Of a stretch of 64,000 nucleotides of DNA, positions 1 to 64,000 are shown piece after piece. The position numbers were made by a program, and so were the translations under genes. Each line of letters opens with the position of its first letter. The stretch's first letter is position 1. Where the stretch lies: positions 62,001-126,000 of the forward strand of contig JAJJXM010000024.1 of NCBI GenBank assembly GCA_024516155.1, in the 5' to 3' direction. The notes beneath the pieces were generated by a model. That model did no database searches, was not told the DNA's origin, and saw only the letters and a program-made list of their open reading frames with translations. The stretch is from Pyronema omphalodes (Eukaryota; Ascomycota; Pezizomycetes; Pezizales; Pyronemataceae).

Positions 1-3000
1 GCATTCAGGATAAAAAAAACACCTAAATGTAAAACCTAAAAAAAAGCTTATGATGCCACGGAGAAAAAAATGATTTCAACGTCAATCAAATCAAACCGTC
101 TCGCATTTCCCTTCCTCCGATCGCCACTAAATCATTGCACTATGTATATACCGTGAAGAAAGAAAGCATTAAATATACATGGAGCAGCCGCTTCTCAAGG
201 CAATCAACCGTGACATCATTCCATTGCTAAAAGAAAAGTCTGTTGTTTCTAGGAAGTTTCAATAAGTGCTGTGGTGTTTCTATGGGGGAAAAACTACGAT
301 AGCTCGGAATATCAGCAAGAAAATCCTTTTTCCACTCCATTTATCTACTATTCTTAGGACTGTAATGTAAAATCTCATCCTGCATCACTGCATTTGTATT
401 CATTCATCGTACAGACTGCTTTATCTGCGCTCATAGAATATTCTGTTCGATCTAAATCACCTCTATCTCAACAGGCACTCCAGAACCGTCCATCGATTTT
501 TTTTTAATGACAACTGTGTTATTTGCGCTTTATAGTCTTGATGTCTTTACTTAACAATTGTTTGATTTACGCTTAAGAATATTTGTGTCATTTGGATTAC
601 CACTATATGTAATGCGCGTTTCCGTGGTTTAGTCAGCGGTGTGGTATGGTTGGGGCAACGGTGTCTGTGGCTGGTGGGTAGTAGTGCGCGAAAGCGCACT
701 TGTTGGATGTTGTGCATGCGACATACATCTGGTGTTGGTTCGGTGGCAAAATTCTTTTGGCCCTCCATGTACAAATGCATTGCCGTAGCAGCGGTATATA
801 GCGGTAGTTTTCATATGGTAGGTGCATAGCGTCATCTCATGGTGTGCATACATAAAATCCACCATAGTAAAATCCACCATCCATAGTAAACCTACCATCC
901 ATAGTAAACCTACCATCCATAGTAAACCTATGTACCATCCATAGTAAACCTATCATCCATAGTAAAATCCACTACAGTTAAATCCACCATAGCAACAGCA
1001 ACAGCAATACCATCCGCAGTATCGCAGTATCGCAGTGTTGCAGTAGCTGACAAAGCATAATCCATCGGCCATGAATCACCGCCGCGGCTGCGGTTGAAAG
1101 TATATCCATATCCATACGCATACGCATACGCATATCCGTCCGTGTATTTATCTCCCCTCCCCTACAGACCCACGACCCACCCCCATCGGCATCGGTATCG
1201 GACGGAGTTTCTGTAGCTATTTCTATATTTTCTATAGTTTCTATAGCTTTTATAGTTTTTATAGTTTTTATAGTTTTTATAGTTTCTGTAGTTTTTCCGT
1301 CGGCATGGGCGCGGGGAGGGGGGGGGGAAGGCTGAGAATACAACTCCGCCATACTCCACATGAAACTGAGATTAAGAATGATGTGGAGACGAGATACCTG
1401 GGATACCTGGGATAGCTAAATTCTAAGATTTTGAGATACTAAGATTCTGAGTCATATTGTGGGGTGCTGAGTCATATTGTGGGGTCTATGTATGTAGGTG
1501 CCGAGCCGAAGTTTCCCCGCTATGTATGGGGTATGGGGTATGTAGCGGGCATACATAGCGGGCATAGTGGAGTATGGTGGATGGTGGATGTGGATGTGGA
1601 TGTGGATGGTGGATGTGGATGGTGGAGTACGGTGGAGTACAGGAATAAGTAGGTTCGGCAACCTGACACTAAAAGCTGGTAGCATGGTCTTGGCGTACTT
1701 TACTAAGGAATCCCGCAGTGTGCGGAGTGGTGAGTTTTGCGAAGTTTACGGAGTTGAATTTTGGCGAGAGAAAGAGCCGCATAGTAGCGTGAGACAGCGC
1801 GAGCATCATGTGTCGCTGCAAACACTGTCGCTGCAAACCACAGTGTACGATGCTCTCGCTTTGTAGGGAGCTGGAATCGTCGCGATTGAGTTGCTACGTT
1901 ATCATACTCTACAAGAGCAGCAGCAGCAATGTCGAGCTTTGATGAACGAGATGAGTCCGATACGCAGCAGGCAGACAGCATATGGTGACGATGTCGGTAT
2001 CGCCCAGCGTTCTGAGTGCTTTCTAGACCTCACTCCGACCTTATTCATACTTAATTGGTGTTGGTAGCGGTCCTCACGCATTAGAGTGCATACACTATAC
2101 TTCTCTTGGTTCGCTCCTGAAAGTTTTGAAAAGTTTTAGGGCCAGGTGGGAACTCCTTGGTTTTAGCGTAAAAAACTTTTCAGACGGCGCTAGGGGGAGC
2201 TAATTATGCATACTAGAGACCAGAGGTGATAGCCTCCGAATGATAGCGCGTTGCCGAATCCCTCTAACATGCGCCATACTTTACTGTGGCGGTTACTTTA
2301 CTTTACTTTACTGCTGCTCTGGCGATTCCGGTTACACTGTACTGCCATGATCGGGGTGTTAGGCTGGGCTATGTTGGGCTGGGTTAGGCTATGTCGGGCT
2401 GGGTTAGGCTGGGTTAAGTTGGAGTTAGAGAGGCCTAGCGCTGCCCCGGAAAAATTATTGCTGCTTATGGTATGGTATGGTATGGTATTCTTGGTATCCC
2501 TGTAGAGCCCCAGCAACCCCAGTCACCCCAATCATCCCAGTGACCCCGGCCCTGCTTACACAACCAACCTATGTACCCGACCCCAGTAACCCCCGACCCC
2601 AGTAACCCCCGACCCCGACCCCAGCCCCAGTAACCCCCGACCCCGGCCCTGCTTACCCAACCAAAGCTACCCGACACACTCCCCCGACCCCGTCCCCCCC
2701 TCCCCTTGACCACGAAGCGAAGACTGCTTCCCCCGGTTCCTCGGGATTCCGCGAATCGGGAGGAAGACGCCCGTAGTAACTCTAGTGGAGACTAAGAGAC
2801 TAAGCACTGGGAGTTATAAGTTTCTGGCTCCGAGATATTCCGAGATATTCCGATGGGTGTTGTTAGAGAGGGTTTTGGGGATTTTCGGGGGGGGGGGGGG
2901 GGGGTTATGGAGATGGAGATGGAAATGGGGTTGGAGATGGAGATGGATTGGAAATGGGATTGGGGGGGAGGGGGATTGGGGGATTGGGGTGGATGTGGTT

Positions 3001-3870
3001 GTGGAAACGCTGTTGAAAAAGAAAAGAAAGAAAAATGGGATTAAAGAAAAGAAAAATGGGATTAAAGAAAAGATGGGGATGCATACCGCGGGGTCTAAAG
3101 TTCGCAAGTTTCAAGAACTGTAGAGCTGGTTCTTTTGCTTGTTTGATTCTTCTTTTGATTCTTCTTTTGCTACTTCTTTTGCTTCTTCTTTTGCTTCTTC
3201 TTTTGCTTCATCCTCTTCTTCATCCTCTGTTCGTCTATAGTGGACATATGGTGATGATGAGATGGACGTCCGACGATGATGATGATGATGACTGTTCGTT
3301 TTGAAACTTACTTTCACTACTACTACTGCTGGTTCCGATTTCTGGTTCCGATTTGTAGTTCCGGTTCAGGTTACTTTACCTACCCACCCACCCACCTACC
3401 TACCTGTCTGGCTTGTCTCGCACCCCAGATTTCGCTAATTTTGCAGCTTGGAGGTTGGCGTGGTTTTGGGGCTTTTTTTTCTTGTTGGGACTAGACTGTA
3501 TGTATACAAGCGTGATACCCACACGCGAAGGTTTTGGATGCTGTTACGGACACTTCCCGCCGCTTCGTCACGAGCGAACGGGTGACGACAAAAAAAGCCT
3601 CATCTACATACCACGCTCACGGTCACTATGTATGTATGGATGTACCTCCTTTGCGTTTTCGGTGGCTCCTGTGATACTGTACTGGTGCTTGCTGCTTGGT
3701 ATTTGCTGCTTGCTGTGGTATCTGCTATGATGTACGTGTGGTTAACTCTAACTATGGGCTCCCTTCATCATCAGAACTGAGAAGATGCAGTTGTAACAAA
3801 CAAACAAACAAACATGAAAACTCGTGGTCCCTTCCTTTCCTTCTGCACACATACATACAGATATACGCTT
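1..3870. other. Intergenic region rich in simple repeats
   Basis: I see no convincing gene here. All open frames fall inside low-complexity tracts and lack an intron-exon structure or recognisable domain. Visible tracts are (CATACG)n near 1095-1135, TATAGTTTTTATAG-like units at about 1209-1293, (GTGGATG)n at 1575-1625, CCCGACCCCAGTAAC-like units at 2520-2700, a G-run near 2887-2905, and CTTCTTTTG units at about 3150-3215. The leftmost 600 bases are AT-rich and show nothing recognisable. Confidence 0.6.
854..990. repeat. Tandem repeat, about 17-18 bp unit
   Basis: Units of the form ACCATCCATAGTAAACCT, some with AAATCC in place of AACCT, follow one another about eight times. The copies differ slightly, so the array is not freshly expanded. 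No coding potential is seen. Confidence 0.75.
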
Positions 3871-4131
3871 TCAGTACATGTTCCAGAATGTAAACTGGTT
3901 ACACATAACCTGTGCTGCACGACTGTGTAAATCGCGCATGTAAGGGGGTTGGACTCCCTCCCTCCCTGGGTTGAGCTTTTTGAGCTTTTCTACATATGCT
4001 GGATGGACAAGGGGAGTCGGGTCAGGACCCAGAGGTGCCTCTGGTAAAAAGGGTGCCCATTTGTAACAACGATGGAAGGGTTTCGATGGGGTTGGATTGC
4101 GTTTGGATGGGGTTTCGAGCTTGTTGCTCAT
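3871..4131 (-). CDS. Possible small gene, 86-aa hypothetical protein
   Basis: This ATG-initiated frame of 86 codons lies outside the simple repeats and has a balanced, non-repetitive composition. It contains a Pro/Trp-rich stretch (RCYKWAPFLPEAPLGPDPTP) followed by a charged YVEKLKKLNP segment. I do not recognise the family and see no signal peptide or membrane segment. Upstream of its start lies a T-rich tract (in gene orientation, about 4214-4226), as is common in fungal promoters. The frame would be divergent from the malic enzyme gene, about 650 bp away. It could still be a chance frame, because there is no second line of evidence. Confidence 0.35.
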   Translation of the reverse strand: MSNKLETPSKRNPTPSKPFHRCYKWAPFLPEAPLGPDPTPLVHPAYVEKLKKLNPGREGVQPPYMRDLHSRAAQVMCNQFTFWNMY

Positions 4132-4779
4132 GATCGGGTAGCTATTGAATTCATCAAGAGCTTAGCTTCCGAATGCCCCCGAACAACCAGCTTCCAGTTT
4201 CCAAAGCGGTGGAGAAAAAAAAAAATAAAATAAGAGTCACCGACAACGGGGGAAATTCGGCGTTAAGATGGAGGTAACTTCTGGGGATTACATGCTGTAT
4301 GGTATGGTATGATCATTGAATCAAGTAAGGAAAAAAAAAAACAAAAAAAAAAAAAATACAGAGAGTGACCCGGTCCCGAAAAATAATTGTCGGATCCACC
4401 GAAAGTCCACGACGACGACGACGACGACGGAGATCTGTCCCCCAGCCTCAGACGCACCCCCCCTCCAACCATAGCAATCCCACTATCCCTCCGCCCCCCC
4501 CCCCCTCCTTCCCCCTCCACGGCCACCCCCCCCCCCCCCCAAAAGCGCTAATTCGGCCAGACACACGACACCACTCGCTCGCCCGCGTCGTCCAGTCGTC
4601 TCATCGTCCGTGCACTAGCAGCGGTCCCCAACTAAAGGAACAATTCACTGGGCTCCCGACACCCATCCGAATAAGGGAGACGGGCCTGGCGATGATTATT
4701 GCAAAAGAAGCTTCTCTGTTACACTGATATTATTTATGAGCAAAGCCCCGGTCGTGCACAGCAGTAAAAATATAAGAAG
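4132..4779. promoter_or_regulatory. Probable divergent promoter region upstream of malic enzyme
   Basis: The region contains A-rich and C-rich runs (about 4330-4357 and 4490-4540), a (CGA)n tract near 4410-4430 and pyrimidine-rich sequence leading into the malic enzyme ATG at 4780. It lies between a possible minus-strand small gene and the plus-strand malic enzyme gene. I see no clear TATA box or named operator. Confidence 0.4.
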
Positions 4780-6952
4780 ATGCCTCTCCCTCGAACGCTG
4801 CAAACCTTACGACAGCACTCAGCTACCCTAACAAAAACGACCCTCCGCAGCAGCAGCAGCAGCACAGCACTCCGCGAACCTACTACTCTTAAACCCCACC
4901 TCCACCTCACCGCATCTTCAAGACTCAGTTCTCCTCCATCACTCCATTCCCACCGCTTCATCCACTCCAACGCACGAGCGAACACAATCCGCCTTGGTCA
5001 GGCCCCGAATTCGAAAAAAGCATCCACGATGACAATTCCTCCTACCCGTTCTTCCTCTGGTGATGACCATGGGTGAGTTTTTTTGATGCATTTGGATAAT
5101 GCAATCACCTCTCTAACCTGCGTAGACACTCCTCATTCGATTTCTCCCACATGAAATTCCAGATTGATGGATCTGGAACTCCTCACCCTACCACCATCGA
5201 TTTCGACACCTCTTTTGATATCTCCGCCAGAAGAGCTCTTCACATCCAGGGACTCGTTCCCCCCGCCATCGAGGGATTCTCCAAGCAGGAGCGCCGTTGT
5301 ATGGAGCAGATCAACCTCAAATCTACTGCCATCGACAAGTACAGCTATCTCAGCAATCTCCGCAACACCAATGCGGGTTTGTTTTACAGATTGTTGATTG
5401 ACCACATGAAGGTGAGTTTGCCAAGAAATGACAATTTGGCTGTGACTAACCCTCTCAGGAACTCACTCCCTACGTATATACCCCCACCGTCGGAGAGGCC
5501 TGTCTCAAGTGGTCGCACATCTACACAAACCCCGAGGGTCTCTACCTCTCATATTCCGACAAGGGAAACCTCCGTGACGTCATCGCAAACTGGCCTCAGG
5601 AAATTGTCGAGATTGCCGTCGTCACTGATGGATCCAGAATCTTGGGTCTCGGTGATCTCGGTGTGAACGGAATGGGTATCCCCGTTGGAAAGCTCGCATT
5701 ATATGTTGGATGTGCCGGTATCCACCCTGAGCGCACCCTCCCCATCACCATCGATTTCGGTACCGATAACGAGGAGTTCCTCGCCGACGACTTATATATG
5801 GGCGCGCGCCACAAGCGTATTCCTGAAGCCGAGCAGAAGGAGTTTATTGACGAGATGATGGCTGCTCTTACCGACCGGTGGAGACAAATCGTCATCCAGT
5901 TTGAGGATTTCAAGAGCCCCTTCTGGAGTTTGGAGCGGTATAGAAACACGTATACCGTCTTCAACGATGATATCCAGGGAACTGGAGCTGTCATTCTCGG
6001 AGGTCTGATCAGCGCCTTCAAGGCCTCTTCCACTCCTATCGACCAGCACAGACTCGTCTTTATGGGAGCTGGATCCGCCGCTACCGGTGTCGCTCGTCAG
6101 ATCTGTGGTCTCTTTGAGCGCCACGGTATCCCAGAGTCCGAGGCCAAGAAGATGTTCTGGCTTGTTGACTCCCGTGGTCTCGTCACCGCTGACCGTGGTG
6201 ATGAGCTCGCTGACCACAAGGTCTTCTTTGCTCGTGAGGACAACAACGGAAAGCAGCTTCGCACCCTCGAGGAGGTCGTGGACTACGTCCAGCCCACTGG
6301 CCTCATCGGTCTGTGCACCATCGGAGGAGTCTTTACCGAGTCTATTGTCCGCAAGATGGCCAAGTTTAACTCCGAGCCCATCATCTTCCCTCTCTCAAAC
6401 CCTAGCTCAAAGTCAGAGTGTACCTACGCTCAGGCTATGGAGTGGACCGACAACCGTGTTGTATTCGCATCTGGCTCGCCTTTCCCTAGCATCATGGTTG
6501 ATGGTGTTGAGCGCACCCCCGGCCAGGGAAACAACAGTAAGTCCCGCTTCTATATTTATCCGCATATCATCTACTAACTAAGACTAGTGTATGTCTTCCC
6601 CGGTATCGGTCTCGGAACTATCCTTTGCGAAGCCGCACACGTCACCGAAAGCATGATCTACGCCTCGGCCGCTGGTCTCGCCGCGTCTTTGAACGCTACC
6701 GAGAAGGCCCGTGGTGACTTGTATCCTGAGCTTCCTCGCGTACGTGAGGTCTCGGTGATTGTCGCTAGAGAGGTTATCCGTGCTGCGCAGAAGGAGGGTG
6801 TTGATAGAAAGAAGACTCTGCAATTCATGTCGGATGCAGAGTTGGACGCGTACATTAGAAGTAAGATGTATGATCCCAAGGTTGTGGAACTTGGAGGATC
6901 GAGAGCGGTTAGTAGGGAGGGTAGTCCCAAGGGTCAGAGAGGACGGTTGTAG
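4780..6952 (+). CDS. NAD(P)-dependent malic enzyme, mitochondrial-type, four exons
   Basis: The enzyme oxidatively decarboxylates malate to pyruvate with reduction of NAD(P), feeding the TCA cycle and reductant supply. I join exons 4780-5072, 5126-5411, 5459-6536 and 6588-6952. All introns are GT-AG, the last with a TACTAAC branch point, and together they give 673 aa. The first ~75 residues are rich in Arg, Ser and Thr with very few acids, as in a mitochondrial presequence. Family motifs follow in order: YVYTPTVGEACLKW (about 198-211), the LGLGDLGVNGMGIPVGK block (about 254-270), FNDDIQGTGAV (361-371) and the dinucleotide-binding GAGSAA (396-401). The C-terminal block has YVFPGIGLG. Length is somewhat longer than many malic enzymes because of the leader. 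Cofactor preference (NAD versus NADP) cannot be decided by eye. Confidence 0.96.
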
Positions 6953-7416
6953 ATATGGCGTTATTTGTTTTTTCGGGTTTCAGGGTTTTCTCGCGCTGCT
7001 TTAAAGTAAAGGGATTGTTTCGGCACTTATATGGGTCTGCTTTTTTAGTTTGGGATATCAAGATGGGAGCCCGCTAGGGGATTAAAGTAGAGATGAGATG
7101 GCCGGCGTGGGGAATTGATTGTTGTTGAGCCGGAATTGGTGTGCAAAGTGTGAATTAATGCGTGCGGTGCTGTGAAGTGAGGTGATTTGAGTATTGTGAT
7201 ACTGTATGATTAACTAATGGAATTGAAGTTTGCTTGAAAGCATTTTGTGTGCTGATGTGGAGGGTTAGTCATCCGGGATATATACATCTATGAGTGACTT
7301 CTCGTGATTACAACTGGAAAATCCCGTGTAAGATTGGGGATTGCATAAGCTATGAAGGTTATATGATATTGTCATGAGATACACGATGGATGGTTATGGG
7401 TTTTATAACACTTGGG

Positions 7417-7557
7417 GTTGGAGGGTTGGAGGGTTGGAGGGTTGGAGGGTTGGAGGGTTGGAGGGTTGGAGGGTTGGAGGGTTGGAGGGTTGGAGGGTTG
7501 GAGGGTTGGAGGGTTGGAGGGTTGGAGGGTTGGAGGGTTGGAGGGTTGGAGGGTTGG
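7417..7557 (+). repeat. 8-bp G-rich array (GTTGGAGG)n
   Basis: About 17 nearly perfect head-to-tail copies of GTTGGAGG lie on the plus strand. Every unit carries two GG or GGG steps, so the strand can in principle form G-quadruplexes. The 8-bp period keeps all three frames open, which creates spurious proteins rich in GLEGWRVG. Confidence 0.95.
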
Positions 7558-7622
7558 ATGTGTGGATGTGTGGATGTTGGATGTGTGGATGTGTGGATGT
7601 GTGGATGTGTGGATGTGTGGAT
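7558..7622 (+). repeat. 8-bp array (GTGTGGAT)n
   Basis: This array directly abuts the preceding GTTGGAGG array. It has about eight units, one with a deletion (GTTGGAT). The shared GGA core suggests one array arose from the edge of the other. Confidence 0.9.
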
Positions 7623-8124
7623 GGTGATAGATGCTATATGATAGATGCTATATGATAATCATATCCCCATAGCTCAACCCATAAACTCACAACAGAATGA
7701 AACTGCAGCAACAAACATACACGCCAACCCGTCCTGATATCGATGATGAAAAAAACAACCGGCTCTCATCTGTCTTATGCTTAAGCCTCTCCGATATATC
7801 GCATGATGCTGATTGAGGTTGAATGAGGCTGAATGATGCTGAATGAGGCTGAATGAGGCTGGAGGAATTGATATACATTTGATATATATTTGATTTGATT
7901 TTTCTTATATATAATATAATATCTACGCTCCTCCTAGCCGGCCGGGTGGATGGATGAAGGATGAAGGATGAAGGATTCTCCTTCCGCCTACCGCATGCGT
8001 AGGCTGTGAACCTGGTTTTGGGTTTTGAGTCATGATCCGATGGGTTTACAGCACATGTGAGAGAATTAGTGAGCTGCGAAATTGCCGCTGGACTGGAATA
8101 CTGCTACGTGGGCGGATTATAATG

Positions 8125-8153
8125 CATAGTCCATAGTCTATAGTCTATAGTCT

Positions 8154-8203
<50 letters not shown>

Positions 8204-8206
8204 ACG
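8125..8206. repeat. 7-bp array (ATAGTCC/ATAGTCT)n
   Basis: About eleven copies of a 7-mer alternate between ATAGTCC and ATAGTCT. It resembles the much longer 7-bp array near 28.9-29.3 kb, whose reverse complement reads ATAGACC. Confidence 0.9.
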
Positions 8207-8536
8207 ATAGCACCAATGAGATGGCAATAGATTCAAGCGTAGATAGGTTGATAGGCCGATACTATATGTTTGCATCTTAAAGATGGTGTTTTATATATTT
8301 CGATAATGGCGATATATCAGTGGTTTGAAAGCATATCTATTACGAGTGATACGTAGTGAGTGTGCCTTTTTTTCTTTTTTTTTTCTTCTTTTGCTTTTTT
8401 TTTGGAATAAGTATAGCTTAAAGCATGAATAAAAGAAATAGGATACTGGAGATTGCGCTTTGAGGTTTTGTTTATTGATAATATTTGCAGTATTGTGATT
8501 AAGAAAAATGGCTTGGGTATTGATAGTAATATCGGC

Positions 8537-8606
8537 CTGCTATCTGCTACCTGCTATCTGCTGTCGGCTATCTGCTATCTGCTATCTGCTATCTGCTGCC
8601 GGCTAC
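8537..8606. repeat. Imperfect (TATCTGC)n array
   Basis: Seven-bp units TATCTGC interleave with CTGCCGGC variants. The array is short and imperfect and sits just before the fragment with an AATA tail. Confidence 0.7.
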
Positions 8607-8634
8607 CGGTATAAGTAATCCCATTCTTAATTTC

Positions 8635-9280
8635 TTATTTATTATTTATTTATTTATTGAATCATACGCTGACCGAGGCCTAAAAGGCCCATGCAGGACT
8701 AAAACAATATCCGAATCCCGTCCTCGTGATCTAAACCACCTAATGAGGCCCCCCAATCTCCTACACCCATATAACCCGCCAAACAAAGTATGAAAAAGAA
8801 ATACAAAGAGAAAAATCAAGAGAATTGAGAAAGAGGACAACCTCACTCTCCCCCTTGTTCTGTCATATCCTGGTCACCTCCTCCAGCATCCACCACCATG
8901 CCCTTTTCATAGCGTGTGGTATTTTCACTCGTCATCGGCTCTCTTGCTTCATAACTCTCATGCCCTCCGGCCCTTCCTCTCTGCCTCTGTCTCCCGCTAT
9001 TCCCGCCTCGCCTCTCTCCCCTTTGTCCCTTCACCTTCACCGGGGTTGTCTATCTCAGATTGTCATTCCCCAGGACAATCTGGACATTAATTCCACCACT
9101 GCGGACAATATCTGCCCATGTTTTATTGCCGGAGTGGTATTTCGCTGTTGGTTGATGCTGTTTCTTACCCCGTGCACCATTCCGTTGTATCGGGGCTTCG
9201 TCATTCTGTCGTACTGTCTGTTTTCCTGGTCCAGAACCGGTTGCTTTCTTCTTCCTACGGGCTCTCTTACCCTCCACAAT
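8635..9280 (-). mobile_element. LINE-like fragment with ORF1-like peptide and (AATA)n tail
   Basis: On the minus strand an open frame (9277-9050) ends in KTWADIVRSGGINVQIVLGN, a segment repeated almost exactly at about 17.35-17.42 kb. The frame is basic at its start (KRARRKKK), as in nucleic-acid-binding ORF1-type proteins. About 350 bp after its stop the sequence passes through GGGCCTTTTAGGCCTCGGTCAGCG and ends in an (AATA)n tail at about 8635-8660. A basic ORF1-like frame plus a short tandem 3' tail suggests a truncated non-LTR element. Assignment to a clade is not possible, and a non-transposon repeat family remains an alternative. Confidence 0.45.
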
Positions 9281-12200
9281 CCGCCAATTTTCTGTAGGTT
9301 CCGGGGCAGCGTTGCCTACACTGGATGGGATTGTGTTGGGCTCGGTGGTTGAGTTTGGGGAAGGGTTGGAAGCCTGGATTGTTTGAAAGGTTAGGGTTGA
9401 GGACGGAATTAGGAGGGGGAGGAATGACTTTGTTTTGAAAACTGAGGAGATGGAAATATATACGGGCTGGAAGATGGGGCGATGAAGTTTGCTGGTATTT
9501 GTTGAACCGATTAGGCAGAGAGAAGAGAGTTGGTATGTGAGATGTTATGGAGCAGGTGCCAGGAAATAGGAAAATAGCAATATATAAAATACCGTTATAA
9601 CAAAGCATCATAAAATATCATCCAGAAATATCACCACCATAAAATACCGTCAAACAGGGTTATAGAACAATAGAAGCGTAGGAAATAATAACGTAGAAAC
9701 GCAGCATAAAACACACTATGATAGGAAATAGATTCATAGAAAGCAGCATCATAATAAATAACCCGCCTCACTCTAGCTAAGAAAATTTCGCTTTAGGAAG
9801 TACTCTGACGCTACCTTCATCACATTGCAAGATATTCCACATTCTGCAACCACATTCTCAAAGCCCAAAGCCCCCTATTTCGTATTCCCTCATGGAAGCC
9901 CATCTCTCCTGAATCTTCAGCTGCTACTCTTCATTCTACGTAGCCGCAACATGATTGAAAGAAAGAAAAGGAAATACTGACCCGTGAAATAAGCTCCACT
10001 GGTTCAAACAAGCTCCTTGATTGCATAGCAGTGATGCGTGTAATTGATATCTTAGACAAACTATGGTACATACATATACATACGCAAGCTGTGCATCTCA
10101 TGCAAATGCCGACTTTGCGATACTACTCTAACGACTAGGACCTGCGATTTCTATGAGCTCGAAATATTAAAAGGTTCTTTGTTTGAATGGAGTCGTAAGA
10201 TCTAAAGCGGAAATTGTAGAAAAGTGATTAATATGCCCGAAAGTGCATCCGGCGATCATTACTGTGTAGAAGAGTACGGTTGTAGCTTGTTGATTTGTGA
10301 TGGATACTTATATATAACAGTCAACATCACAGGTTTGTGTTTGGGGATCGATTCTCAGATGTTATTTCCTATAAAATTTTGGGGGATGGTCCTAACATGC
10401 TATGAATACCCTCTTGAATAGGGGACATAAAAGGGATCAAAAAGTTGAGAAGATTAAGTTTGGTTTTAGAAAGAGAATTTGTGACAAAACATATATGGTA
10501 TCAACAGAACGTGACAAGTCACGAAATGGATAGAGGTTTCCTGTATATCTCTTATATATTTCAATCGAGTTCAATCGCAGCTCAATCCAGCCAATAGATT
10601 TCACACCTACATACCAATAGTTTTTTGCCTTCTCCATGTTTCGCGAACCAAAAAATCCAAGTCAACTCGCGAAGACGCGAACTATAGTTCTCGGAATCTT
10701 CCGTTCTAAACGCAACCGACTTCGGAGCAACACCGGAACATTCCGAAACCCCCCTAGCTAGAGCCGAGCTTATTTCGACCCCCGAAACCACTTCTGTATT
10801 CAGTACTGGAACCTCGAGGATCGACAGATCTTGGATTATTTTTCTTTTCCTTGGGACAGTTTGGAAACAGCGCCGAATGTAGTGAATGTTTAGAGTCTTG
10901 GAGGTTATTGCAATTGTATGCCTTGCAAGTATGCCATGCTGTATGTAAAGTCGAACTGTACTCTATTCTAATCTACTCTAGCTACAACATGGAACCACGG
11001 AGCTGTCCGTAGCCCGTGCACAAAAAGAACGAAACACAAACAAAACAAAAACCAAAATTCCCTGAAAGCTGCCTCTTACCTTTTGCTTCTTGCTCCTTGC
11101 TTCTTCTTTCTCCTTTCTTCTCGTTGTTCTTATTGCGTGTCGCCGTGTCTACATACCGGTGTTCAGTAAACACAACCGGCGATACCGATTTTCAAAATGA
11201 AAAGTCTATCCAGTCCAGTCCGGTAACCGGCAACCCCTTGTTTTTTGTACATATGTACAAACCATATATAGCGCAATTCAAAACTCGCCTCAAGACAATC
11301 AGCGAGCATATCGCAGCTAACGTCAAAAATTTAAGCTTCGGAGGAGCTGTTACATAGTATGGCGAAGTTAAGGCATTCAGGCACATCAAGCTCGTAGACG
11401 CCATGGCCATGTCGACGCCATGTATGATGTACATACATACCGCAACGGCGCAACCTAAAATTCCCAAAGTTCAAACGCATTTTTTTGAATCTGGAACTTT
11501 GAAACCGGACCTCCTTTCCAGCGTACACCATCATACTAAACCATACTATACCATAATCAATTCCAATCATGTTAAACCATTCCCTATCACGTCAATCACG
11601 TCAAGCAAATCTTATCATGATTCATATTTACCCCAGAAATTCCTTCCCAACATCACGGCGGTGCGGCGGTGTCTGAAGGCAAGCTATGACACCAGACACC
11701 ATGACACCATCCAGTAAAGTGACATACATAAGGGTTATAATGACAGATACCGTAGATCTTCCCCATCCTATGCTCCGTTTTGAATCTTTAATAAAACCCT
11801 GACGATCACTTTTGGATTCTCATTTTGAATTATACGGTGGGTTATGCATGCTATGTGAGAGACTAAGCTAACGATGCATGGATGCATGGATGCATAGATG
11901 GGAAAGCTTGGCTGGCTGGTTGCTTTGCTAGTATGGATTTAGGTATAGCGTACTGCGCTATATGTAACCACGTGGACTCTGTGTGAGTCTGTTTCTCTCT
12001 TAATTCGAACCCCTTGGGATGGGAGGGTTAAGGGATGGGGGATGGGGGAATGTTGAAGAATTTGCAGATGATGGGAAATAAGGATAAGGATAAGATTCTG
12101 GTATCGGTATGTATGTATGTTTTTTCTTTTTTCTTTTTCTTCGTCATTGGTATTGGTATTGGTATTTGGGAATACATATATATATACAACTGCCCGGCTG

Positions 12201-13976
12201 GCTTGTATAGATGTCGATGTCAATGTTGAATGATATCGTTTTTGTCTGTCTTGAGACTTGATGTCAATTTCGATTCTGAGTTTGTCTTGTCTTGTCTGGT
12301 CTTGTCTTGACTTAACGTCGATCTTTGACATTTCTTCTTTCCCCAGCAGAAACCATACCTGCATACCTCCACCAAAAACCGAAAGTCTGAAACATAGCGG
12401 GACTCAATTGGCAATAAGTACAGTTGTAATTTTAAAATTACACACACAACATTTTCTTCCTTCCGTACTTCTTTCCTTGCTTCCTTGCTTCCTGCCTTCT
12501 TCCCCAATATTTTCCTCCCTTTCTCCTGTTTTTTTCTTTTCTTTTTCCTAATCCGCAAGAAGCAAAAACAGAAGCAAAATCAAAAGCAAGAAAGCAAAAA
12601 AAAAAAATAAAAATAAAAAAAAAAAAAAAATACCATTCTAGGTATTCTCGGTACGCATCCGCAACCCGTAATTATTCACTCCCATCCAAATATCCCATAC
12701 TTCACGTATGTAGTTACATCTTTACCTTTACCTTTACCTTTCATAGCTTTCCTACCTACTACTTCATATAGCCAGCATACTATGAATGTGCTACGACTGT
12801 ACTACTGTATATGCATATTTCGCACCGTCCCGCACGTCCCTTTTTTAAAAGCAAGGCATACTGTATGGCTTAGCAACTTAACAAACCCCTAAGAAACCGA
12901 GAGCTATGTAGGTATGTATGTATGCATGCATAGGAAATTAAGGAAATTAAAAATGGTAGGGAGACTAGGGAGACTAGGGATACTAGGGATACTAGGGAAG
13001 TTGAAGAACTCAAGGAAGCTAGGGAAACTAGGGATATTAGGGATATTGGGGGTACGTTATTAGTGATTAGGAATAGTAAATATTAGGAGAATGAGATACA
13101 GCAGGTGTATATATATATATCATAGACACATCTCTTCTCCCGCCCACTTACGATTGGTGAAAGTTTGGGGTCGCTTTTTTTTTGCTTGATTTTCGCTGGA
13201 AGGATTGAGAGATAGAGCGATAAACTAATAGATCGACTTCGACTTCGACTTTAAATTAACCTCAACATCAACATCAATATCAACATCAACTTCAACATCA
13301 ACCTCAACATCAACATCGACTTCGACTTCGGCCTCGATTGAATTTCGATTTCGATTTCGATTCAACAGATTTCGATACAGAGGAAAAGGAAGAAGATACG
13401 AGTGCTGGTCCGTTCGTTCGTTGGTTCGGAGGTAACGAAAATCATTCGCTTATTCGCTCATCCATTCGCTCGCTTATATTCGACTCGACCTCGACCTCGA
13501 CCACAACTCGGCTGCTGATACGTCTGATACGTCTGATACGTCTGATACTCCGATACGCGATATACAGACACGCGATATACAGATACCCCGGGGAATCGTT
13601 ACGGGTTTTTTTGTTGGAAATTTGAAAGGACGATACGTGGAGTTGTAAGGCGATACAAGATAGGCGACGGAAGCGATACAGATAAAGTTATCAAGAGATC
13701 AAGTTACCGACCTACCTGTCGACTAGAACTTCTACATACCGATAAACACAAACCGAAAAACACAAAACGAAAACCGAAATACCAAACAGAAAAACAGGAA
13801 AACCGAAAACACAAAACACAAAACGAGAAATACCAAACACCAACTACCAAACACCGAAAGAAAAGCGCTAGATAATCGCTAGATAATCGCTAGATAATCG
13901 CACCGTCCACAGTTCATCTATCTACCACCCACCAAACCCCTCACCACCAACACCAAAACCAACCCCCGCCCAAAAA
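9281..13976. other. Gene-poor region with scattered simple repeats
   Basis: I find no supportable gene over about 4.7 kb. There are A-rich tracts near 12590-12630, CTAGGGA-like units at about 12958-13050, ATCAAC and GATTTCG-like hexamers at 13245-13375, a CGTCTGATA triplet near 13520-13545, and ACCGAAAACACAAA-like units at 13740-13862. The last ~100 bases become C/A-rich, like a fungal 5' UTR leading into the ATG at 13977. Confidence 0.55.
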
Positions 13977-14120
13977 ATGTCACTAGAAAACTCCCAACTA
14001 GTCCTAATACTCATAGGACTATTCCTAGTGATATTAGTTCTAGGCTTCATTTTATGGTTGATTAAACGCCGGAGCTCGGGGTATGGAAGTTCTCCGGGTC
14101 ATGGGTTTAATCCAGTTTAA
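13977..14120 (+). CDS. Likely 47-aa single-pass membrane microprotein
   Basis: A 48-codon frame starts in a strong fungal context (AAAAAATGTC) after a C/A-rich leader. It encodes a short polar N-terminus (MSLENSQ), one long hydrophobic segment at residues 8-29, then a positive KRRSSGYGSSPGHG tail, as expected for a small tail-inside membrane protein. The stop is TAA at 14118-14120, followed by repeated GTTTAATCC units. I do not recognise a family. It falls below the usual length cut-offs of gene finders. The combination of leader, start context, membrane helix and positive-inside tail argues for a real gene, but no homology supports it here. Confidence 0.5.
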   Translation: MSLENSQLVLILIGLFLVILVLGFILWLIKRRSSGYGSSPGHGFNPV

Positions 14121-14499
14121 TCCAGTTTAATCCGGGTTGAGGTTGGAGGTTTAATCCGGGATATGGTTGGAGGTGCAATGAGGTTAATGGGGTTGATTTA
14201 TGCGGTTTTTTGGTGAAGGGGGGAAGGATGGATGGAGGGTATGGGATGGGATGGTGAAGGGGGGAAGGATTGGAGGATGGGAATCAATCGACTGACTGGC
14301 TGACTGGCAGCGGGATGGGATAGTATGGGATAGTGTATGAAGAAATGGCGTTCTGGAGTTTAGGGGTTTTGGTATTTGATTTGTAGTGATTTATGGTGAT
14401 ATTTAAGGTTATTCTATTTTTTTTTCTGTTTTTTTTTTCTGTTTATTTTTTGTTGAAGTGCGTCTAAGGCACGGCACCCAATGGATATGGAAGACTCAT

Positions 14500-14615
14500 G
14501 TGGTATATAGTTTGCTGCTCTCTTTACTCAATACATAAACTACATCTCCACCTTCCACTTCTTTTCTCTCTCCTCCTCCCTCTCAAAATGCTTCCGCATT
14601 TTGACAAATTATGAT
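14500..14615 (-). repeat. Copy 1 of a dispersed ~110-bp segment
   Basis: This segment shares TAGTTTGCTGCTCT, ACTACATCTCCACCTT and ATGCTTCCGC blocks in the same order with 16065-16180. On the minus strand the second copy gives a basic peptide containing EVKGGDVVPVLS, and this copy gives the related EVEGGDVVYVLS. The origin is unknown, probably a mobile-element relic. Confidence 0.55.
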
Positions 14616-15012
14616 GAGCCCTCGCACTGACTTTCACTGCGTTATCATGATCGGCGGGAATGCTTTACAATAACTTTCTTTCTTTATCTCTTCTGAAAAC
14701 TTACCTCTGTTTTCCGCTTCCTTTTTTTTTTTCCGAGACTTTACTACTCTTTTCTTTTACTTTAATAACGCACCATTGTCCTTTTGTTAATTTATATTAA
14801 AGTTTCTTCTACAGACTCACGTCCGTTAAGAGAAACGCGCTAGAATTCGCTGAAGCGTTAAACTTTGCATCACTTGTGAAGGGAAAGCAAAACTTTTATT
14901 TCTTATTAAAAAGAAAAGAAAAAAAGAAAATAAGACCTAACAAAGTTGGGCAAAAGAAAAGTCCCAAATGATTTGGGCAAAACGCGTTTGCATTAGCTCA
15001 GCATCACAAAGA

Positions 15013-15300
15013 AAATGAAACTGCCACTTCTTATCAGAAGAAAAACAAAACTTTCACTTCTGATCGAAAGAAAAGAAAACTGCCACTTCTTATCAGAAGA
15101 AAAACGAAATTTTTATTTCTTATCAAAGAAAAACAAAACTGTCACTTCTTATCCGGAAGAAAACAGAAATCCTGTTTCTTATTGGGAAAAAGATAAAAAT
15201 TCCGTTTCTCACAGAAAATGAGACTTCCGTTTCTTATCCAAAAGAAAACAAAAATTCCGTTTCTTATCGGAAAGAAGATCAAAATCAGATTCTTATTGCT
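15013..15300. repeat. Degenerate ~30-bp array with a palindromic core
   Basis: About nine diverged units alternate CTTCTTATC with GAAGAAAAC-like blocks. Many units contain an imperfect palindrome such as CTTCTTATCAGAAG. Copies have drifted by several bases each, so the array is old. Confidence 0.7.
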
Positions 15301-16064
15301 TATTATCCATATTTTCTTTACACTTTTCATACACAATCTTTCCAGGATTTCTCTTCCCCATTACATCATTTCCTTTCTTCCCATATTCCCTACCATTAAG
15401 TTGCCGTAAACTTTATTCCATTTTCCGCCACATTTCAAATACATCTCCAATCGAGTCTCTCTCGAAATCATCGAAGCCCTGTTATACAAAGTTCCGAACA
15501 CTGGCAACACATTGAAAAAGAACTCAACATTCTTCATTGCAATCAAATTACCTTATCAAACACCATGTTACCGCCGTCTTAACGAAATCAATGGAATCCC
15601 TCAATATCAAAATTAACATATTTTCAAAATTGATCAAGACCAACTCATCATGAGTGTGGTGGAAGCTACAGCGAAATGACAAGAAGTATGATCGCCAGCA
15701 GCAGAAAGCTGTTATTACTCGGGAATTTAACACCCTTCAATAAACTGGAACTTCGGGAGTATTTTAATCAAGCCTCTCGATGATACAGCATATTCAAATA
15801 CAATTACGTTATTGGGAATGGAGCTTTGCTCCAGGAATGAATTGATTCTTGAAGAAGAATTCGGTAAATATAAAGAGGGGGTGATGAAGTTGTAAGGTGA
15901 TGCATGAAAAATTCAACAGGGAAGATTCAAGTTTCAATACCACTCTTGGGAATAAAATTGTTGATATATAGATGGATATTCAGAACCAATATGATTCTGA
16001 ACGGCTGCACAGAACTCAAGGCATAACTAGTGATCGTCTTGGTGGGAGTGGAGGTTTTAGTTTG

Positions 16065-16180
16065 CTGCTCTTGTTTAGACTTAGACTCAGACTCTTGACT
16101 CAATACAGGAACTACATCTCCACCTTTCACTTCTTTTTGTCTCTTCTCCTTTTGCGCGATGCTTCCGCTTTTTGACATTT
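16065..16180 (-). repeat. Copy 2 of the dispersed ~110-bp segment
   Basis: This is a direct copy of the segment at 14500-14615, about 1.56 kb away and in the same orientation, with insertions and substitutions. On the minus strand it sits inside a short frame encoding KEVKGGDVVPVLSQESESK. Confidence 0.55.
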
Positions 16181-16632
16181 CTTTTTTTGTTTATTTTTTT
16201 CTTTTTTTATGCTGCATATAGCTACATATAGCTACATATATCGCTATATCCCAATTTCTTTTGAGTTGAGGAATAAGTAACTGTAAGTGACAAGGCTTTT
16301 GGGGGTGGAGGGGTGGGTCTTTAAGTCTTTAAGATCACTCCGTCGTTAAAGTTGTCTATGTTCTAGGGATTCTAGGGATTCTAGAGATTTCGCTATTATT
16401 ATATACTATACCATCGCCATCACCATCACCATCATCATCACCATCATCACCATCACCATCATCATCATCATCATCATAAATTATCACAAACAACGACATG
16501 ACTCGCACGATACATACAACTCGCCCGAATCATGAATCGCAGCTAAATTAATGTATACATACCTTAACTACTACATTCAGCCTAAAAGATGGGGAAGGAT
16601 GAGATTGAGGATATGGCTTGGTTTGTTTGTAG

Positions 16633-16745
16633 GTATGTGTAGTGTATGTGTAGTGTATGTGTAGTGTATGTGTAGTGTATGTGTAGTGTATGTGTAGTGT
16701 ATGTGTAGTGTATGTGTAGTGTATGTGTAGTGTATGTGTAGTGTG
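16633..16745 (+). repeat. 11-bp array (GTATGTGTAGT)n
   Basis: About ten near-perfect head-to-tail copies lie on the plus strand. The 11-bp period opens all frames on the minus strand, giving a spurious HIHYTYTTHTL repeat. Confidence 0.95.
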
Positions 16746-16787
16746 TGTGTATGTGTGGTGTTTGTTTTGATGCCATGATGGTTTGGA

Positions 16788-16905
16788 TGATTTGGATGAT
16801 TTGGATGATTTGGATGATTTGGATGATTTGGATGATTTGGATGATTTGGATGATTTGGATGATTTGGATGATTTGGATGATTTGGATGATTTGGATGATT
16901 TGATT
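16788..16905 (+). repeat. 9-bp array (GATTTGGAT)n
   Basis: About thirteen copies of GATTTGGAT abut a (GATT)n run and then the conserved 3' end of a LINE-like sequence on the minus strand. The same 9-mer recurs at 17563-17640, so the two arrays bracket the LINE-like material. Confidence 0.95.
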
Positions 16906-17130
16906 GATTGATTGATTCTTAAACGTTCCCAACCGTAAGGTTATGACGTGGTCTGTGTTTATATACATCTTTAGGCCCCGGTCTGTAATCCCGGAGGCCT
17001 ACTGGGAAAAGCCCCAGAGCATTCTTCATTGTTTGGGGCCACAGCACCCTGGTGTTCTCCATGCTGATTTTCTTTCGCGTCAATATAGTCTAGAGCCCTG
17101 TACGCTCAATTATTATTCCGCCTAGTCATT
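16906..17130 (-). mobile_element. LINE-like 3' end fragment
   Basis: Read on the minus strand the fragment ends in GTCATAACCTTACGGTTGGGAACG followed by (AATC)n and then (ATCCAAATC)n. A related sequence occurs on the plus strand at 19200-19400 with the same GGTTGGGAACG end and an (AAATC)n tail. Conserved 3' ends with variable short tandem tails are typical of non-LTR retrotransposons. No reverse transcriptase is present. Confidence 0.5.
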
Positions 17131-17169
17131 CACCTCATTCCTCTTCCCTTCCCTTCACATCTAAATCCT

Positions 17170-17560
17170 TTTTTTTCCCTTTTTTATTTTTTATTTATTT
17201 ATTTATTTCTTGGAACTTATACTACTGCCGGGCTACTTCTTCCCCTTCTCTCCTCCTCCGTCCCTCCGCCTGCTCGGGCCTTCTTTTTGAGCCTTCGCGC
17301 TGCCCCTCCTTGCCTCTCTCTTCGGGCTCTTGTCGTCGGTGAGATTAGTTGAAGGTGGTCATTGCCCAAGACAATCTGGACATTAATTCCTCCACTTTTG
17401 ACAACCTCTGCCCAGGTTTTCTTTGTGGGAGTAGTCGTTGGTTTGGGTTGGTAGGTGCCCTTTCCCCTCCTACCATTCTTTGTTGTTGGGGTTTTGTCGT
17501 TATTTGGAGCTGCCTTCTGGTTGCTTGTCTGTTCACTTCTCCTCTTCCTCCGCATTGTCT
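17170..17560 (-). mobile_element. LINE-like fragment with ORF1-like peptide and (AAAT)n tail
   Basis: On the minus strand a basic frame (about 17560-17217, possible start MRRKRRSEQ) contains KKTWAEVVKSGGINVQIVLG. This is nearly the same as the peptide of the fragment at 8635-9280. Flanking residues differ strongly between the two copies. After the stop it ends in an (AAAT)n tail at about 17180-17212. The structure suggests a short non-LTR-derived element. Confidence 0.45.
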
Positions 17561-17562
17561 TG

Positions 17563-17640
17563 ATTTGGATGATTTGGATGATTTGGATGATTTGGATGAT
17601 TTGGATGATTTGGATGATTTGGATAATTTGAACGATTTGG
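17563..17640 (+). repeat. Second 9-bp array (GATTTGGAT)n
   Basis: About nine copies of the same 9-mer as at 16788-16905, in the same orientation, with drift at the right edge (GATAATTTGAACGATTTGG). It is followed by ACATCCTGAGCTG units at 17640-17685. Confidence 0.95.
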
Positions 17641-18132
17641 ACATCCTGAGCTGACATCCTGAGCTGACATCCTGACCTGACATCCTGGGATAAATCCGTA
17701 ACCCAGCATCGACAAAAAGGCTGTTATACAAGCCTTGTGATACTTCTGCTTGGGATGCTTGCGTGGGTTGTAGCGCTTATGGATTCCGTTTTCGGGCTTA
17801 TAGGGATGGAATATCGTGATATGGGTTCTGGACTTCGACCTTAGGCTTGAGCTTGAGCTGGAGTTTGGAGTTTGGAGTTTAGAGTTTGAAGTTTCTTTAC
17901 TCGAATACTCGGGCATATAGATATAGACATAAACATAGACACATAACCACATAACCACATTGCCACCGCAGAGTGGATACAGGCACAGGTAAGTAATGCT
18001 CCCGCTCTGGAAGATGACCCGGAAGGAAGGAGAATAGGCTGGGGAACACTGATCGAATCTGAGAACGAGCACGAAGCGGTTCGGAGCGAATAAGACGAAT
18101 AATGCTGTAAAAAAAAAAAAAAAAAAAAAAAA
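17641..18132. other. Spacer with short direct repeats, ending in a poly-A run
   Basis: GACATCCTGA(G/C)CT units occur three or four times near 17641-17685. A run of about 24 A at 18109-18132 is the insertion site of the Mutator-like element. No gene is supported. Confidence 0.5.
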
Positions 18133-18690
18133 CGGAAATTATGCAGGATGCCCCCGAAAAAACACGAAATTTGCAATATACCCCCGTCTATGCAGGATGC
18201 CCCTCGCTTAGGTAGAGCACACCCGCCCATATTGAATACAGCGCCTACAGCGGGCTACAGATTTTTCACGTGTGTTTTTTTTTCCTCGCTTGCAGGTAAA
18301 GATTTTGATTCCACTTCTCGATATTATCGTCAACAACGACAACAATGGAGCGCACCAATTCTCTGACAACCAGCATCGATCCTAACGCCGCTGACCCGAT
18401 CTCTCGACATGCACTACACCTTGGAGATGATTTTCCCTCGTTTTCCGAGTTTAAACTGGCTATTCACAAGTGGGCCGTAGACATGCGGTTTGACATTCGC
18501 TTTGCAAAGTCAGAGGCGCAGAAGTGGATTCAAGATTTTTATCTGCAAGTAAGGAAAAAAAAACATGCGTCAAAAATTTGACGCCCGGCGCTGAATGCGG
18601 GTGTTCACTACCTAAGCGAGGGGCATCCTGCATAGACGGGGGTATATTGCAAATTTCGTGTTTTTTCGGGGGCATCCTACATAATTTCCG
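18133..18690 (+). mobile_element. 558-bp non-autonomous Mutator-like (MULE) element
   Basis: Two long terminal inverted repeats face each other. The outer 83 bp (18133-18215 and 18608-18690) appear to differ at one base, and diverged inverted similarity extends inwards to about 18320 and 18505. Ends read CGGAAATTATG. The right end is followed by exactly nine A (18691-18699) and the left end is preceded by a poly-A run, consistent with the 9-bp target duplication typical of Mutator-like elements. The centre holds a 78-codon piece resembling a MULE transposase N-terminus. The element is far too short to be autonomous. Confidence 0.75.
18345..18581 (+). pseudogene. Truncated transposase N-terminal fragment (MULE type)
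   Basis: The 78-codon frame starts with ATG and includes DDFPSFSEFKLAIHKWAVDM, followed by RFDIRFAKSEAQKW. This pattern resembles the N-terminal zinc-finger/FAR1-like region that precedes the catalytic domain in Mutator-like transposases. The zinc ligands and the whole catalytic DDE domain are missing. The end of the coding part (about 18518-18565) is itself part of the inner inverted repeat. Family assignment is by pattern recognition only. Confidence 0.55.
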
Positions 18691-18699
18691 AAAAAAAAA

Positions 18700-18829
18700 C
18701 CCTGAAGACAGATACATAATTATGTACATAGAGAGCCGAAGAACAGCAAGAGCAAGAAATGGTAGCGCGCGAGAAAGGCAAAAGAGAAGAAGTGAGAGGA
18801 AGAAGAGGACCAGTGTAATAGAGCAGAGA
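18700..18829. other. Short spacer before the purine tract
   Basis: This short spacer, rich in A and G, lies between the Mutator-like element and the purine array. Nothing recognisable is present. Confidence 0.4.
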
Positions 18830-19110
18830 AGAGAGGAGAAGAGAGGAGAGGAGCAGAGAGGATTGAAGTAGAGAGGCGAGGAGAGTAGAGGAGAGACGAG
18901 GAGAGACGAGGAGAGAAGAGGAGAGGCGAGGAGAGAAGAGGAGAGAAGAGGAGAGAAGACGAGAGAAGAGGAGAGAAGAGGAGAGAAGAGGAGAGGCGAG
19001 GAGAGAAGAGGAGAGGCGAGGAGAGAAGAGGAGAGGCGAGGAGAGAAGAGGAGAGGCGAGGAGAGAAGAGGAGAGGCGAGGAGAGAAGAGGAGAGTTAAG
19101 GAGAGCATAG
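18830..19110 (+). repeat. Purine-rich array, ~20-bp GAGAGGCGAGGAGAGAAGAG units
   Basis: The plus strand is almost purely G and A for about 280 bases, broken mainly by single C and T residues. Many stretches have mirror symmetry, which can favour triplex (H-DNA) structures. It generates spurious Ser/Leu-rich frames on the minus strand. Confidence 0.9.
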
Positions 19111-19199
19111 GAAGGCAGAGGAGAGCAGAAGAGAGCAAAGATAGGGCACGAACAACGAAGTGAGAGTGTAGAGTGAGAGTGCCGGGAGGGAAAAGAGCA

Positions 19200-19400
19200 A
19201 ACAGGGCTCCAAAATGTAACGACGAGAATGAAAACCAGCAGAAGGAAGAGAGGTGGCAACAGGCCCAAGAAACGAAGTACGCTCTGGGGCGGATCCCAGC
19301 GAGACTCCAAGGTAACAGCTGGAGCCTCGAAATGTAAATAGACTGTAGCATACGTCATAACCTTAAGGTTGGGAACGTTCAAGAAAATCAAATCAAATCA
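19200..19400 (+). mobile_element. LINE-like 3' end fragment, opposite orientation
   Basis: The plus strand carries GCTCTGGGG, GTCATAACCTTAAGGTTGGGAACG and an (AAATC)n tail, matching the minus-strand fragment at 16906-17130 with drift. The pair forms an inverted arrangement about 2.3 kb apart. Confidence 0.5.
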
Positions 19401-19503
19401 AAACCACATAACCACATAACCACATAATCCATATCATCCATATCATCCTTCCATATCATCCATACACATCATCCGTACCTATCATCCATACATATCATCC
19501 ATA

Positions 19504-19508
19504 CACAT
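19504..19508. repeat. Target site duplication CACAT, left copy
   Basis: The five bases CACAT immediately before the left LTR recur directly after the right LTR at 28398-28402. This marks one integration event. Confidence 0.85.
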
Positions 19509-20862
19509 TGTGAACCTGGCTATTGAGGCGTTCAATAGAGAGGCTTATTCGATCAGTCGTTCTTCGTTTGAAAGGTATTCAACAAATAGGTTTCCCAAGA
19601 AGCTAGGAAGTAACTAATCGATCACAGGCCGAATAAACTTAAGGGTCTCTCTCGAGGTAACTGGTGTAGATAGGTGTTGTCGTAACAAGAGATCAGGTTG
19701 CTGATCCTGGAGGAGACGGTGGGAAGACTTAGGGTCTTTTATAGACTTTCGTCTACAAGTTCGCCCAGACTTCCCAAGGGAACCAACTTCCAAACTAAGC
19801 TTAGGAGATAAGACGTGAGTCAATTCTGTGACAAATCTGCCGATGGCTCGCATCATGCTGGTGGCGCAATTATATTAATTGCTCACTTGCATGATGACCT
19901 CGTGTCAGATTAATCCTTGACATTCCTTGCCGTGCTACCACACCTTCCAATCAGGTATTGGGGTTAAGCGCCTAGTGGAGGGTTACTCCACTTGAGCGCA
20001 TAATGCAATGACTCCTCTGATAATGACATGTGAGTCATATATCCTATGAGTCGTCTTGATCATAGATCTCCCTAGAGAATCTCGATTGCGAGTGAAGGAA
20101 TCTGACATCATAAGGCAGACTATGCCTTACCGGAGCGCACTGCCCCGTCACATTCCTGTGTGATGTCATACAGCCCCACCTGCGCGCACTTGCGCGCAGC
20201 CACACCCTGGTGTGTACGCAAACGCCATCTTATCTTGCAGTTGGTAGTCATTGGCCTAAGGTCGCGTCATATCAGTTCCGTCCAACAGTTTCCCTGAGTG
20301 GTGTTCCTTGCTGCAGAACGTCGTCTCATGCTGATGCAATCTTGACCCCTGTCCTGCGCTCCACTCCTGTTGGCTGACTAGACTCTGCCTTCTTCCTTGG
20401 CCGACTATCCGTCCAACTCAGACCTCGGATGATCCTATTCGCCTGCCTTGCATGCTCCTGAGAATTCCCTTCTCTTGCAAGCCCTCTGGTAGTCGCACTT
20501 GGAGGAACACAACCTCAAGTATAAGGAGGTGTCCCTTCGCCGCCGTCTTCTGTTCTCCATCAGCGTCGTCTGTAGTTTTCTCATGGGTAAGTCGACACCC
20601 ATGAGGTAAGTTGATACTCGTTCCCATCCATCTGTGATCCTCCCAAACTGACAGAGAATAACAGGTAGCGACGCCTCGGGCCGGGATCCTCGTGAGGTCC
20701 TTTCGGAAAGTCACGAATCACGTGACGTGGCTAGCTGGAGCTCCTCAGGGGGTTCCGGCCCGGGATACTAACCTTATTATTCATTCTCCTGTCGAGTTTG
20801 CCATGTTCTCATAATGTTATACATGTTACCTATTCTATACTCACACAATATAGGGTGTGACA
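19509..20862 (-). repeat. 3' LTR of the chromovirus (left copy)
   Basis: This matches 27044-28397 at a constant offset of 7,535 with no indels. In element orientation it starts TGTCACACC and ends GGTTCACA. Small frames inside it (98 and 80 codons, duplicated in the other LTR) look incidental. Confidence 0.97.
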
Positions 20863-20874
20863 CCACCTCCCCCC
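20863..20874 (-). other. Polypurine tract
   Basis: In element orientation GGGGGGAGGTGG directly precedes the 3' LTR start TGTCACACC. This is the expected position and composition for the plus-strand primer of an LTR retrotransposon. Confidence 0.9.
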
Positions 20875-21033
20875 TGTTCAAGCTTCGTCCCGAAGCAAGT
20901 AGCTTATCATTCTGTGATCGCACCTCGCCGCAGCCAAGTGACTTAGTGATCATATATGGATGTAGTCCTCCAGCCCCTACATCCTACTACCAACTCGACC
21001 TAATGAAAACCTCGTGGGGAAAAACATTAAGCC

Positions 21034-24000
21034 TTAATCCTTGAGTCGGTAGTCCCTCGGAGAATCAGGGTACTTGAGATGAAACTCTCGTAACTTCTCC
21101 TGACCTCCTACTGAAAAGTTGTCGAATGGTTCTGCCGTCCAGTCTTTTTTGTTAGGCCAACCTAGCCATTTAACAAGGTATAATACGCGATTGCCAGATT
21201 TGTAGCTGCTCATGATTTCATCGATATCATATTCCTCGCTTCCCTCAACGTCGTCTGCTTCCCGTAAAATTTTGTTTGTATCAGGTGGAGCCCGAGTTCC
21301 TGCTCTAAAGGGCTCAAGTAGAGAGGTATGGAAGACGTTGTGTATCTTCCATTTCCGTGGGAGCGTAAGTCGAACTGCTGTTGGGGGGATGACTTTTTCG
21401 ACTTGGAAGGGACCATGTAGTTTATGATCCAACTTCCTTGATGGGCGTCTGGTTCTTATGTTGCGTCCATCTAACATAACCAAGTCTCCTACTTGGTATT
21501 CTGGTGCCTCCTGTCGTTTCTGGTCTGCATATTTTTTCATTCGTTCTTGTGTTTTCTGAAGGGTTGATTTGGCTCCTTCGTGAATGGTATGCATCCAGTG
21601 GGCGTAGGCTTTGCTGGCCGGGTTGCGCACAGCAGTTGCCGAAGGGTTGCTCGTGTTAGGGAAGAACCCATAGTTGGCGTAAAAGGGTGATAGTCCAGTT
21701 GCGCTTGTGACTGAGTTATTGTATGCGAACTCAGCCATGGGTAAGAGATCAGCCCAGTCGTCCATTTCGTGGTTAACAAAAGAGCGGAGGTAAGCTTCGA
21801 TTGTTTGGTTGAGCCGTTCCGTTTGTCCGTCTGTTTGTGGGTGGAATGCTGTTGACATTCTTGGTTTAATTCCTAATGTTCCAAGAAATGCTTTCCAGGT
21901 GGTGCTTGTGAACCTGGAGTCTCGATCCGACACTATGTCCTTGGGTAAGCCATGCAACTTCCAAATTTCCTTTGCGAATATTCTGGCAAGGTCTGCAGTT
22001 GTCTTGCCGTCTTTCTGTAAGGGAATGAAGTGCGCCATTTTAGTAAATCGATCAACTATAACCCATAGTTGATCACACCCATTAGATTCCGGAAGGTCGG
22101 TAATAAAATCCATAGCAATAGATTGCCATGGGGCATATGTTAATTCCAAAGGTTGCAACATCCCATACTTAAGGTGCCTAGCCGTTTTGTCCTTCTGACA
22201 TTCCAAACAGCTCTGTATATATTCAATAATATTTTCATCCATCTTAGGCCACCAAAAGTTTCTCCTTATTAATTCAATTGTTTTATCCTGACCGAAGTGA
22301 CCTGCAATTTTTGAGTCGTGCTCCGATTCCAGGACCATGTTGACCAAATCCTTTGGTACCCATAACTTCTCTTTCCGATAGATTATGCCATCTTCTATCG
22401 TTAGTGGATCTTTTATTTTCTTTGCTGCTTTTTTATAGTTTTCGTCCAGTTCTCCAGCCTCTTTTACCATCTTTAAAAATTCACTAGACCATTTGACAGA
22501 AGGAATAGAATTAAGCCGAGCTGAGGAAACAATGAATGACGTTCCTTCTCCTCCACTGCTGATTGCTGAAATTGAAGCAAAATGTTCTTTGTGAAGGATA
22601 GTCGTAATCGGCTGATCCTCACCTCCCCCCTTTTCAGGGCGTAACTCCGGACGCCTTGACAAAGCATCAGGCTTTCCATTCTTACTTCCAGGTCTGTAAA
22701 AAATCTTGAAGTCAATACCAGCAAGTTCTTGGGCCCACCTTGCTTGGCGACGATTGAGTACTTTAGTTGTGGTGAAGTACTCTAAATTCTGATGGTCGCT
22801 GAACACTTGAACTGTATGCATTGCTCCTTCTAGGTATCTTCTCCATATCTTAAATGAATCCACAATAGCCAAAAGCTCCTTATCATGGATTTCGTAATTG
22901 ATCTCAGCTGGAGTGAATTTCCTAGAATGGAAAGCAATGGGATGCAGCTTTCCGTCCTCTCCTTTCTGAGAAAGGACTGCGCCTAAGGCAAAGTCAGAAG
23001 CATCAGTCTCAACAATGCAAACCTTTTTAGGATCAAAGTGACCCAATATTGGTGCCTTCGTAAACCGCTGCTTTAACTCATCAAATGCCAATTCCATGGC
23101 AACAGTCCATTCCCACTTCTTCGGATCGCCCTTGGTTGATTCAGTAAGAGGACGACAAATCCTTGAAAAGTCCTTTATGAATCGGCGATAGAAGTTTGCA
23201 AATCCAAGAAAGCCCTGTGTCTCTTTCAAGGATTTAGGAGGTTCCCAAACCAGGACGGTTTCCACTTTGTCCTTTGCCATCTCAATTCCCTTTTCGCTTA
23301 TGATGTATCCCAAAAATTCCACTTTGTTTGTCCCCCAAACACATTTCTCCGGAGATATCACCAGCCCATTTTCTTCCAGTCTTTTTAAGACTTCCTTAAC
23401 CAATTTATCATGTTCCTCCTCCGTTTCCGCGTAAATCAGAACATCATCAATATAAGCAATTACGCCTTGATCCAACATGTCTCTAAAGATATGATTCATC
23501 ATATCTTGGAATGTGGCCGGTGCATTGCTTAATCCGAAGGGCATGACCAAAAATTCATAAAGCCCATATCTGCATCTGAAGGCTGTTTTCCATTCATCGC
23601 CTTCTTTAATCCTTATCAAGTGATATCCGTTCTTCAAGTCCATTTTCGTGAAGAACTTAGCTCCTCTTACTCTGTCTTGTAATTCAGACATAAGAGGGAG
23701 GGGGTAGCGATTTGCTATTGTTATTTTGTTGATCCCCCTGTAATCAACACAGAGCCTTAAACCTCGCCCATGGGGTTTTGGCACAAAGAGAATTGGTGCT
23801 GCGGCAGGAGATTTAGATGGTCGAATCTTGCCTGTCCTTAGCATCTCTTTTAGCCATTCTCTCAGAGTTTCCAGCTCGACTTCATTGAGCGCATAGACTG
23901 GTCCCCAAGGAGGAGTTTCCCCTTCCTTCAAGTCTATGGCGTGGTCGTAGGGCTTGTGTTCTGGAAGCTTGTCGGCGGCTTCCTTTGTCATTATGTTAAT

Positions 24001-24744
24001 CCACTTACGGAATTTCTCAGGGACTTGTTGAAGTGCCTCTGATAATTCCTCCTTAGTGGCAACAGCTGAAATATGGCCTATTACTGAGGCCTCAGGATGG
24101 TCGAGTACACGGCGGTCGACCTTGAGTGAAAATGTACTGGCCTGAGCCTTAGTACAATGTTCGATGCAACGTGTAGTTGTGAAGGAGATGTTATTGCTGT
24201 CTCCCCACATGTTGCAAGGCTGATGTTTGGCCATCCACCAATAAGGGAGGATGACATCGCAGTCGCTGTCAAGAGGGGCGACTTCGAAGGCTTCGGCTGC
24301 AAAGTGTTGTTTGTGTTGCAGCATAAAAGGTACTGTGAAGAATTCTCCAGCTCCAGCAACTACCTCATTATTGAAGTTGCGTATTTGGAGAGGCTGGTCT
24401 CTCTTCACAGTAGGAATTTTGTAAGTTTGGACAAAACCTTTGTCCAGTAAAGCTGAGGTGGAGCCTGTATCAAGTAGGACTCGCACCGTTCGAAATTTGT
24501 TCTTTGACCAATTCAACACCATGTTGATTATCGGCCTTTTTCCGTGATAAGGTGGAACCACAGCTTCCATTTTTGTTTCTTTGGAAGAGGTTCCTTTGTC
24601 GGTTCGTCGAAATTTTGTCTTGGTCGACTCCAAGCTGTCCGATATTTTCCTTTTTGTCCCTGAACAAATTATTTTTCCTGCGTCAGATATACATTCCTCC
24701 TCCTCAGGTGACGCAACCCTAGAGGATCTTAAAAATCCGACTCC
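21034..24744 (-). CDS. pol: pol polyprotein of chromovirus (PR-RT-RH-IN-chromodomain)
   Basis: The frame is open from 24744, overlaps the gag stop by 16 bases in the -1 frame, and runs to a stop at 21034. Numbering here starts at the TTG codon at 24633, giving about 1,200 residues. Domains in order are an aspartic protease with LLDTGSTSALL (about 53-63), a reverse transcriptase with VIAYIDDVLIY (YIDD about 394-397) and an RNase H with VETDASDFALGAVLSQ. Next come an integrase HHCC zinc finger (HFGQDK... CLECQ), a DDE core with MDFITDLP, SDRDSRF and TERLNQ, and a C-terminal chromodomain (YLVKWLGWPNKKDWTAEP). The chromodomain places it among chromoviruses and suggests targeting to chromatin marks. 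There is no independent ATG, so it is most likely made as a Gag-Pol fusion. Confidence 0.96.
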   Translation of the reverse strand, partial: GVGFLRSSRVASPEEEECISDAGKIICSGTKRKISDSLESTKTKFRRTDKGTSSKETKMEAVVPPYHGKRPIINMVLNWSKNKFRTVRVLLDTGSTSALLDKGFVQTYKIPTVKRDQPLQIRNFNNEVVAGAGEFFTVPFMLQHKQHFAAEAFEVAPLDSDCDVILPYWWMAKHQPCNMWGDSNNISFTTTRCIEHCTKAQASTFSLKVDRRVLDHPEASVIGHISAVATKEELSEALQQVPEKFRKWINIMTKEAADKLPEHKPYDHAIDLKEGETPPWGPVYALNEVELETLREWLKEMLRTGKIRPSKSPAAAPILFVPKPHGRGLRLCVDYRGINKITIANRYPLPLMSELQDRVRGAKFFTKMDLKNGYHLIRIKEGDEWKTAFRCRYGLYEFLVMPFGLSNAPATFQDMMNHIFRDMLDQGVIAYIDDVLIYAETEEEHDKLVKEVLKRLEENGLVISPEKCVWGTNKVEFLGYIISEKGIEMAKDKVETVLVWEPPKSLKETQGFLGFANFYRRFIKDFSRICRPLTESTKGDPKKWEWTVAMELAFDELKQRFTKAPILGHFDPKKVCIVETDASDFALGAVLSQKGEDGKLHPIAFHSRKFTPAEINYEIHDKELLAIVDSFKIWRRYLEGAMHTVQVFSDHQNLEYFTTTKVLNRRQARWAQELAGIDFKIFYRPGSKNGKPDALSRRPELRPEKGGGEDQPITTILHKEHFASISAISSGGEGTSFIVSSARLNSIPSVKWSSEFLKMVKEAGELDENYKKAAKKIKDPLTIEDGIIYRKEKLWVPKDLVNMVLESEHDSKIAGHFGQDKTIELIRRNFWWPKMDENIIEYIQSCLECQKDKTARHLKYGMLQPLELTYAPWQSIAMDFITDLPESNGCDQLWVIVDRFTKMAHFIPLQKDGKTTADLARIFAKEIWKLHGLPKDIVSDRDSRFTSTTWKAFLGTLGIKPRMSTAFHPQTDGQTERLNQTIEAYLRSFVNHEMDDWADLLPMAEFAYNNSVTSATGLSPFYANYGFFPNTSNPSATAVRNPASKAYAHWMHTIHEGAKSTLQKTQERMKKYADQKRQEAPEYQVGDLVMLDGRNIRTRRPSRKLDHKLHGPFQVEKVIPPTAVRLTLPRKWKIHNVFHTSLLEPFRAGTRAPPDTNKILREADDVEGSEEYDIDEIMSSYKSGNRVLYLVKWLGWPNKKDWTAEPFDNFSVGGQEKLREFHLKYPDSPRDYRLKD
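24729..24744 (-). promoter_or_regulatory. Gag/pol overlap and probable -1 frameshift site
   Basis: In element orientation gag ends GAT TTT TAA and pol continues one base earlier as GGA TTT TTA AGA. A tRNA on TTT can slip back one base and still pair with TTT, with the gag stop in the A site. This is a simple slippery run (T TTT TAA), not a classic X XXY YYZ heptamer. Confidence 0.6.
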
Positions 24745-26915
24745 TCATCATTCTGCTCAATTTCCCAAATCCTGGGCTGAGCATCTTCCATTATGTCATC
24801 CTCATCCTGTCGCACTGCTGCGGTCTTTGTCTTTTTATTTTCTTTGGGCTTCTCCTGCCCTTTGTTTCCATCATCGTCATCGTCTCTCTTCCTCTTGCCA
24901 GAGGAAGCAACCTTTCCTTCGCCAGAGAGCTCTGTTCCTCCAACTGTCTTCTTAGCGTAACAATCAAACATTTTGTGCCCAGATCGTCCGCATCTCCAAC
25001 AGTCAGCCTTATCCTTTTTATGTTTGTCGATTTCGCTCTGAGGAACATTGTTCAGAGCCTCCCTTCCCGATGCAAAAATGGACTTCTTGTCCTTCTTTCC
25101 AGAGAAACCCTTTTTCTCCTTCTTGTCCTTGAATTTATCTTTGTGCTGCACCTCCTTAGGGCGCACAGTTTCCTTATGTTTTCCTTTATCCTTATGGCGG
25201 TCCTCCCGCACTTCCAAAGTCTTTTTCTTATGACCCTTCAATTCCTCTTCCAAATTCTCCACAACATGAGCAGCTTCCTTAACTGCATCAATCATTCCTT
25301 CATCATCAGTTGGGATTCCCCCAAATCTTTGGTATACCATTTTCTTAATAGCAGGCGTCATAGCCTCCCAAATGACATTCCTGTACATCGGACCGATTGC
25401 TCCCACACGCATATTTAGGTCCTCTAACTTTGTAATATAGTCGTCAATATCTCCATCATACTGGAGTTCCGTAATTCTCTTAACGTCCTTCTGGGCTTCC
25501 CGCTTATCCTCAAACCTAGTTTCAATAGCGCTTGAGAAAGCTTGCCATGTATCCTTAAGTCCTGATCTCTGAATGGACTTTCGCCGTTCCTGGTGCCAAC
25601 TGAGAGCTTTGTGAGTAAGCAAGCTCCCAACCCATTTCACCTGGTCGTCCTCATCTGGAAACGCCTTGGCATATGTCGCAATGTAATCTTGAACAGACAT
25701 CCACCAAGCCCTAAACAAATTCTTGTCCTTCCCAGAAAAATATTGTGGAGCCTTCATCTCAGGCATTTTGGGTCTCCTTGGTTCATTGACCCCAGATTGC
25801 TGTAACTTATTAACGAGTGATTCCAAGAATGCCTCCGTGGCATTCTTTGCTTCAGGCTTTCTTTGTTGAGCCTTTTCTTTGCGCTCCTGGCGCTTCCTTT
25901 CCAAAGCCTTTCTAATATATGAGTCATCTGAATCCTCGCTGTCTGTAGGATCAGATGGTGGTGGTGGTGGTGGAAGTCCTCCTCCTGGTGGTTTGCTTCC
26001 CCTTCCACCGTTTCTGCCGCCATTTTGAACAGATCCCGCCACTGATGGAGGCAATGGGACCTCGGGTGCTTTGCCAAGAGAGGGTGGTCTGGGAGTCATC
26101 TCCTCATGCATAGCCTCGGTTAGAGACTTAGCATCGAAATGCTCCTTCTTCTGGATCTTCGACATAACAAGGTCAATGACCTTGTTTACCAATTCCAATT
26201 TTTCTTCCTCCCTCTGTTCATAATAGTCTAGTAGGCGCTGCTGATGCATCTCTTCAGCCCTAGACAGAGCTGCGATGCGCCTATCCCTTTGCTTATCGTC
26301 CTCCTTCCTAATGGCGTCCTGTGTATTTTTCTCGATTGCCCATTCCTCAATTTCTTTATTGATTTCGAGTTGCCTCTGGGCAAAGGCCTCAAGGATGGCA
26401 TTTGTCGTTTCAATGCCCTGGTTAAGTCTATCTGCAGCTGCCTGCTGAGCTGCCTCCTTTGTTTGTGCATCCGTGGCAAGATTGCCAATGGTCCTCCAAA
26501 CTTGTCCAGCAAAGTCGTTGCTGGCCTGAACGAGTCGCGTCACGGTTTGCAGGTTGATCTCCTGGTCCAGGTCCCCTTTCTTTGCCAAGGTATCATAGGC
26601 CTTTTGCATACCCTGGGCCATTTCCTGATACAACCCTTTCATCCGCTGTAACTCTTCATTCATAGCAGCCCCAGATCCGACTGCCTCAACCAACCTCTTG
26701 ATATCCTCCTCATTGGCGTTCATTCTTTCCATCATTAGAATGACCCAGTCAGGGACTTCTCCGAGATGGAGGGTAGTTCCATGGTGGACTCTAGGAGTTC
26801 CAACCGAAGTAACTTCCTCCCAAGAGCGAGGGCGGGTGATGCTAACGGTATCGCCCATTGGAGCGTCAAGTCCATCGTCGTGACGGGAAGTGCCGGTGAT
26901 TCTTCGAGCGGCCAT
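24729..26915 (-). CDS. gag: gag polyprotein of chromovirus
   Basis: ATG at 26915 opens a 728-codon frame. The N-terminal third is helical and charged. A Pro/Gly-rich linker with PPPPPP follows (about 310-325), then a retrotransposon-gag capsid-like block including APQYFSGKDKNLFRAWWMSV. A Lys-rich region leads to one CCHC zinc knuckle, CWRCGRSGHKMFDC (C639, C642, H647, C652), which fits CX2CX4HX4C. It would package element RNA and build the particle. The C-terminus is acidic and ends DEESDF at a TAA that overlaps pol. Confidence 0.94.
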   Translation of the reverse strand: MAARRITGTSRHDDGLDAPMGDTVSITRPRSWEEVTSVGTPRVHHGTTLHLGEVPDWVILMMERMNANEEDIKRLVEAVGSGAAMNEELQRMKGLYQEMAQGMQKAYDTLAKKGDLDQEINLQTVTRLVQASNDFAGQVWRTIGNLATDAQTKEAAQQAAADRLNQGIETTNAILEAFAQRQLEINKEIEEWAIEKNTQDAIRKEDDKQRDRRIAALSRAEEMHQQRLLDYYEQREEEKLELVNKVIDLVMSKIQKKEHFDAKSLTEAMHEEMTPRPPSLGKAPEVPLPPSVAGSVQNGGRNGGRGSKPPGGGLPPPPPPSDPTDSEDSDDSYIRKALERKRQERKEKAQQRKPEAKNATEAFLESLVNKLQQSGVNEPRRPKMPEMKAPQYFSGKDKNLFRAWWMSVQDYIATYAKAFPDEDDQVKWVGSLLTHKALSWHQERRKSIQRSGLKDTWQAFSSAIETRFEDKREAQKDVKRITELQYDGDIDDYITKLEDLNMRVGAIGPMYRNVIWEAMTPAIKKMVYQRFGGIPTDDEGMIDAVKEAAHVVENLEEELKGHKKKTLEVREDRHKDKGKHKETVRPKEVQHKDKFKDKKEKKGFSGKKDKKSIFASGREALNNVPQSEIDKHKKDKADCWRCGRSGHKMFDCYAKKTVGGTELSGEGKVASSGKRKRDDDDDGNKGQEKPKENKKTKTAAVRQDEDDIMEDAQPRIWEIEQNDEESDF

Positions 26916-27029
26916 TGTTGGTTGAATGTTTTTCTTTGTAGTTTTTTGTATGGAGGATCGTTTGGTGTTGTCTTGCCCTAGAAGAGGGTCTTCCGTATAC
27001 GTGTCGAAAAGTAAACTTAGTAGCTTGAG

Positions 27030-27041
27030 CCTTAAGTTTAT
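27030..27041 (-). other. Primer-binding site, self-complementary to the LTR
   Basis: Two bases inside the 5' LTR, the element RNA reads ATAAACTTAAGG. The LTR contains CCTTAAGTTTAT (plus-strand positions 27168-27179, and 19633-19644 in the other LTR), perfectly complementary over 12 nt. I see no match to a tRNA 3' end (no TGG at the start). This fits the self-priming mechanism known for Tf1-like elements, in which the RNA 5' end folds back to prime. Confidence 0.65.
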
Positions 27042-27043
27042 AG

Positions 27044-28397
27044 TGTGAACCTGGCTATTGAGGCGTTCAATAGAGAGGCTTATTCGATCAGTCGTTCTTC
27101 GTTTGAAAGGTATTCAACAAATAGGTTTCCCAAGAAGCTAGGAAGTAACTAATCGATCACAGGCCGAATAAACTTAAGGGTCTCTCTCGAGGTAACTGGT
27201 GTAGATAGGTGTTGTCGTAACAAGAGATCAGGTTGCTGATCCTGGAGGAGACGGTGGGAAGACTTAGGGTCTTTTATAGACTTTCGTCTACAAGTTCGCC
27301 CAGACTTCCCAAGGGAACCAACTTCCAAACTAAGCTTAGGAGATAAGACGTGAGTCAATTCTGTGACAAATCTGCCGATGGCTCGCATCATGCTGGTGGC
27401 GCAATTATATTAATTGCTCACTTGCATGATGACCTCGTGTCAGATTAATCCTTGACATTCCTTGCCGTGCTACCACACCTTCCAATCAGGTATTGGGGTT
27501 AAGCGCCTAGTGGAGGGTTACTCCACTTGAGCGCATAATGCAATGACTCCTCTGATAATGACATGTGAGTCATATATCCTATGAGTCGTCTTGATCATAG
27601 ATCTCCCTAGAGAATCTCGATTGCGAGTGAAGGAATCTGACATCATAAGGCAGACTATGCCTTACCGGAGCGCACTGCCCCGTCACATTCCTGTGTGATG
27701 TCATACAGCCCCACCTGCGCGCACTTGCGCGCAGCCACACCCTGGTGTGTACGCAAACGCCATCTTATCTTGCAGTTGGTAGTCATTGGCCTAAGGTCGC
27801 GTCATATCAGTTCCGTCCAACAGTTTCCCTGAGTGGTGTTCCTTGCTGCAGAACGTCGTCTCATGCTGATGCAATCTTGACCCCTGTCCTGCGCTCCACT
27901 CCTGTTGGCTGACTAGACTCTGCCTTCTTCCTTGGCCGACTATCCGTCCAACTCAGACCTCGGATGATCCTATTCGCCTGCCTTGCATGCTCCTGAGAAT
28001 TCCCTTCTCTTGCAAGCCCTCTGGTAGTCGCACTTGGAGGAACACAACCTCAAGTATAAGGAGGTGTCCCTTCGCCGCCGTCTTCTGTTCTCCATCAGCG
28101 TCGTCTGTAGTTTTCTCATGGGTAAGTCGACACCCATGAGGTAAGTTGATACTCGTTCCCATCCATCTGTGATCCTCCCAAACTGACAGAGAATAACAGG
28201 TAGCGACGCCTCGGGCCGGGATCCTCGTGAGGTCCTTTCGGAAAGTCACGAATCACGTGACGTGGCTAGCTGGAGCTCCTCAGGGGGTTCCGGCCCGGGA
28301 TACTAACCTTATTATTCATTCTCCTGTCGAGTTTGCCATGTTCTCATAATGTTATACATGTTACCTATTCTATACTCACACAATATAGGGTGTGACA
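27044..28397 (-). repeat. 5' LTR of the chromovirus (right copy)
   Basis: It appears identical to the left LTR and ends GGTTCACA next to the primer-binding site in element orientation. It contains a TATA-like box at 27271-27280. The predicted RNA start is near 27180. Confidence 0.97.
27271..27280 (-). promoter_or_regulatory. TATA box of the 5' LTR
   Basis: In element orientation the LTR reads TCTATAAAAG. It lies about 90-100 bases upstream of the 12-nt block that would be the RNA 5' end under self-priming, within the range used by fungal promoters. Confidence 0.55.
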
Positions 28398-28402
28398 CAC
28401 AT
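28398..28402. repeat. Target site duplication CACAT, right copy
   Basis: This CACAT directly follows the end of the 5' LTR and matches 19504-19508. Confidence 0.85.
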
Positions 28403-28842
28403 CATCCGTACCTATCATCCATCCATATCATCCGTACCACCACATAACCCATAAAAAAAGCAAAATCTATTTTTAGCACATATACCAGCCGGGTATCCTG
28501 TTGCTGGTGAGGTATAAACGTTATCTTTATCGTGACGGATTTGACCGTTTTCCTTTTCTTCTTGCTTCCTTTTGTTTTGTTTTCTTGCTTCCTTTTGTTT
28601 CCTTTTGTTTTCTTTTCTTTTCTTTTCCTTTTTTTCCCCCGCTTTGGTTATTGGTTATTGGTTATACTGTAGGTAGATTATGTGTGATGGATGGATGGGG
28701 GTTGGATTGGGAAGGGGGATTGGGATTGGGAAGGGGGATTGGATTGGATTGGATTGGATTGGATGGATTGGATTGAGCCGGTATGGTGGTATCTCTGCTG
28801 TTGTATGGTAGTCTGTATCTATATGATTTCGATGATTTCGAT
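28403..28842. other. Spacer with short tandem repeats
   Basis: CATCATCC-like units continue from the left side of the retrotransposon insertion. A pyrimidine-rich tract (CTTCCTTTTG units, about 28560-28640) and a (GGATT)n run at about 28738-28775 follow. No gene is seen. Confidence 0.55.
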
Positions 28843-29405
28843 GGTCTCTATGGTCTCTATGGTCTCTATGGTCTCTATGGTCTCTATGGTCTATGGTCTA
28901 TGGTCTATGGTCTATGGTCTCTAAGGTCTCTATGGTCTATGGTCTATGGTCTATGGTCTATGGTCTATGGTCTATGGTCTATGGTCTATGGTCTATGGTC
29001 TATGGTCTATGGTCTATGGTCTATGGTCTATGGTCTATGGTCTATGGTCTATGGTCTATGGTCTATGGTCTATGGTCTATGGTCTATGGTCTATGGTCTA
29101 TGGTCTATGGTCTATGGTCTATGGTCTATGGTCTATGGTCTATGGTCTATGGTCTATGGTCTATGGTCTATGGTCTATGGTCTATGGTCTATGGTCTATG
29201 GTCTATGGTCTATGGTCTATGGTCTATGGTCTATGGTCTATGGTCTATGGTCTATGGTCTATGGTCTATGGTCTATGGTCTATGGTCTATGGTCTATGGT
29301 CTATGGTCTATGGTCTATGGTCTATGGTCTCTATGATCTCTATGGTCTCTATGGTCTCTATAGTCTATGGTCTCTATGATCTCTATGGTCTCTATGGTCT
29401 CTATA
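28843..29405 (+). repeat. 7-bp satellite (GGTCTAT)n flanked by 9-bp variants
   Basis: A core of about 56 near-perfect GGTCTAT copies (about 28930-29325) is flanked on both sides by 9-bp GGTCTCTAT or GATCTCTAT units. Three 7-mers make 21 nt, so all three plus-strand frames stay open and give spurious GLWSMVY repeats. The perfection of the core suggests recent expansion. Confidence 0.97.
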
Positions 29406-30944
29406 GTCTCCATAATCTCTCAACCCTACACCTCATAAACGGTATTGGTGTTAATATGTACATAATATCTCAAACAGTCAACCGACCAGTAGTCATCATC
29501 TGCGGGGAATAAGCATCAGAAGCTACAGTCGACATACAAACAGCCGATCTTGTCTGTGTTTCAGCACAGCAACCAGCGCCCCCTCTTTTTTTCGCAACCA
29601 AAAACCAAACCAGCAACTCGCAACCAGCAGCAGCAGCAGCAGCTCGCAACCAGCCCCCAAGAAAGAGTTCCACCCCGCCCCGCCCGCTCGCACTCGCCCT
29701 CGTCTTCGTCTTCGCCTTCGCCCTCGCCCCCACAGACCCAGCCCAACCCAACCCAGTCCAGCGCCGCGAAACCACCGAAACAGAAGCGAAAGAAAAAGTT
29801 CCCCAAAGAAAGAAGAGTTGAATTTTGTCTGTCTGTCTGTTTGCTACATACGAACGAACGAACGATTATTGGAAAGAGACGAGACGAATAAAAGTATACA
29901 TACTACACACTACACACACACTACACACATACATAACGATAACGATTACGATAACGATAACGATAACGATAACGATTATACCTTTCTGCGAAACTTACGT
30001 TACCTTTACCCCGCTTGATACTTACTTACCTACCTACCATATATCGCGACTTTGACATCGGCTTCGATTTTGACTTCGATATCGATTTTGACTTTGACTT
30101 CGACTTTGACTTTGACTTTGACTTTGGCTTCGGCTTCGGCTTCGATATCACCGCGACTACGACCGCGACAAAAGAACCCCACACCAACCCACCCACGCAC
30201 CCACCCACCCCGCTCCGCCCTACCCAGCTCCGCTCCGCTCCGCCCAGCCTTGCTTCGAAGAGATACATCGCACCATACCATACCATACCATACCATACCA
30301 TACCATAGCACCATAGCGATACAGATATCATAGGTAGGTATGATGGCAAGCTGCATCATTAGTCGCACGCAGGAGCTATAGCACCGTCGATGAGTTTCTG
30401 TATACTGTACCCTTTTGGATGAGACCGGCTGACATGTTTGGTTGTTACGTATTCAGTAAAATACCAGATACCAGATACGATATACGATATACGATATACG
30501 ATATACGAGATACGAGGCCATCGCTTTCAGAATCAGCATCTCTGCACCATCTGTACCCAGCTCCTATAACGCCCCGCTCCACGCTTCACGCTCCTCGCTC
30601 CCGCTCGTCGCTTGTCGTCGCTCATCTGAATCTGAATCTCGATTTTTGGAATACGCGCTCGCGATAAAAAAAACAGACGTGCTGTAAGAAGATAGGATAG
30701 AAGAGGTGTGTAGATTCCTTATTTGTGATTTTCTCAGCCCCGAAAGCCCTGCGAAGTACTTTTTAGGCTCGCCGCCGCAGAGTATGAGGTTCGCGTAACC
30801 TTGCGCGGGGAGTTGGGCGGAGAAGGCTGATACTGTTGCCTGCATCTCCACCCCCCCTCCCCCCTCCCTCCTCCCACACTCGCCCTCCTCCTTTCACTTT
30901 CTCACACATCTCATTACCCCGCGATAAGGTCAATCAAGAAACTG
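29406..30944. other. Intergenic region upstream of the Gln-rich gene
   Basis: It contains (CGATAA)n at about 29935-29975, GACTTTGACTTCG-like units at 30045-30150, (CATAC)n at 30270-30308 and (ATACG)-type units near 30470-30510. The last 100 bases are C/T-rich (CCCTCCTCC units), as in a fungal promoter or 5' UTR. A 95-codon minus-strand frame at 30564-30851 is not supported by any domain. Confidence 0.5.
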
Positions 30945-33900
30945 ATGGCCCCTGCGTATAGAACAGACCTACCGATGACGACAACCCAACCATCCACCCT
31001 CCCTCATCCGCCGCACCAGCCACAGCCTCAACAGTCCCAGACCCAGTCATCTCAGCAACAGCTCTTCGATTTTCAACCTGCAACGGAAGATGATGAGCTT
31101 GAGCAACATCGTGGTGGTGATGGTGGATTAAGCGCTCCTCCTCCTCCGCCGTCGCTACTTACTTCCAGGAATCCTCCTGCTGTGCCTAGACCTGTTGCTG
31201 CTACGAGACCTGCTGATATGGAGACACGGGATGCAAGGGATGATCGTGTCCCACGAGATCGTGATCCCAATGGACGCGATGCTAGTAGAGTGAGAGATGA
31301 TCGTGCTGCGAGGGATACTAGAGATGAGCATGTTGGGCGTGATACTAGTAGGGTTAGAGATGCGAGAGAACAACAGAATCTTCAGCAGAATCTTCAGCAA
31401 CAGCCGCAGTATCATCACGGTCATGAAGAACACGAATATGATCATGAGCAACAACACGATGATGATGATGAAAGAGGACGGTATGAAGACCTGGATTATG
31501 ATGTGGCTGAGGATGACCGGAGGGGTTACACAAATATGCCGGAAAGGTATGGGGAATTTCAGCGAGAGGCGGATCAGGAAAAGGAATACAGGAAGCAGAT
31601 GAAGACTACTTTTGATTTGGAAAGTCAGAGGCATATTGAAGTTGAGAGTCCACAGATGAGTCCGGGTGTTGCATCGTACACGAAGGTACAGGGGAAGCAG
31701 AGAGAGGGGGAATCGAACTTTTCCAGACAGACTGAAGCGACGCAGCTTCCGAGACAAATTCGTTCGTACGATGATACCGCGATTTACGAACAGCACCAAC
31801 AACATAGCAAGCTACCGGTGTTGGATCGGAATGCTCACTCGTTTGATGCACCTGTTGGTGTCGCTGGTCGTTCCCCGCAGCGGGGTTTCTCGCAGCCTGC
31901 TAGTGATAGCCATCTTCATGGAGCTTATATCGAGCAGCAACAGCCTCGCAACGGAAATTCGCAGGATATCTCTTCTATGAATAAACAGGAATCGCCGATA
32001 AATAAACTGATAAATCCAGTCTCTCCGGGTCGCAATTTCGATGTTATTCGCGACGCGGTCAGCCAATCGCAGCAACACCAAGCTCCGAACGTGTCGATCT
32101 CGGCGCTAGGCGGTGGCCAGCTGTCAGGCAGCTTCCAGCGTCACCAGCAGGAACAGCAACAGCAACAGCAATCGCAATCGCAACAACTCTCCTCTTCTCA
32201 CAACTCCAACAGTCATCTAGGTGGCTCACCGAGTAATATGCCTCCGCCTCAGCATATCACCCAGGGCTATAATTCCCAGCAATATGGGAATCCCGAGCCG
32301 CTACGATTCCCGCCAAATCTTTCAACTTCCCCACAGGCCGCTCCGAACCAAACCCCCGCTTTTCCCAACCAGCAGCCGTTTCCCCCGCCAGGTGGCCCCG
32401 TCGGTTTACACGCTCAGTTGTACTCGAATCACCGCGAAGCTCAGCCAGCTCAACATGTAGAGGGAGCCCCAGAACCAACGTTTCCTAGAGGATGGCAAGC
32501 TGATGTTTCATCCGAGGATCACCAGCAGTCTACGAATCCGTTTTCGCCGGATATCCATAATCAGCAGCCATACGGACAGCCTCCTCCGCCGCCGAAACAT
32601 CAACTATCAGGTTCCCCGGGAAGCTTCAAAGGAGATATCAAGAGTCTACAGGAGGGAAGTGTAGGTGAGGGCAGGTCATACAGTCAGAGAAGCAATGGGT
32701 CAAATACCAGATCTCCAGATGTAGTATCCGACAAGCCCAGTGCTATTGGTCGACCCACCCCGCCATCGCAACCAGCATCTCAGCAGAGTCACCATTCGCA
32801 AGCTACACATGTCTCTCAACAGACTCATGTCTCCGTCCAGAGCCATCAGAGTCATCAGTCGCATCGCGGTTCTAACTATGGATACCAAGATACTCCTCAG
32901 TACTCGAATTCCTCTCCACAATCGAATTTGTCCGGCTACTCTAATGCCCCGCCGCCTCCAATTCCTGCAAAGGAGCCATTGGAAATGAACCGTGAACGTG
33001 AGCGTGAGCGTGAGCAACAGCAACAGGAGCAGCAGCAAAGGGCTGAACGAGAGCAGAGAGCTGCAGCATTCAGCTACCAGCAGCATCTTCAAAGACATCT
33101 TGCTAATGCTTCAACCTCACCTCGTGGTATGACAGGATACGGTCCACCCCCGCCGATCGGTTCATCTAAACGAGACACCGCGCCTCGAGTTACAAGTCCG
33201 CTTTCGGTCCGTAAAAATGAACCTTCGAGCTTCAGACCCCCGATGCAGCAACAGCAGCAGCAACCAACTCAAAGGCAACCGCCGATACCGCAAAGAGAAG
33301 AGGAGGTTTCCCCGTCGGAGCTACAGGAGCGAAAGAGTTCTTTTGGCCAGGGTTCTAATTCCAGTAACAGTCCTAAAAGAGCTAGACAACAACAGTCGCA
33401 AGCCACCCATCAGCAGCAGCAGCAGCAACAGCAGCAGCAGGGAAGCCCCCAGGAATCGACGTCGCAGCGTGGCTCGCAGTATGGTTCCCCGCACGGCTCG
33501 CAGACGGGATCTACCGGCCCGCGTCAGCCTTACTCGCCGCCGAGAAAGCACCAGCAGATGTCGGAGCCGCAGTCGCAGCAGCAGCAGCAGCAGCAACAAC
33601 AATCGTCGCCTCAACAGCGATATCAGCAACAGCAGCAGCAATCGTCGCCTCAACAGCGATACCAGCCGCAGCAGCAGCAGCAGCAGCAGGATTCATCTCC
33701 TCAGCAGCCTTATCAACAGCAGCAGCAGCAGCAGGATTCATCGCCTCAACAGCGGTACCAGCAGCAGCAACTCTCCTCTGCCCCATCTCCCCCTCCTCGC
33801 ATGGAATCCCCTCCGCGTCACGGCGGCCAGAATATGCCCCAGCCCCAGCCTCAGCGGTTCATGATGCCTCCGCTTCTGACACCGGTGAGTGACGGCCCTG

Positions 33901-36900
33901 CACCACCACCTGCACCATCGTGCCCCCCGCCAGATACTCCCAGCAGCGAAATGAATGGACAACGTGGACCGCCCGGCGGATACCTTCGCAGTCTTGCCCT
34001 TGGTGCCAATGCGGGAGGTTTAAAGAATTTCATGGGCGTTCCGCTAATGAGCGGCCAGCGTGTTGGCGACACGCGAGAACATCAGGAAGGCGGCGCGGGT
34101 ACTCCTACGGGATTTTTAAGCCGCAACCCCAAGCCCGCCGCCACCTCGTCATCATCCTCCGACAGCGCCTCTCGCAAACCTACCGAAGAGCAGACTACTC
34201 GCGGACCACCTCCTATTGGGGTAAGGCCCCGCGGCTCTAGTGGTAATACTGCCCTTACTAGCAAGGTGGAGCGTCCCGGTAGTGCCGAGGGTGATGACCC
34301 AATTCCCCCTGAGTACCGTCCAAGAGCTACTGATAAGAAGGACCAACCTACAATCCCGCCGAGACGTACCGAGAAAGAAAGGGAAAGGGAAAGGGACCGG
34401 GAAAGCTCATCTTCGTCGGGAGTTGGTTTGGGTCTGGAAGGTCATTCTCCCCAGCAACAAATGCAGAGCACCGTCAACCCCGCACAACAGATGCAGCAGG
34501 TCCGGAAGCCTCCTGTCGTGGCAAGAACTTCATTGTCGCAATCAATGTCCAACCGCTCGGTCGATAAGTTTGGCAAGTCACCCCCACAACCTGGTTCTCA
34601 GCAGAGAAGTCCGGCGGAGGTGGGACTCGGAGGATATTTATACCCCAAGCCGATTCCCCCACCATCTGCGGGTAACTCTGGAACGTCAAATCCGAGATTC
34701 CCCGGGGGTCACATCATCTCCCCTCTCGCTAATGCTACCAGTCCTCCGGGAGGCATCGGCACTAGAGAAAGTATCATGCGCGGACAGTGGGTGGATGATA
34801 CTGCCGCCGTCTCTGGCCCTGCGCCTATGAGGAAGCCGGAACCACCTCAGCATACCATCCCGCCTCAGGTTTTTGGTTATGAGAATGGTCAGTTTTCGCA
34901 GCCGTTCAATAAGGCTATGTCTGGACACACCACCAGTCCTCCGGAAGCGAATATTCCGGATGATCAGGATGAAAGTGCCACTAATCCTAGCGAGAGCCCA
35001 ACTCCAGATATTCCCAGTATTCCTCTGAATACCCAACATCATGATCATTCGAAGAGGATTAGGAGTGAGGAACAGCTTTTCGAGACGTTTAGTGATCTTT
35101 TCCCCAGTTTGCCGCCGACTCATATTAATGCACTACTCAACTTTGCGCTGCAATTGACGGAGGATGCGGTGATTGCGGATAAGGCGGAGAATGTGAGATT
35201 AACCAAATATGATGCGCCTGGAACGAAGGAACAGTTGAATATCCTTGGAGAGAAACGGTTACGGTTGTTCCGGGACTGGGCTAGTCTTGAGGAAGTTGCA
35301 CGGAATCGCCAGGTACAGTTGATGAAGGCACCCCCGCCAGAACCTAAGCCGCCGGTGCCTTTCAAGAATGTTCCCTCTGGATATGATGGAATGCAGCCCT
35401 TACCCCCTCCACCGAGTCTAGTGGCGTTGGATGAGTTTGGTGGCCAGCATATGCACCATAAAAATCAACATCACCATCACCACCAGCAGCAGCAGCAGCC
35501 TCATCGTCAGCATTATGCAGAGATGCCTGAGATTCCTCATGACCCGCTCTACAGAGATCACGACACTCCTTCTCCAACTCCCACCGTTGATCAGATTAAA
35601 GCCGCTCCAAAGGTTGATCTCGAACTCCAGATGCCTCGTCCCATGCCATCCGTACCAGCTATCAGAATCGACCCTAGCACCCGTCGCAAGTTTGAAGACG
35701 ATGCCTCTACCGTTGCCTCAATGTCTCGCGCTGAGAACCGTATGGAAGGTCTACCCGGTGGAACTCCTTACCCCTTCCCTCTGCCTAAGCCGCAGCAGAA
35801 CCATTTTGAAGAAAACCGGCCAGTTGATACTAAGGAACTCCAAGACGTGATCCAATCTTTCACTAAGGCTAAGAACAAGGATGATGGAGAGATCATGGCT
35901 GATATTCCTCCGTTTTTGCATATGGCTTATGCGGCTCTTGATAAGGTCACGAATGTCGCACCGGTGGATCAGTATCTTGATAATGCACGCAAATTGCTAG
36001 ATCAGAAGACCAAGAATATGACATCGGTTTATCACGCTAATTCTATGAAGAGGGCGCAGTTGAATGCTCAGCAGACGAATGCGGCTTACTCCTCTGGAAG
36101 ATATACATTTGCGGACATTGAGAGAATGAGAGAGCAATTCACACAGGAGGAAGCGAAGAATAAGATGGAGCTGGAGGCTGAGATTTATAGTATGTTTGAA
36201 AATGAGTACGTGGAAGTGGCGTATAAGGAGGTCAAGAGTCAGCTTGAAGAACTCGGAGGAAGATGGTATGAGGAGGTTAAGAATTGGTTATTCACCGTTG
36301 CTGGAGCGGATACCCGGGGCACTGGAACCGCTTTGGAATATCACCTTATTCTGGAAGCTATCGATTTACTCAACAAGCTGCACGTTACAATGGAAGAGCA
36401 TGAACATATCCTTCAGTCTCTTGTTACTGAACGTAACGCACGCTACCTCAAAATCTCTATCGACCCCCTTCTCGAAAATGGACAGACTGTCAGAGCTGCA
36501 GAAGCGGAACGTCGCTACTGGATTGATGAACAGGAACGACAAATCCGCAGTAAAATCGAAAGAGGAAAACGAGTAGCGGAACACAGAGCCTGCGTCGACA
36601 GAGTCGGAGAACAAGTCATAGAAGGTCTCCGTAAACGTTACGGCGAGGTTCTAGAAGCCGTCTGGGGTGTTGTTTGGCAGTTCCCGCCGTCTATCCAACC
36701 TACTCTTTTCCGGAAATTCTTTGACGAAAACACTATTCCCATCAATGAGGCAACTTCTCCTACTTCCTACACTGTTGCTAAGGAAAACGTCGAGGCCCTT
36801 GCAGAAGCTGTTACTACTCTTGGCGAGATTGTTGAGCTTACAAAGTTGGCTATGCATTTCCGATCCTCCCCGGCGGTAAGAGTCGTCGAGGCTCAGCTTG

Positions 36901-37367
36901 CTATACAGGTTGCCGAGGAACATCAACACGCCAATGGTCTCACAGCACCAGCAGCTACCGCAGCCGCTTGCGCCGCAGCCGTTAAAGCCCGTCTCCCACA
37001 AGCATTACGCAAGGTTGCCGAGGAGTGCAGAGAGATGACCGATAACGTCGCCGGGGGTCTCGTTGAAGTTCTCGAGCGGTTAAGAATTGGCGTCGAAGAA
37101 GTAGCCTTGACTGGCGGTAGAGTAGAAGTCGGGGGTATGGGAATGGCGGGAATGAGAATGTGGGAAGATACCCGTAGTGTAGTGGGAGATTGGGAAATGG
37201 GATCGGGAGAATCTTGGGTTGTGGGTACGGGATATGGAAATGCAAATGCCTATCAGGGTTATCCGAGTATGCAGAATATGGGAATGCCCCAACAGCAACA
37301 GCAGCAGCAGCAGCAGCAACAGCAACAGGGTTATGGCGGTAATAGAGTGAGTGGTGGTTTTTCTTGA
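30945..37367 (+). CDS. Large Gln-rich low-complexity protein, 2,140 aa, unknown function
   Basis: One uninterrupted frame of 6.4 kb runs from the ATG after CAAGAAACTG. Roughly the first 1,350 residues are disordered-looking. They are rich in Gln, Pro, Ser and Arg-Asp repeats, with several poly-Q runs (about residues 822-832, 880-890, 905-915) and SSPQQRYQQQQ repeats. Two blocks of normal composition follow. One (about 1365-1480) includes EEQLFETFSDLFPSLPPTHI. The other (about 1625-2065) contains a charged, likely coiled-coil helix around MREQFTQEEAKNKMELEAEI and several further helices. A final poly-Q lies near 2115-2128. There is no signal peptide or membrane segment. I do not recognise the family. 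The layout suggests a scaffold or transcription/RNA-granule type protein, but that is inference only. Confidence 0.9.
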   Translation: MAPAYRTDLPMTTTQPSTLPHPPHQPQPQQSQTQSSQQQLFDFQPATEDDELEQHRGGDGGLSAPPPPPSLLTSRNPPAVPRPVAATRPADMETRDARDDRVPRDRDPNGRDASRVRDDRAARDTRDEHVGRDTSRVRDAREQQNLQQNLQQQPQYHHGHEEHEYDHEQQHDDDDERGRYEDLDYDVAEDDRRGYTNMPERYGEFQREADQEKEYRKQMKTTFDLESQRHIEVESPQMSPGVASYTKVQGKQREGESNFSRQTEATQLPRQIRSYDDTAIYEQHQQHSKLPVLDRNAHSFDAPVGVAGRSPQRGFSQPASDSHLHGAYIEQQQPRNGNSQDISSMNKQESPINKLINPVSPGRNFDVIRDAVSQSQQHQAPNVSISALGGGQLSGSFQRHQQEQQQQQQSQSQQLSSSHNSNSHLGGSPSNMPPPQHITQGYNSQQYGNPEPLRFPPNLSTSPQAAPNQTPAFPNQQPFPPPGGPVGLHAQLYSNHREAQPAQHVEGAPEPTFPRGWQADVSSEDHQQSTNPFSPDIHNQQPYGQPPPPPKHQLSGSPGSFKGDIKSLQEGSVGEGRSYSQRSNGSNTRSPDVVSDKPSAIGRPTPPSQPASQQSHHSQATHVSQQTHVSVQSHQSHQSHRGSNYGYQDTPQYSNSSPQSNLSGYSNAPPPPIPAKEPLEMNREREREREQQQQEQQQRAEREQRAAAFSYQQHLQRHLANASTSPRGMTGYGPPPPIGSSKRDTAPRVTSPLSVRKNEPSSFRPPMQQQQQQPTQRQPPIPQREEEVSPSELQERKSSFGQGSNSSNSPKRARQQQSQATHQQQQQQQQQQGSPQESTSQRGSQYGSPHGSQTGSTGPRQPYSPPRKHQQMSEPQSQQQQQQQQQSSPQQRYQQQQQQSSPQQRYQPQQQQQQQDSSPQQPYQQQQQQQDSSPQQRYQQQQLSSAPSPPPRMESPPRHGGQNMPQPQPQRFMMPPLLTPVSDGPAPPPAPSCPPPDTPSSEMNGQRGPPGGYLRSLALGANAGGLKNFMGVPLMSGQRVGDTREHQEGGAGTPTGFLSRNPKPAATSSSSSDSASRKPTEEQTTRGPPPIGVRPRGSSGNTALTSKVERPGSAEGDDPIPPEYRPRATDKKDQPTIPPRRTEKERERERDRESSSSSGVGLGLEGHSPQQQMQSTVNPAQQMQQVRKPPVVARTSLSQSMSNRSVDKFGKSPPQPGSQQRSPAEVGLGGYLYPKPIPPPSAGNSGTSNPRFPGGHIISPLANATSPPGGIGTRESIMRGQWVDDTAAVSGPAPMRKPEPPQHTIPPQVFGYENGQFSQPFNKAMSGHTTSPPEANIPDDQDESATNPSESPTPDIPSIPLNTQHHDHSKRIRSEEQLFETFSDLFPSLPPTHINALLNFALQLTEDAVIADKAENVRLTKYDAPGTKEQLNILGEKRLRLFRDWASLEEVARNRQVQLMKAPPPEPKPPVPFKNVPSGYDGMQPLPPPPSLVALDEFGGQHMHHKNQHHHHHQQQQQPHRQHYAEMPEIPHDPLYRDHDTPSPTPTVDQIKAAPKVDLELQMPRPMPSVPAIRIDPSTRRKFEDDASTVASMSRAENRMEGLPGGTPYPFPLPKPQQNHFEENRPVDTKELQDVIQSFTKAKNKDDGEIMADIPPFLHMAYAALDKVTNVAPVDQYLDNARKLLDQKTKNMTSVYHANSMKRAQLNAQQTNAAYSSGRYTFADIERMREQFTQEEAKNKMELEAEIYSMFENEYVEVAYKEVKSQLEELGGRWYEEVKNWLFTVAGADTRGTGTALEYHLILEAIDLLNKLHVTMEEHEHILQSLVTERNARYLKISIDPLLENGQTVRAAEAERRYWIDEQERQIRSKIERGKRVAEHRACVDRVGEQVIEGLRKRYGEVLEAVWGVVWQFPPSIQPTLFRKFFDENTIPINEATSPTSYTVAKENVEALAEAVTTLGEIVELTKLAMHFRSSPAVRVVEAQLAIQVAEEHQHANGLTAPAATAAACAAAVKARLPQALRKVAEECREMTDNVAGGLVEVLERLRIGVEEVALTGGRVEVGGMGMAGMRMWEDTRSVVGDWEMGSGESWVVGTGYGNANAYQGYPSMQNMGMPQQQQQQQQQQQQQGYGGNRVSGGFS

Positions 37368-38177
37368 GTTGAGTCTAGGAGAAGAGGAAGAAGAAAAGAG
37401 GAAGAGAAAGAGGGTATGACCTCCCATGTGTGCGGGGTGCGTGGTGGGTGTGGGGTGGGTGGTGGTAGTAGTGGCGGCATGCGCGGATAGGGTGGCGAGG
37501 TAATAGTCGTTATGATATAATACTAACGGAGATTTTTGAAACTTTAGACACAACGAACTACGATGCATCAACAGAATTATGAAACTCCTCGAACTACATG
37601 GGGTGGAAGTGGAAAAGATAGTGTAGGATCGGGAGGTGGAAGTTTGGGGGGTTATTAGGTTATTGGGTTATGGGTTATTATGCTTGCCCAACGGCTGCCC
37701 AACAGCTGCTTGGTGGTAGTGCTGCGTGATGTTCTTGGTGTAGCATGGAATGTCTTTTATGAGTTTATGACACGAGGAGGGGGTGTGGGGTGTGTGGGCG
37801 TGTGAGCGCGGGAAGTGGTGATGGGATGGGGTAAAATTTATTTTATTTTGTTTTTTTCTGTATCTTTTGTTTGATCTTTTTTTTTTGGAAGTTTTTGGAA
37901 GCGTGTCTTGTATGTGTTTTTTTTTTAGGATATTGAAATGGGAATTTTTTTTTTGAGGTTTACATATATATGTTTATGGTCCTACTCCTGCTAGTATACC
38001 ATCTGTTACCCATGACACCCGGTAGATACATCAATACATCGAAAGTTTCGTATTCCCTATTCCCTATTCCCGTTATGCACAGTCACCATCACCATCACCA
38101 CCCTCTCGCCGCTTCATCATCACTTCATACAAAAATATCCATATCCCCCCCCCCCCTTACCCCCCTGGAAAAAGAAA
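37368..38177. other. 3' flank between convergent genes
   Basis: G-rich sequence follows the Gln-rich stop, then T-rich tracts near 37840-37960, and (CAC/CAT)n and C-run sequence near 38080-38165. No gene is seen. Confidence 0.5.
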
Positions 38178-39008
38178 CTACAATCCCAAAGTAGCATTAT
38201 ACGCAATCATATCCTGTTCTCTTAACCATTCTTCGGTAAGTCTAAAGCCTGCTTCATGTTCTGCGGTCCATTGTGCTACTTCTGCTTCTATTCGTGCCAT
38301 GTCTACTGATTCGTCGTCGTCAGCGTTGTCGGTGGTTTTGGTGTTGGTGTTGGTGTTGGTGTTGTCGGAGTTGGTGTTGGTGTTGTCGGAGTTGTGGATA
38401 TCAAGATAGGTTTGATTATTATGAGGAGGAATGGAGGGGATGGTGGATTCTGCGTCGGGGTTTAGACCGCAGAAACCGCGGTTTGGATCGGATCTGGGTA
38501 GTGTTAGTATATGTGTAGTTAAAGGATAGTAGCATCATCATCATCATCATCGTCATCATCATCATCATCATCATCATCATCTTCAGCAGTATCACAAGCA
38601 CAAACTAAATATCGCCACGAACCTATAAAAAAACTGACCCCTCCACCTTTCACCACCTCTCTGACACCCTTCAATTTCGGTAATCAAATACCTGGCACAA
38701 TCCTGAGGAGAAAGATGTTGAAAACGTTTCGTAAACCAACCCGCTTTTCTAGTGATTTGAAAATCCCATCGGTATCCGTAAAGTATCGGTACTACACTAT
38801 CCCAGCATTTTTTTCGGGTTTCGCGTCGGCTGTACGCTCCGGATAACACTGGTGGCTCCCAGTAGGTGAAGCAGAAATATCTTGCTCGCGTTTTGGCCCC
38901 GAATGCGGCGAAACTTAAGGTGCCGGTGTTGTAGCATTTTCCAGAGACGGGATTCAGGAGGAGGAGAAGACTGAGGAATAGTGGGAGGAGAGATGGGAGG
39001 ATATGCAT
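38178..39008 (-). CDS. Secreted six-cysteine protein with DPN-G-C motif, two exons
   Basis: I join exon 39008-38623 and exon 38493-38178, giving 233 aa. The intron (38622-38494) has GT donor, TACTAAC branch and CCCAG acceptor. Residues 1-23 form a clear signal peptide (MHILPSLLPLFLSLLLLLNP). Cysteines are at 25, 46, 68, 104, 115 and 137. The segment CARYLITEIEGCQRGGERW then RGQFFYRSDPNRGFCG matches a pattern common in small secreted fungal proteins, and it is restored only by this splice. After residue ~150 there is an Asn/Thr/Asp-rich tail (NTNTN repeats) and a helical C-terminus (EAEVAQWTAEHE). The exact function is unknown. It may be an effector-like or surface protein. Confidence 0.75.
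38520..38583. repeat. (ATC)n microsatellite inside the intron
   Basis: About twenty ATC trinucleotides, one interrupted by GTC, fill most of the intron of the secreted protein gene. Length changes here would alter intron size but not the protein. Confidence 0.9.
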
Positions 39009-40024
39009 GATGCGGTTGGATTGGGATAGGACTACGGCTTTGATGGGGTTTGATGGGGATTGTTGGGGGTTGAGGAGGGGGAATGGTAGGTATGTATGAT
39101 AACCGGTGTTGATGGTGAAGATATAGAGGGCTGGATATAAAGACAAGTGGAGTATGGTAGATATAACAGAATCCTTTCTTAACAGCACCGGTCGAAGTAT
39201 GCTTTATCAATTAATCAAGACGAAATTATGGCTGCTCACAGAAATCAAGTGAGGTATGTTATAAGCATATAAGAATGTAAGCACATATAAGCATATAAGC
39301 ATATAAACACATTGTGCATGTAGTTAGTTGTTGTTAACAAAACTCCAAACTTAAAAAAAAACAACACGCTACATACCGCCAACCACCAGCCTGCAAGCTC
39401 TATCAGATTTTCATAAAGTAAAACATCATTATGCAGTATAGTATGTATGCATTTAATTACAATTTCAACAGCGTGCACTTGGAATTCACAAATATAATAT
39501 GTACATGTATATAGACGAACCACTGTAAGTCTGTAACTGTTTCTACCCGCTCCATGAAAACATCCGACAACGTATCAAAAAATATCTTGGGGTTTAGGTA
39601 TAAATTATTATATCAAATCGCTCCCTAAAATAATCTATCAACTATCACAGGATTTTTGTTTTTTTTCCCACGGTGAAAAAAGTATATCAAGTTTTAAAGA
39701 TTCATATGTTTTCGTACAGTCGCAGTAGTTACAAGGGGGAAGGAGTTTTCTATGGTCCTGCTGGTACACTATCTGTTACCATGGCACCCATCATAAACAT
39801 GAACCTCACTCGCAGTAACCACTAACTGGAAATAGGCTAGGTATAACCACATATCATATCATATCATATCATATCATATATATATCTTATTACAGCCTTA
39901 TATAAAATCACCTCTAATATATATTAGAGATTTTTGCTTTAAAAAATGTACATTGCATACATCGCATACATTTCATAGATTACACAGGGTATTAAGTGTT
40001 CGATACCCACAGTTATATGTTTTA
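39009..40024. other. Intergenic region, last simple repeats
   Basis: Short repeats fade out: (CATATAAG)n at about 39265-39305 and (ATATC)n at about 39850-39890. A palindrome CTCTAATATATATTAGAG lies near 39911-39928. No gene is seen. Confidence 0.5.
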
Positions 40025-40032
40025 CAGGTTCT
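40025..40032. repeat. 8-bp target site duplication CAGGTTCT, left copy
   Basis: CAGGTTCT directly precedes the left terminal inverted repeat and recurs at 40969-40976 after the right one. The 8-bp length is diagnostic for hAT-type insertions. Confidence 0.9.
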
Positions 40033-40968
40033 CAGAGTTCGGCACGGTCCGTCCGGTCCCGTCCTGGCTGTGGACGGGACCGGACCGTCACTCGCGGTCC
40101 CGTCCTGAAGTAGGACCAGGACCGGCCGTCCTGGAGGCACCATGGACGGGACGGACCGCGGGCGACCGTGGGTGACCACGACTGGCGTCACGACTGGTCA
40201 CTCGCAACCCGCAGTTTTTTACTACGGCTCATGGTGTTTTCCTTAGATAATTCTGATGCATTGCACGAATTAAAGTCACCTATATGGAGTTGCTTGCAAA
40301 CAAAGAAAAACTATACTGATGCATAAGAATGCTCCTTCTCCCGCCACTAAAATGCGTCCTTCCCCATCCTTCTCGAATGAACACAACTCTTGAGAGGACA
40401 GGCAGGGTGTTCTGCTCCTAGTCGGAACAGGTGTAGAGAACGCCGATAAGAAAATTGGCATATTTCTGCTCCTCTGGGAATTGAGTGACGCCTGTTGGTG
40501 TTCAACTTACACGGCAATGAAAGAAGTGGAAACTTCTTGCATGTAGAAGATAGAAAGGTAGAAGATGGAGTGTGAAGAATACAGGAAACATTTATAGCGG
40601 GATCGTACTTTATTAGGAAACAAAAATAATACCATAGGCAGTGAAACTATTGCTGGGTAGAGCGTGCACCTGCAGTGGGATGTAAAAGTTTTACTGAAGT
40701 CCAGCATGAAGGGTTTATCTACTGCAGTGCTGGAAAACGTCGCTGCTGCGGCCCATAGCATCTGGCAAACTTGAACCAAACGGCCCCCTGCACACTAGCG
40801 CACCCAAAGACCACGGTCCTGCCGTCACCCGCCGTCCCGTCCGGTCTTTTGAGTTTGCGGACGGGACCGGACTACCTAGTGGCCGTCCGTCCAAAGTCGA
40901 GGACGGGACCGGACCACCAGCGTGGTCCCGTCCGGTCCGCCGTCCTGGACGGACCGTGCCGAACTCTG
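40033..40968. mobile_element. 936-bp non-autonomous hAT element
   Basis: A perfect 22-bp terminal inverted repeat begins CAGAGTTCGGCACGG (40033-40054 and 40947-40968) and is flanked by an 8-bp duplication. Both ends carry GC-rich subterminal motifs of the type GGTCCCGTCC and its inverse GGACGGGACC, repeated many times within about 170 bp, as expected for transposase-binding sites. The middle is of normal composition. It encodes no recognisable transposase, dimerisation domain or zinc finger, so the element needs a partner elsewhere. Clean TIRs and TSD indicate a fairly recent insertion. Confidence 0.88.
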
Positions 40969-40976
40969 CAGGTTCT
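40969..40976. repeat. 8-bp target site duplication CAGGTTCT, right copy
   Basis: Matches 40025-40032. Confidence 0.9.
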
Positions 40977-41849
40977 ATGCAGCTTCCCTAGAAAACACGT
41001 CGAAATCATGTGCTGGGAAAAATGGGTGATATACCGTGAATAGGGAGCTGACATGGGTGCTGGATACCCCAAATAAAACCGGCGGAATGGTTTCGGGTAT
41101 TACGGGGGATATGGCTTTTCTGGGAGTGGTTTGGGGATATATGTGCTGGGGAGTGTTATGGAGGCTGATGAGGGGTATGGATGATGGAAAATACAGATTT
41201 GTGGGTAAAGAAAAAAAAGGTAATGCTAACGGAATTTCAAATAATATTGTGTGAGTTGTGTTGAAGGGCTTTAAGTTACGGTATATTACGAATTTAATCC
41301 ATCTTACGAGGAGTTGTGTCGAGTCGGGCGCACTACAGATGGTTCAAACGTAGTAACGGCACCCCGGTTATACAGGAGTTATGTTGCTGAACCATGAAAA
41401 GTAAGTGTGAAGATATACGTCACGAAATACCTCAAAACATACGTCAAAATATGGGTCAAAATATGCGGCGAGTGACATCTTAAGAGGTATTGATTTAAGT
41501 TATACAATTAATATTCTTAGTAAACATCTCTATTGATATTACAGGCTTTTTAAAGAACAACAAGGCATCCGTATGATAAATCTGCAATCTGGTACAAAGA
41601 AAAGATACTAAAGAATGCTTTGCATAACATCAAAAATATAAGCAACAGAAAGGATGTTCCTTGCATAATATCAATGGGACAAGCAAAGGAATGAGATAAA
41701 AACAAACATTCCTGGATACCTCAATATTCGGCAAGAAAACCTGCACAGCTGCCTGTAACTCTTTCATTCCTCGCTTCTGTTCGCTTTGAGAAGAAGGCTT
41801 GTACGATTGGCTGGGTTTTTATTTTCTCATTCTGCTGCGAGGTATCCGT
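40977..41849. other. Intergenic, no gene seen
   Basis: A 72-codon frame at 41036-41254 has Trp/Gly-rich composition but no domain or start support. The rest is AT-rich with no visible structure. Confidence 0.45.
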
Positions 41850-42286
41850 TTAGTTGCCGGAAGAGTCTTCGATCCCGCAGCCATGAGTCTCGGTTGGGAT
41901 TGGTTCTGGCGAGGCCACCTGAGTCTTCGCACTCCTAACATAGTTCGGCCCCCAGGCAGCTTGGATCTCCGATTGATTTCGGGATTTTGTACATTTCGTA
42001 GTACTGGTTACACAGCGCATTTTTGTCTCGCATATTCCGTTGCTTCGATGTCGCGTATTCGTCGTTGTATCGGGACATGACCTGGTCCCACATTTGAGGA
42101 CCGATGTGGCGAGCTTGTCCAAGGAGGGTAATGAGGAAATCTTTTGTTTTCCTTCGATAAATTATGGGCATCAGCCTTGAGGCTACCGGTTTTACCCATC
42201 CTCGCTGTGGATGTGGTGTTGCCATTAGGAGTTGTGCTGGGTGGAGCCGAAGTGACAGAAGCTGTGGATCTTGGTGTAGCGGGCAT
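41850..42286 (-). pseudogene. Frameshifted Myb-like (DUF6818-type) relic
   Basis: ATG at 42286 opens a Ser/Thr/Pro-rich start (MPATPRSTASVTSAPPSTTP). Near 42150 the meaningful frame shifts to one reading LLGQARHIGPQMWDQVMSRY, then YEMYKIPKSIGDPSC. That frame soon meets a stop near 41940, after which recognisable residues (RSAKTQVASPEP) continue in a third frame. The pattern of W..V...YN, L...Y..M and P..(T/I)GDPSC is known from a Myb/SANT-like fungal family found in many copies and often linked to transposons. At least two disruptions mean it is probably not functional. Confidence 0.5.
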
Positions 42287-44357
42287 TGTTGCAACGCGTA
42301 AGTATCGTCGATAGGAGAACGAGATCGAGTAGGATATAGATGTCTGAACCCAGTGCTCTCGGAGGTTAAAGCCAGTGTCGGGGGCTTAATCCACGTAGAG
42401 CAGGAGGGAAAATAGGTCACGAAAGGTGCGTAGACAAAACGCTAAGTGCACGGTGGAAGTTCATCATCGGCAGCCCGAATGACCTCAACGTAGGTGGGCA
42501 GACATGCCAAATGCTCTGCTTGTTTTTCCATGTCATCTCCGAAAGCTGTATTTTTGGCTTTTTAAACAGCTTCGTAGTTGATCGTTATGTGGTGATGAAG
42601 TGCGATGGCATCGATAATTTGGCGAGGAGTTGTAGCTTTGGTAAACTCATCACAGTGTATTGTGCTTTCAACCTGTGCTGTGTGCCACCATGTTAACGGA
42701 GATGTTCCAAATTCAAGATAATCCGAATTGGAGTACCTACGTAGAAAGATGATTCCCAATGGAATCCACATGCAAGAGTGCCCCCGTTTGCTCGTGGACG
42801 AGCCGACTGGGGGTGGTGGCGCTTGCCACCATCTTTAGGCACGAGTACCATCAACTCCAATTTGTATTCCCAGCATCATGAAGCATCACCACCCGCGCGT
42901 ACAACCAATTATCCACATCAGCGCAATATTCTGCTGCTCTGCGAGGTACAACCCGATTGCATATGTTCTTGTTTCTTTTCCTCAACCTCTATAATATTCT
43001 CTGTCTTCACTCATTCCAATTATATTTCAACCGCAGTCATTCATGCGCCTTCTTCGTCAAGTTTCGCTTGGATTCCGTATCCAAAAGTTTTCACCATGAA
43101 CTTGTTTTTTTAGTAACTCCATCAGGGATAGACAAGAAAACCGCAAATAGCTGGCTGGTTTACAGACGACCGTACTTGCTTCATTTGACATTTTGCCAGT
43201 ATCCGTGGGAGTCCAGGAGATCCCCAAGACGCGGTGTCATTAGCGTGGTTTAAGGTTTTGCTAGGACTCCAGGACCAAAGCGGAGGATACACATATGCTT
43301 TCTAGTATCTACCAATATCCATCAGTGTTGAACCATAATCTCATGTCATGTTGGCAGTCAGGATTTTTGTCACTGGATATCACGATTTGCTTCATAGTGT
43401 GGGATGGTAACGCTTTTGTTGTAGATATCAACGACTTGGAAAAAGTGGATAAGAGATTGTAGAATAATGTGTTTTCTTCGTAATGTGGTCGGCAAATTAT
43501 CGTGCTCTTGGTTTTTTATTCTCTTTGTCTCGGGAAGTTAATGACGATGATTCTCGCTGGAGGTCTTCTGCACTTGCGACAAGTTTTTACTGGTTTCTGA
43601 ACATTTTCTGTCACCTGCGCCTCCTTTGGATCGCGAAGTATATGTAAAACCCACGCACTAGAATTAAGACCAAGTCCAAGAGTATGTATCGCGATTCGAA
43701 AATTGAACAGTCACAATTAAGGCAAAAGTCAGCTTGTTACTGAGATTTAAAGGGTTTATCGAGGCACGTATATATACGCTTCTATGGCGCAGTTAGCGGA
43801 GCATATGTTTTTTAAGCCTCTCACCCCCACAGAGGTAGTGTAGGCGTGAAAATAGGCTAATTTCCTTGTCCAAGATGGGAAACGTTGCAAGATAAACATC
43901 AGGATCATCGAGAAGATGCTTCAATCCGAAAGAGCCGAAATTTTACGTAGTCATCACAGCCTTTACAGAAGATACATATAAGGCAGAGCCGCAGCTGAAA
44001 TTTCGGAGTATGGATGCAGTGATTGCTAACTGTTACAAGTGGCTTGGCTAGCTGCACTAGTATGAGTTACCTCTTTTATGCTTTCCGCGACCCTAAGCCC
44101 TAAAGAAGCCGGTTTCACGACACTCTCGCACCTTGCTGGGCCATCGCGACGCGTTCCTAAGACCCAAGTGATCGGTAGAAGGCTTCAATAAAGAAAAAAA
44201 ATTAATCAATTTAGAAGTATTCAAGATTTATGAATAGTGTATTTTCAAGTCACTCCGGGTCCCGTCCAGTTTCTCGGAGTTTTTACAATCAATACTTCAA
44301 GTCGTTACCCCTCATCACTATTTCGCAGTCATCTATGTCACATCTTGAACCAGCACA
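42287..44357. other. Intergenic, 2 kb without a supportable gene
   Basis: Only short unsupported frames occur. A tRNA-like string near 43786-43825 (TGGCGCAGTTAGCGG...) lacks a T-arm. Composition is even, without tandem repeats. Confidence 0.45.
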
Positions 44358-45318
44358 ATGGTCGTTACACACAAATATCTTTATGAAGAGAATTCCAGCA
44401 CTCCCGGAATATCCCGAATCTGGAACAATGACACCCTTTTAACGGTCCCTATCTACAACACCGATAATCTTCCTCCGCCTCCTCAACGACTTGGTTCCGC
44501 CGGCGGAAAACTGTTGATAAAAATCACCCATGTCTGCAACACCATCCTATCCGTCGGGAGGGTAATTGAGTGTTTCGATGATGGCTTCAACCTAGGCGAT
44601 ATCGTTATTGGACCCTTTGGTTGGCGCGACTATATTCTAGCGCATGCTACCGACGTTGAAAAAGTCCCTGACAAGGAAAAGACCGATATTCCGCGGTATC
44701 TGGCCTTGAGGGGGTCGGGAGTAATTGCTTACCATGCTATATGTAAAGCGGGGCAAGGAGGAACAATGTTGATTGATGGAGCTTCATGTGGGGTTGCAAT
44801 TATTGCGGAACAAGTGGCGGCCCGGATGGATTGGAAGGTTTGGGGAAGGTCTAACAGGGAAGGAGTTATGGTGGCTTCGGCAACGGGTGGATGTAAAAGG
44901 GTTTGGACCGAGATATCGGATATTGAAGATATGGAGATGGTGAATTCTGTGCTGGCTTGTGATGGCGTCGATACGGATCTGGCAGAGATCATGAAACAGG
45001 GAACACGGTTGGTGATTTGCGGAGAGTGTGAAATTACGCCGGAGGCGAGGGGAGTGATGGTAAGTGAAACATACATGATATCTTTGTTGCAGGGCTGACG
45101 AATCTCAGAATGAGCGAGATATTAAACAAGACAAGGTCTGCTTCAGTGATCTCACAAAAGAAGATAAAACAAAAGCGTTTGAGGCGTTAACAAAATGGGG
45201 AGACGAGGGCAAAATCCATGTAGTTGTGGACTTGCAAAATGCGCACTTTGAAGCCATTCCAGTAATTATGAAAGCAGGAGGAGTGGGTGAGACTGTTATT
45301 GAATTGAGAGAGGACTAG
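44358..45318 (+). CDS. Medium-chain (MDR) oxidoreductase-like protein, two exons
   Basis: Exon 44358-45059 joins exon 45109-45318 through a 49-nt intron with GTAAGT donor, GCTGAC branch and CTCAG acceptor, giving 303 aa. The middle reads NLGDIVIGPFGWRDYILAHA, then LRGSGVIAYHAICKAG and MLIDGASCGVAIIAEQVAAR. This follows the order of the zinc-independent NAD(P)H-dependent reductases of the medium-chain family (quinone oxidoreductase or alkenal reductase type). The Rossmann glycine motif is altered (GASCGV, where GASGGVG is usual). The N-terminal catalytic region is shorter than usual, with a gap near residue 60. It may be a divergent or decaying gene. It is convergent with the aldolase gene, 223 bp away. 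Confidence 0.6.
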
Positions 45319-45541
45319 TTTCTGCCGCACTTTTGATTCAAATGTTTTGTGGCGTTCACGGTTAACCATGGGTGAATTGGCATAGTCGCTGTGAAGAATC
45401 CAGTGTAATTGATCAAAGCAAAATAACTCAGAGAACTCGTGTGTTAAACATATTCATCTCTATTATTACATTTATATGGTATAGGTATTGATACAAAAAC
45501 ATTTCAGTAATATAATTCCATCCAGCTTGACCATACTTTAC

Positions 45542-46505
45542 CTACAACAAGCGCTCAAAGTCACCACCGCTGAGCTGCATCATGTAGGCATATTCCGGTT
45601 GGAATTCCCAGTAAAGATTGTCCTAAAATACGTAAGTCAGGGAAATGAAGATCGGAGAGAACACTTACTGGGTGGGTTGTGTCCTTGCACGTCTGCTCCG
45701 CAATCTTATCATCAATGGCAACTTTCTTCAGAGATCCTCCTGCACATGCAGCCTCCACCAACAACTGGTTATGACATGCTTGTTCCAAGTTAATGAACAA
45801 AGTTGCGGCCTCATCTACAGTTGTTCCCACTGATAGTAATCCATGGTTCTTTAAAATCAATGCTTTCTTTCCCAAGTTACTAGCCAACTTCTCTCCCTCT
45901 TCATCCGTCATAACAGCTCCTCCAAAATGCTCGTACACACCGAGATTATCTCCGTAAAACATACAGGCATCCTGGTTCAACATATCAATCTTCGTTCCAA
46001 ACATACTGAAAGCCTTTCCTGCTGGTGAATGCATATGAACCGCCGCTTGAACATCCTTCCGGGCCTTATGGATAGCAGTATGAATGAAGAATCCGGCAGC
46101 ATTGACTGGAGATCCGGTATTACCACCAACTGGTTCACCAGACTCATCTACCAAAACCAAATCCGAAGGTCTCATCATTGCAAAGTGCCTTCCAAGAGGG
46201 TTTGTCCAGTAATTATTCTGGTGCTCGGGGTCACGAACGGAAATGTGCCCGGACATACCCTCGCTGAAGCCACGCCTTGCGAAGGAGCGGAAGGCAGCAC
46301 ACATGTGACGTTTGATGTGGTTGCGGTGATCTTCGTAGGAGGGAAAGTCCTTACCACGGGGAGGAGGCGGGAGAGGGATACCTGAGGACATTTGTTCGAG
46401 GTCGGTATCACCTGAGCCACCGGGGTTGGATTTGCCGGTCTTGGGTGCGGATCGAACGCCTGCGCTGCCACTGGCGCCTGCGGATGCTGAGCCGGATGAT
46501 GACAT
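45542..46505 (-). CDS. Class II aldolase/adducin family protein, two exons
   Basis: Exon 46505-45669 and exon 45622-45542 join through a 46-nt intron (GTAAGT, CTGAC, TTTAG) and give 305 aa. I chose ATG at 46505 because the longer open frame upstream has only a GTG. After a Ser/Ala/Gly-rich leader (about 1-45) the domain runs to near the end. It has the start GMSGHISVRDP, zinc ligands in AAVHMHSPAGKAF (H157, H159) and LKNHGLLSVG (H221), and a C-terminal LYWEFQPEY from exon 2. Members with these three histidines bind a divalent metal and act on small sugar-phosphate or hydroxy-carbonyl substrates. The substrate here is unknown. No targeting signal is seen, so it is probably cytosolic. Confidence 0.93.
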
Positions 46506-49317
46506 TTTGGCAGAGGAATTATCAGCGGATAAGGGATATTTTTCGAATACCACAGTGGAAGGATGGTTAAGAAAGTCGCCAGCTGTGGCAAAATTGTTTC
46601 ATTTATGCAGTTCATGCAATTACGGAGACATTTAGCCATTACCCCTCAAACAGTCTAATCAAGAATTATTACCCAGGACAGGCTGAAGGCCATCGGGGAG
46701 TGTAGTTGACCATTGCGGACATTTCGATTCACGACAGTATCAAGCTTGGCGTAATGCATGGAGCCTAATACGGAAATGGTTAGCTTTGTCGAAATATAGT
46801 CATGTACATGGTTGCTCCAGTTACGTGGTTTGCGGCCCAGCCACTATTCCTAAAATAATTGAATCAAAAACCAACTGTTAGGACAAGCTGAGAGCTGTCG
46901 AGTAGTGTGGTTGGTGACCTCGGAGAGTCAAATTCATGACAACAACAAGCTTGACGAAATCCGCGACGTCATAGTTCGCTTGCCGAACCAGTTCTTGCTG
47001 ACGTCATTCATGGTCTTTTACCAGTATCGAAGTTGAAGACTGATTACAAGCTTGTCTCTAATCTTAAAATCATCTCATAATAAACCAGCAATAGCGTGGT
47101 GCTCTCATAGAACGCAATGAACAAGCACTGAGGTGACGTGAAACCTCGGATTCTGTGGTTGTGGCTTTCAAGGTTAGCATATTATTCTGGGTGAAGGCTG
47201 GAGTATTAGCTGGAGAAGTGATGATAAAAGTAAGCATTCGGAGAGTTCATCCATACATGTTCGTTTTGACAGAGCGTCACGTGGGACTTCTACGAACATT
47301 GAACCTCTTGTTGTCTTCAATCACGTGAATCATCAATTGAGACATGCAGCTTATCAAAACTAGCGACAAAAAGGCTTTGACTTCTTCTCTGCTGTCATGT
47401 CGAGTTTCAAGACACACCTCATTTGCTTTATTCGTGCAAGGATTACACGCATCGCCATTGAAGAGTATTTGAAAGCGCCCATTAATTTCCTCAACGAAAC
47501 CCTGTCAAACGGTGTTCTTCGGTCTTAAATTCAACAGCAAAAAGTATGTTGCAACTACCGTAACATTATCACCTAGAAAAAAATCGATGGTGTTTCTGGT
47601 TACAACAAGGTACACACGCCCAGTTTACGCACTCCGGGTATCAAGTAATGGTTAACTTGGCCGGGGCTCTTCTAGCTACCCTAACCCCAGTCGATGAGAT
47701 GATTTCATACGTTTTTCAACATTGGAATTTTCAGTGGTAACATGGCTTGTTTGTACGCCGTAATTATCCTCATTAACCATGGGTTGAATTTTAATATTCC
47801 CGAGGCTTCTGGAATGCCTGGTGAGAGAATTCGAAGTAGTAGATCCTCGGATTCTGCAGTTAATTACTGCAATACTGATGGTATGCGACTTTTTGATACA
47901 GCTATTTTCAAGCGCACCTGTAGTCTCTTCAATAAGCTCGCTTTCGAAAAGGGCGAATCCCAGATTCTCAAGAAAGAAACTTCTTCTATAACATTTCTAT
48001 TAACCCCAGACCCCCTTTTGCTGCCAGAGCACTTTGATATTGAACGGATGAGTTAACCAAGGGCGCCTTTGGATTATTTGACCTCAATATATCTCTGATC
48101 TTAATCAATCAGACTGCAGCGGCCTGCCGTTAGAGGAATGCTCATTGTCGCGGGAAGCCACCAGCGACTTTCGCCGATAGATTGTGACCGCCTTAAACAG
48201 CACTCGTTGGGCCACCAGACAGATGGTTTAAACTCAGGATATGGAGTTCATGTAGCAGCATACAAGCATCTAAAACATACAGATCAGTCAAACCGCGATC
48301 TGGAGAAGAAGGTTCTCTATATTAGCTCTATGAACTTCGAGCTCTAGACCGAATATTTTGAGAATTTTTACGAGCCTACGCTGGGCACTCGCATGGGGAA
48401 GGCTGAAAGCGTCAATGGAACTAAAGCATTGATATATGGTTTTACGTATGTCAACAAGAGCTATATGGTACCGGCTCTTTAAGGAACAAAATTATTTGAT
48501 AGAAGTTCATTCGTAGGAATATTCGGAGGCGGCGAAGTTGGACGGTTGGGCAGCCTTTCTCTGGCTAGATTTATCCAGAATTCAAGTACATATACGGAAG
48601 ATAGTAGGAATTTTCTATGACTGATACATATATCCCTTTTGGGTGTCGAATAGTAATATTTATCTTGACTAATCAAAAATGAATAGCATATGTAATTGGC
48701 GGAGGACTTGAAACGCGCAACTACTCATGGATATTCGTGCGATTGCGACAAGTATCCCTTTATCATGCAACGCGTACCTGCATGAATGCATATAGCCGAC
48801 CCCGATTGCTCATCGGCATTTAGCGCGATGATATGACATCGTCACATCGATTTACCTTTAACATCTTAGCTCCCTTCCCGCGATCCTACGAAAGGCTAAA
48901 TTGCATCATACATCGTCACTGGCAAATCTTGGAAACTTGACGGGACCAGGTCGCTACAAGAGACACGTGCTCATTACTTTCAATAATAAGCACGACAGTT
49001 ATATACATACAAGTTGAAAATATTAACGACAGTGCAAGTTGTAATATGTGTGGCTTACTCGTAGACGATCAGTCAGAAATAGAAACATTTCGAGCACTAC
49101 TGTCGACCCTTCTAAAAAAAAAGCGATTTTTTCATCTTTGGAAGCCAAACACAAGATCCACCGATATCATTTGACGTTGTATTTCTATCACCATTATTAC
49201 CAGACCCCCAGCTACTAACCTAATGTTTCCCCTCACTCCACTTGACCACTAAGTACTCTCACAACCACTGCTATTTGATACAAATTCCAGGCCTCATAAG
49301 GCTCCTCTTACAATGGG
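46506..49317. other. Intergenic, 2.8 kb without a supportable gene
   Basis: Two plus-strand frames (47742-48056, 104 codons, and 48138-48347, 69 codons) have non-repetitive composition and could be remnants of one gene. However, neither carries a domain I recognise and no convincing splice joins them. Sequence is free of tandem repeats. Confidence 0.4.
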
Positions 49318-50043
49318 CTAGTAATGCGGTACATTATTTTTCGGTTGCGGCCAGTAGTTGTTGCCCTGAAAATTTGGATCTTTCAAGAACCGAACAATCA
49401 GTTCCAAGTCATCCTGCGTTGCGCTGTTACATCTGTCAGCAGCTGATAAAACTTGTATCCATATCCCCATAGTGACTTACAGTTTATATCCCTTCGCCGT
49501 CCCAAACGATCGTGGTCCAGGACACCTATTTACAACCTCTATTGCCGCCGCAGCAATATATCGACAGTCAATGCAGACATTTTGTTTTCCACATATTTGT
49601 ACTATTGATGTTTTGTATCGTGTAACATTGGTACAGGAAAACCCTCTATTTTGCTGACAGCACCAGGTATTTTGCTTGTCATGTAAACTTTGTACCGATG
49701 CCTTGATATCATCTGCTATTGCGCTATTGAATGCATCATTTCGCTTGCAAGAAAGTATATCGTGGAAATTAGTCATGAATGAGTAATGAGAATGGCTCGT
49801 GCTTGATACATCTTCTGTCGGGGGTTCTAGTTTCCCGTCGTTGTGGTCGAGTGATTGTATATGCGTCGAATTGAGAGTAGAATGGTTCATGTCGACATCA
49901 CCAGGCAGAACCAGCAAATCGAGAATTCCGCCGTCAAGCTTTTTGGATGAATCGTCGTCCGGTTTGACTTCCACGTCCGCCACTGGTGCAGCCAGCACGA
50001 GGGCGATTTTAGCGAATAGATAGAGGGATGCGAATAGCTTCAT
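49318..50043 (-). CDS. Secreted Cys-rich protein, two exons, 225 aa
   Basis: Exon 50043-49481 and exon 49432-49318 join through a 48-nt intron (GTAAGT, GCTGAC, ACAG), extending the protein by a Cys and 36 further residues. MKLFASLYLFAKIALVLAAP is a signal peptide. The propeptide-like region to about residue 85 is acidic and Ser/Asn/His-rich with NHS, NST potential glycosylation sites. The C-terminal half holds nine cysteines, including WCCQQNRGFSC, ICGKQNVCIDC, NRCPGP and KLC from the intron junction. I do not recognise the family. The layout suggests a small secreted disulphide-rich protein, possibly effector-like. It ends NNVPHY. Confidence 0.75.
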
Positions 50044-53000
50044 TGTTTTGATGTGGAATATCTGTGAGTATTCGCCTTTGGCCCTTTAAATATCCTTCCA
50101 GAGCCATAGAATATATTTTTGGATATTTTTCCGAGATCATTCTGATCCGTTAGGACTTGACTTGAGATCTTTTCTATCGGTACCACGCCGCTATTCACAC
50201 ACGCGACTTACAAGGATTTGTGCGGATTCCTACAGTTCTATCTTAAGTAAATCCAAAGTCATAAAATCTGCTATCTAGCATTACGTATTGCTTGTGGCGG
50301 GATCAGTTCGCGGCGCCGCTCCTAGTCTATGCTCACCAATCTCTATCTTCATGCATCAGTTCTTGCTGTGAATGAACAGGGGGATGCTTCGTCAACGGAA
50401 ATATTGCGCCTGGCTTCTTTTAATCATCACCCATCGCCGCTAGATAAGTCATTTGTCAAAGACAAAAGAGGATGATGAACATGGAGAGCATTAGTATTTT
50501 CGCCGAAAGCAATAATGGGGGCCAGTATGATTTTTGCACTTCGATCGAAAACTGGGTCCTTGCATTTGACGTCGACAAATGTTTCTGATTCTAGCTAATA
50601 TTCCACAAGTTGGAAAGTTAGACGACAGATTCAACCGTTAACCTTAAACTTTTCCATGTGTCCGAGACGGCTAAATGAGTGCAAGCTGTTCCAGCTTGGA
50701 TGATCTTCTCGCGTGGTTCCGGATTCGGTCCGTACTTTACAGAACCTTCTGGCCAAAATAGAAAGCATAAATCGACCTAACTTAAAGCTAGCATTACTTG
50801 TGATTAGGTATGATGGCGTAGTTCTGGAATTGGATTAGATTTCAGGGCTAATATAACATCGGAATCGTTCATATACTACTCATTCATTACTTGGAACCCG
50901 GCACAATTTGATTTTATACTGAGGCTACACGGGTAACACATGAAATATACTTTAGTGAACTATAAGTTCAATGATTGGTTTTCAGGAATTCCTTGCCCAA
51001 CTTTAATCACAGTTCAACCAAAATTCACGTACTTGAAAACTAACATTTGACGTCTTCGACAAATTATAAGTATGCCACTTTTATTTCTTACTACTCCTTA
51101 TATACAACATTTTGTGTACTTACCAGAGCCACTCCGTATGTTCATTATCGATCACTCGCACACATTCAGCTTCACATCTTGGTTATTCGTGCTCATTTCA
51201 AATCACTATGGAATGTAACCACAACTGTCATGATACCTTTATTTATAGAATATTAATAAATATGCACATGGCAGGCATGTAAGATTCCTTGAGATTGACA
51301 GGACGTTAATAGAATTAACTCAAGCGGCGATTGGATTAAAATTTGCGGATGCAATTCCCGCACGACATAGCATCGGAAACAAGATACGATGATATTTTAT
51401 AGCTAGTACTCCAAGCTCTTTGATCGTTGTGTAACGCCTGGACGCGTATTTACAATGATCACCGACTATCACTTGCACTGGCCGCATCTGGGATAGCTCC
51501 CTTCTCATGTGAACTACAATCTTATATATACTTTATCTGGTGATTATTCAGCAGATTCACGGGTTCATGGAAAGTTTAATATGTATTAAGCCGTCAACTA
51601 ACATTGTGTGCATGTATCTACGCCTATTATTATTATGAAGTACAAAAATAAGCCTAGTTGAGGACTCTCCTCAAAAATATACATATCACTTGGTAATAAC
51701 TAAGCCATATCTGCAGACATGTATCTCCTGCAAAATACAAGGACTGTCACAACTCATTCGAGAATTCAGCATAATAATCCGGCATGACGTAATTATAATG
51801 GTATGAGTTTCGAGACTCGAGATTTAGTAGTTATGCCAGACTTTCCATGGCACCACGATTGGTTGTAGAGTCTTAACTACCATGTTGCGTTGCTGATATA
51901 TTCCATATAAGTCAGTGTATATCCTAACTCAATACATCATCGGAAGTCGGCAATTAGCTTCAGAATGTTTTCCGGATTTCATATGTTCGTTATTTTCCTG
52001 TTCGCACTAACATACTTAGTATCTGATGAGATTTTTTAGGGAAATCACATCAGGTTTTCCAGTTGAATTTTTGAAAAAACTATTATCAAAGATATTCCCT
52101 GCAATTTTCAACTGAAATTTCAGAAAAAAACTAATCCTCCAAAATATCCGCAAGGTCGATCGGTTCGTGGCTGGCTTCGATTATCGTCCCACGATAACTC
52201 TCCGCGGAAGAACCTATCTTTATGCTCAGCACTCAAAAAAGATTTTCTGGGACTGAGGGAAAAATCAGTTTTATGGCGTAATTTAAGCCGTTAGATACTT
52301 GTAAACTCCGGTGATTGAGGTTTATCCTAAATAAACAGTGAATGTGGAGACTTTTATTACCTACTGTGGATACTGGTATGAGAATAGAGACTATGTTGAG
52401 CTTAAACAGGGGGAGATATCGATTTCAGGAAGTGATGTTTTTCTCTCCTGGATAGGTATTACAGAAATTTTGAATGAGAAATATATGTACACGTGAGGAT
52501 GAAAAACTCCAAGTATCTGCAAGAATGGGTTAGAAAGGGTATCATATGAAACATATCGATTGATTCAGACTTTCGGAAATCCCAGGGCCTGATATGTCAG
52601 ACAGATACGAGGTGCCCGCATGTCGATCCGGCTCTGCGAAAGAGGGGTAAATTCTAAGTTGCGAATTATGGGGAGTTTTCCAGTGCATCACAACATACTC
52701 GCAGCCTAAGCTTTTTATTCTTTTCACCCGGGCCTCATGAAAGAACATTCCCGAAGAATTCGGTCCCCTCAACCCGAAGATTAATTAACCCAATTTATAA
52801 ACCTAAAATTTCGGTCGCGTGGCTCTCATGTCATTTCGTTACCTCTGAGTGTCATGAGCCTCGCACTTGTAACGATCATAGAGCCTGCTGATCACGATAC
52901 CTGCGGATCACTCGTGCTTAAAATTGAGAAGTCGAAGACAAAGAAACTAATCACTCAGGTGGGCTTACTGTTACCTTAAGAGTGATTCCTCACAGCGAGA

Positions 53001-53805
53001 TGCGCACCTATTGACCCATCGCGGCTATCCCCGTGACCATTTTACCAGGCATGAAACCACGCGAACCATGGGAACCAGTCGGGAAGCCTGGTGCGAAAAA
53101 CAAGATCTGTCCCTGAGATCATTTCCCAGAAATTTTTCAGTCATCTGCCACTCCCTACAGCCTTCGGTTCGGTAGACGTGCCGAAGGCAACACCGCAATT
53201 TACAAACCCCTCTTCACCCCTCTTGAGTGCATTTATTCCCTAAACTCATAAAATACAACTCGGATACGATCGGGAGGACAAAGTATCTACCAAGTACTCT
53301 GACGTGTTTCTCGTATTGAAAAGTGATCCGCCTCTACATACAGGATACATGAAGCGTATTTGAAAATGTTTGGACCACAGATATCTATGACATCAGGATC
53401 TGAGATTCTCGTAAGCGCAGATCTGGAGAAGTTTATTTATGCCGCTTACGTGCATTAGCGAATCGGTGGCTTATGTTGAAAGGCGATCGTGGGTATTCAA
53501 GTTCTGATGCCTGTGATATAACGCCTTGTGGTGTTTGCTGTTAACTCAGAGCTTTTTTCGTGCAACACAGATTGTACCAATCTCCAATCAAACAAAAAAG
53601 ATTATTCCCGCGGTTGAACAAAGTGGACAGGTGGTGGGGATAATGCAATGGAATATTCCGAGTGGGGTATTCGGTAAAGTCGGCGACTAGTTTATGGGTT
53701 CAGGTACACACACACTGCGAGTGGTTGATTGGTTGCTCCGGTACAGAGTATGTACTCTACGAAATGATGCTCCCGCAGATCGAGAAAAAGTAGATAAAAA
53801 AAGCG
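50044..53805. other. Intergenic, 3.8 kb without a supportable gene
   Basis: No frame above 80 codons has a domain or start support. Composition is AT-rich and even, with many short imperfect palindromes but no tandem arrays, TIRs or RNA genes that I can see. It may be old decayed repeat DNA. Confidence 0.45.
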
Positions 53806-53895
53806 CGTCAAGGACAGGATTCGAACCTGCGCGCCCGAAGGCATCCGCTTTACCAAATTAGCAGGCGAACGTGTTAACCACTCCACCACCTTGAC
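53806..53895 (-). tRNA. tRNA-Ser(GCT) with a 9-nt intron
   Basis: Read on the minus strand the acceptor GTCAAGG pairs with CCTTGAC. A D-arm contains GGAGTGGTTAA. The anticodon stem TTCGC pairs with GCGGA, and the loop is CTGCTA(A) with anticodon GCT. A 9-nt intron follows the base after the anticodon. The long variable arm (GCCTTCGGGC) is characteristic of class II serine tRNAs. The T-arm is GCAGG TTCGAAT CCTGT and the discriminator base is G. Without the intron the tRNA is 81 nt. Confidence 0.9.
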
Positions 53896-54643
53896 ACCAT
53901 TGGTTGATTAAGTAAGAAATAAATACACAAACATTAATAACAACACTGCTTCTCAGACCGTGGAAAATCTTTACTACCCCTCCTTCTATACCTTAGAGTG
54001 CTTCTAAATCGAGTAAGTACCTTAACCAGGACATTTTCACTGTAATTCTGGGATCATCTAGAATTGAACAGGCAGACACTGCACCATACCAGCGTTGTGC
54101 TGACGTCATATTTTTACACTCACGAATGTTCTACACTTTACAAAGGCTTAACGGAGACTTTCGAAGAGAGCTAACTGCATAGCGGCTGCAAATTACGCCT
54201 CATGGTTAATGGGTTCCATATTCAGGTTTTTCCCCCACACAAATCAGAGATTTCACCGCCTCGATGTCCAGTTGAAACCCACCTGAAAAGCCACATCGAA
54301 GAACTCCCTGGCTCTGCTTCATGCACCAACAGATCGCATGCCAGGTCTTTGTTTCGACATGCATCTGTTATTTCTGACAGCTCAGACTCAGATACCTCGT
54401 GAAGTTGCAGCGTGACTGGTCCGTGTTTGCCGGACTACGGCTCGCAACCATTCGTTTCCCGGCTTATAAATAAAATATAAGTATAAGTAAAGGCAAAGTA
54501 ACCTGAAGTTCACTTTTATATCCAAAGAATATTTGTCTTTTTTATAAATAAATCTTTTGGCTTCGGAATCCTTTCTATAAAATACTTCAACCTATACGGA
54601 AATCTTTGTACGCCGCGTGGTTCCCGTAGTTAATCAAATTATC
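53896..54643. promoter_or_regulatory. Upstream region of the GH76 gene
   Basis: AT-rich sequence with TATAAATAAA-like stretches near 54465-54480 and 54541-54552 lies before the mannanase start. These are the best TATA-like candidates. No gene is seen between the tRNA and the mannanase. Confidence 0.35.
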
Positions 54644-56151
54644 ATGCGCATCATTATCCTCATTGGTTCTTTAGCCGGCTTGTCAACCGCCGTACCTTTC
54701 CCGCCGACACTCAATGAGAGAGCCGCACTAGGACAACTATCCGCATTAACCATACAAATTCCGGAGAGATTCAGTGGGTTTTCGCTACCGGCCGGTAGTA
54801 AGTTGAAAAATCCATCAGCGGGTTCCGCCTCTGCCAGTTCTTTCGATCTCTCTAGCCCCACCAACACATCAGTTATTAGCGATACCCTGTCCAAAATAGG
54901 AAATGTTGGTCTCCCAGCTTTCTCAAACACAAAGATTACAAAAACCGATGTATCTCGCGGCACCACGGCGGATAGGGCCATAACGAAGCTCCTCAGCAAG
55001 CTGGATCCGAATACCGACATGTTTAATGGCATCGGCTATTGGCAATCTGGCAATGCATACACCGCAATCATCCGCAATGACTTACTGAAAGCATCACCCA
55101 CGAGCCATCGTAACTCCATTGGCACAGCGCTTACGGATGCCATTCCTAAGGGTGACCCAAATTGGCCAAGGAGTAAAACTTCGGGTTTAGATAATGAATA
55201 CAACGACGACGGTCTATGGTGGGCTTTGGCTTGTATCGACGCGTACCAAGCATACGGAGGAGATCAGTACATTGCAGAAGCCGAGAGACTATGGGAATGG
55301 GTCAAATCGACGTCAATGATCACTCAAACCGGTATTGCACCAAACATGGGAGGCATCCAGCGGACTGTTGTTGTGTCGGACCAGTGTTCTCTGGAGAATG
55401 GTGTGTATTGGACTATCCGGGAGGACGAGACATATGTCAACTCGATCACGACTGGATTATTTTTCCAGACTTCGGCAAGGTTATTCGAACTTACGGGCGA
55501 CACAAAGTACGAGGATACCGCGATCACAGCACATGATTGGTTGCAGAGTCATACAGTTGATGGACGGACCCTAGTGAAAGAGGATGGAGTTCAAGGTAAC
55601 ACCTGCGCAGTGCAGGGAGGTGCTTGGACATACAATACAGGTAAGGCGTCTGCGCGCGGCTATAGTCATTGGGGCTGATCAGCTGGAACAGGTGTATACA
55701 TCGGTGCTCTTGCCTCGCTTTACACGGCAACTGGAAATAGTGACTATCTGATGGAAGCTGAAGTAGCGGCTGCTTCTGCGATGGAGACTACGATCTGGAC
55801 GGATGGGAATGGAATGATTACCGAATCTAAGGGCGCTACTACAAACAACGACGGTGTTGGATTTAGATGTGAGTCTCGACTTAACTTCAACTTGAAGTTT
55901 CGGCTTACTGACATTATATAGCTATTCTCATCAGAAACTTGGTGGCGCTTTATCTAACTCCTGGTGTATCACAGGCGACCAAGCAGGAGATCAGGGGATT
56001 TATAAACACCAACTACAACAGCTTGTACAACAAAGCACGAAAAGGAGATGCTTACGATGTCAACTGGTTTGGACCGTTTACGCAGGAAACAACCCACGGC
56101 CAGTTTGTAGCAGTGGATCTTTTGGTGGCAGGATCAGTGGTGAACAAGTAG
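54644..56151 (+). CDS. Secreted GH76 alpha-1,6-mannanase, three exons
   Basis: Exons 54644-55640, 55692-55868 and 55922-56151 give 467 aa with consistent phases. The start is the ATG of MRIIILIGSLAGLSTA, a signal peptide, although the frame is open further upstream. About 100 Ser/Thr-rich residues follow before the catalytic domain, an unusually long lead. The domain shows IGYWQSGNAYTAI, the hallmark NEYNDDGLWWALACIDAY (probable catalytic pair D188/D189), CSLENGVYW and GVYIGALASLYTATGN across the first splice. It ends GQFVAVDLLVAGSV. GH76 enzymes cut alpha-1,6-mannose backbones of fungal mannans, either remodelling the own wall or degrading other fungi. No GPI or anchor signal is evident. Confidence 0.94.
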
Positions 56152-59026
56152 GGTTATGTGATGGACTAAGGAGAGAGAGCAACGATAGATGCCCGATGAA
56201 TATAATTCTCAAATGCTTCCACTTATAAAGCTGAGCGGGACTTGCAGAAGTTGCCTGCATGGTGTCGCTGCATTTCACCAGCCTGAACAAGATTGGCTTC
56301 CAAGATCCTTATCCCGGAGCCGATGAAACTCAGGCCAGGTATCCTGTTGAATGTGCATTCATGAACCCTAACCCGGTAATAACTTCACTTCTTGTAGTGC
56401 TTGTGTATAGATCCGACAGCTTTGTAGCCCAGCATCTGACGAGCAAACAGCAGAAGAACTTGGTTGAGTTTTTTCCGGCCGAAACTTTTCTATGTAGCAT
56501 GCATCGCCTCATCTGACGAAACGCCATCAACATTCCGTTTACACCGCGTATGTGCCTTGTGGAGTGTGCACGGTATGTATGTAGTACAGTCCACACATTG
56601 AACATGCAGCTAAAGCCTTGGCTTAACGAAGGGGAATTGGAGCACCCCAGACGACGAAAACGGTGGCCTGCAATTTACCGATCGAATTGCGGCCTCGAAA
56701 AGCGATAACGCAAAGCTACACGAAACGGTTGTATATTGCTTTTTATCACGAGAGGCTGGTTGAACTTATTATCACAGATGACATGTGCATGACTGAGCAA
56801 TGGTACCATATGAACGAGACCATCTGCATGAGCTCAAGTCAATATCATACGCGAGTAAACCACTAACGAAGCAAAAAATAAAAAATGAAAAATATCAATG
56901 AAGAAAAGGGATCAGCAAGACCATGAACTACTAAGGGATTGGGATCAGCACAAGCATTGGCGTGCACATGAGCACGTAGGGGCTAGGGTATGGTATGTAT
57001 TACCAGCGGCTAAGAGGTTTAGAACTGCCACAAGATGTCAAAAAGAAACAGCCATCAATGAATATTAACTCCTGAGGTACATATGTAACGCAACCACAAC
57101 ATAAATTCGAGAACACAAGGCTGATAAAGCAAAATAAGGGTGACATCTTGAAGGATTAGGATTTTAGCGTATTCGAACGAGCTAGACCTCCTAGTTTACC
57201 GGAAGCGCACAGACTCGCTGTGGACTACATACATACATACTACCTGTGCGCTATCCAAGGCCCCTATTATGGATCTACATATATCTAATTGATTATCAGT
57301 TTGATAAAAGAAATATATCGCGGCAAAGCCTAGATGTCGGAATAATCCATTCGAGATTTGAAGTTAGGCTCACATGTAGTAAATTCAAAGCATCCAACAG
57401 CTTTCTCAATCCGAACAGGCGTTGCCCAAACACTGCAGCCAAGAGCCGCCACGGTTCGGATACCTGTATGAAGTTATGAATTCATCCAGGGAAAAATTGT
57501 CTCCACTTATGCGTAAGGCCAGTCGTTCTTCTGTCAACAGAGTTGCGGAACGCCACAAGCCAGCGCCTTGCCCCTGATCCAAAAGAAGAGTCGGGTATTG
57601 AGGTTATCTTCACTAAGTTTGGAAGGAATATGAACGCGTGGGACAGTGAGAAACTCTGTACATATGAAAACTACCGGCTTCACTAACGCAGCTACCCGAT
57701 AGTATCGGGGATAACAAGATGCAGGATTACATAGGAAGAATTTATGTTCCGCTAGTTGTGATTTCAAAGCTTGAAGCTGTAACCAAGATACTAGGTTCGT
57801 CTTATCGTGCGCCTCCTCATTATCGGCCCCACTTCTTTTAAGTTTCTTTTCGGCACCCAGACGGTCAAGTGATAATTCATGAATCCCCGAATCAACGCCG
57901 CTGCAGATCAATCGGACCGAAGTGACGCGCTAAGGCGCTAGAGGTTAATCTTTAGCGGGCCAAGAGCCGCCATAAAGCAGGGGTATCGCTTCCGCGCCTC
58001 AATAGGTTTAGCTCTCGGTATCTTGAACAGTCCCCCAAACCCGATCAATCAACGGTCATCGACTCGCCGTTTCACCAGGCGTTAACGTCAGCGGCTATAC
58101 ACGGTTTTTGTTCAATGAAATTATACTTCTCAGCGCACGGATACTGACTACTACTTTTCGATTGTACCGCACAAATCAGATGCACACGTTATCGCATTCG
58201 TTCGGTTCGGATATTTTAGAGGTTATTAGTGTCCGTGGGGGAGTACCGTTTGGAGTACAGTACATACCAACCTCCGAAAATTGTGGATGGAATTCCCCGT
58301 GTCGCTTTTGGAAAGCGATGCACTATGACAGAACATCCGTGCTTGGTATGTTGATGTTCTGGTTGTAGGAATTTAGCCGTTGGTTCGGCTCAACTGCTTG
58401 TTGCGAATTCTTCAAGCACTGGATAGTAATCAGCCCTGTCATAGGGCAACCGCTAATCGCAACAAAAAAACGCTAATAGCCATCCAACGTTCGTCTGAAA
58501 GATTTCACAGCGGGCCGTTGCATTGGTCAGATCAATTTGAATTACATATATCAATAACGTACTGCAGCCTGCTGAATTGAGACGTCTTCACCATCTTACA
58601 ATGGTATATCTGAAATTCCGTGAAACTTGAACCATAAATCTCGGCCGTCTAAAGCTGGTATGTACCATTAAAAAGAATCATCCCTGCGACAACATATCAT
58701 ATTTTTCGATGCTATTGATTCTCACCGGTGATTGTGGGAAGATCCCCTTCTCCCGGGCCAGAATCATTTCTGGGGGAGGGCTCCGTGCATGGATATAAGA
58801 ATAGGATAACTTATGATCATTCCCGTACTAGCTTCATGATCTACGAGTATTTTCTATCAATTTGGGAAGACTAGCAATTCTCCGCACAGACTTTGACCCT
58901 CGATTTTTGACGGGGAGAACTCCGAAGACTCTTCAATCCCACTCGGCGTTCCTTTTTCTCTATCAAACTACCCAAGTCTAACTCCACACCGCTCTCGGCA
59001 TTCTTATACGTTGATAGTCCGCCAAA
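56152..59026. other. Intergenic, 2.9 kb without a supportable gene
   Basis: A minus-strand frame at 57534-57911 (125 codons, no clear ATG) contains a charged segment LDRLGAEKKLKRSGADNEEA that looks protein-like, but I cannot extend it into a gene. The final 100 bases before 59027 are C/T-rich, as in a promoter. Confidence 0.4.
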
Positions 59027-60652
59027 ATGGTTCGTCCATCAGCGTTCTCAATGGCACCAATTTCGGTTTTCCTTCCTTTATTCCAATTCCTGGCGCCGGT
59101 GGCTTCGCAACGGGTCATCGAAACTGATGTTCTTATACTTGGAGGCGGAATGGCTGGTGTTTCGGCGGCTCACTCACTTTATCACGCCCATGGAATTGAA
59201 GACTTTGTTATAGTTGAGGCACGGCATGAATTGGGAGGAAGGGTGCAGAACCATCAGCTAGGTAATTATTCAGTCGAGTTTGGTGCAAACTGGATTCAAG
59301 GCCTGGGAGACAATCCTATTTGGAAATTGGCGGAAAAGTATGGAGTCAAGAATAAGTATTCGGATTGGAAGAACATTGACTACTTCACCGAGAGGGGTTG
59401 GGAGAGTGATGATGGTCCACTGGCTCGTGCCGTCGATTATTACGAGGAAGAGATTTATCCTCAGGTTGTAGCGGATGCAGGAAGGAGAAAAGAGTTGGGT
59501 ATGTCGGATTTAAGTATGAGGGCCGCCCTGAGGATGAATGGATGGACCGCCTCAACGCCAGAAGAATGGACAGCAGAGTGTAAGTTATCCCGCAATTGTC
59601 TTTACAAGTATCAATGATAGAAATGCTTATGTTATTCAGACTTCTTACACGATTGGGAATCCGGCGAACCGCCCATACAATCATCTTACATCAAGTCTGT
59701 CGAGTCATACAACGCGACGTTCATTGAATCCGGCAACGCAACAAATAATATTGTGGTTGACCAGGCGGGATATAAGCAAGTCATCCATCGTCATGCGGCG
59801 GAAATCCCGAATATCAAGCAAAAGGTGCACTTTAACGAAGTTATAACCTCCGTATCCTACACAAACTCTTCAGTAACTGCGACTACGAAATCGGGCCTTA
59901 CTCTCCGCGCGAAAAAGGCTATATGCACCTTCTCCCTCGGCGTACTACAACATAACGATGTCGTATTCTCACCACAGCTTCCATCTTCGAAGCTTGAGGC
60001 AATTGCAAACTTTCACATGGCTACATACACCAAAATATTCGCACGCTTTAGACCAGAGGATAAGTTCTGGAACGAAACAGAGTTCTGGCTGTACGCAGAC
60101 CCAGATGAGCGTGGTTATTATCCTCTATGGCAGACATTGGACATCCCCGGCTTCCTTCCCGGATCTGGCATCGTTTTTGCCACCCTCACTGGGCAACAGG
60201 CAATCCGCGCAGAACATCAGAGTGATGATGAGGTAAAAGGAGAGTTTTTGGCAGTGCTACGGAGAATGTATGGTGAAGACAAGGTGCCAGAACCTGTGGA
60301 ATTCCGGTTCCCTAGATGGACAAGAGACCCATTGTTTAGAGGCACCTTCACGAATTATGGTGCGGGTGTCACGACCGAACAGCAGGAAGCATTGAAAGCC
60401 CCAGTTGGAGGGGACCACGATAGAGAGAGGACCCTATGGTTTGCGGGAGAACACACCAGTAGGAAGCATTTTGGTTATCTACATGGGGCGTTTCGAGAAG
60501 GAAGGTTGTCGGCTGGCGAAGTAGCAGATTGTTTGCTGAGAGGCTGCCAGAAGAGTGAAGAGACTTTGATTGCAAAGAGAGATGCAGAGGAGTTTATCGA
60601 TCTGTCGTACTTAGGAAAGAGGAAGCGCATGTATGTTCCAGACTATGCATGA
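59027..60652 (+). CDS. Flavin polyamine oxidase, probably secreted, two exons
   Basis: Exon 59027-59579 and exon 59640-60652 (intron GTAAGT...TTCAG) give 521 aa. The N-terminus (APISVFLPLFQFLAPVASQ) reads as a signal peptide. A start at M9 is also possible. The FAD-binding Rossmann fold has DVLILGGGMAG (GGGMAG 39-44) with VEARHELGGR after it, and EFGANWIQG marks the substrate-binding region. The C-terminal FAD block is LWFAGEHTSRKHFGYLHGAF. The family oxidises polyamines such as spermine or spermidine, giving hydrogen peroxide and an aminoaldehyde. A secreted form could provide extracellular peroxide. Substrate is not determined by the sequence. The tail ends KRKRMYVPDYA, not a classic PTS1. 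Confidence 0.94.
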
Positions 60653-63600
60653 TAGTGTTATAGTCAAATCATGTTGTATGGATAATGAATTTTATGAAAT
60701 TTTAACGTAACCAACAAATTGAATCCTTTTTGATAGCACAATGCATATAATGAATCCAGATTTGTCTATTATGCTCAGTATTCCCATTGAATTGGGCGTA
60801 CAAAAGATCTCGGGCGAGATCTCAAGAATATCCCAATTGCTCTTGTCGGAGTACGCCTATGTATTCAGGTGTACCGACGGAGGTAAAAGCATAAACCCAG
60901 CTATATCTTTGTATCGTCTCACTGACTTAGACCAATACTGTTATCAATACCATCTTCTGTCCCCCTCAACTTTTCCCCCTCTTCGTGATCTGCCTTTAAC
61001 GGCTCTTCCAAATGTTATGATCCGAGACACCGAAATGCACAAATAAACGCTTTTGCATTTAGGTCGAGGAGTACTCCTGCTGCCAAGAGACATTTAATTC
61101 ATCTCGAAAAAGTGATATAGCATCATATGTGCGCATCTTATTCTATGCCATTGCACTAAGCTTAAACTTAAGCGTTTTACTGGGATTCCAGAGTCTGGTG
61201 CGCGGGAAGAGTGGGGGTTGGCTTCATGTACAAGAGTACACTAGTTGAACCGAGTCGCGTGCCAAGGGCCAAGGATTGAGGGTGAACGCTAAAATTTAAC
61301 TGTAGCAATGCAATTGAGTACTAATGATCTTGGCGCATCGCCATGACAGGGTTACAGAATCCCTTGTAAGTACTGACCTAGTTCCTACGATGGAATTGAT
61401 TAAGAGCTATAGGCACTGTCAACACTCTCTAATCCAGCATTGTGTCTGACAAGAAATTCCATTGTTTTATCCTAGGTCGCTCGACTTGTCAAGGTTTATG
61501 TTGACGAATTGGAGTCTTTTGTGATGGCCTATACGTAGGATGCGCCCAGTATCACGCAAGGCTGAGACAGGAGCGACGAGGGATGTCAAATGCATCAAGA
61601 TACAAACTTATGGCTACGGTTTGGTATGAGAGTACGATGAGCGCGTAGTGTGATTGTGCGTAGGCATATAGCAGAGAGGGCCGTAGTTATCGATGAAGTT
61701 CGGTTATTTGAGAAGCCTACCCTTTGCAATCAATTTTGACATTTTTACAAGCCAGTAAACCTTTAAAACTACGCGTAAGAAAGCCGGGATTAGATTATTT
61801 GGTAAAATATTTTAAGTATTTTTTCACACGCTATAAAAACCCATCCATTCATCCGTAGATGTAAGCAAAAATCAGAAAACAGCGTGAAATCTTACAGCGC
61901 GGTGTATATTTGAGTTTCGGTAGCTGGACGCCCATTTTAACCACCCTTCAGTCATCAGCCATATCAGCCATCATCTTACTCTGCGTAGCTAATCCAATCA
62001 CGAAAAACGGAAGCCATTTATAACAATTTATAGAATAAAGAATACATTCAACATTTCTAGTAATCAGAACGTCAGGACCTCTGCTGTGGTCGAGGGCTCA
62101 ATTAATGATCAATTATGGACCAGTGATTGATTGATTAATATGTCGCGTCATGTTACACCAAAACCTAGGATCTACTTTATGACAACAAAGCCTGAAGAGA
62201 ATTACGGTTCACCATAAGTCCAAATCACAGCGAACTGCCGTATGAATTTCGGCTCGCCACAAGACTAAAGGTGGCGTCGCTATCGCTCTTCACCCGTATT
62301 CAAAATTAGGCAATTCGAAGAGCGCTAGTGACTGTTCTGTAGCGTAACCCCTCAATACGTATGGCAGGGACATAGCGACTCGTCTGGGTTACCAATTGGG
62401 CTTAGTAAATTAATCTGATCTGGCAAATATTTCAAAGGCGCTATACGGTAAAACCGCTAGATTGATAATTTCTGTGAAGACTATCCACATGTGTAGTTGC
62501 CGAGTCGCCAAGGGTTTATGGGCCACACGTAGAAGTTATATTTGAACGGCTCGTTGTTTTGTCTAGTTTATCTATTTTCTTCTCCATTTACACCGTCATT
62601 TGATGATGCTTTATGGAATGAATTTGATACTCATTTATTAAAGATTTCCATCCACCGATTAGCTCTCATGTCCACTGTATCCCCACTTAGTTTTGACCAC
62701 CAGTGAGTGTTTGCACACACCTCCTATATGTGTTTTATGCTTCAGCAGTTAATTCATGCAGTATTATTCATAATTATTTCGGATCCCTCTGGTGTGGCAT
62801 TTGCCCCTCTCAACCACCGCCTTGGACCTACCCTGCAATATCATCAAATTATTTTTTTTGTCAAGATTAATTGAGCAATAATTATGTACAGAGAATTTTG
62901 ATATATCTGCTGCGCAGGTATATCAAAATTGTGGGCGTCGATAAATATTGCTAGGCGTCTGGCCACAGAAGAGGGTTAGACTAATGTTTTCTGCGGGAGA
63001 ATGGATCGCTATCATAAGTTGAAAGAGGGAAAGAATAGAAGAAGAGAAGGTGGGGGTGAGTGTCAGTGAAGGATGAAAGAGGGGGGCGGGGTCTATGCCC
63101 TGATGAAGCGGACAGCTCCTGGAGTAGTTATATGTGGCAAACCCTAGCGCCAAGGCTACTGACCGCATTAGGCTTCATCGAATGACTACAGGCGCATCAC
63201 GTGTTGACAATGTAGTTCCTTATCCCTATTCGTTCGGTCAGTCTTCCGCCATGGGCAAGCCACTGTGAAGCGCGTGACGCAAAAAATGTACAACTCGTAA
63301 GGGCTCTATCGCGCTAGCATGTCTAAATATGACGATTTGAATATCTATAGAATTGGTTTGTGAGGTGTGCTGCAAGACCGGCTTAGGGTCACTCATCTTT
63401 GTTTGTACTGGAGCGACACGCGTCACTACTACATATGCTTCTGCAAATCATCACATTGCAACAGCAAACGCTCGAGGAACTAAATTATCTACCACGGCAA
63501 CCTTTTATTGGAAGACGTTACCAGCCCCCCAAAGTAATCCAATCGTTGTGAGGGTTGACCCCTTTTAAAACTCGCATAGAATACGACCAACGGCTACCCA

Positions 63601-63782
63601 GCAAACGATGTAGGGCTAAGTACAAACAGAACCAGTATATTCCACTGTACAAATACATGAGATGCAGTAGCCGAAGATTACCATAACATAAGACATTTTT
63701 CTCCTACCACAAAAACACTTCAGTCAGTTTCACGGTACCGAACACAGATCATACCAGAATCAAGCCGAATTTACGCGTATCA
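60653..63782. other. Intergenic, 3.1 kb without a supportable gene
   Basis: Short frames only (for example 60741-61046, 101 codons, without recognisable domain). A small inverted repeat, TTTTGATATATCTGC with GCAGGTATATCAAAA, lies near 62896-62930 and could form a hairpin. No tandem arrays are seen. Confidence 0.45.
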
Positions 63783-64000
63783 ATGCCATACGCTATGCCC
63801 AGGAGTGAATGGCAACCTGTATACATATTCAACCCTCCTCGGAACCCAGTCAATAACACCCGAGATGCATGCCGTACATGCGGAAGTGGAATAATGCCGG
63901 GAAAGAACTGCGCGAACCAGAAAAATTTCGCTAAGAACTTCGAATGGAGATTAGAGTACTTTTTGTACTGTAGAAAATGTAATCGGCATGTTCATACTGA
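63783..64000 (+). CDS. Partial gene: small CxxC...CxxC protein, runs off the window
   Basis: From the ATG in TATCAATGCC the frame stays open for 72 codons to the right edge and is cut there, so the end is unknown. It starts MPYAMPRSEWQPVYIFNPP. It then has CRTCGSGIMPGKNC, a basic N/K stretch and FEWRLEYFLYCRKCNRH. The two CxxC pairs, with nearby His, suggest a zinc-ribbon-like fold. I do not recognise the family. The frame has no stop back to about 63684, so an upstream exon joined by splicing is also possible. Confidence 0.5.
   Translation, partial: MPYAMPRSEWQPVYIFNPPRNPVNNTRDACRTCGSGIMPGKNCANQKNFAKNFEWRLEYFLYCRKCNRHVHT

What the first reader, a model, noticed from the sequence alone, without database searches (positions are those of the whole stretch)
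27030..27179. Chromovirus appears to prime reverse transcription from its own RNA
The site right after the 5' LTR reads ATAAACTTAAGG in element RNA, and a perfect 12-nt complement (CCTTAAGTTTAT) lies inside the LTR. It sits about 90-100 nt after a TATA box, where the RNA could begin. No tRNA-type PBS (TGG...) is visible. Self-priming is established for Tf1 and predicted for some other LTR elements. Here the RNA start would be near 27180. The palindromic CTTAAG core weakens the match slightly.
Basis: partly seen in the sequence, partly recalled or inferred. Interest (0 to 1): 0.75.

Follow-up and report, generated by a model that had tools for sequence, protein, structure and literature searches.

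The report
Self-priming fungal retrotransposon with paired primer
A virus-like jumping gene, probably of a fungus, seems to start copying its RNA into DNA from a piece of that same RNA rather than from a host tRNA, a trick already known from fission yeast, though here the primer piece may lie inside the RNA instead of at its tip.

Summary
The window carries a recent Ty3/gypsy chromovirus on the minus strand, with identical 1,354-bp LTRs. Two bases after the 5' LTR comes ATAAACTTAAGG; its perfect 12-nt complement starts 136 nt before the LTR end. None of 2,000 shuffled LTRs matched this.

Relatives in the same genome support pairing. The block was intact in 17 of 20 sampled copies. Sister family K (81% identical in RT) has a different PBS and a correspondingly different block. 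A second clade (52% in RT) pairs TTGATTGCGT with ACGCAATCAA, and its family M changed both sides together. No tRNA-like primer was found. Self-priming, as in Tf1, is the best explanation.

The proposed RNA start near 27180 is doubtful. In the second clade the block starts 33-40 nt after the TATA box, where RNA should begin; in the window family it starts 99-102 nt after it, in K 238-242. A candidate initiator puts the start near 27243, which would make the primer internal, unlike in Tf1. No RNA data were available. The mechanism is known; the position may be a variant.

The parts
27044..28397 (-). 5' LTR, 1354 bp, TG...CA
   Evidence: identical to the 3' LTR over the whole length
19509..20862 (-). 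3' LTR
19504..19508 (.). target site duplication CACAT, left copy
28398..28402 (.). target site duplication CACAT, right copy
27271..27278 (-). TATAAAAG box, 99 nt upstream of the block
   Evidence: distance 99-102 in 19 of 19 sampled copies that keep a block
27242..27245 (-). candidate transcription initiator; A at 27243, 35 nt after the TATA start (inferred RNA start)
   Evidence: CCATCAT-like site with its A at +35 in 17 of 19 sampled copies with a TATA box; the window itself reads CCAGGAT; inference
27168..27179 (-). self-primer block CCTTAAGTTTAT
   Evidence: perfect complement of the PBS; intact in 17 of 20 sampled copies
27157..27161 (-). candidate second duplex, LTR arm UGUGA
   Evidence: pairs with 27044-27048; conserved, no covariation
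27044..27048 (-). candidate second duplex, U5-end arm UCACA
27135..27140 (-). candidate third duplex, LTR arm UAGCUU
   Evidence: pairs with 27021-27026; 6 bp, conserved, little variation
27030..27041 (-). primer binding site ATAAACTTAAGG, 2 nt after the LTR
27021..27026 (-). candidate third duplex, post-PBS arm AAGCUA
27012..27019 (-). TAAGTTTA, able to form a competing 8-bp hairpin with the PBS
   Evidence: sequence
24729..26915 (-). gag ORF, 728 aa
   Evidence: Ty3_capsid and Retrotrans_gag, both below their cut-offs
21034..24633 (-). pol ORF, 1199 aa: RT, RNase H, integrase, Tf2-1-like SH3, chromodomain
   Evidence: chromodomain 24.4 bits, just under the 25.1 cut-off
20863..20875 (-). polypurine tract next to the 3' LTR

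Best explanation
This is a self-primed chromovirus that works like Tf1. In the genomic RNA the LTR block CCUUAAGUUUAU folds onto the PBS (supported here by complementarity, conservation and covariation). RNase H then cuts the RNA just after the block, and its 3' end primes minus-strand synthesis into U5 (inferred from Tf1). The PBS of the next copy would be templated by the primer, which would keep block and PBS in step (inferred). The RNA more likely begins near 27243 than at the block; the primer would then be an internal stretch behind a leader of about 64 nt (inferred, about 0.6 given self-priming).
For: A perfect 12-nt match, 0 of 2,000 shuffles. Of 209 PBS places (up to 2 mismatches, 100 listed) I fetched 20, chosen by PBS alone: 17 keep the full block, one has 10 nt, one 9, one none, while block start to LTR end runs 135-190 nt. 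Sister family K, 81% RT identity: PBS ATAAGTTTA with block TAAACTTAT, two adjacent pairs exchanged on both sides; 10 nt pair. E clade, 52% RT identity: PBS TTGATTGCGT with block ACGCAATCAA in families E, N, P, Q, D; in M both sides changed, to TAGATTGCGT and ACGCAATCTA. In these seven families 1 to 9 of 2,000 shuffles reach the observed 10 nt. The E clade also has a U5 stem of up to 14 bp to the post-PBS region with compensatory changes: 150 of 168 cells paired, shuffle mean 126.8, 0 of 2,000. Block:PBS pairing probability is 0.98 in the window RNA from either assumed start. No tRNA-like gene follows CTTAAGTTTAT; AAGTTTAT gave 9 places against 8 in the control.
Against: No RNA or cDNA data. 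The two flanking duplexes of the window family are short (5 and 6 bp) and do not covary. Relative L068 hardly forms block:PBS in the predicted ensemble (0.01 and 0.24), and E-clade L092 only 0.06 with 60 nt of 3' context. Family L has only a 7-nt run, reached by 208 of 2,000 shuffles; K's match is the weakest of the rest (9 of 2,000), and L037 of K has a second, apparently accidental 10-nt run outside the PBS proper. PBS changes in L040, L041 and L042 and a much changed PBS in L039 lack matching block changes. L031 and L047 have a PBS but no block upstream in the stretch read. The PBS can also form an 8-bp hairpin with the sequence after it.
Confidence: 0.85

Rival explanations
1. Exact Tf1 type: the RNA starts at the block (near 27180), so the primer is the 5' end of the RNA. 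The TATA box at 27278 would act at about 100 nt, or another start signal would be used. (A sub-case of self-priming; its odds overlap with those of the best explanation.)
For: Distance from TATA to block is 99-102 in 19 of 19 sampled copies with a block. [quoted passage not shown] A weak TATCTA/TATTTA-like stretch lies about 28-32 nt before the block in some copies.
Against: The sister clade spaces TATA and block by 33-40 nt in 15 of 17 copies with a block; no TATA was recognised in the other two. Its block starts with A after a pyrimidine in 17 of 17, whereas the window family's block starts with CC after GAC or AAC, not a pyrimidine-purine step. The TATA-like stretch is not conserved. K has 238-242 nt.
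Confidence: 0.3
2. Two start sites: a start near 27243 gives mRNA for the proteins and a start at the block gives RNA that can prime itself.
For: A 2016 paper on regulating retrotransposon activity through alternative transcription start sites is in the reference list of PMC10085805, whose text cites it for Tf2 (passages); the paper itself was not held.
Against: No start data here.
Confidence: 0.15
3. A host tRNA, tRNA half or other small RNA primes, and the block-PBS duplex only regulates access or packaging.
For: Half-tRNA primers exist in some copia elements (PMC6317226, passages).
Against: No TGG near the LTR. No tRNA-like gene after CTTAAGTTTAT in the genome, and 9 places against 8 controls for AAGTTTAT. 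PBS and LTR block change together between families, which a host primer does not predict. A full tRNA set was not compared.
Confidence: 0.07
4. Chance match helped by the CTTAAG palindrome.
For: CTTAAG pairs with itself.
Against: 0 of 2,000 shuffles, and seven further families of the genome with 10-nt matches, none of them with CTTAAG in the PBS.
Confidence: 0.01

Closest known systems
Tf1/Tf2 of Schizosaccharomyces pombe (Tf1/sushi chromoviruses; also Tj1, Tosmo1-3, Tcry1)
   Same: Chromovirus pol with a Tf2-1-like SH3 match, a PBS without TGG right after the LTR, an LTR block complementary to the PBS, and possible flanking duplexes as in the pretzel fold (PMC10085805, passages).
   Different: [quoted passage not shown] Here the block lies 99 nt after the TATA box and probably about 64 nt inside the RNA. 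The flanking duplexes here are short and do not covary.
Tcn1 clade (Cryptococcus Tcn1; moss and club-moss chromoviruses)
   Same: Self-priming proposed or predicted for chromoviruses outside fission yeasts (PMC7175516 and PMC6317226, passages).
   Different: I did not align this element with Tcn1. For spikemoss SM-Tcn1 evidence of neither tRNA priming nor self-priming was found (PMC2864245, passages).
Skipper chromoviruses of Dictyostelium
   Same: Chromoviruses most of which lack a TGG-type PBS (PMC5006619, passages).
   Different: They have a polypyrimidine stretch there and no complementary LTR region (same passages).
Ty3 of Saccharomyces
   Same: Best solved-structure match of pol (Ty3-G Gag-Pol, E 1.4e-148); 5-bp target duplication (recalled for Ty3; here).
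   Different: Ty3 uses a tRNA primer (recalled). The PBS here is not tRNA-like.

Membership tests
Chromovirus (Ty3/gypsy, Metaviridae) | RT-RNase H-integrase order and C-terminal chromodomain | tested here: met
   Pfam order RT, RNase H, integrase, SH3_Tf2-1, Chromo; the chromodomain scores 24.4 bits against a cut-off of 25.1, E 2.8e-5
Tf1/sushi self-primed group | PBS complementary to a 5' LTR block of about 10-12 nt | tested here: met
   12 of 12
Tf1/sushi self-primed group | block is the 5' end of the RNA | tested here: inconclusive
   TATA-to-block 99-102 nt argues against it; no RNA data
Tf1/sushi self-primed group | two further duplexes between PBS-adjacent and LTR sequences (pretzel) | tested here: inconclusive
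   5- and 6-bp helices conserved without covariation in the window family; a covarying U5 stem of up to 14 bp in the sister clade
Tf1/sushi self-primed group | RNase H cut after the block and priming from it | not testable with these tools
   needs cDNA junctions
Tf1/sushi self-primed group | placement within the clade on a pol tree with named members | not tested
   no named reference elements were fetched; the tree holds only elements of this genome
tRNA-primed LTR retrotransposon | PBS starting TGG, or matching a host tRNA or tRNA half | tested here: not met
   no TGG; pattern searches; a full tRNA set was not compared

The most novel reading that the evidence does not exclude
In this A/K lineage the self-primer has moved away from the RNA 5' end. 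The RNA starts about 35 nt after the TATA box, as in the sister clade, but the PBS pairs with a block about 64 nt (window family) or about 200 nt (family K) inside the RNA, so an internal cut makes a long capped primer. Family K still carries the sister clade's primer ACGCAATCA 45-46 nt after its TATA box without a matching PBS, as if left over from the older arrangement.
Probability: 0.45. Interest if true: 0.6.

Novelty: new member of a known kind. Interest (0 to 1): 0.42.

Why it matters
Self-priming was first demonstrated for Tf1 and has since been implicated in other elements (PMC4600332, passages). One genome with hundreds of copies and at least four PBS/block versions (A, K, E-type, M) is a natural covariation experiment that supports pairing without bench work. 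If the primer is internal in one lineage, the rule that the RNA's own 5' end must be the primer is not general, and one can ask how RNase H picks an internal cut and what becomes of the leader and the R region at strand transfer.

Tried and rejected
tRNA primer: patterns for a tRNA-like B box after CTTAAGTTTAT (0 places) and after AAGTTTAT (9 places, 8 in the control). The Rfam tRNA search scored only 63 of 2,696 first-look candidates, so I did not compare against a full tRNA set.

Relatives elsewhere: a scan of viral contigs with pol found none. Gag has 12 database relatives at 53-68% identity with no organism and no DNA context, so covariation outside this genome could not be tested.

Regions where I recognised no LTR end and PBS of the element targeted: L032, L035, L036, L060, L061, L063, L064. 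L031 shows U5 end and PBS, but other sequence where the block should be. Family L gave only 7 nt (11 if a 1-nt bulge is allowed, by eye; not counted as support).

The 20 E-type places (100 listed of 190) were picked to include three one-mismatch PBS variants (L101, L102, L103) and three GATA-type ends; they are not a random sample.

The first E-clade fold used a PBS register off by one for four loci; corrected.

Rows dropped: L098, L101 and L102 (no block); L073 (no block).

Papers: self-priming searches. I saw listings and passages only. Lin and Levin (RNA 1997, MCB 1998), Levin 1995 and the 2016 start-site paper were not held. I saw no mention of an internal self-primer in those listings and passages, which is not proof that none is in print.

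Full report
What is there. The minus strand of the window carries an LTR retrotransposon from 28397 to 19509. Its two LTRs are identical over 1,354 bp, begin TG and end CA, and are flanked by CACAT duplications, so the insertion is recent. Gag (728 aa) and pol (1,199 aa) are open. Pol has RT, RNase H, integrase, a Tf2-1-like SH3 domain and a chromodomain match just under its cut-off. The best solved-structure relative is the Ty3 polyprotein. That it is a fungus is my inference.

The observation. After the LTR end at 27044 come CT and then ATAAACTTAAGG (27041-27030). CCTTAAGTTTAT lies inside the LTR at 27179-27168. TATAAAAG begins at 27278, 99 nt before the block. Of 2,000 dinucleotide-shuffled LTRs none reached 12 nt.

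Copies of the same family. The PBS pattern with up to 2 mismatches occurs 209 times in the genome, with 0 in the reversed control; 100 places, all with 0 mismatches, were listed. I took 20 of those 100, choosing by PBS alone. The block is complete in 17, has 10 nt in one, 9 in one, and is absent in one (L073). Block start to LTR end runs from 135 to 190 nt across subfamilies, while the distance from the TATA box is 99-102 in all 19 copies that keep a block. Mean column identity is 0.99 in the block, over 24 rows; ten-column bins from 60 before to 70 after it run from 0.61 to 0.97. The block together with the sequence just after it is thus the conserved part of this stretch. L031, fetched for another reason, has the PBS but no block.

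Covariation. Family K (81% RT identity with the window element) has PBS ATAAGTTTACTC, seen at 23 of the 27 places of a pattern search. Of six K loci fetched, five keep a block that pairs over 9-10 nt and L047 does not. The K locus fetched earlier, L037, pairs over 10. K's PBS differs from the window's at two adjacent places inside the paired part, and the block differs at the matching places. A second clade (about 52% RT identity) has PBS TTGATTGCGT and block ACGCAATCAA. An inverted-repeat search made before its PBS was known reported that pair, and the LTR ends were placed afterwards by comparing the two LTRs. Families E, N, P, Q and D share it; M has TAGATTGCGT with ACGCAATCTA, a one-pair compensatory change. 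The 10-nt runs of these families and K are reached by 1 to 9 of 2,000 shuffled LTRs each; family L shows only a 7-nt run, no better than chance (208 of 2,000). Of 20 E-type places fetched (of 190 counted, 100 listed; variants included on purpose), 16 have the 10-nt block, one has 9 and three none; one of the three (L101) may be a chance PBS match. Results against: L040 and L041 share a PBS change that leaves a G-U pair, L042 has a PBS change without a block change, and L039 has a PBS too diverged to pair. I read these as decay after insertion.

Further structure. In the E clade a U5 stretch pairs with the sequence after the PBS over up to 14 bp. Across 12 distinct rows 150 of 168 cells pair against a shuffle mean of 126.8, none of 2,000 reaching it, and several pairs change on both sides. 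The position of each row's stem was chosen as its best fit, so the percentage is optimistic; the shuffles used the same fits. This resembles one arm of the pretzel fold described for Tf1 (PMC10085805, passages). In the window family the candidate arms are UGUGA:UCACA and UAGCUU:AAGCUA, conserved without covariation. Thermodynamic folding gives block:PBS a probability of 0.98 in the window RNA whether it starts at the block or 33 nt after the TATA box. It fails in relative L068 (0.01 and 0.24) and in L092 with longer context (0.06). The fold program used does not model the crossing third arm.

Where the RNA starts. In the E clade the block begins 33-40 nt after the TATA box in 15 of 17 copies with a block; no TATA was recognised in two. 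It starts with A after a pyrimidine in all 17, as expected of a start site, so there the block is plausibly the RNA 5' end, as in Tf1. In the window family the same rule points to about 27240. There a CCATCAT-like site is conserved with its A 35 nt after the TATA start in 17 of 19 copies with a TATA box; the window reads CCAGGAT there, A at 27243. The block itself starts with CC after GAC or AAC (19 of 19). Family K shows CATCATC 33-34 nt after its TATA start and its block at 238-242 nt in the six loci shown. I therefore doubt the proposed start near 27180 and think an internal primer somewhat more likely than not. This is inference from spacing; it assumes one start rule for both clades.

Primer alternatives. 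There is no TGG near the LTR. No tRNA-like gene contains the 11-nt primer end, and the 8-nt end is about as common before a B box as in the control (9 against 8). A full host tRNA set was not compared.

Comparison with what is known. Self-priming is established for Tf1 and described as a common feature of Tf1/sushi elements (PMC7175516, PMC10085805, passages). It is proposed for Tcn1 and predicted for 12% of surveyed plant elements (PMC6317226, passages). The element works like these. Membership of Tf1/sushi by tree was not tested. The possible novelty is the position of the primer.

Verdict. Self-priming is the best explanation at about 0.85. The proposed RNA start is doubtful.

Noticed in passing
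L037, L043-L046, L048: All six K-family LTRs looked at carry ACGCAATCA 45-46 nt after the TATA start, the primer of the other clade less its last base, although K's PBS does not pair with it and no TTGATTGC occurs in these loci.
   Followed up: partly
L034, L065, L089, L090, L095, L100, L103: E-family U5 holds an intron-like stretch GTAAGTAC...TGACTAAC...CCTAG of about 36 nt (L090 and L103 with small changes).
   Followed up: no
window 28856-29373: A TCTATGG minisatellite of about 63 copies lies about 460 bp beyond the 5' LTR.
   Followed up: no
window 30945-37367: A 2,140-aa glutamine-rich ORF without any Pfam match at E 0.001.
   Followed up: no
window 27012-27041: The PBS can form an 8-bp hairpin with the sequence just after it; the downstream half is largely conserved in the family. 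It might switch with the block pairing.
   Followed up: no
L109, L110: RT stretches of families M and L contain stops (5 and 3 in 210 codons), although M's LTR copies are 99.5% alike: young but broken, interrupted by introns, or non-autonomous.
   Followed up: no
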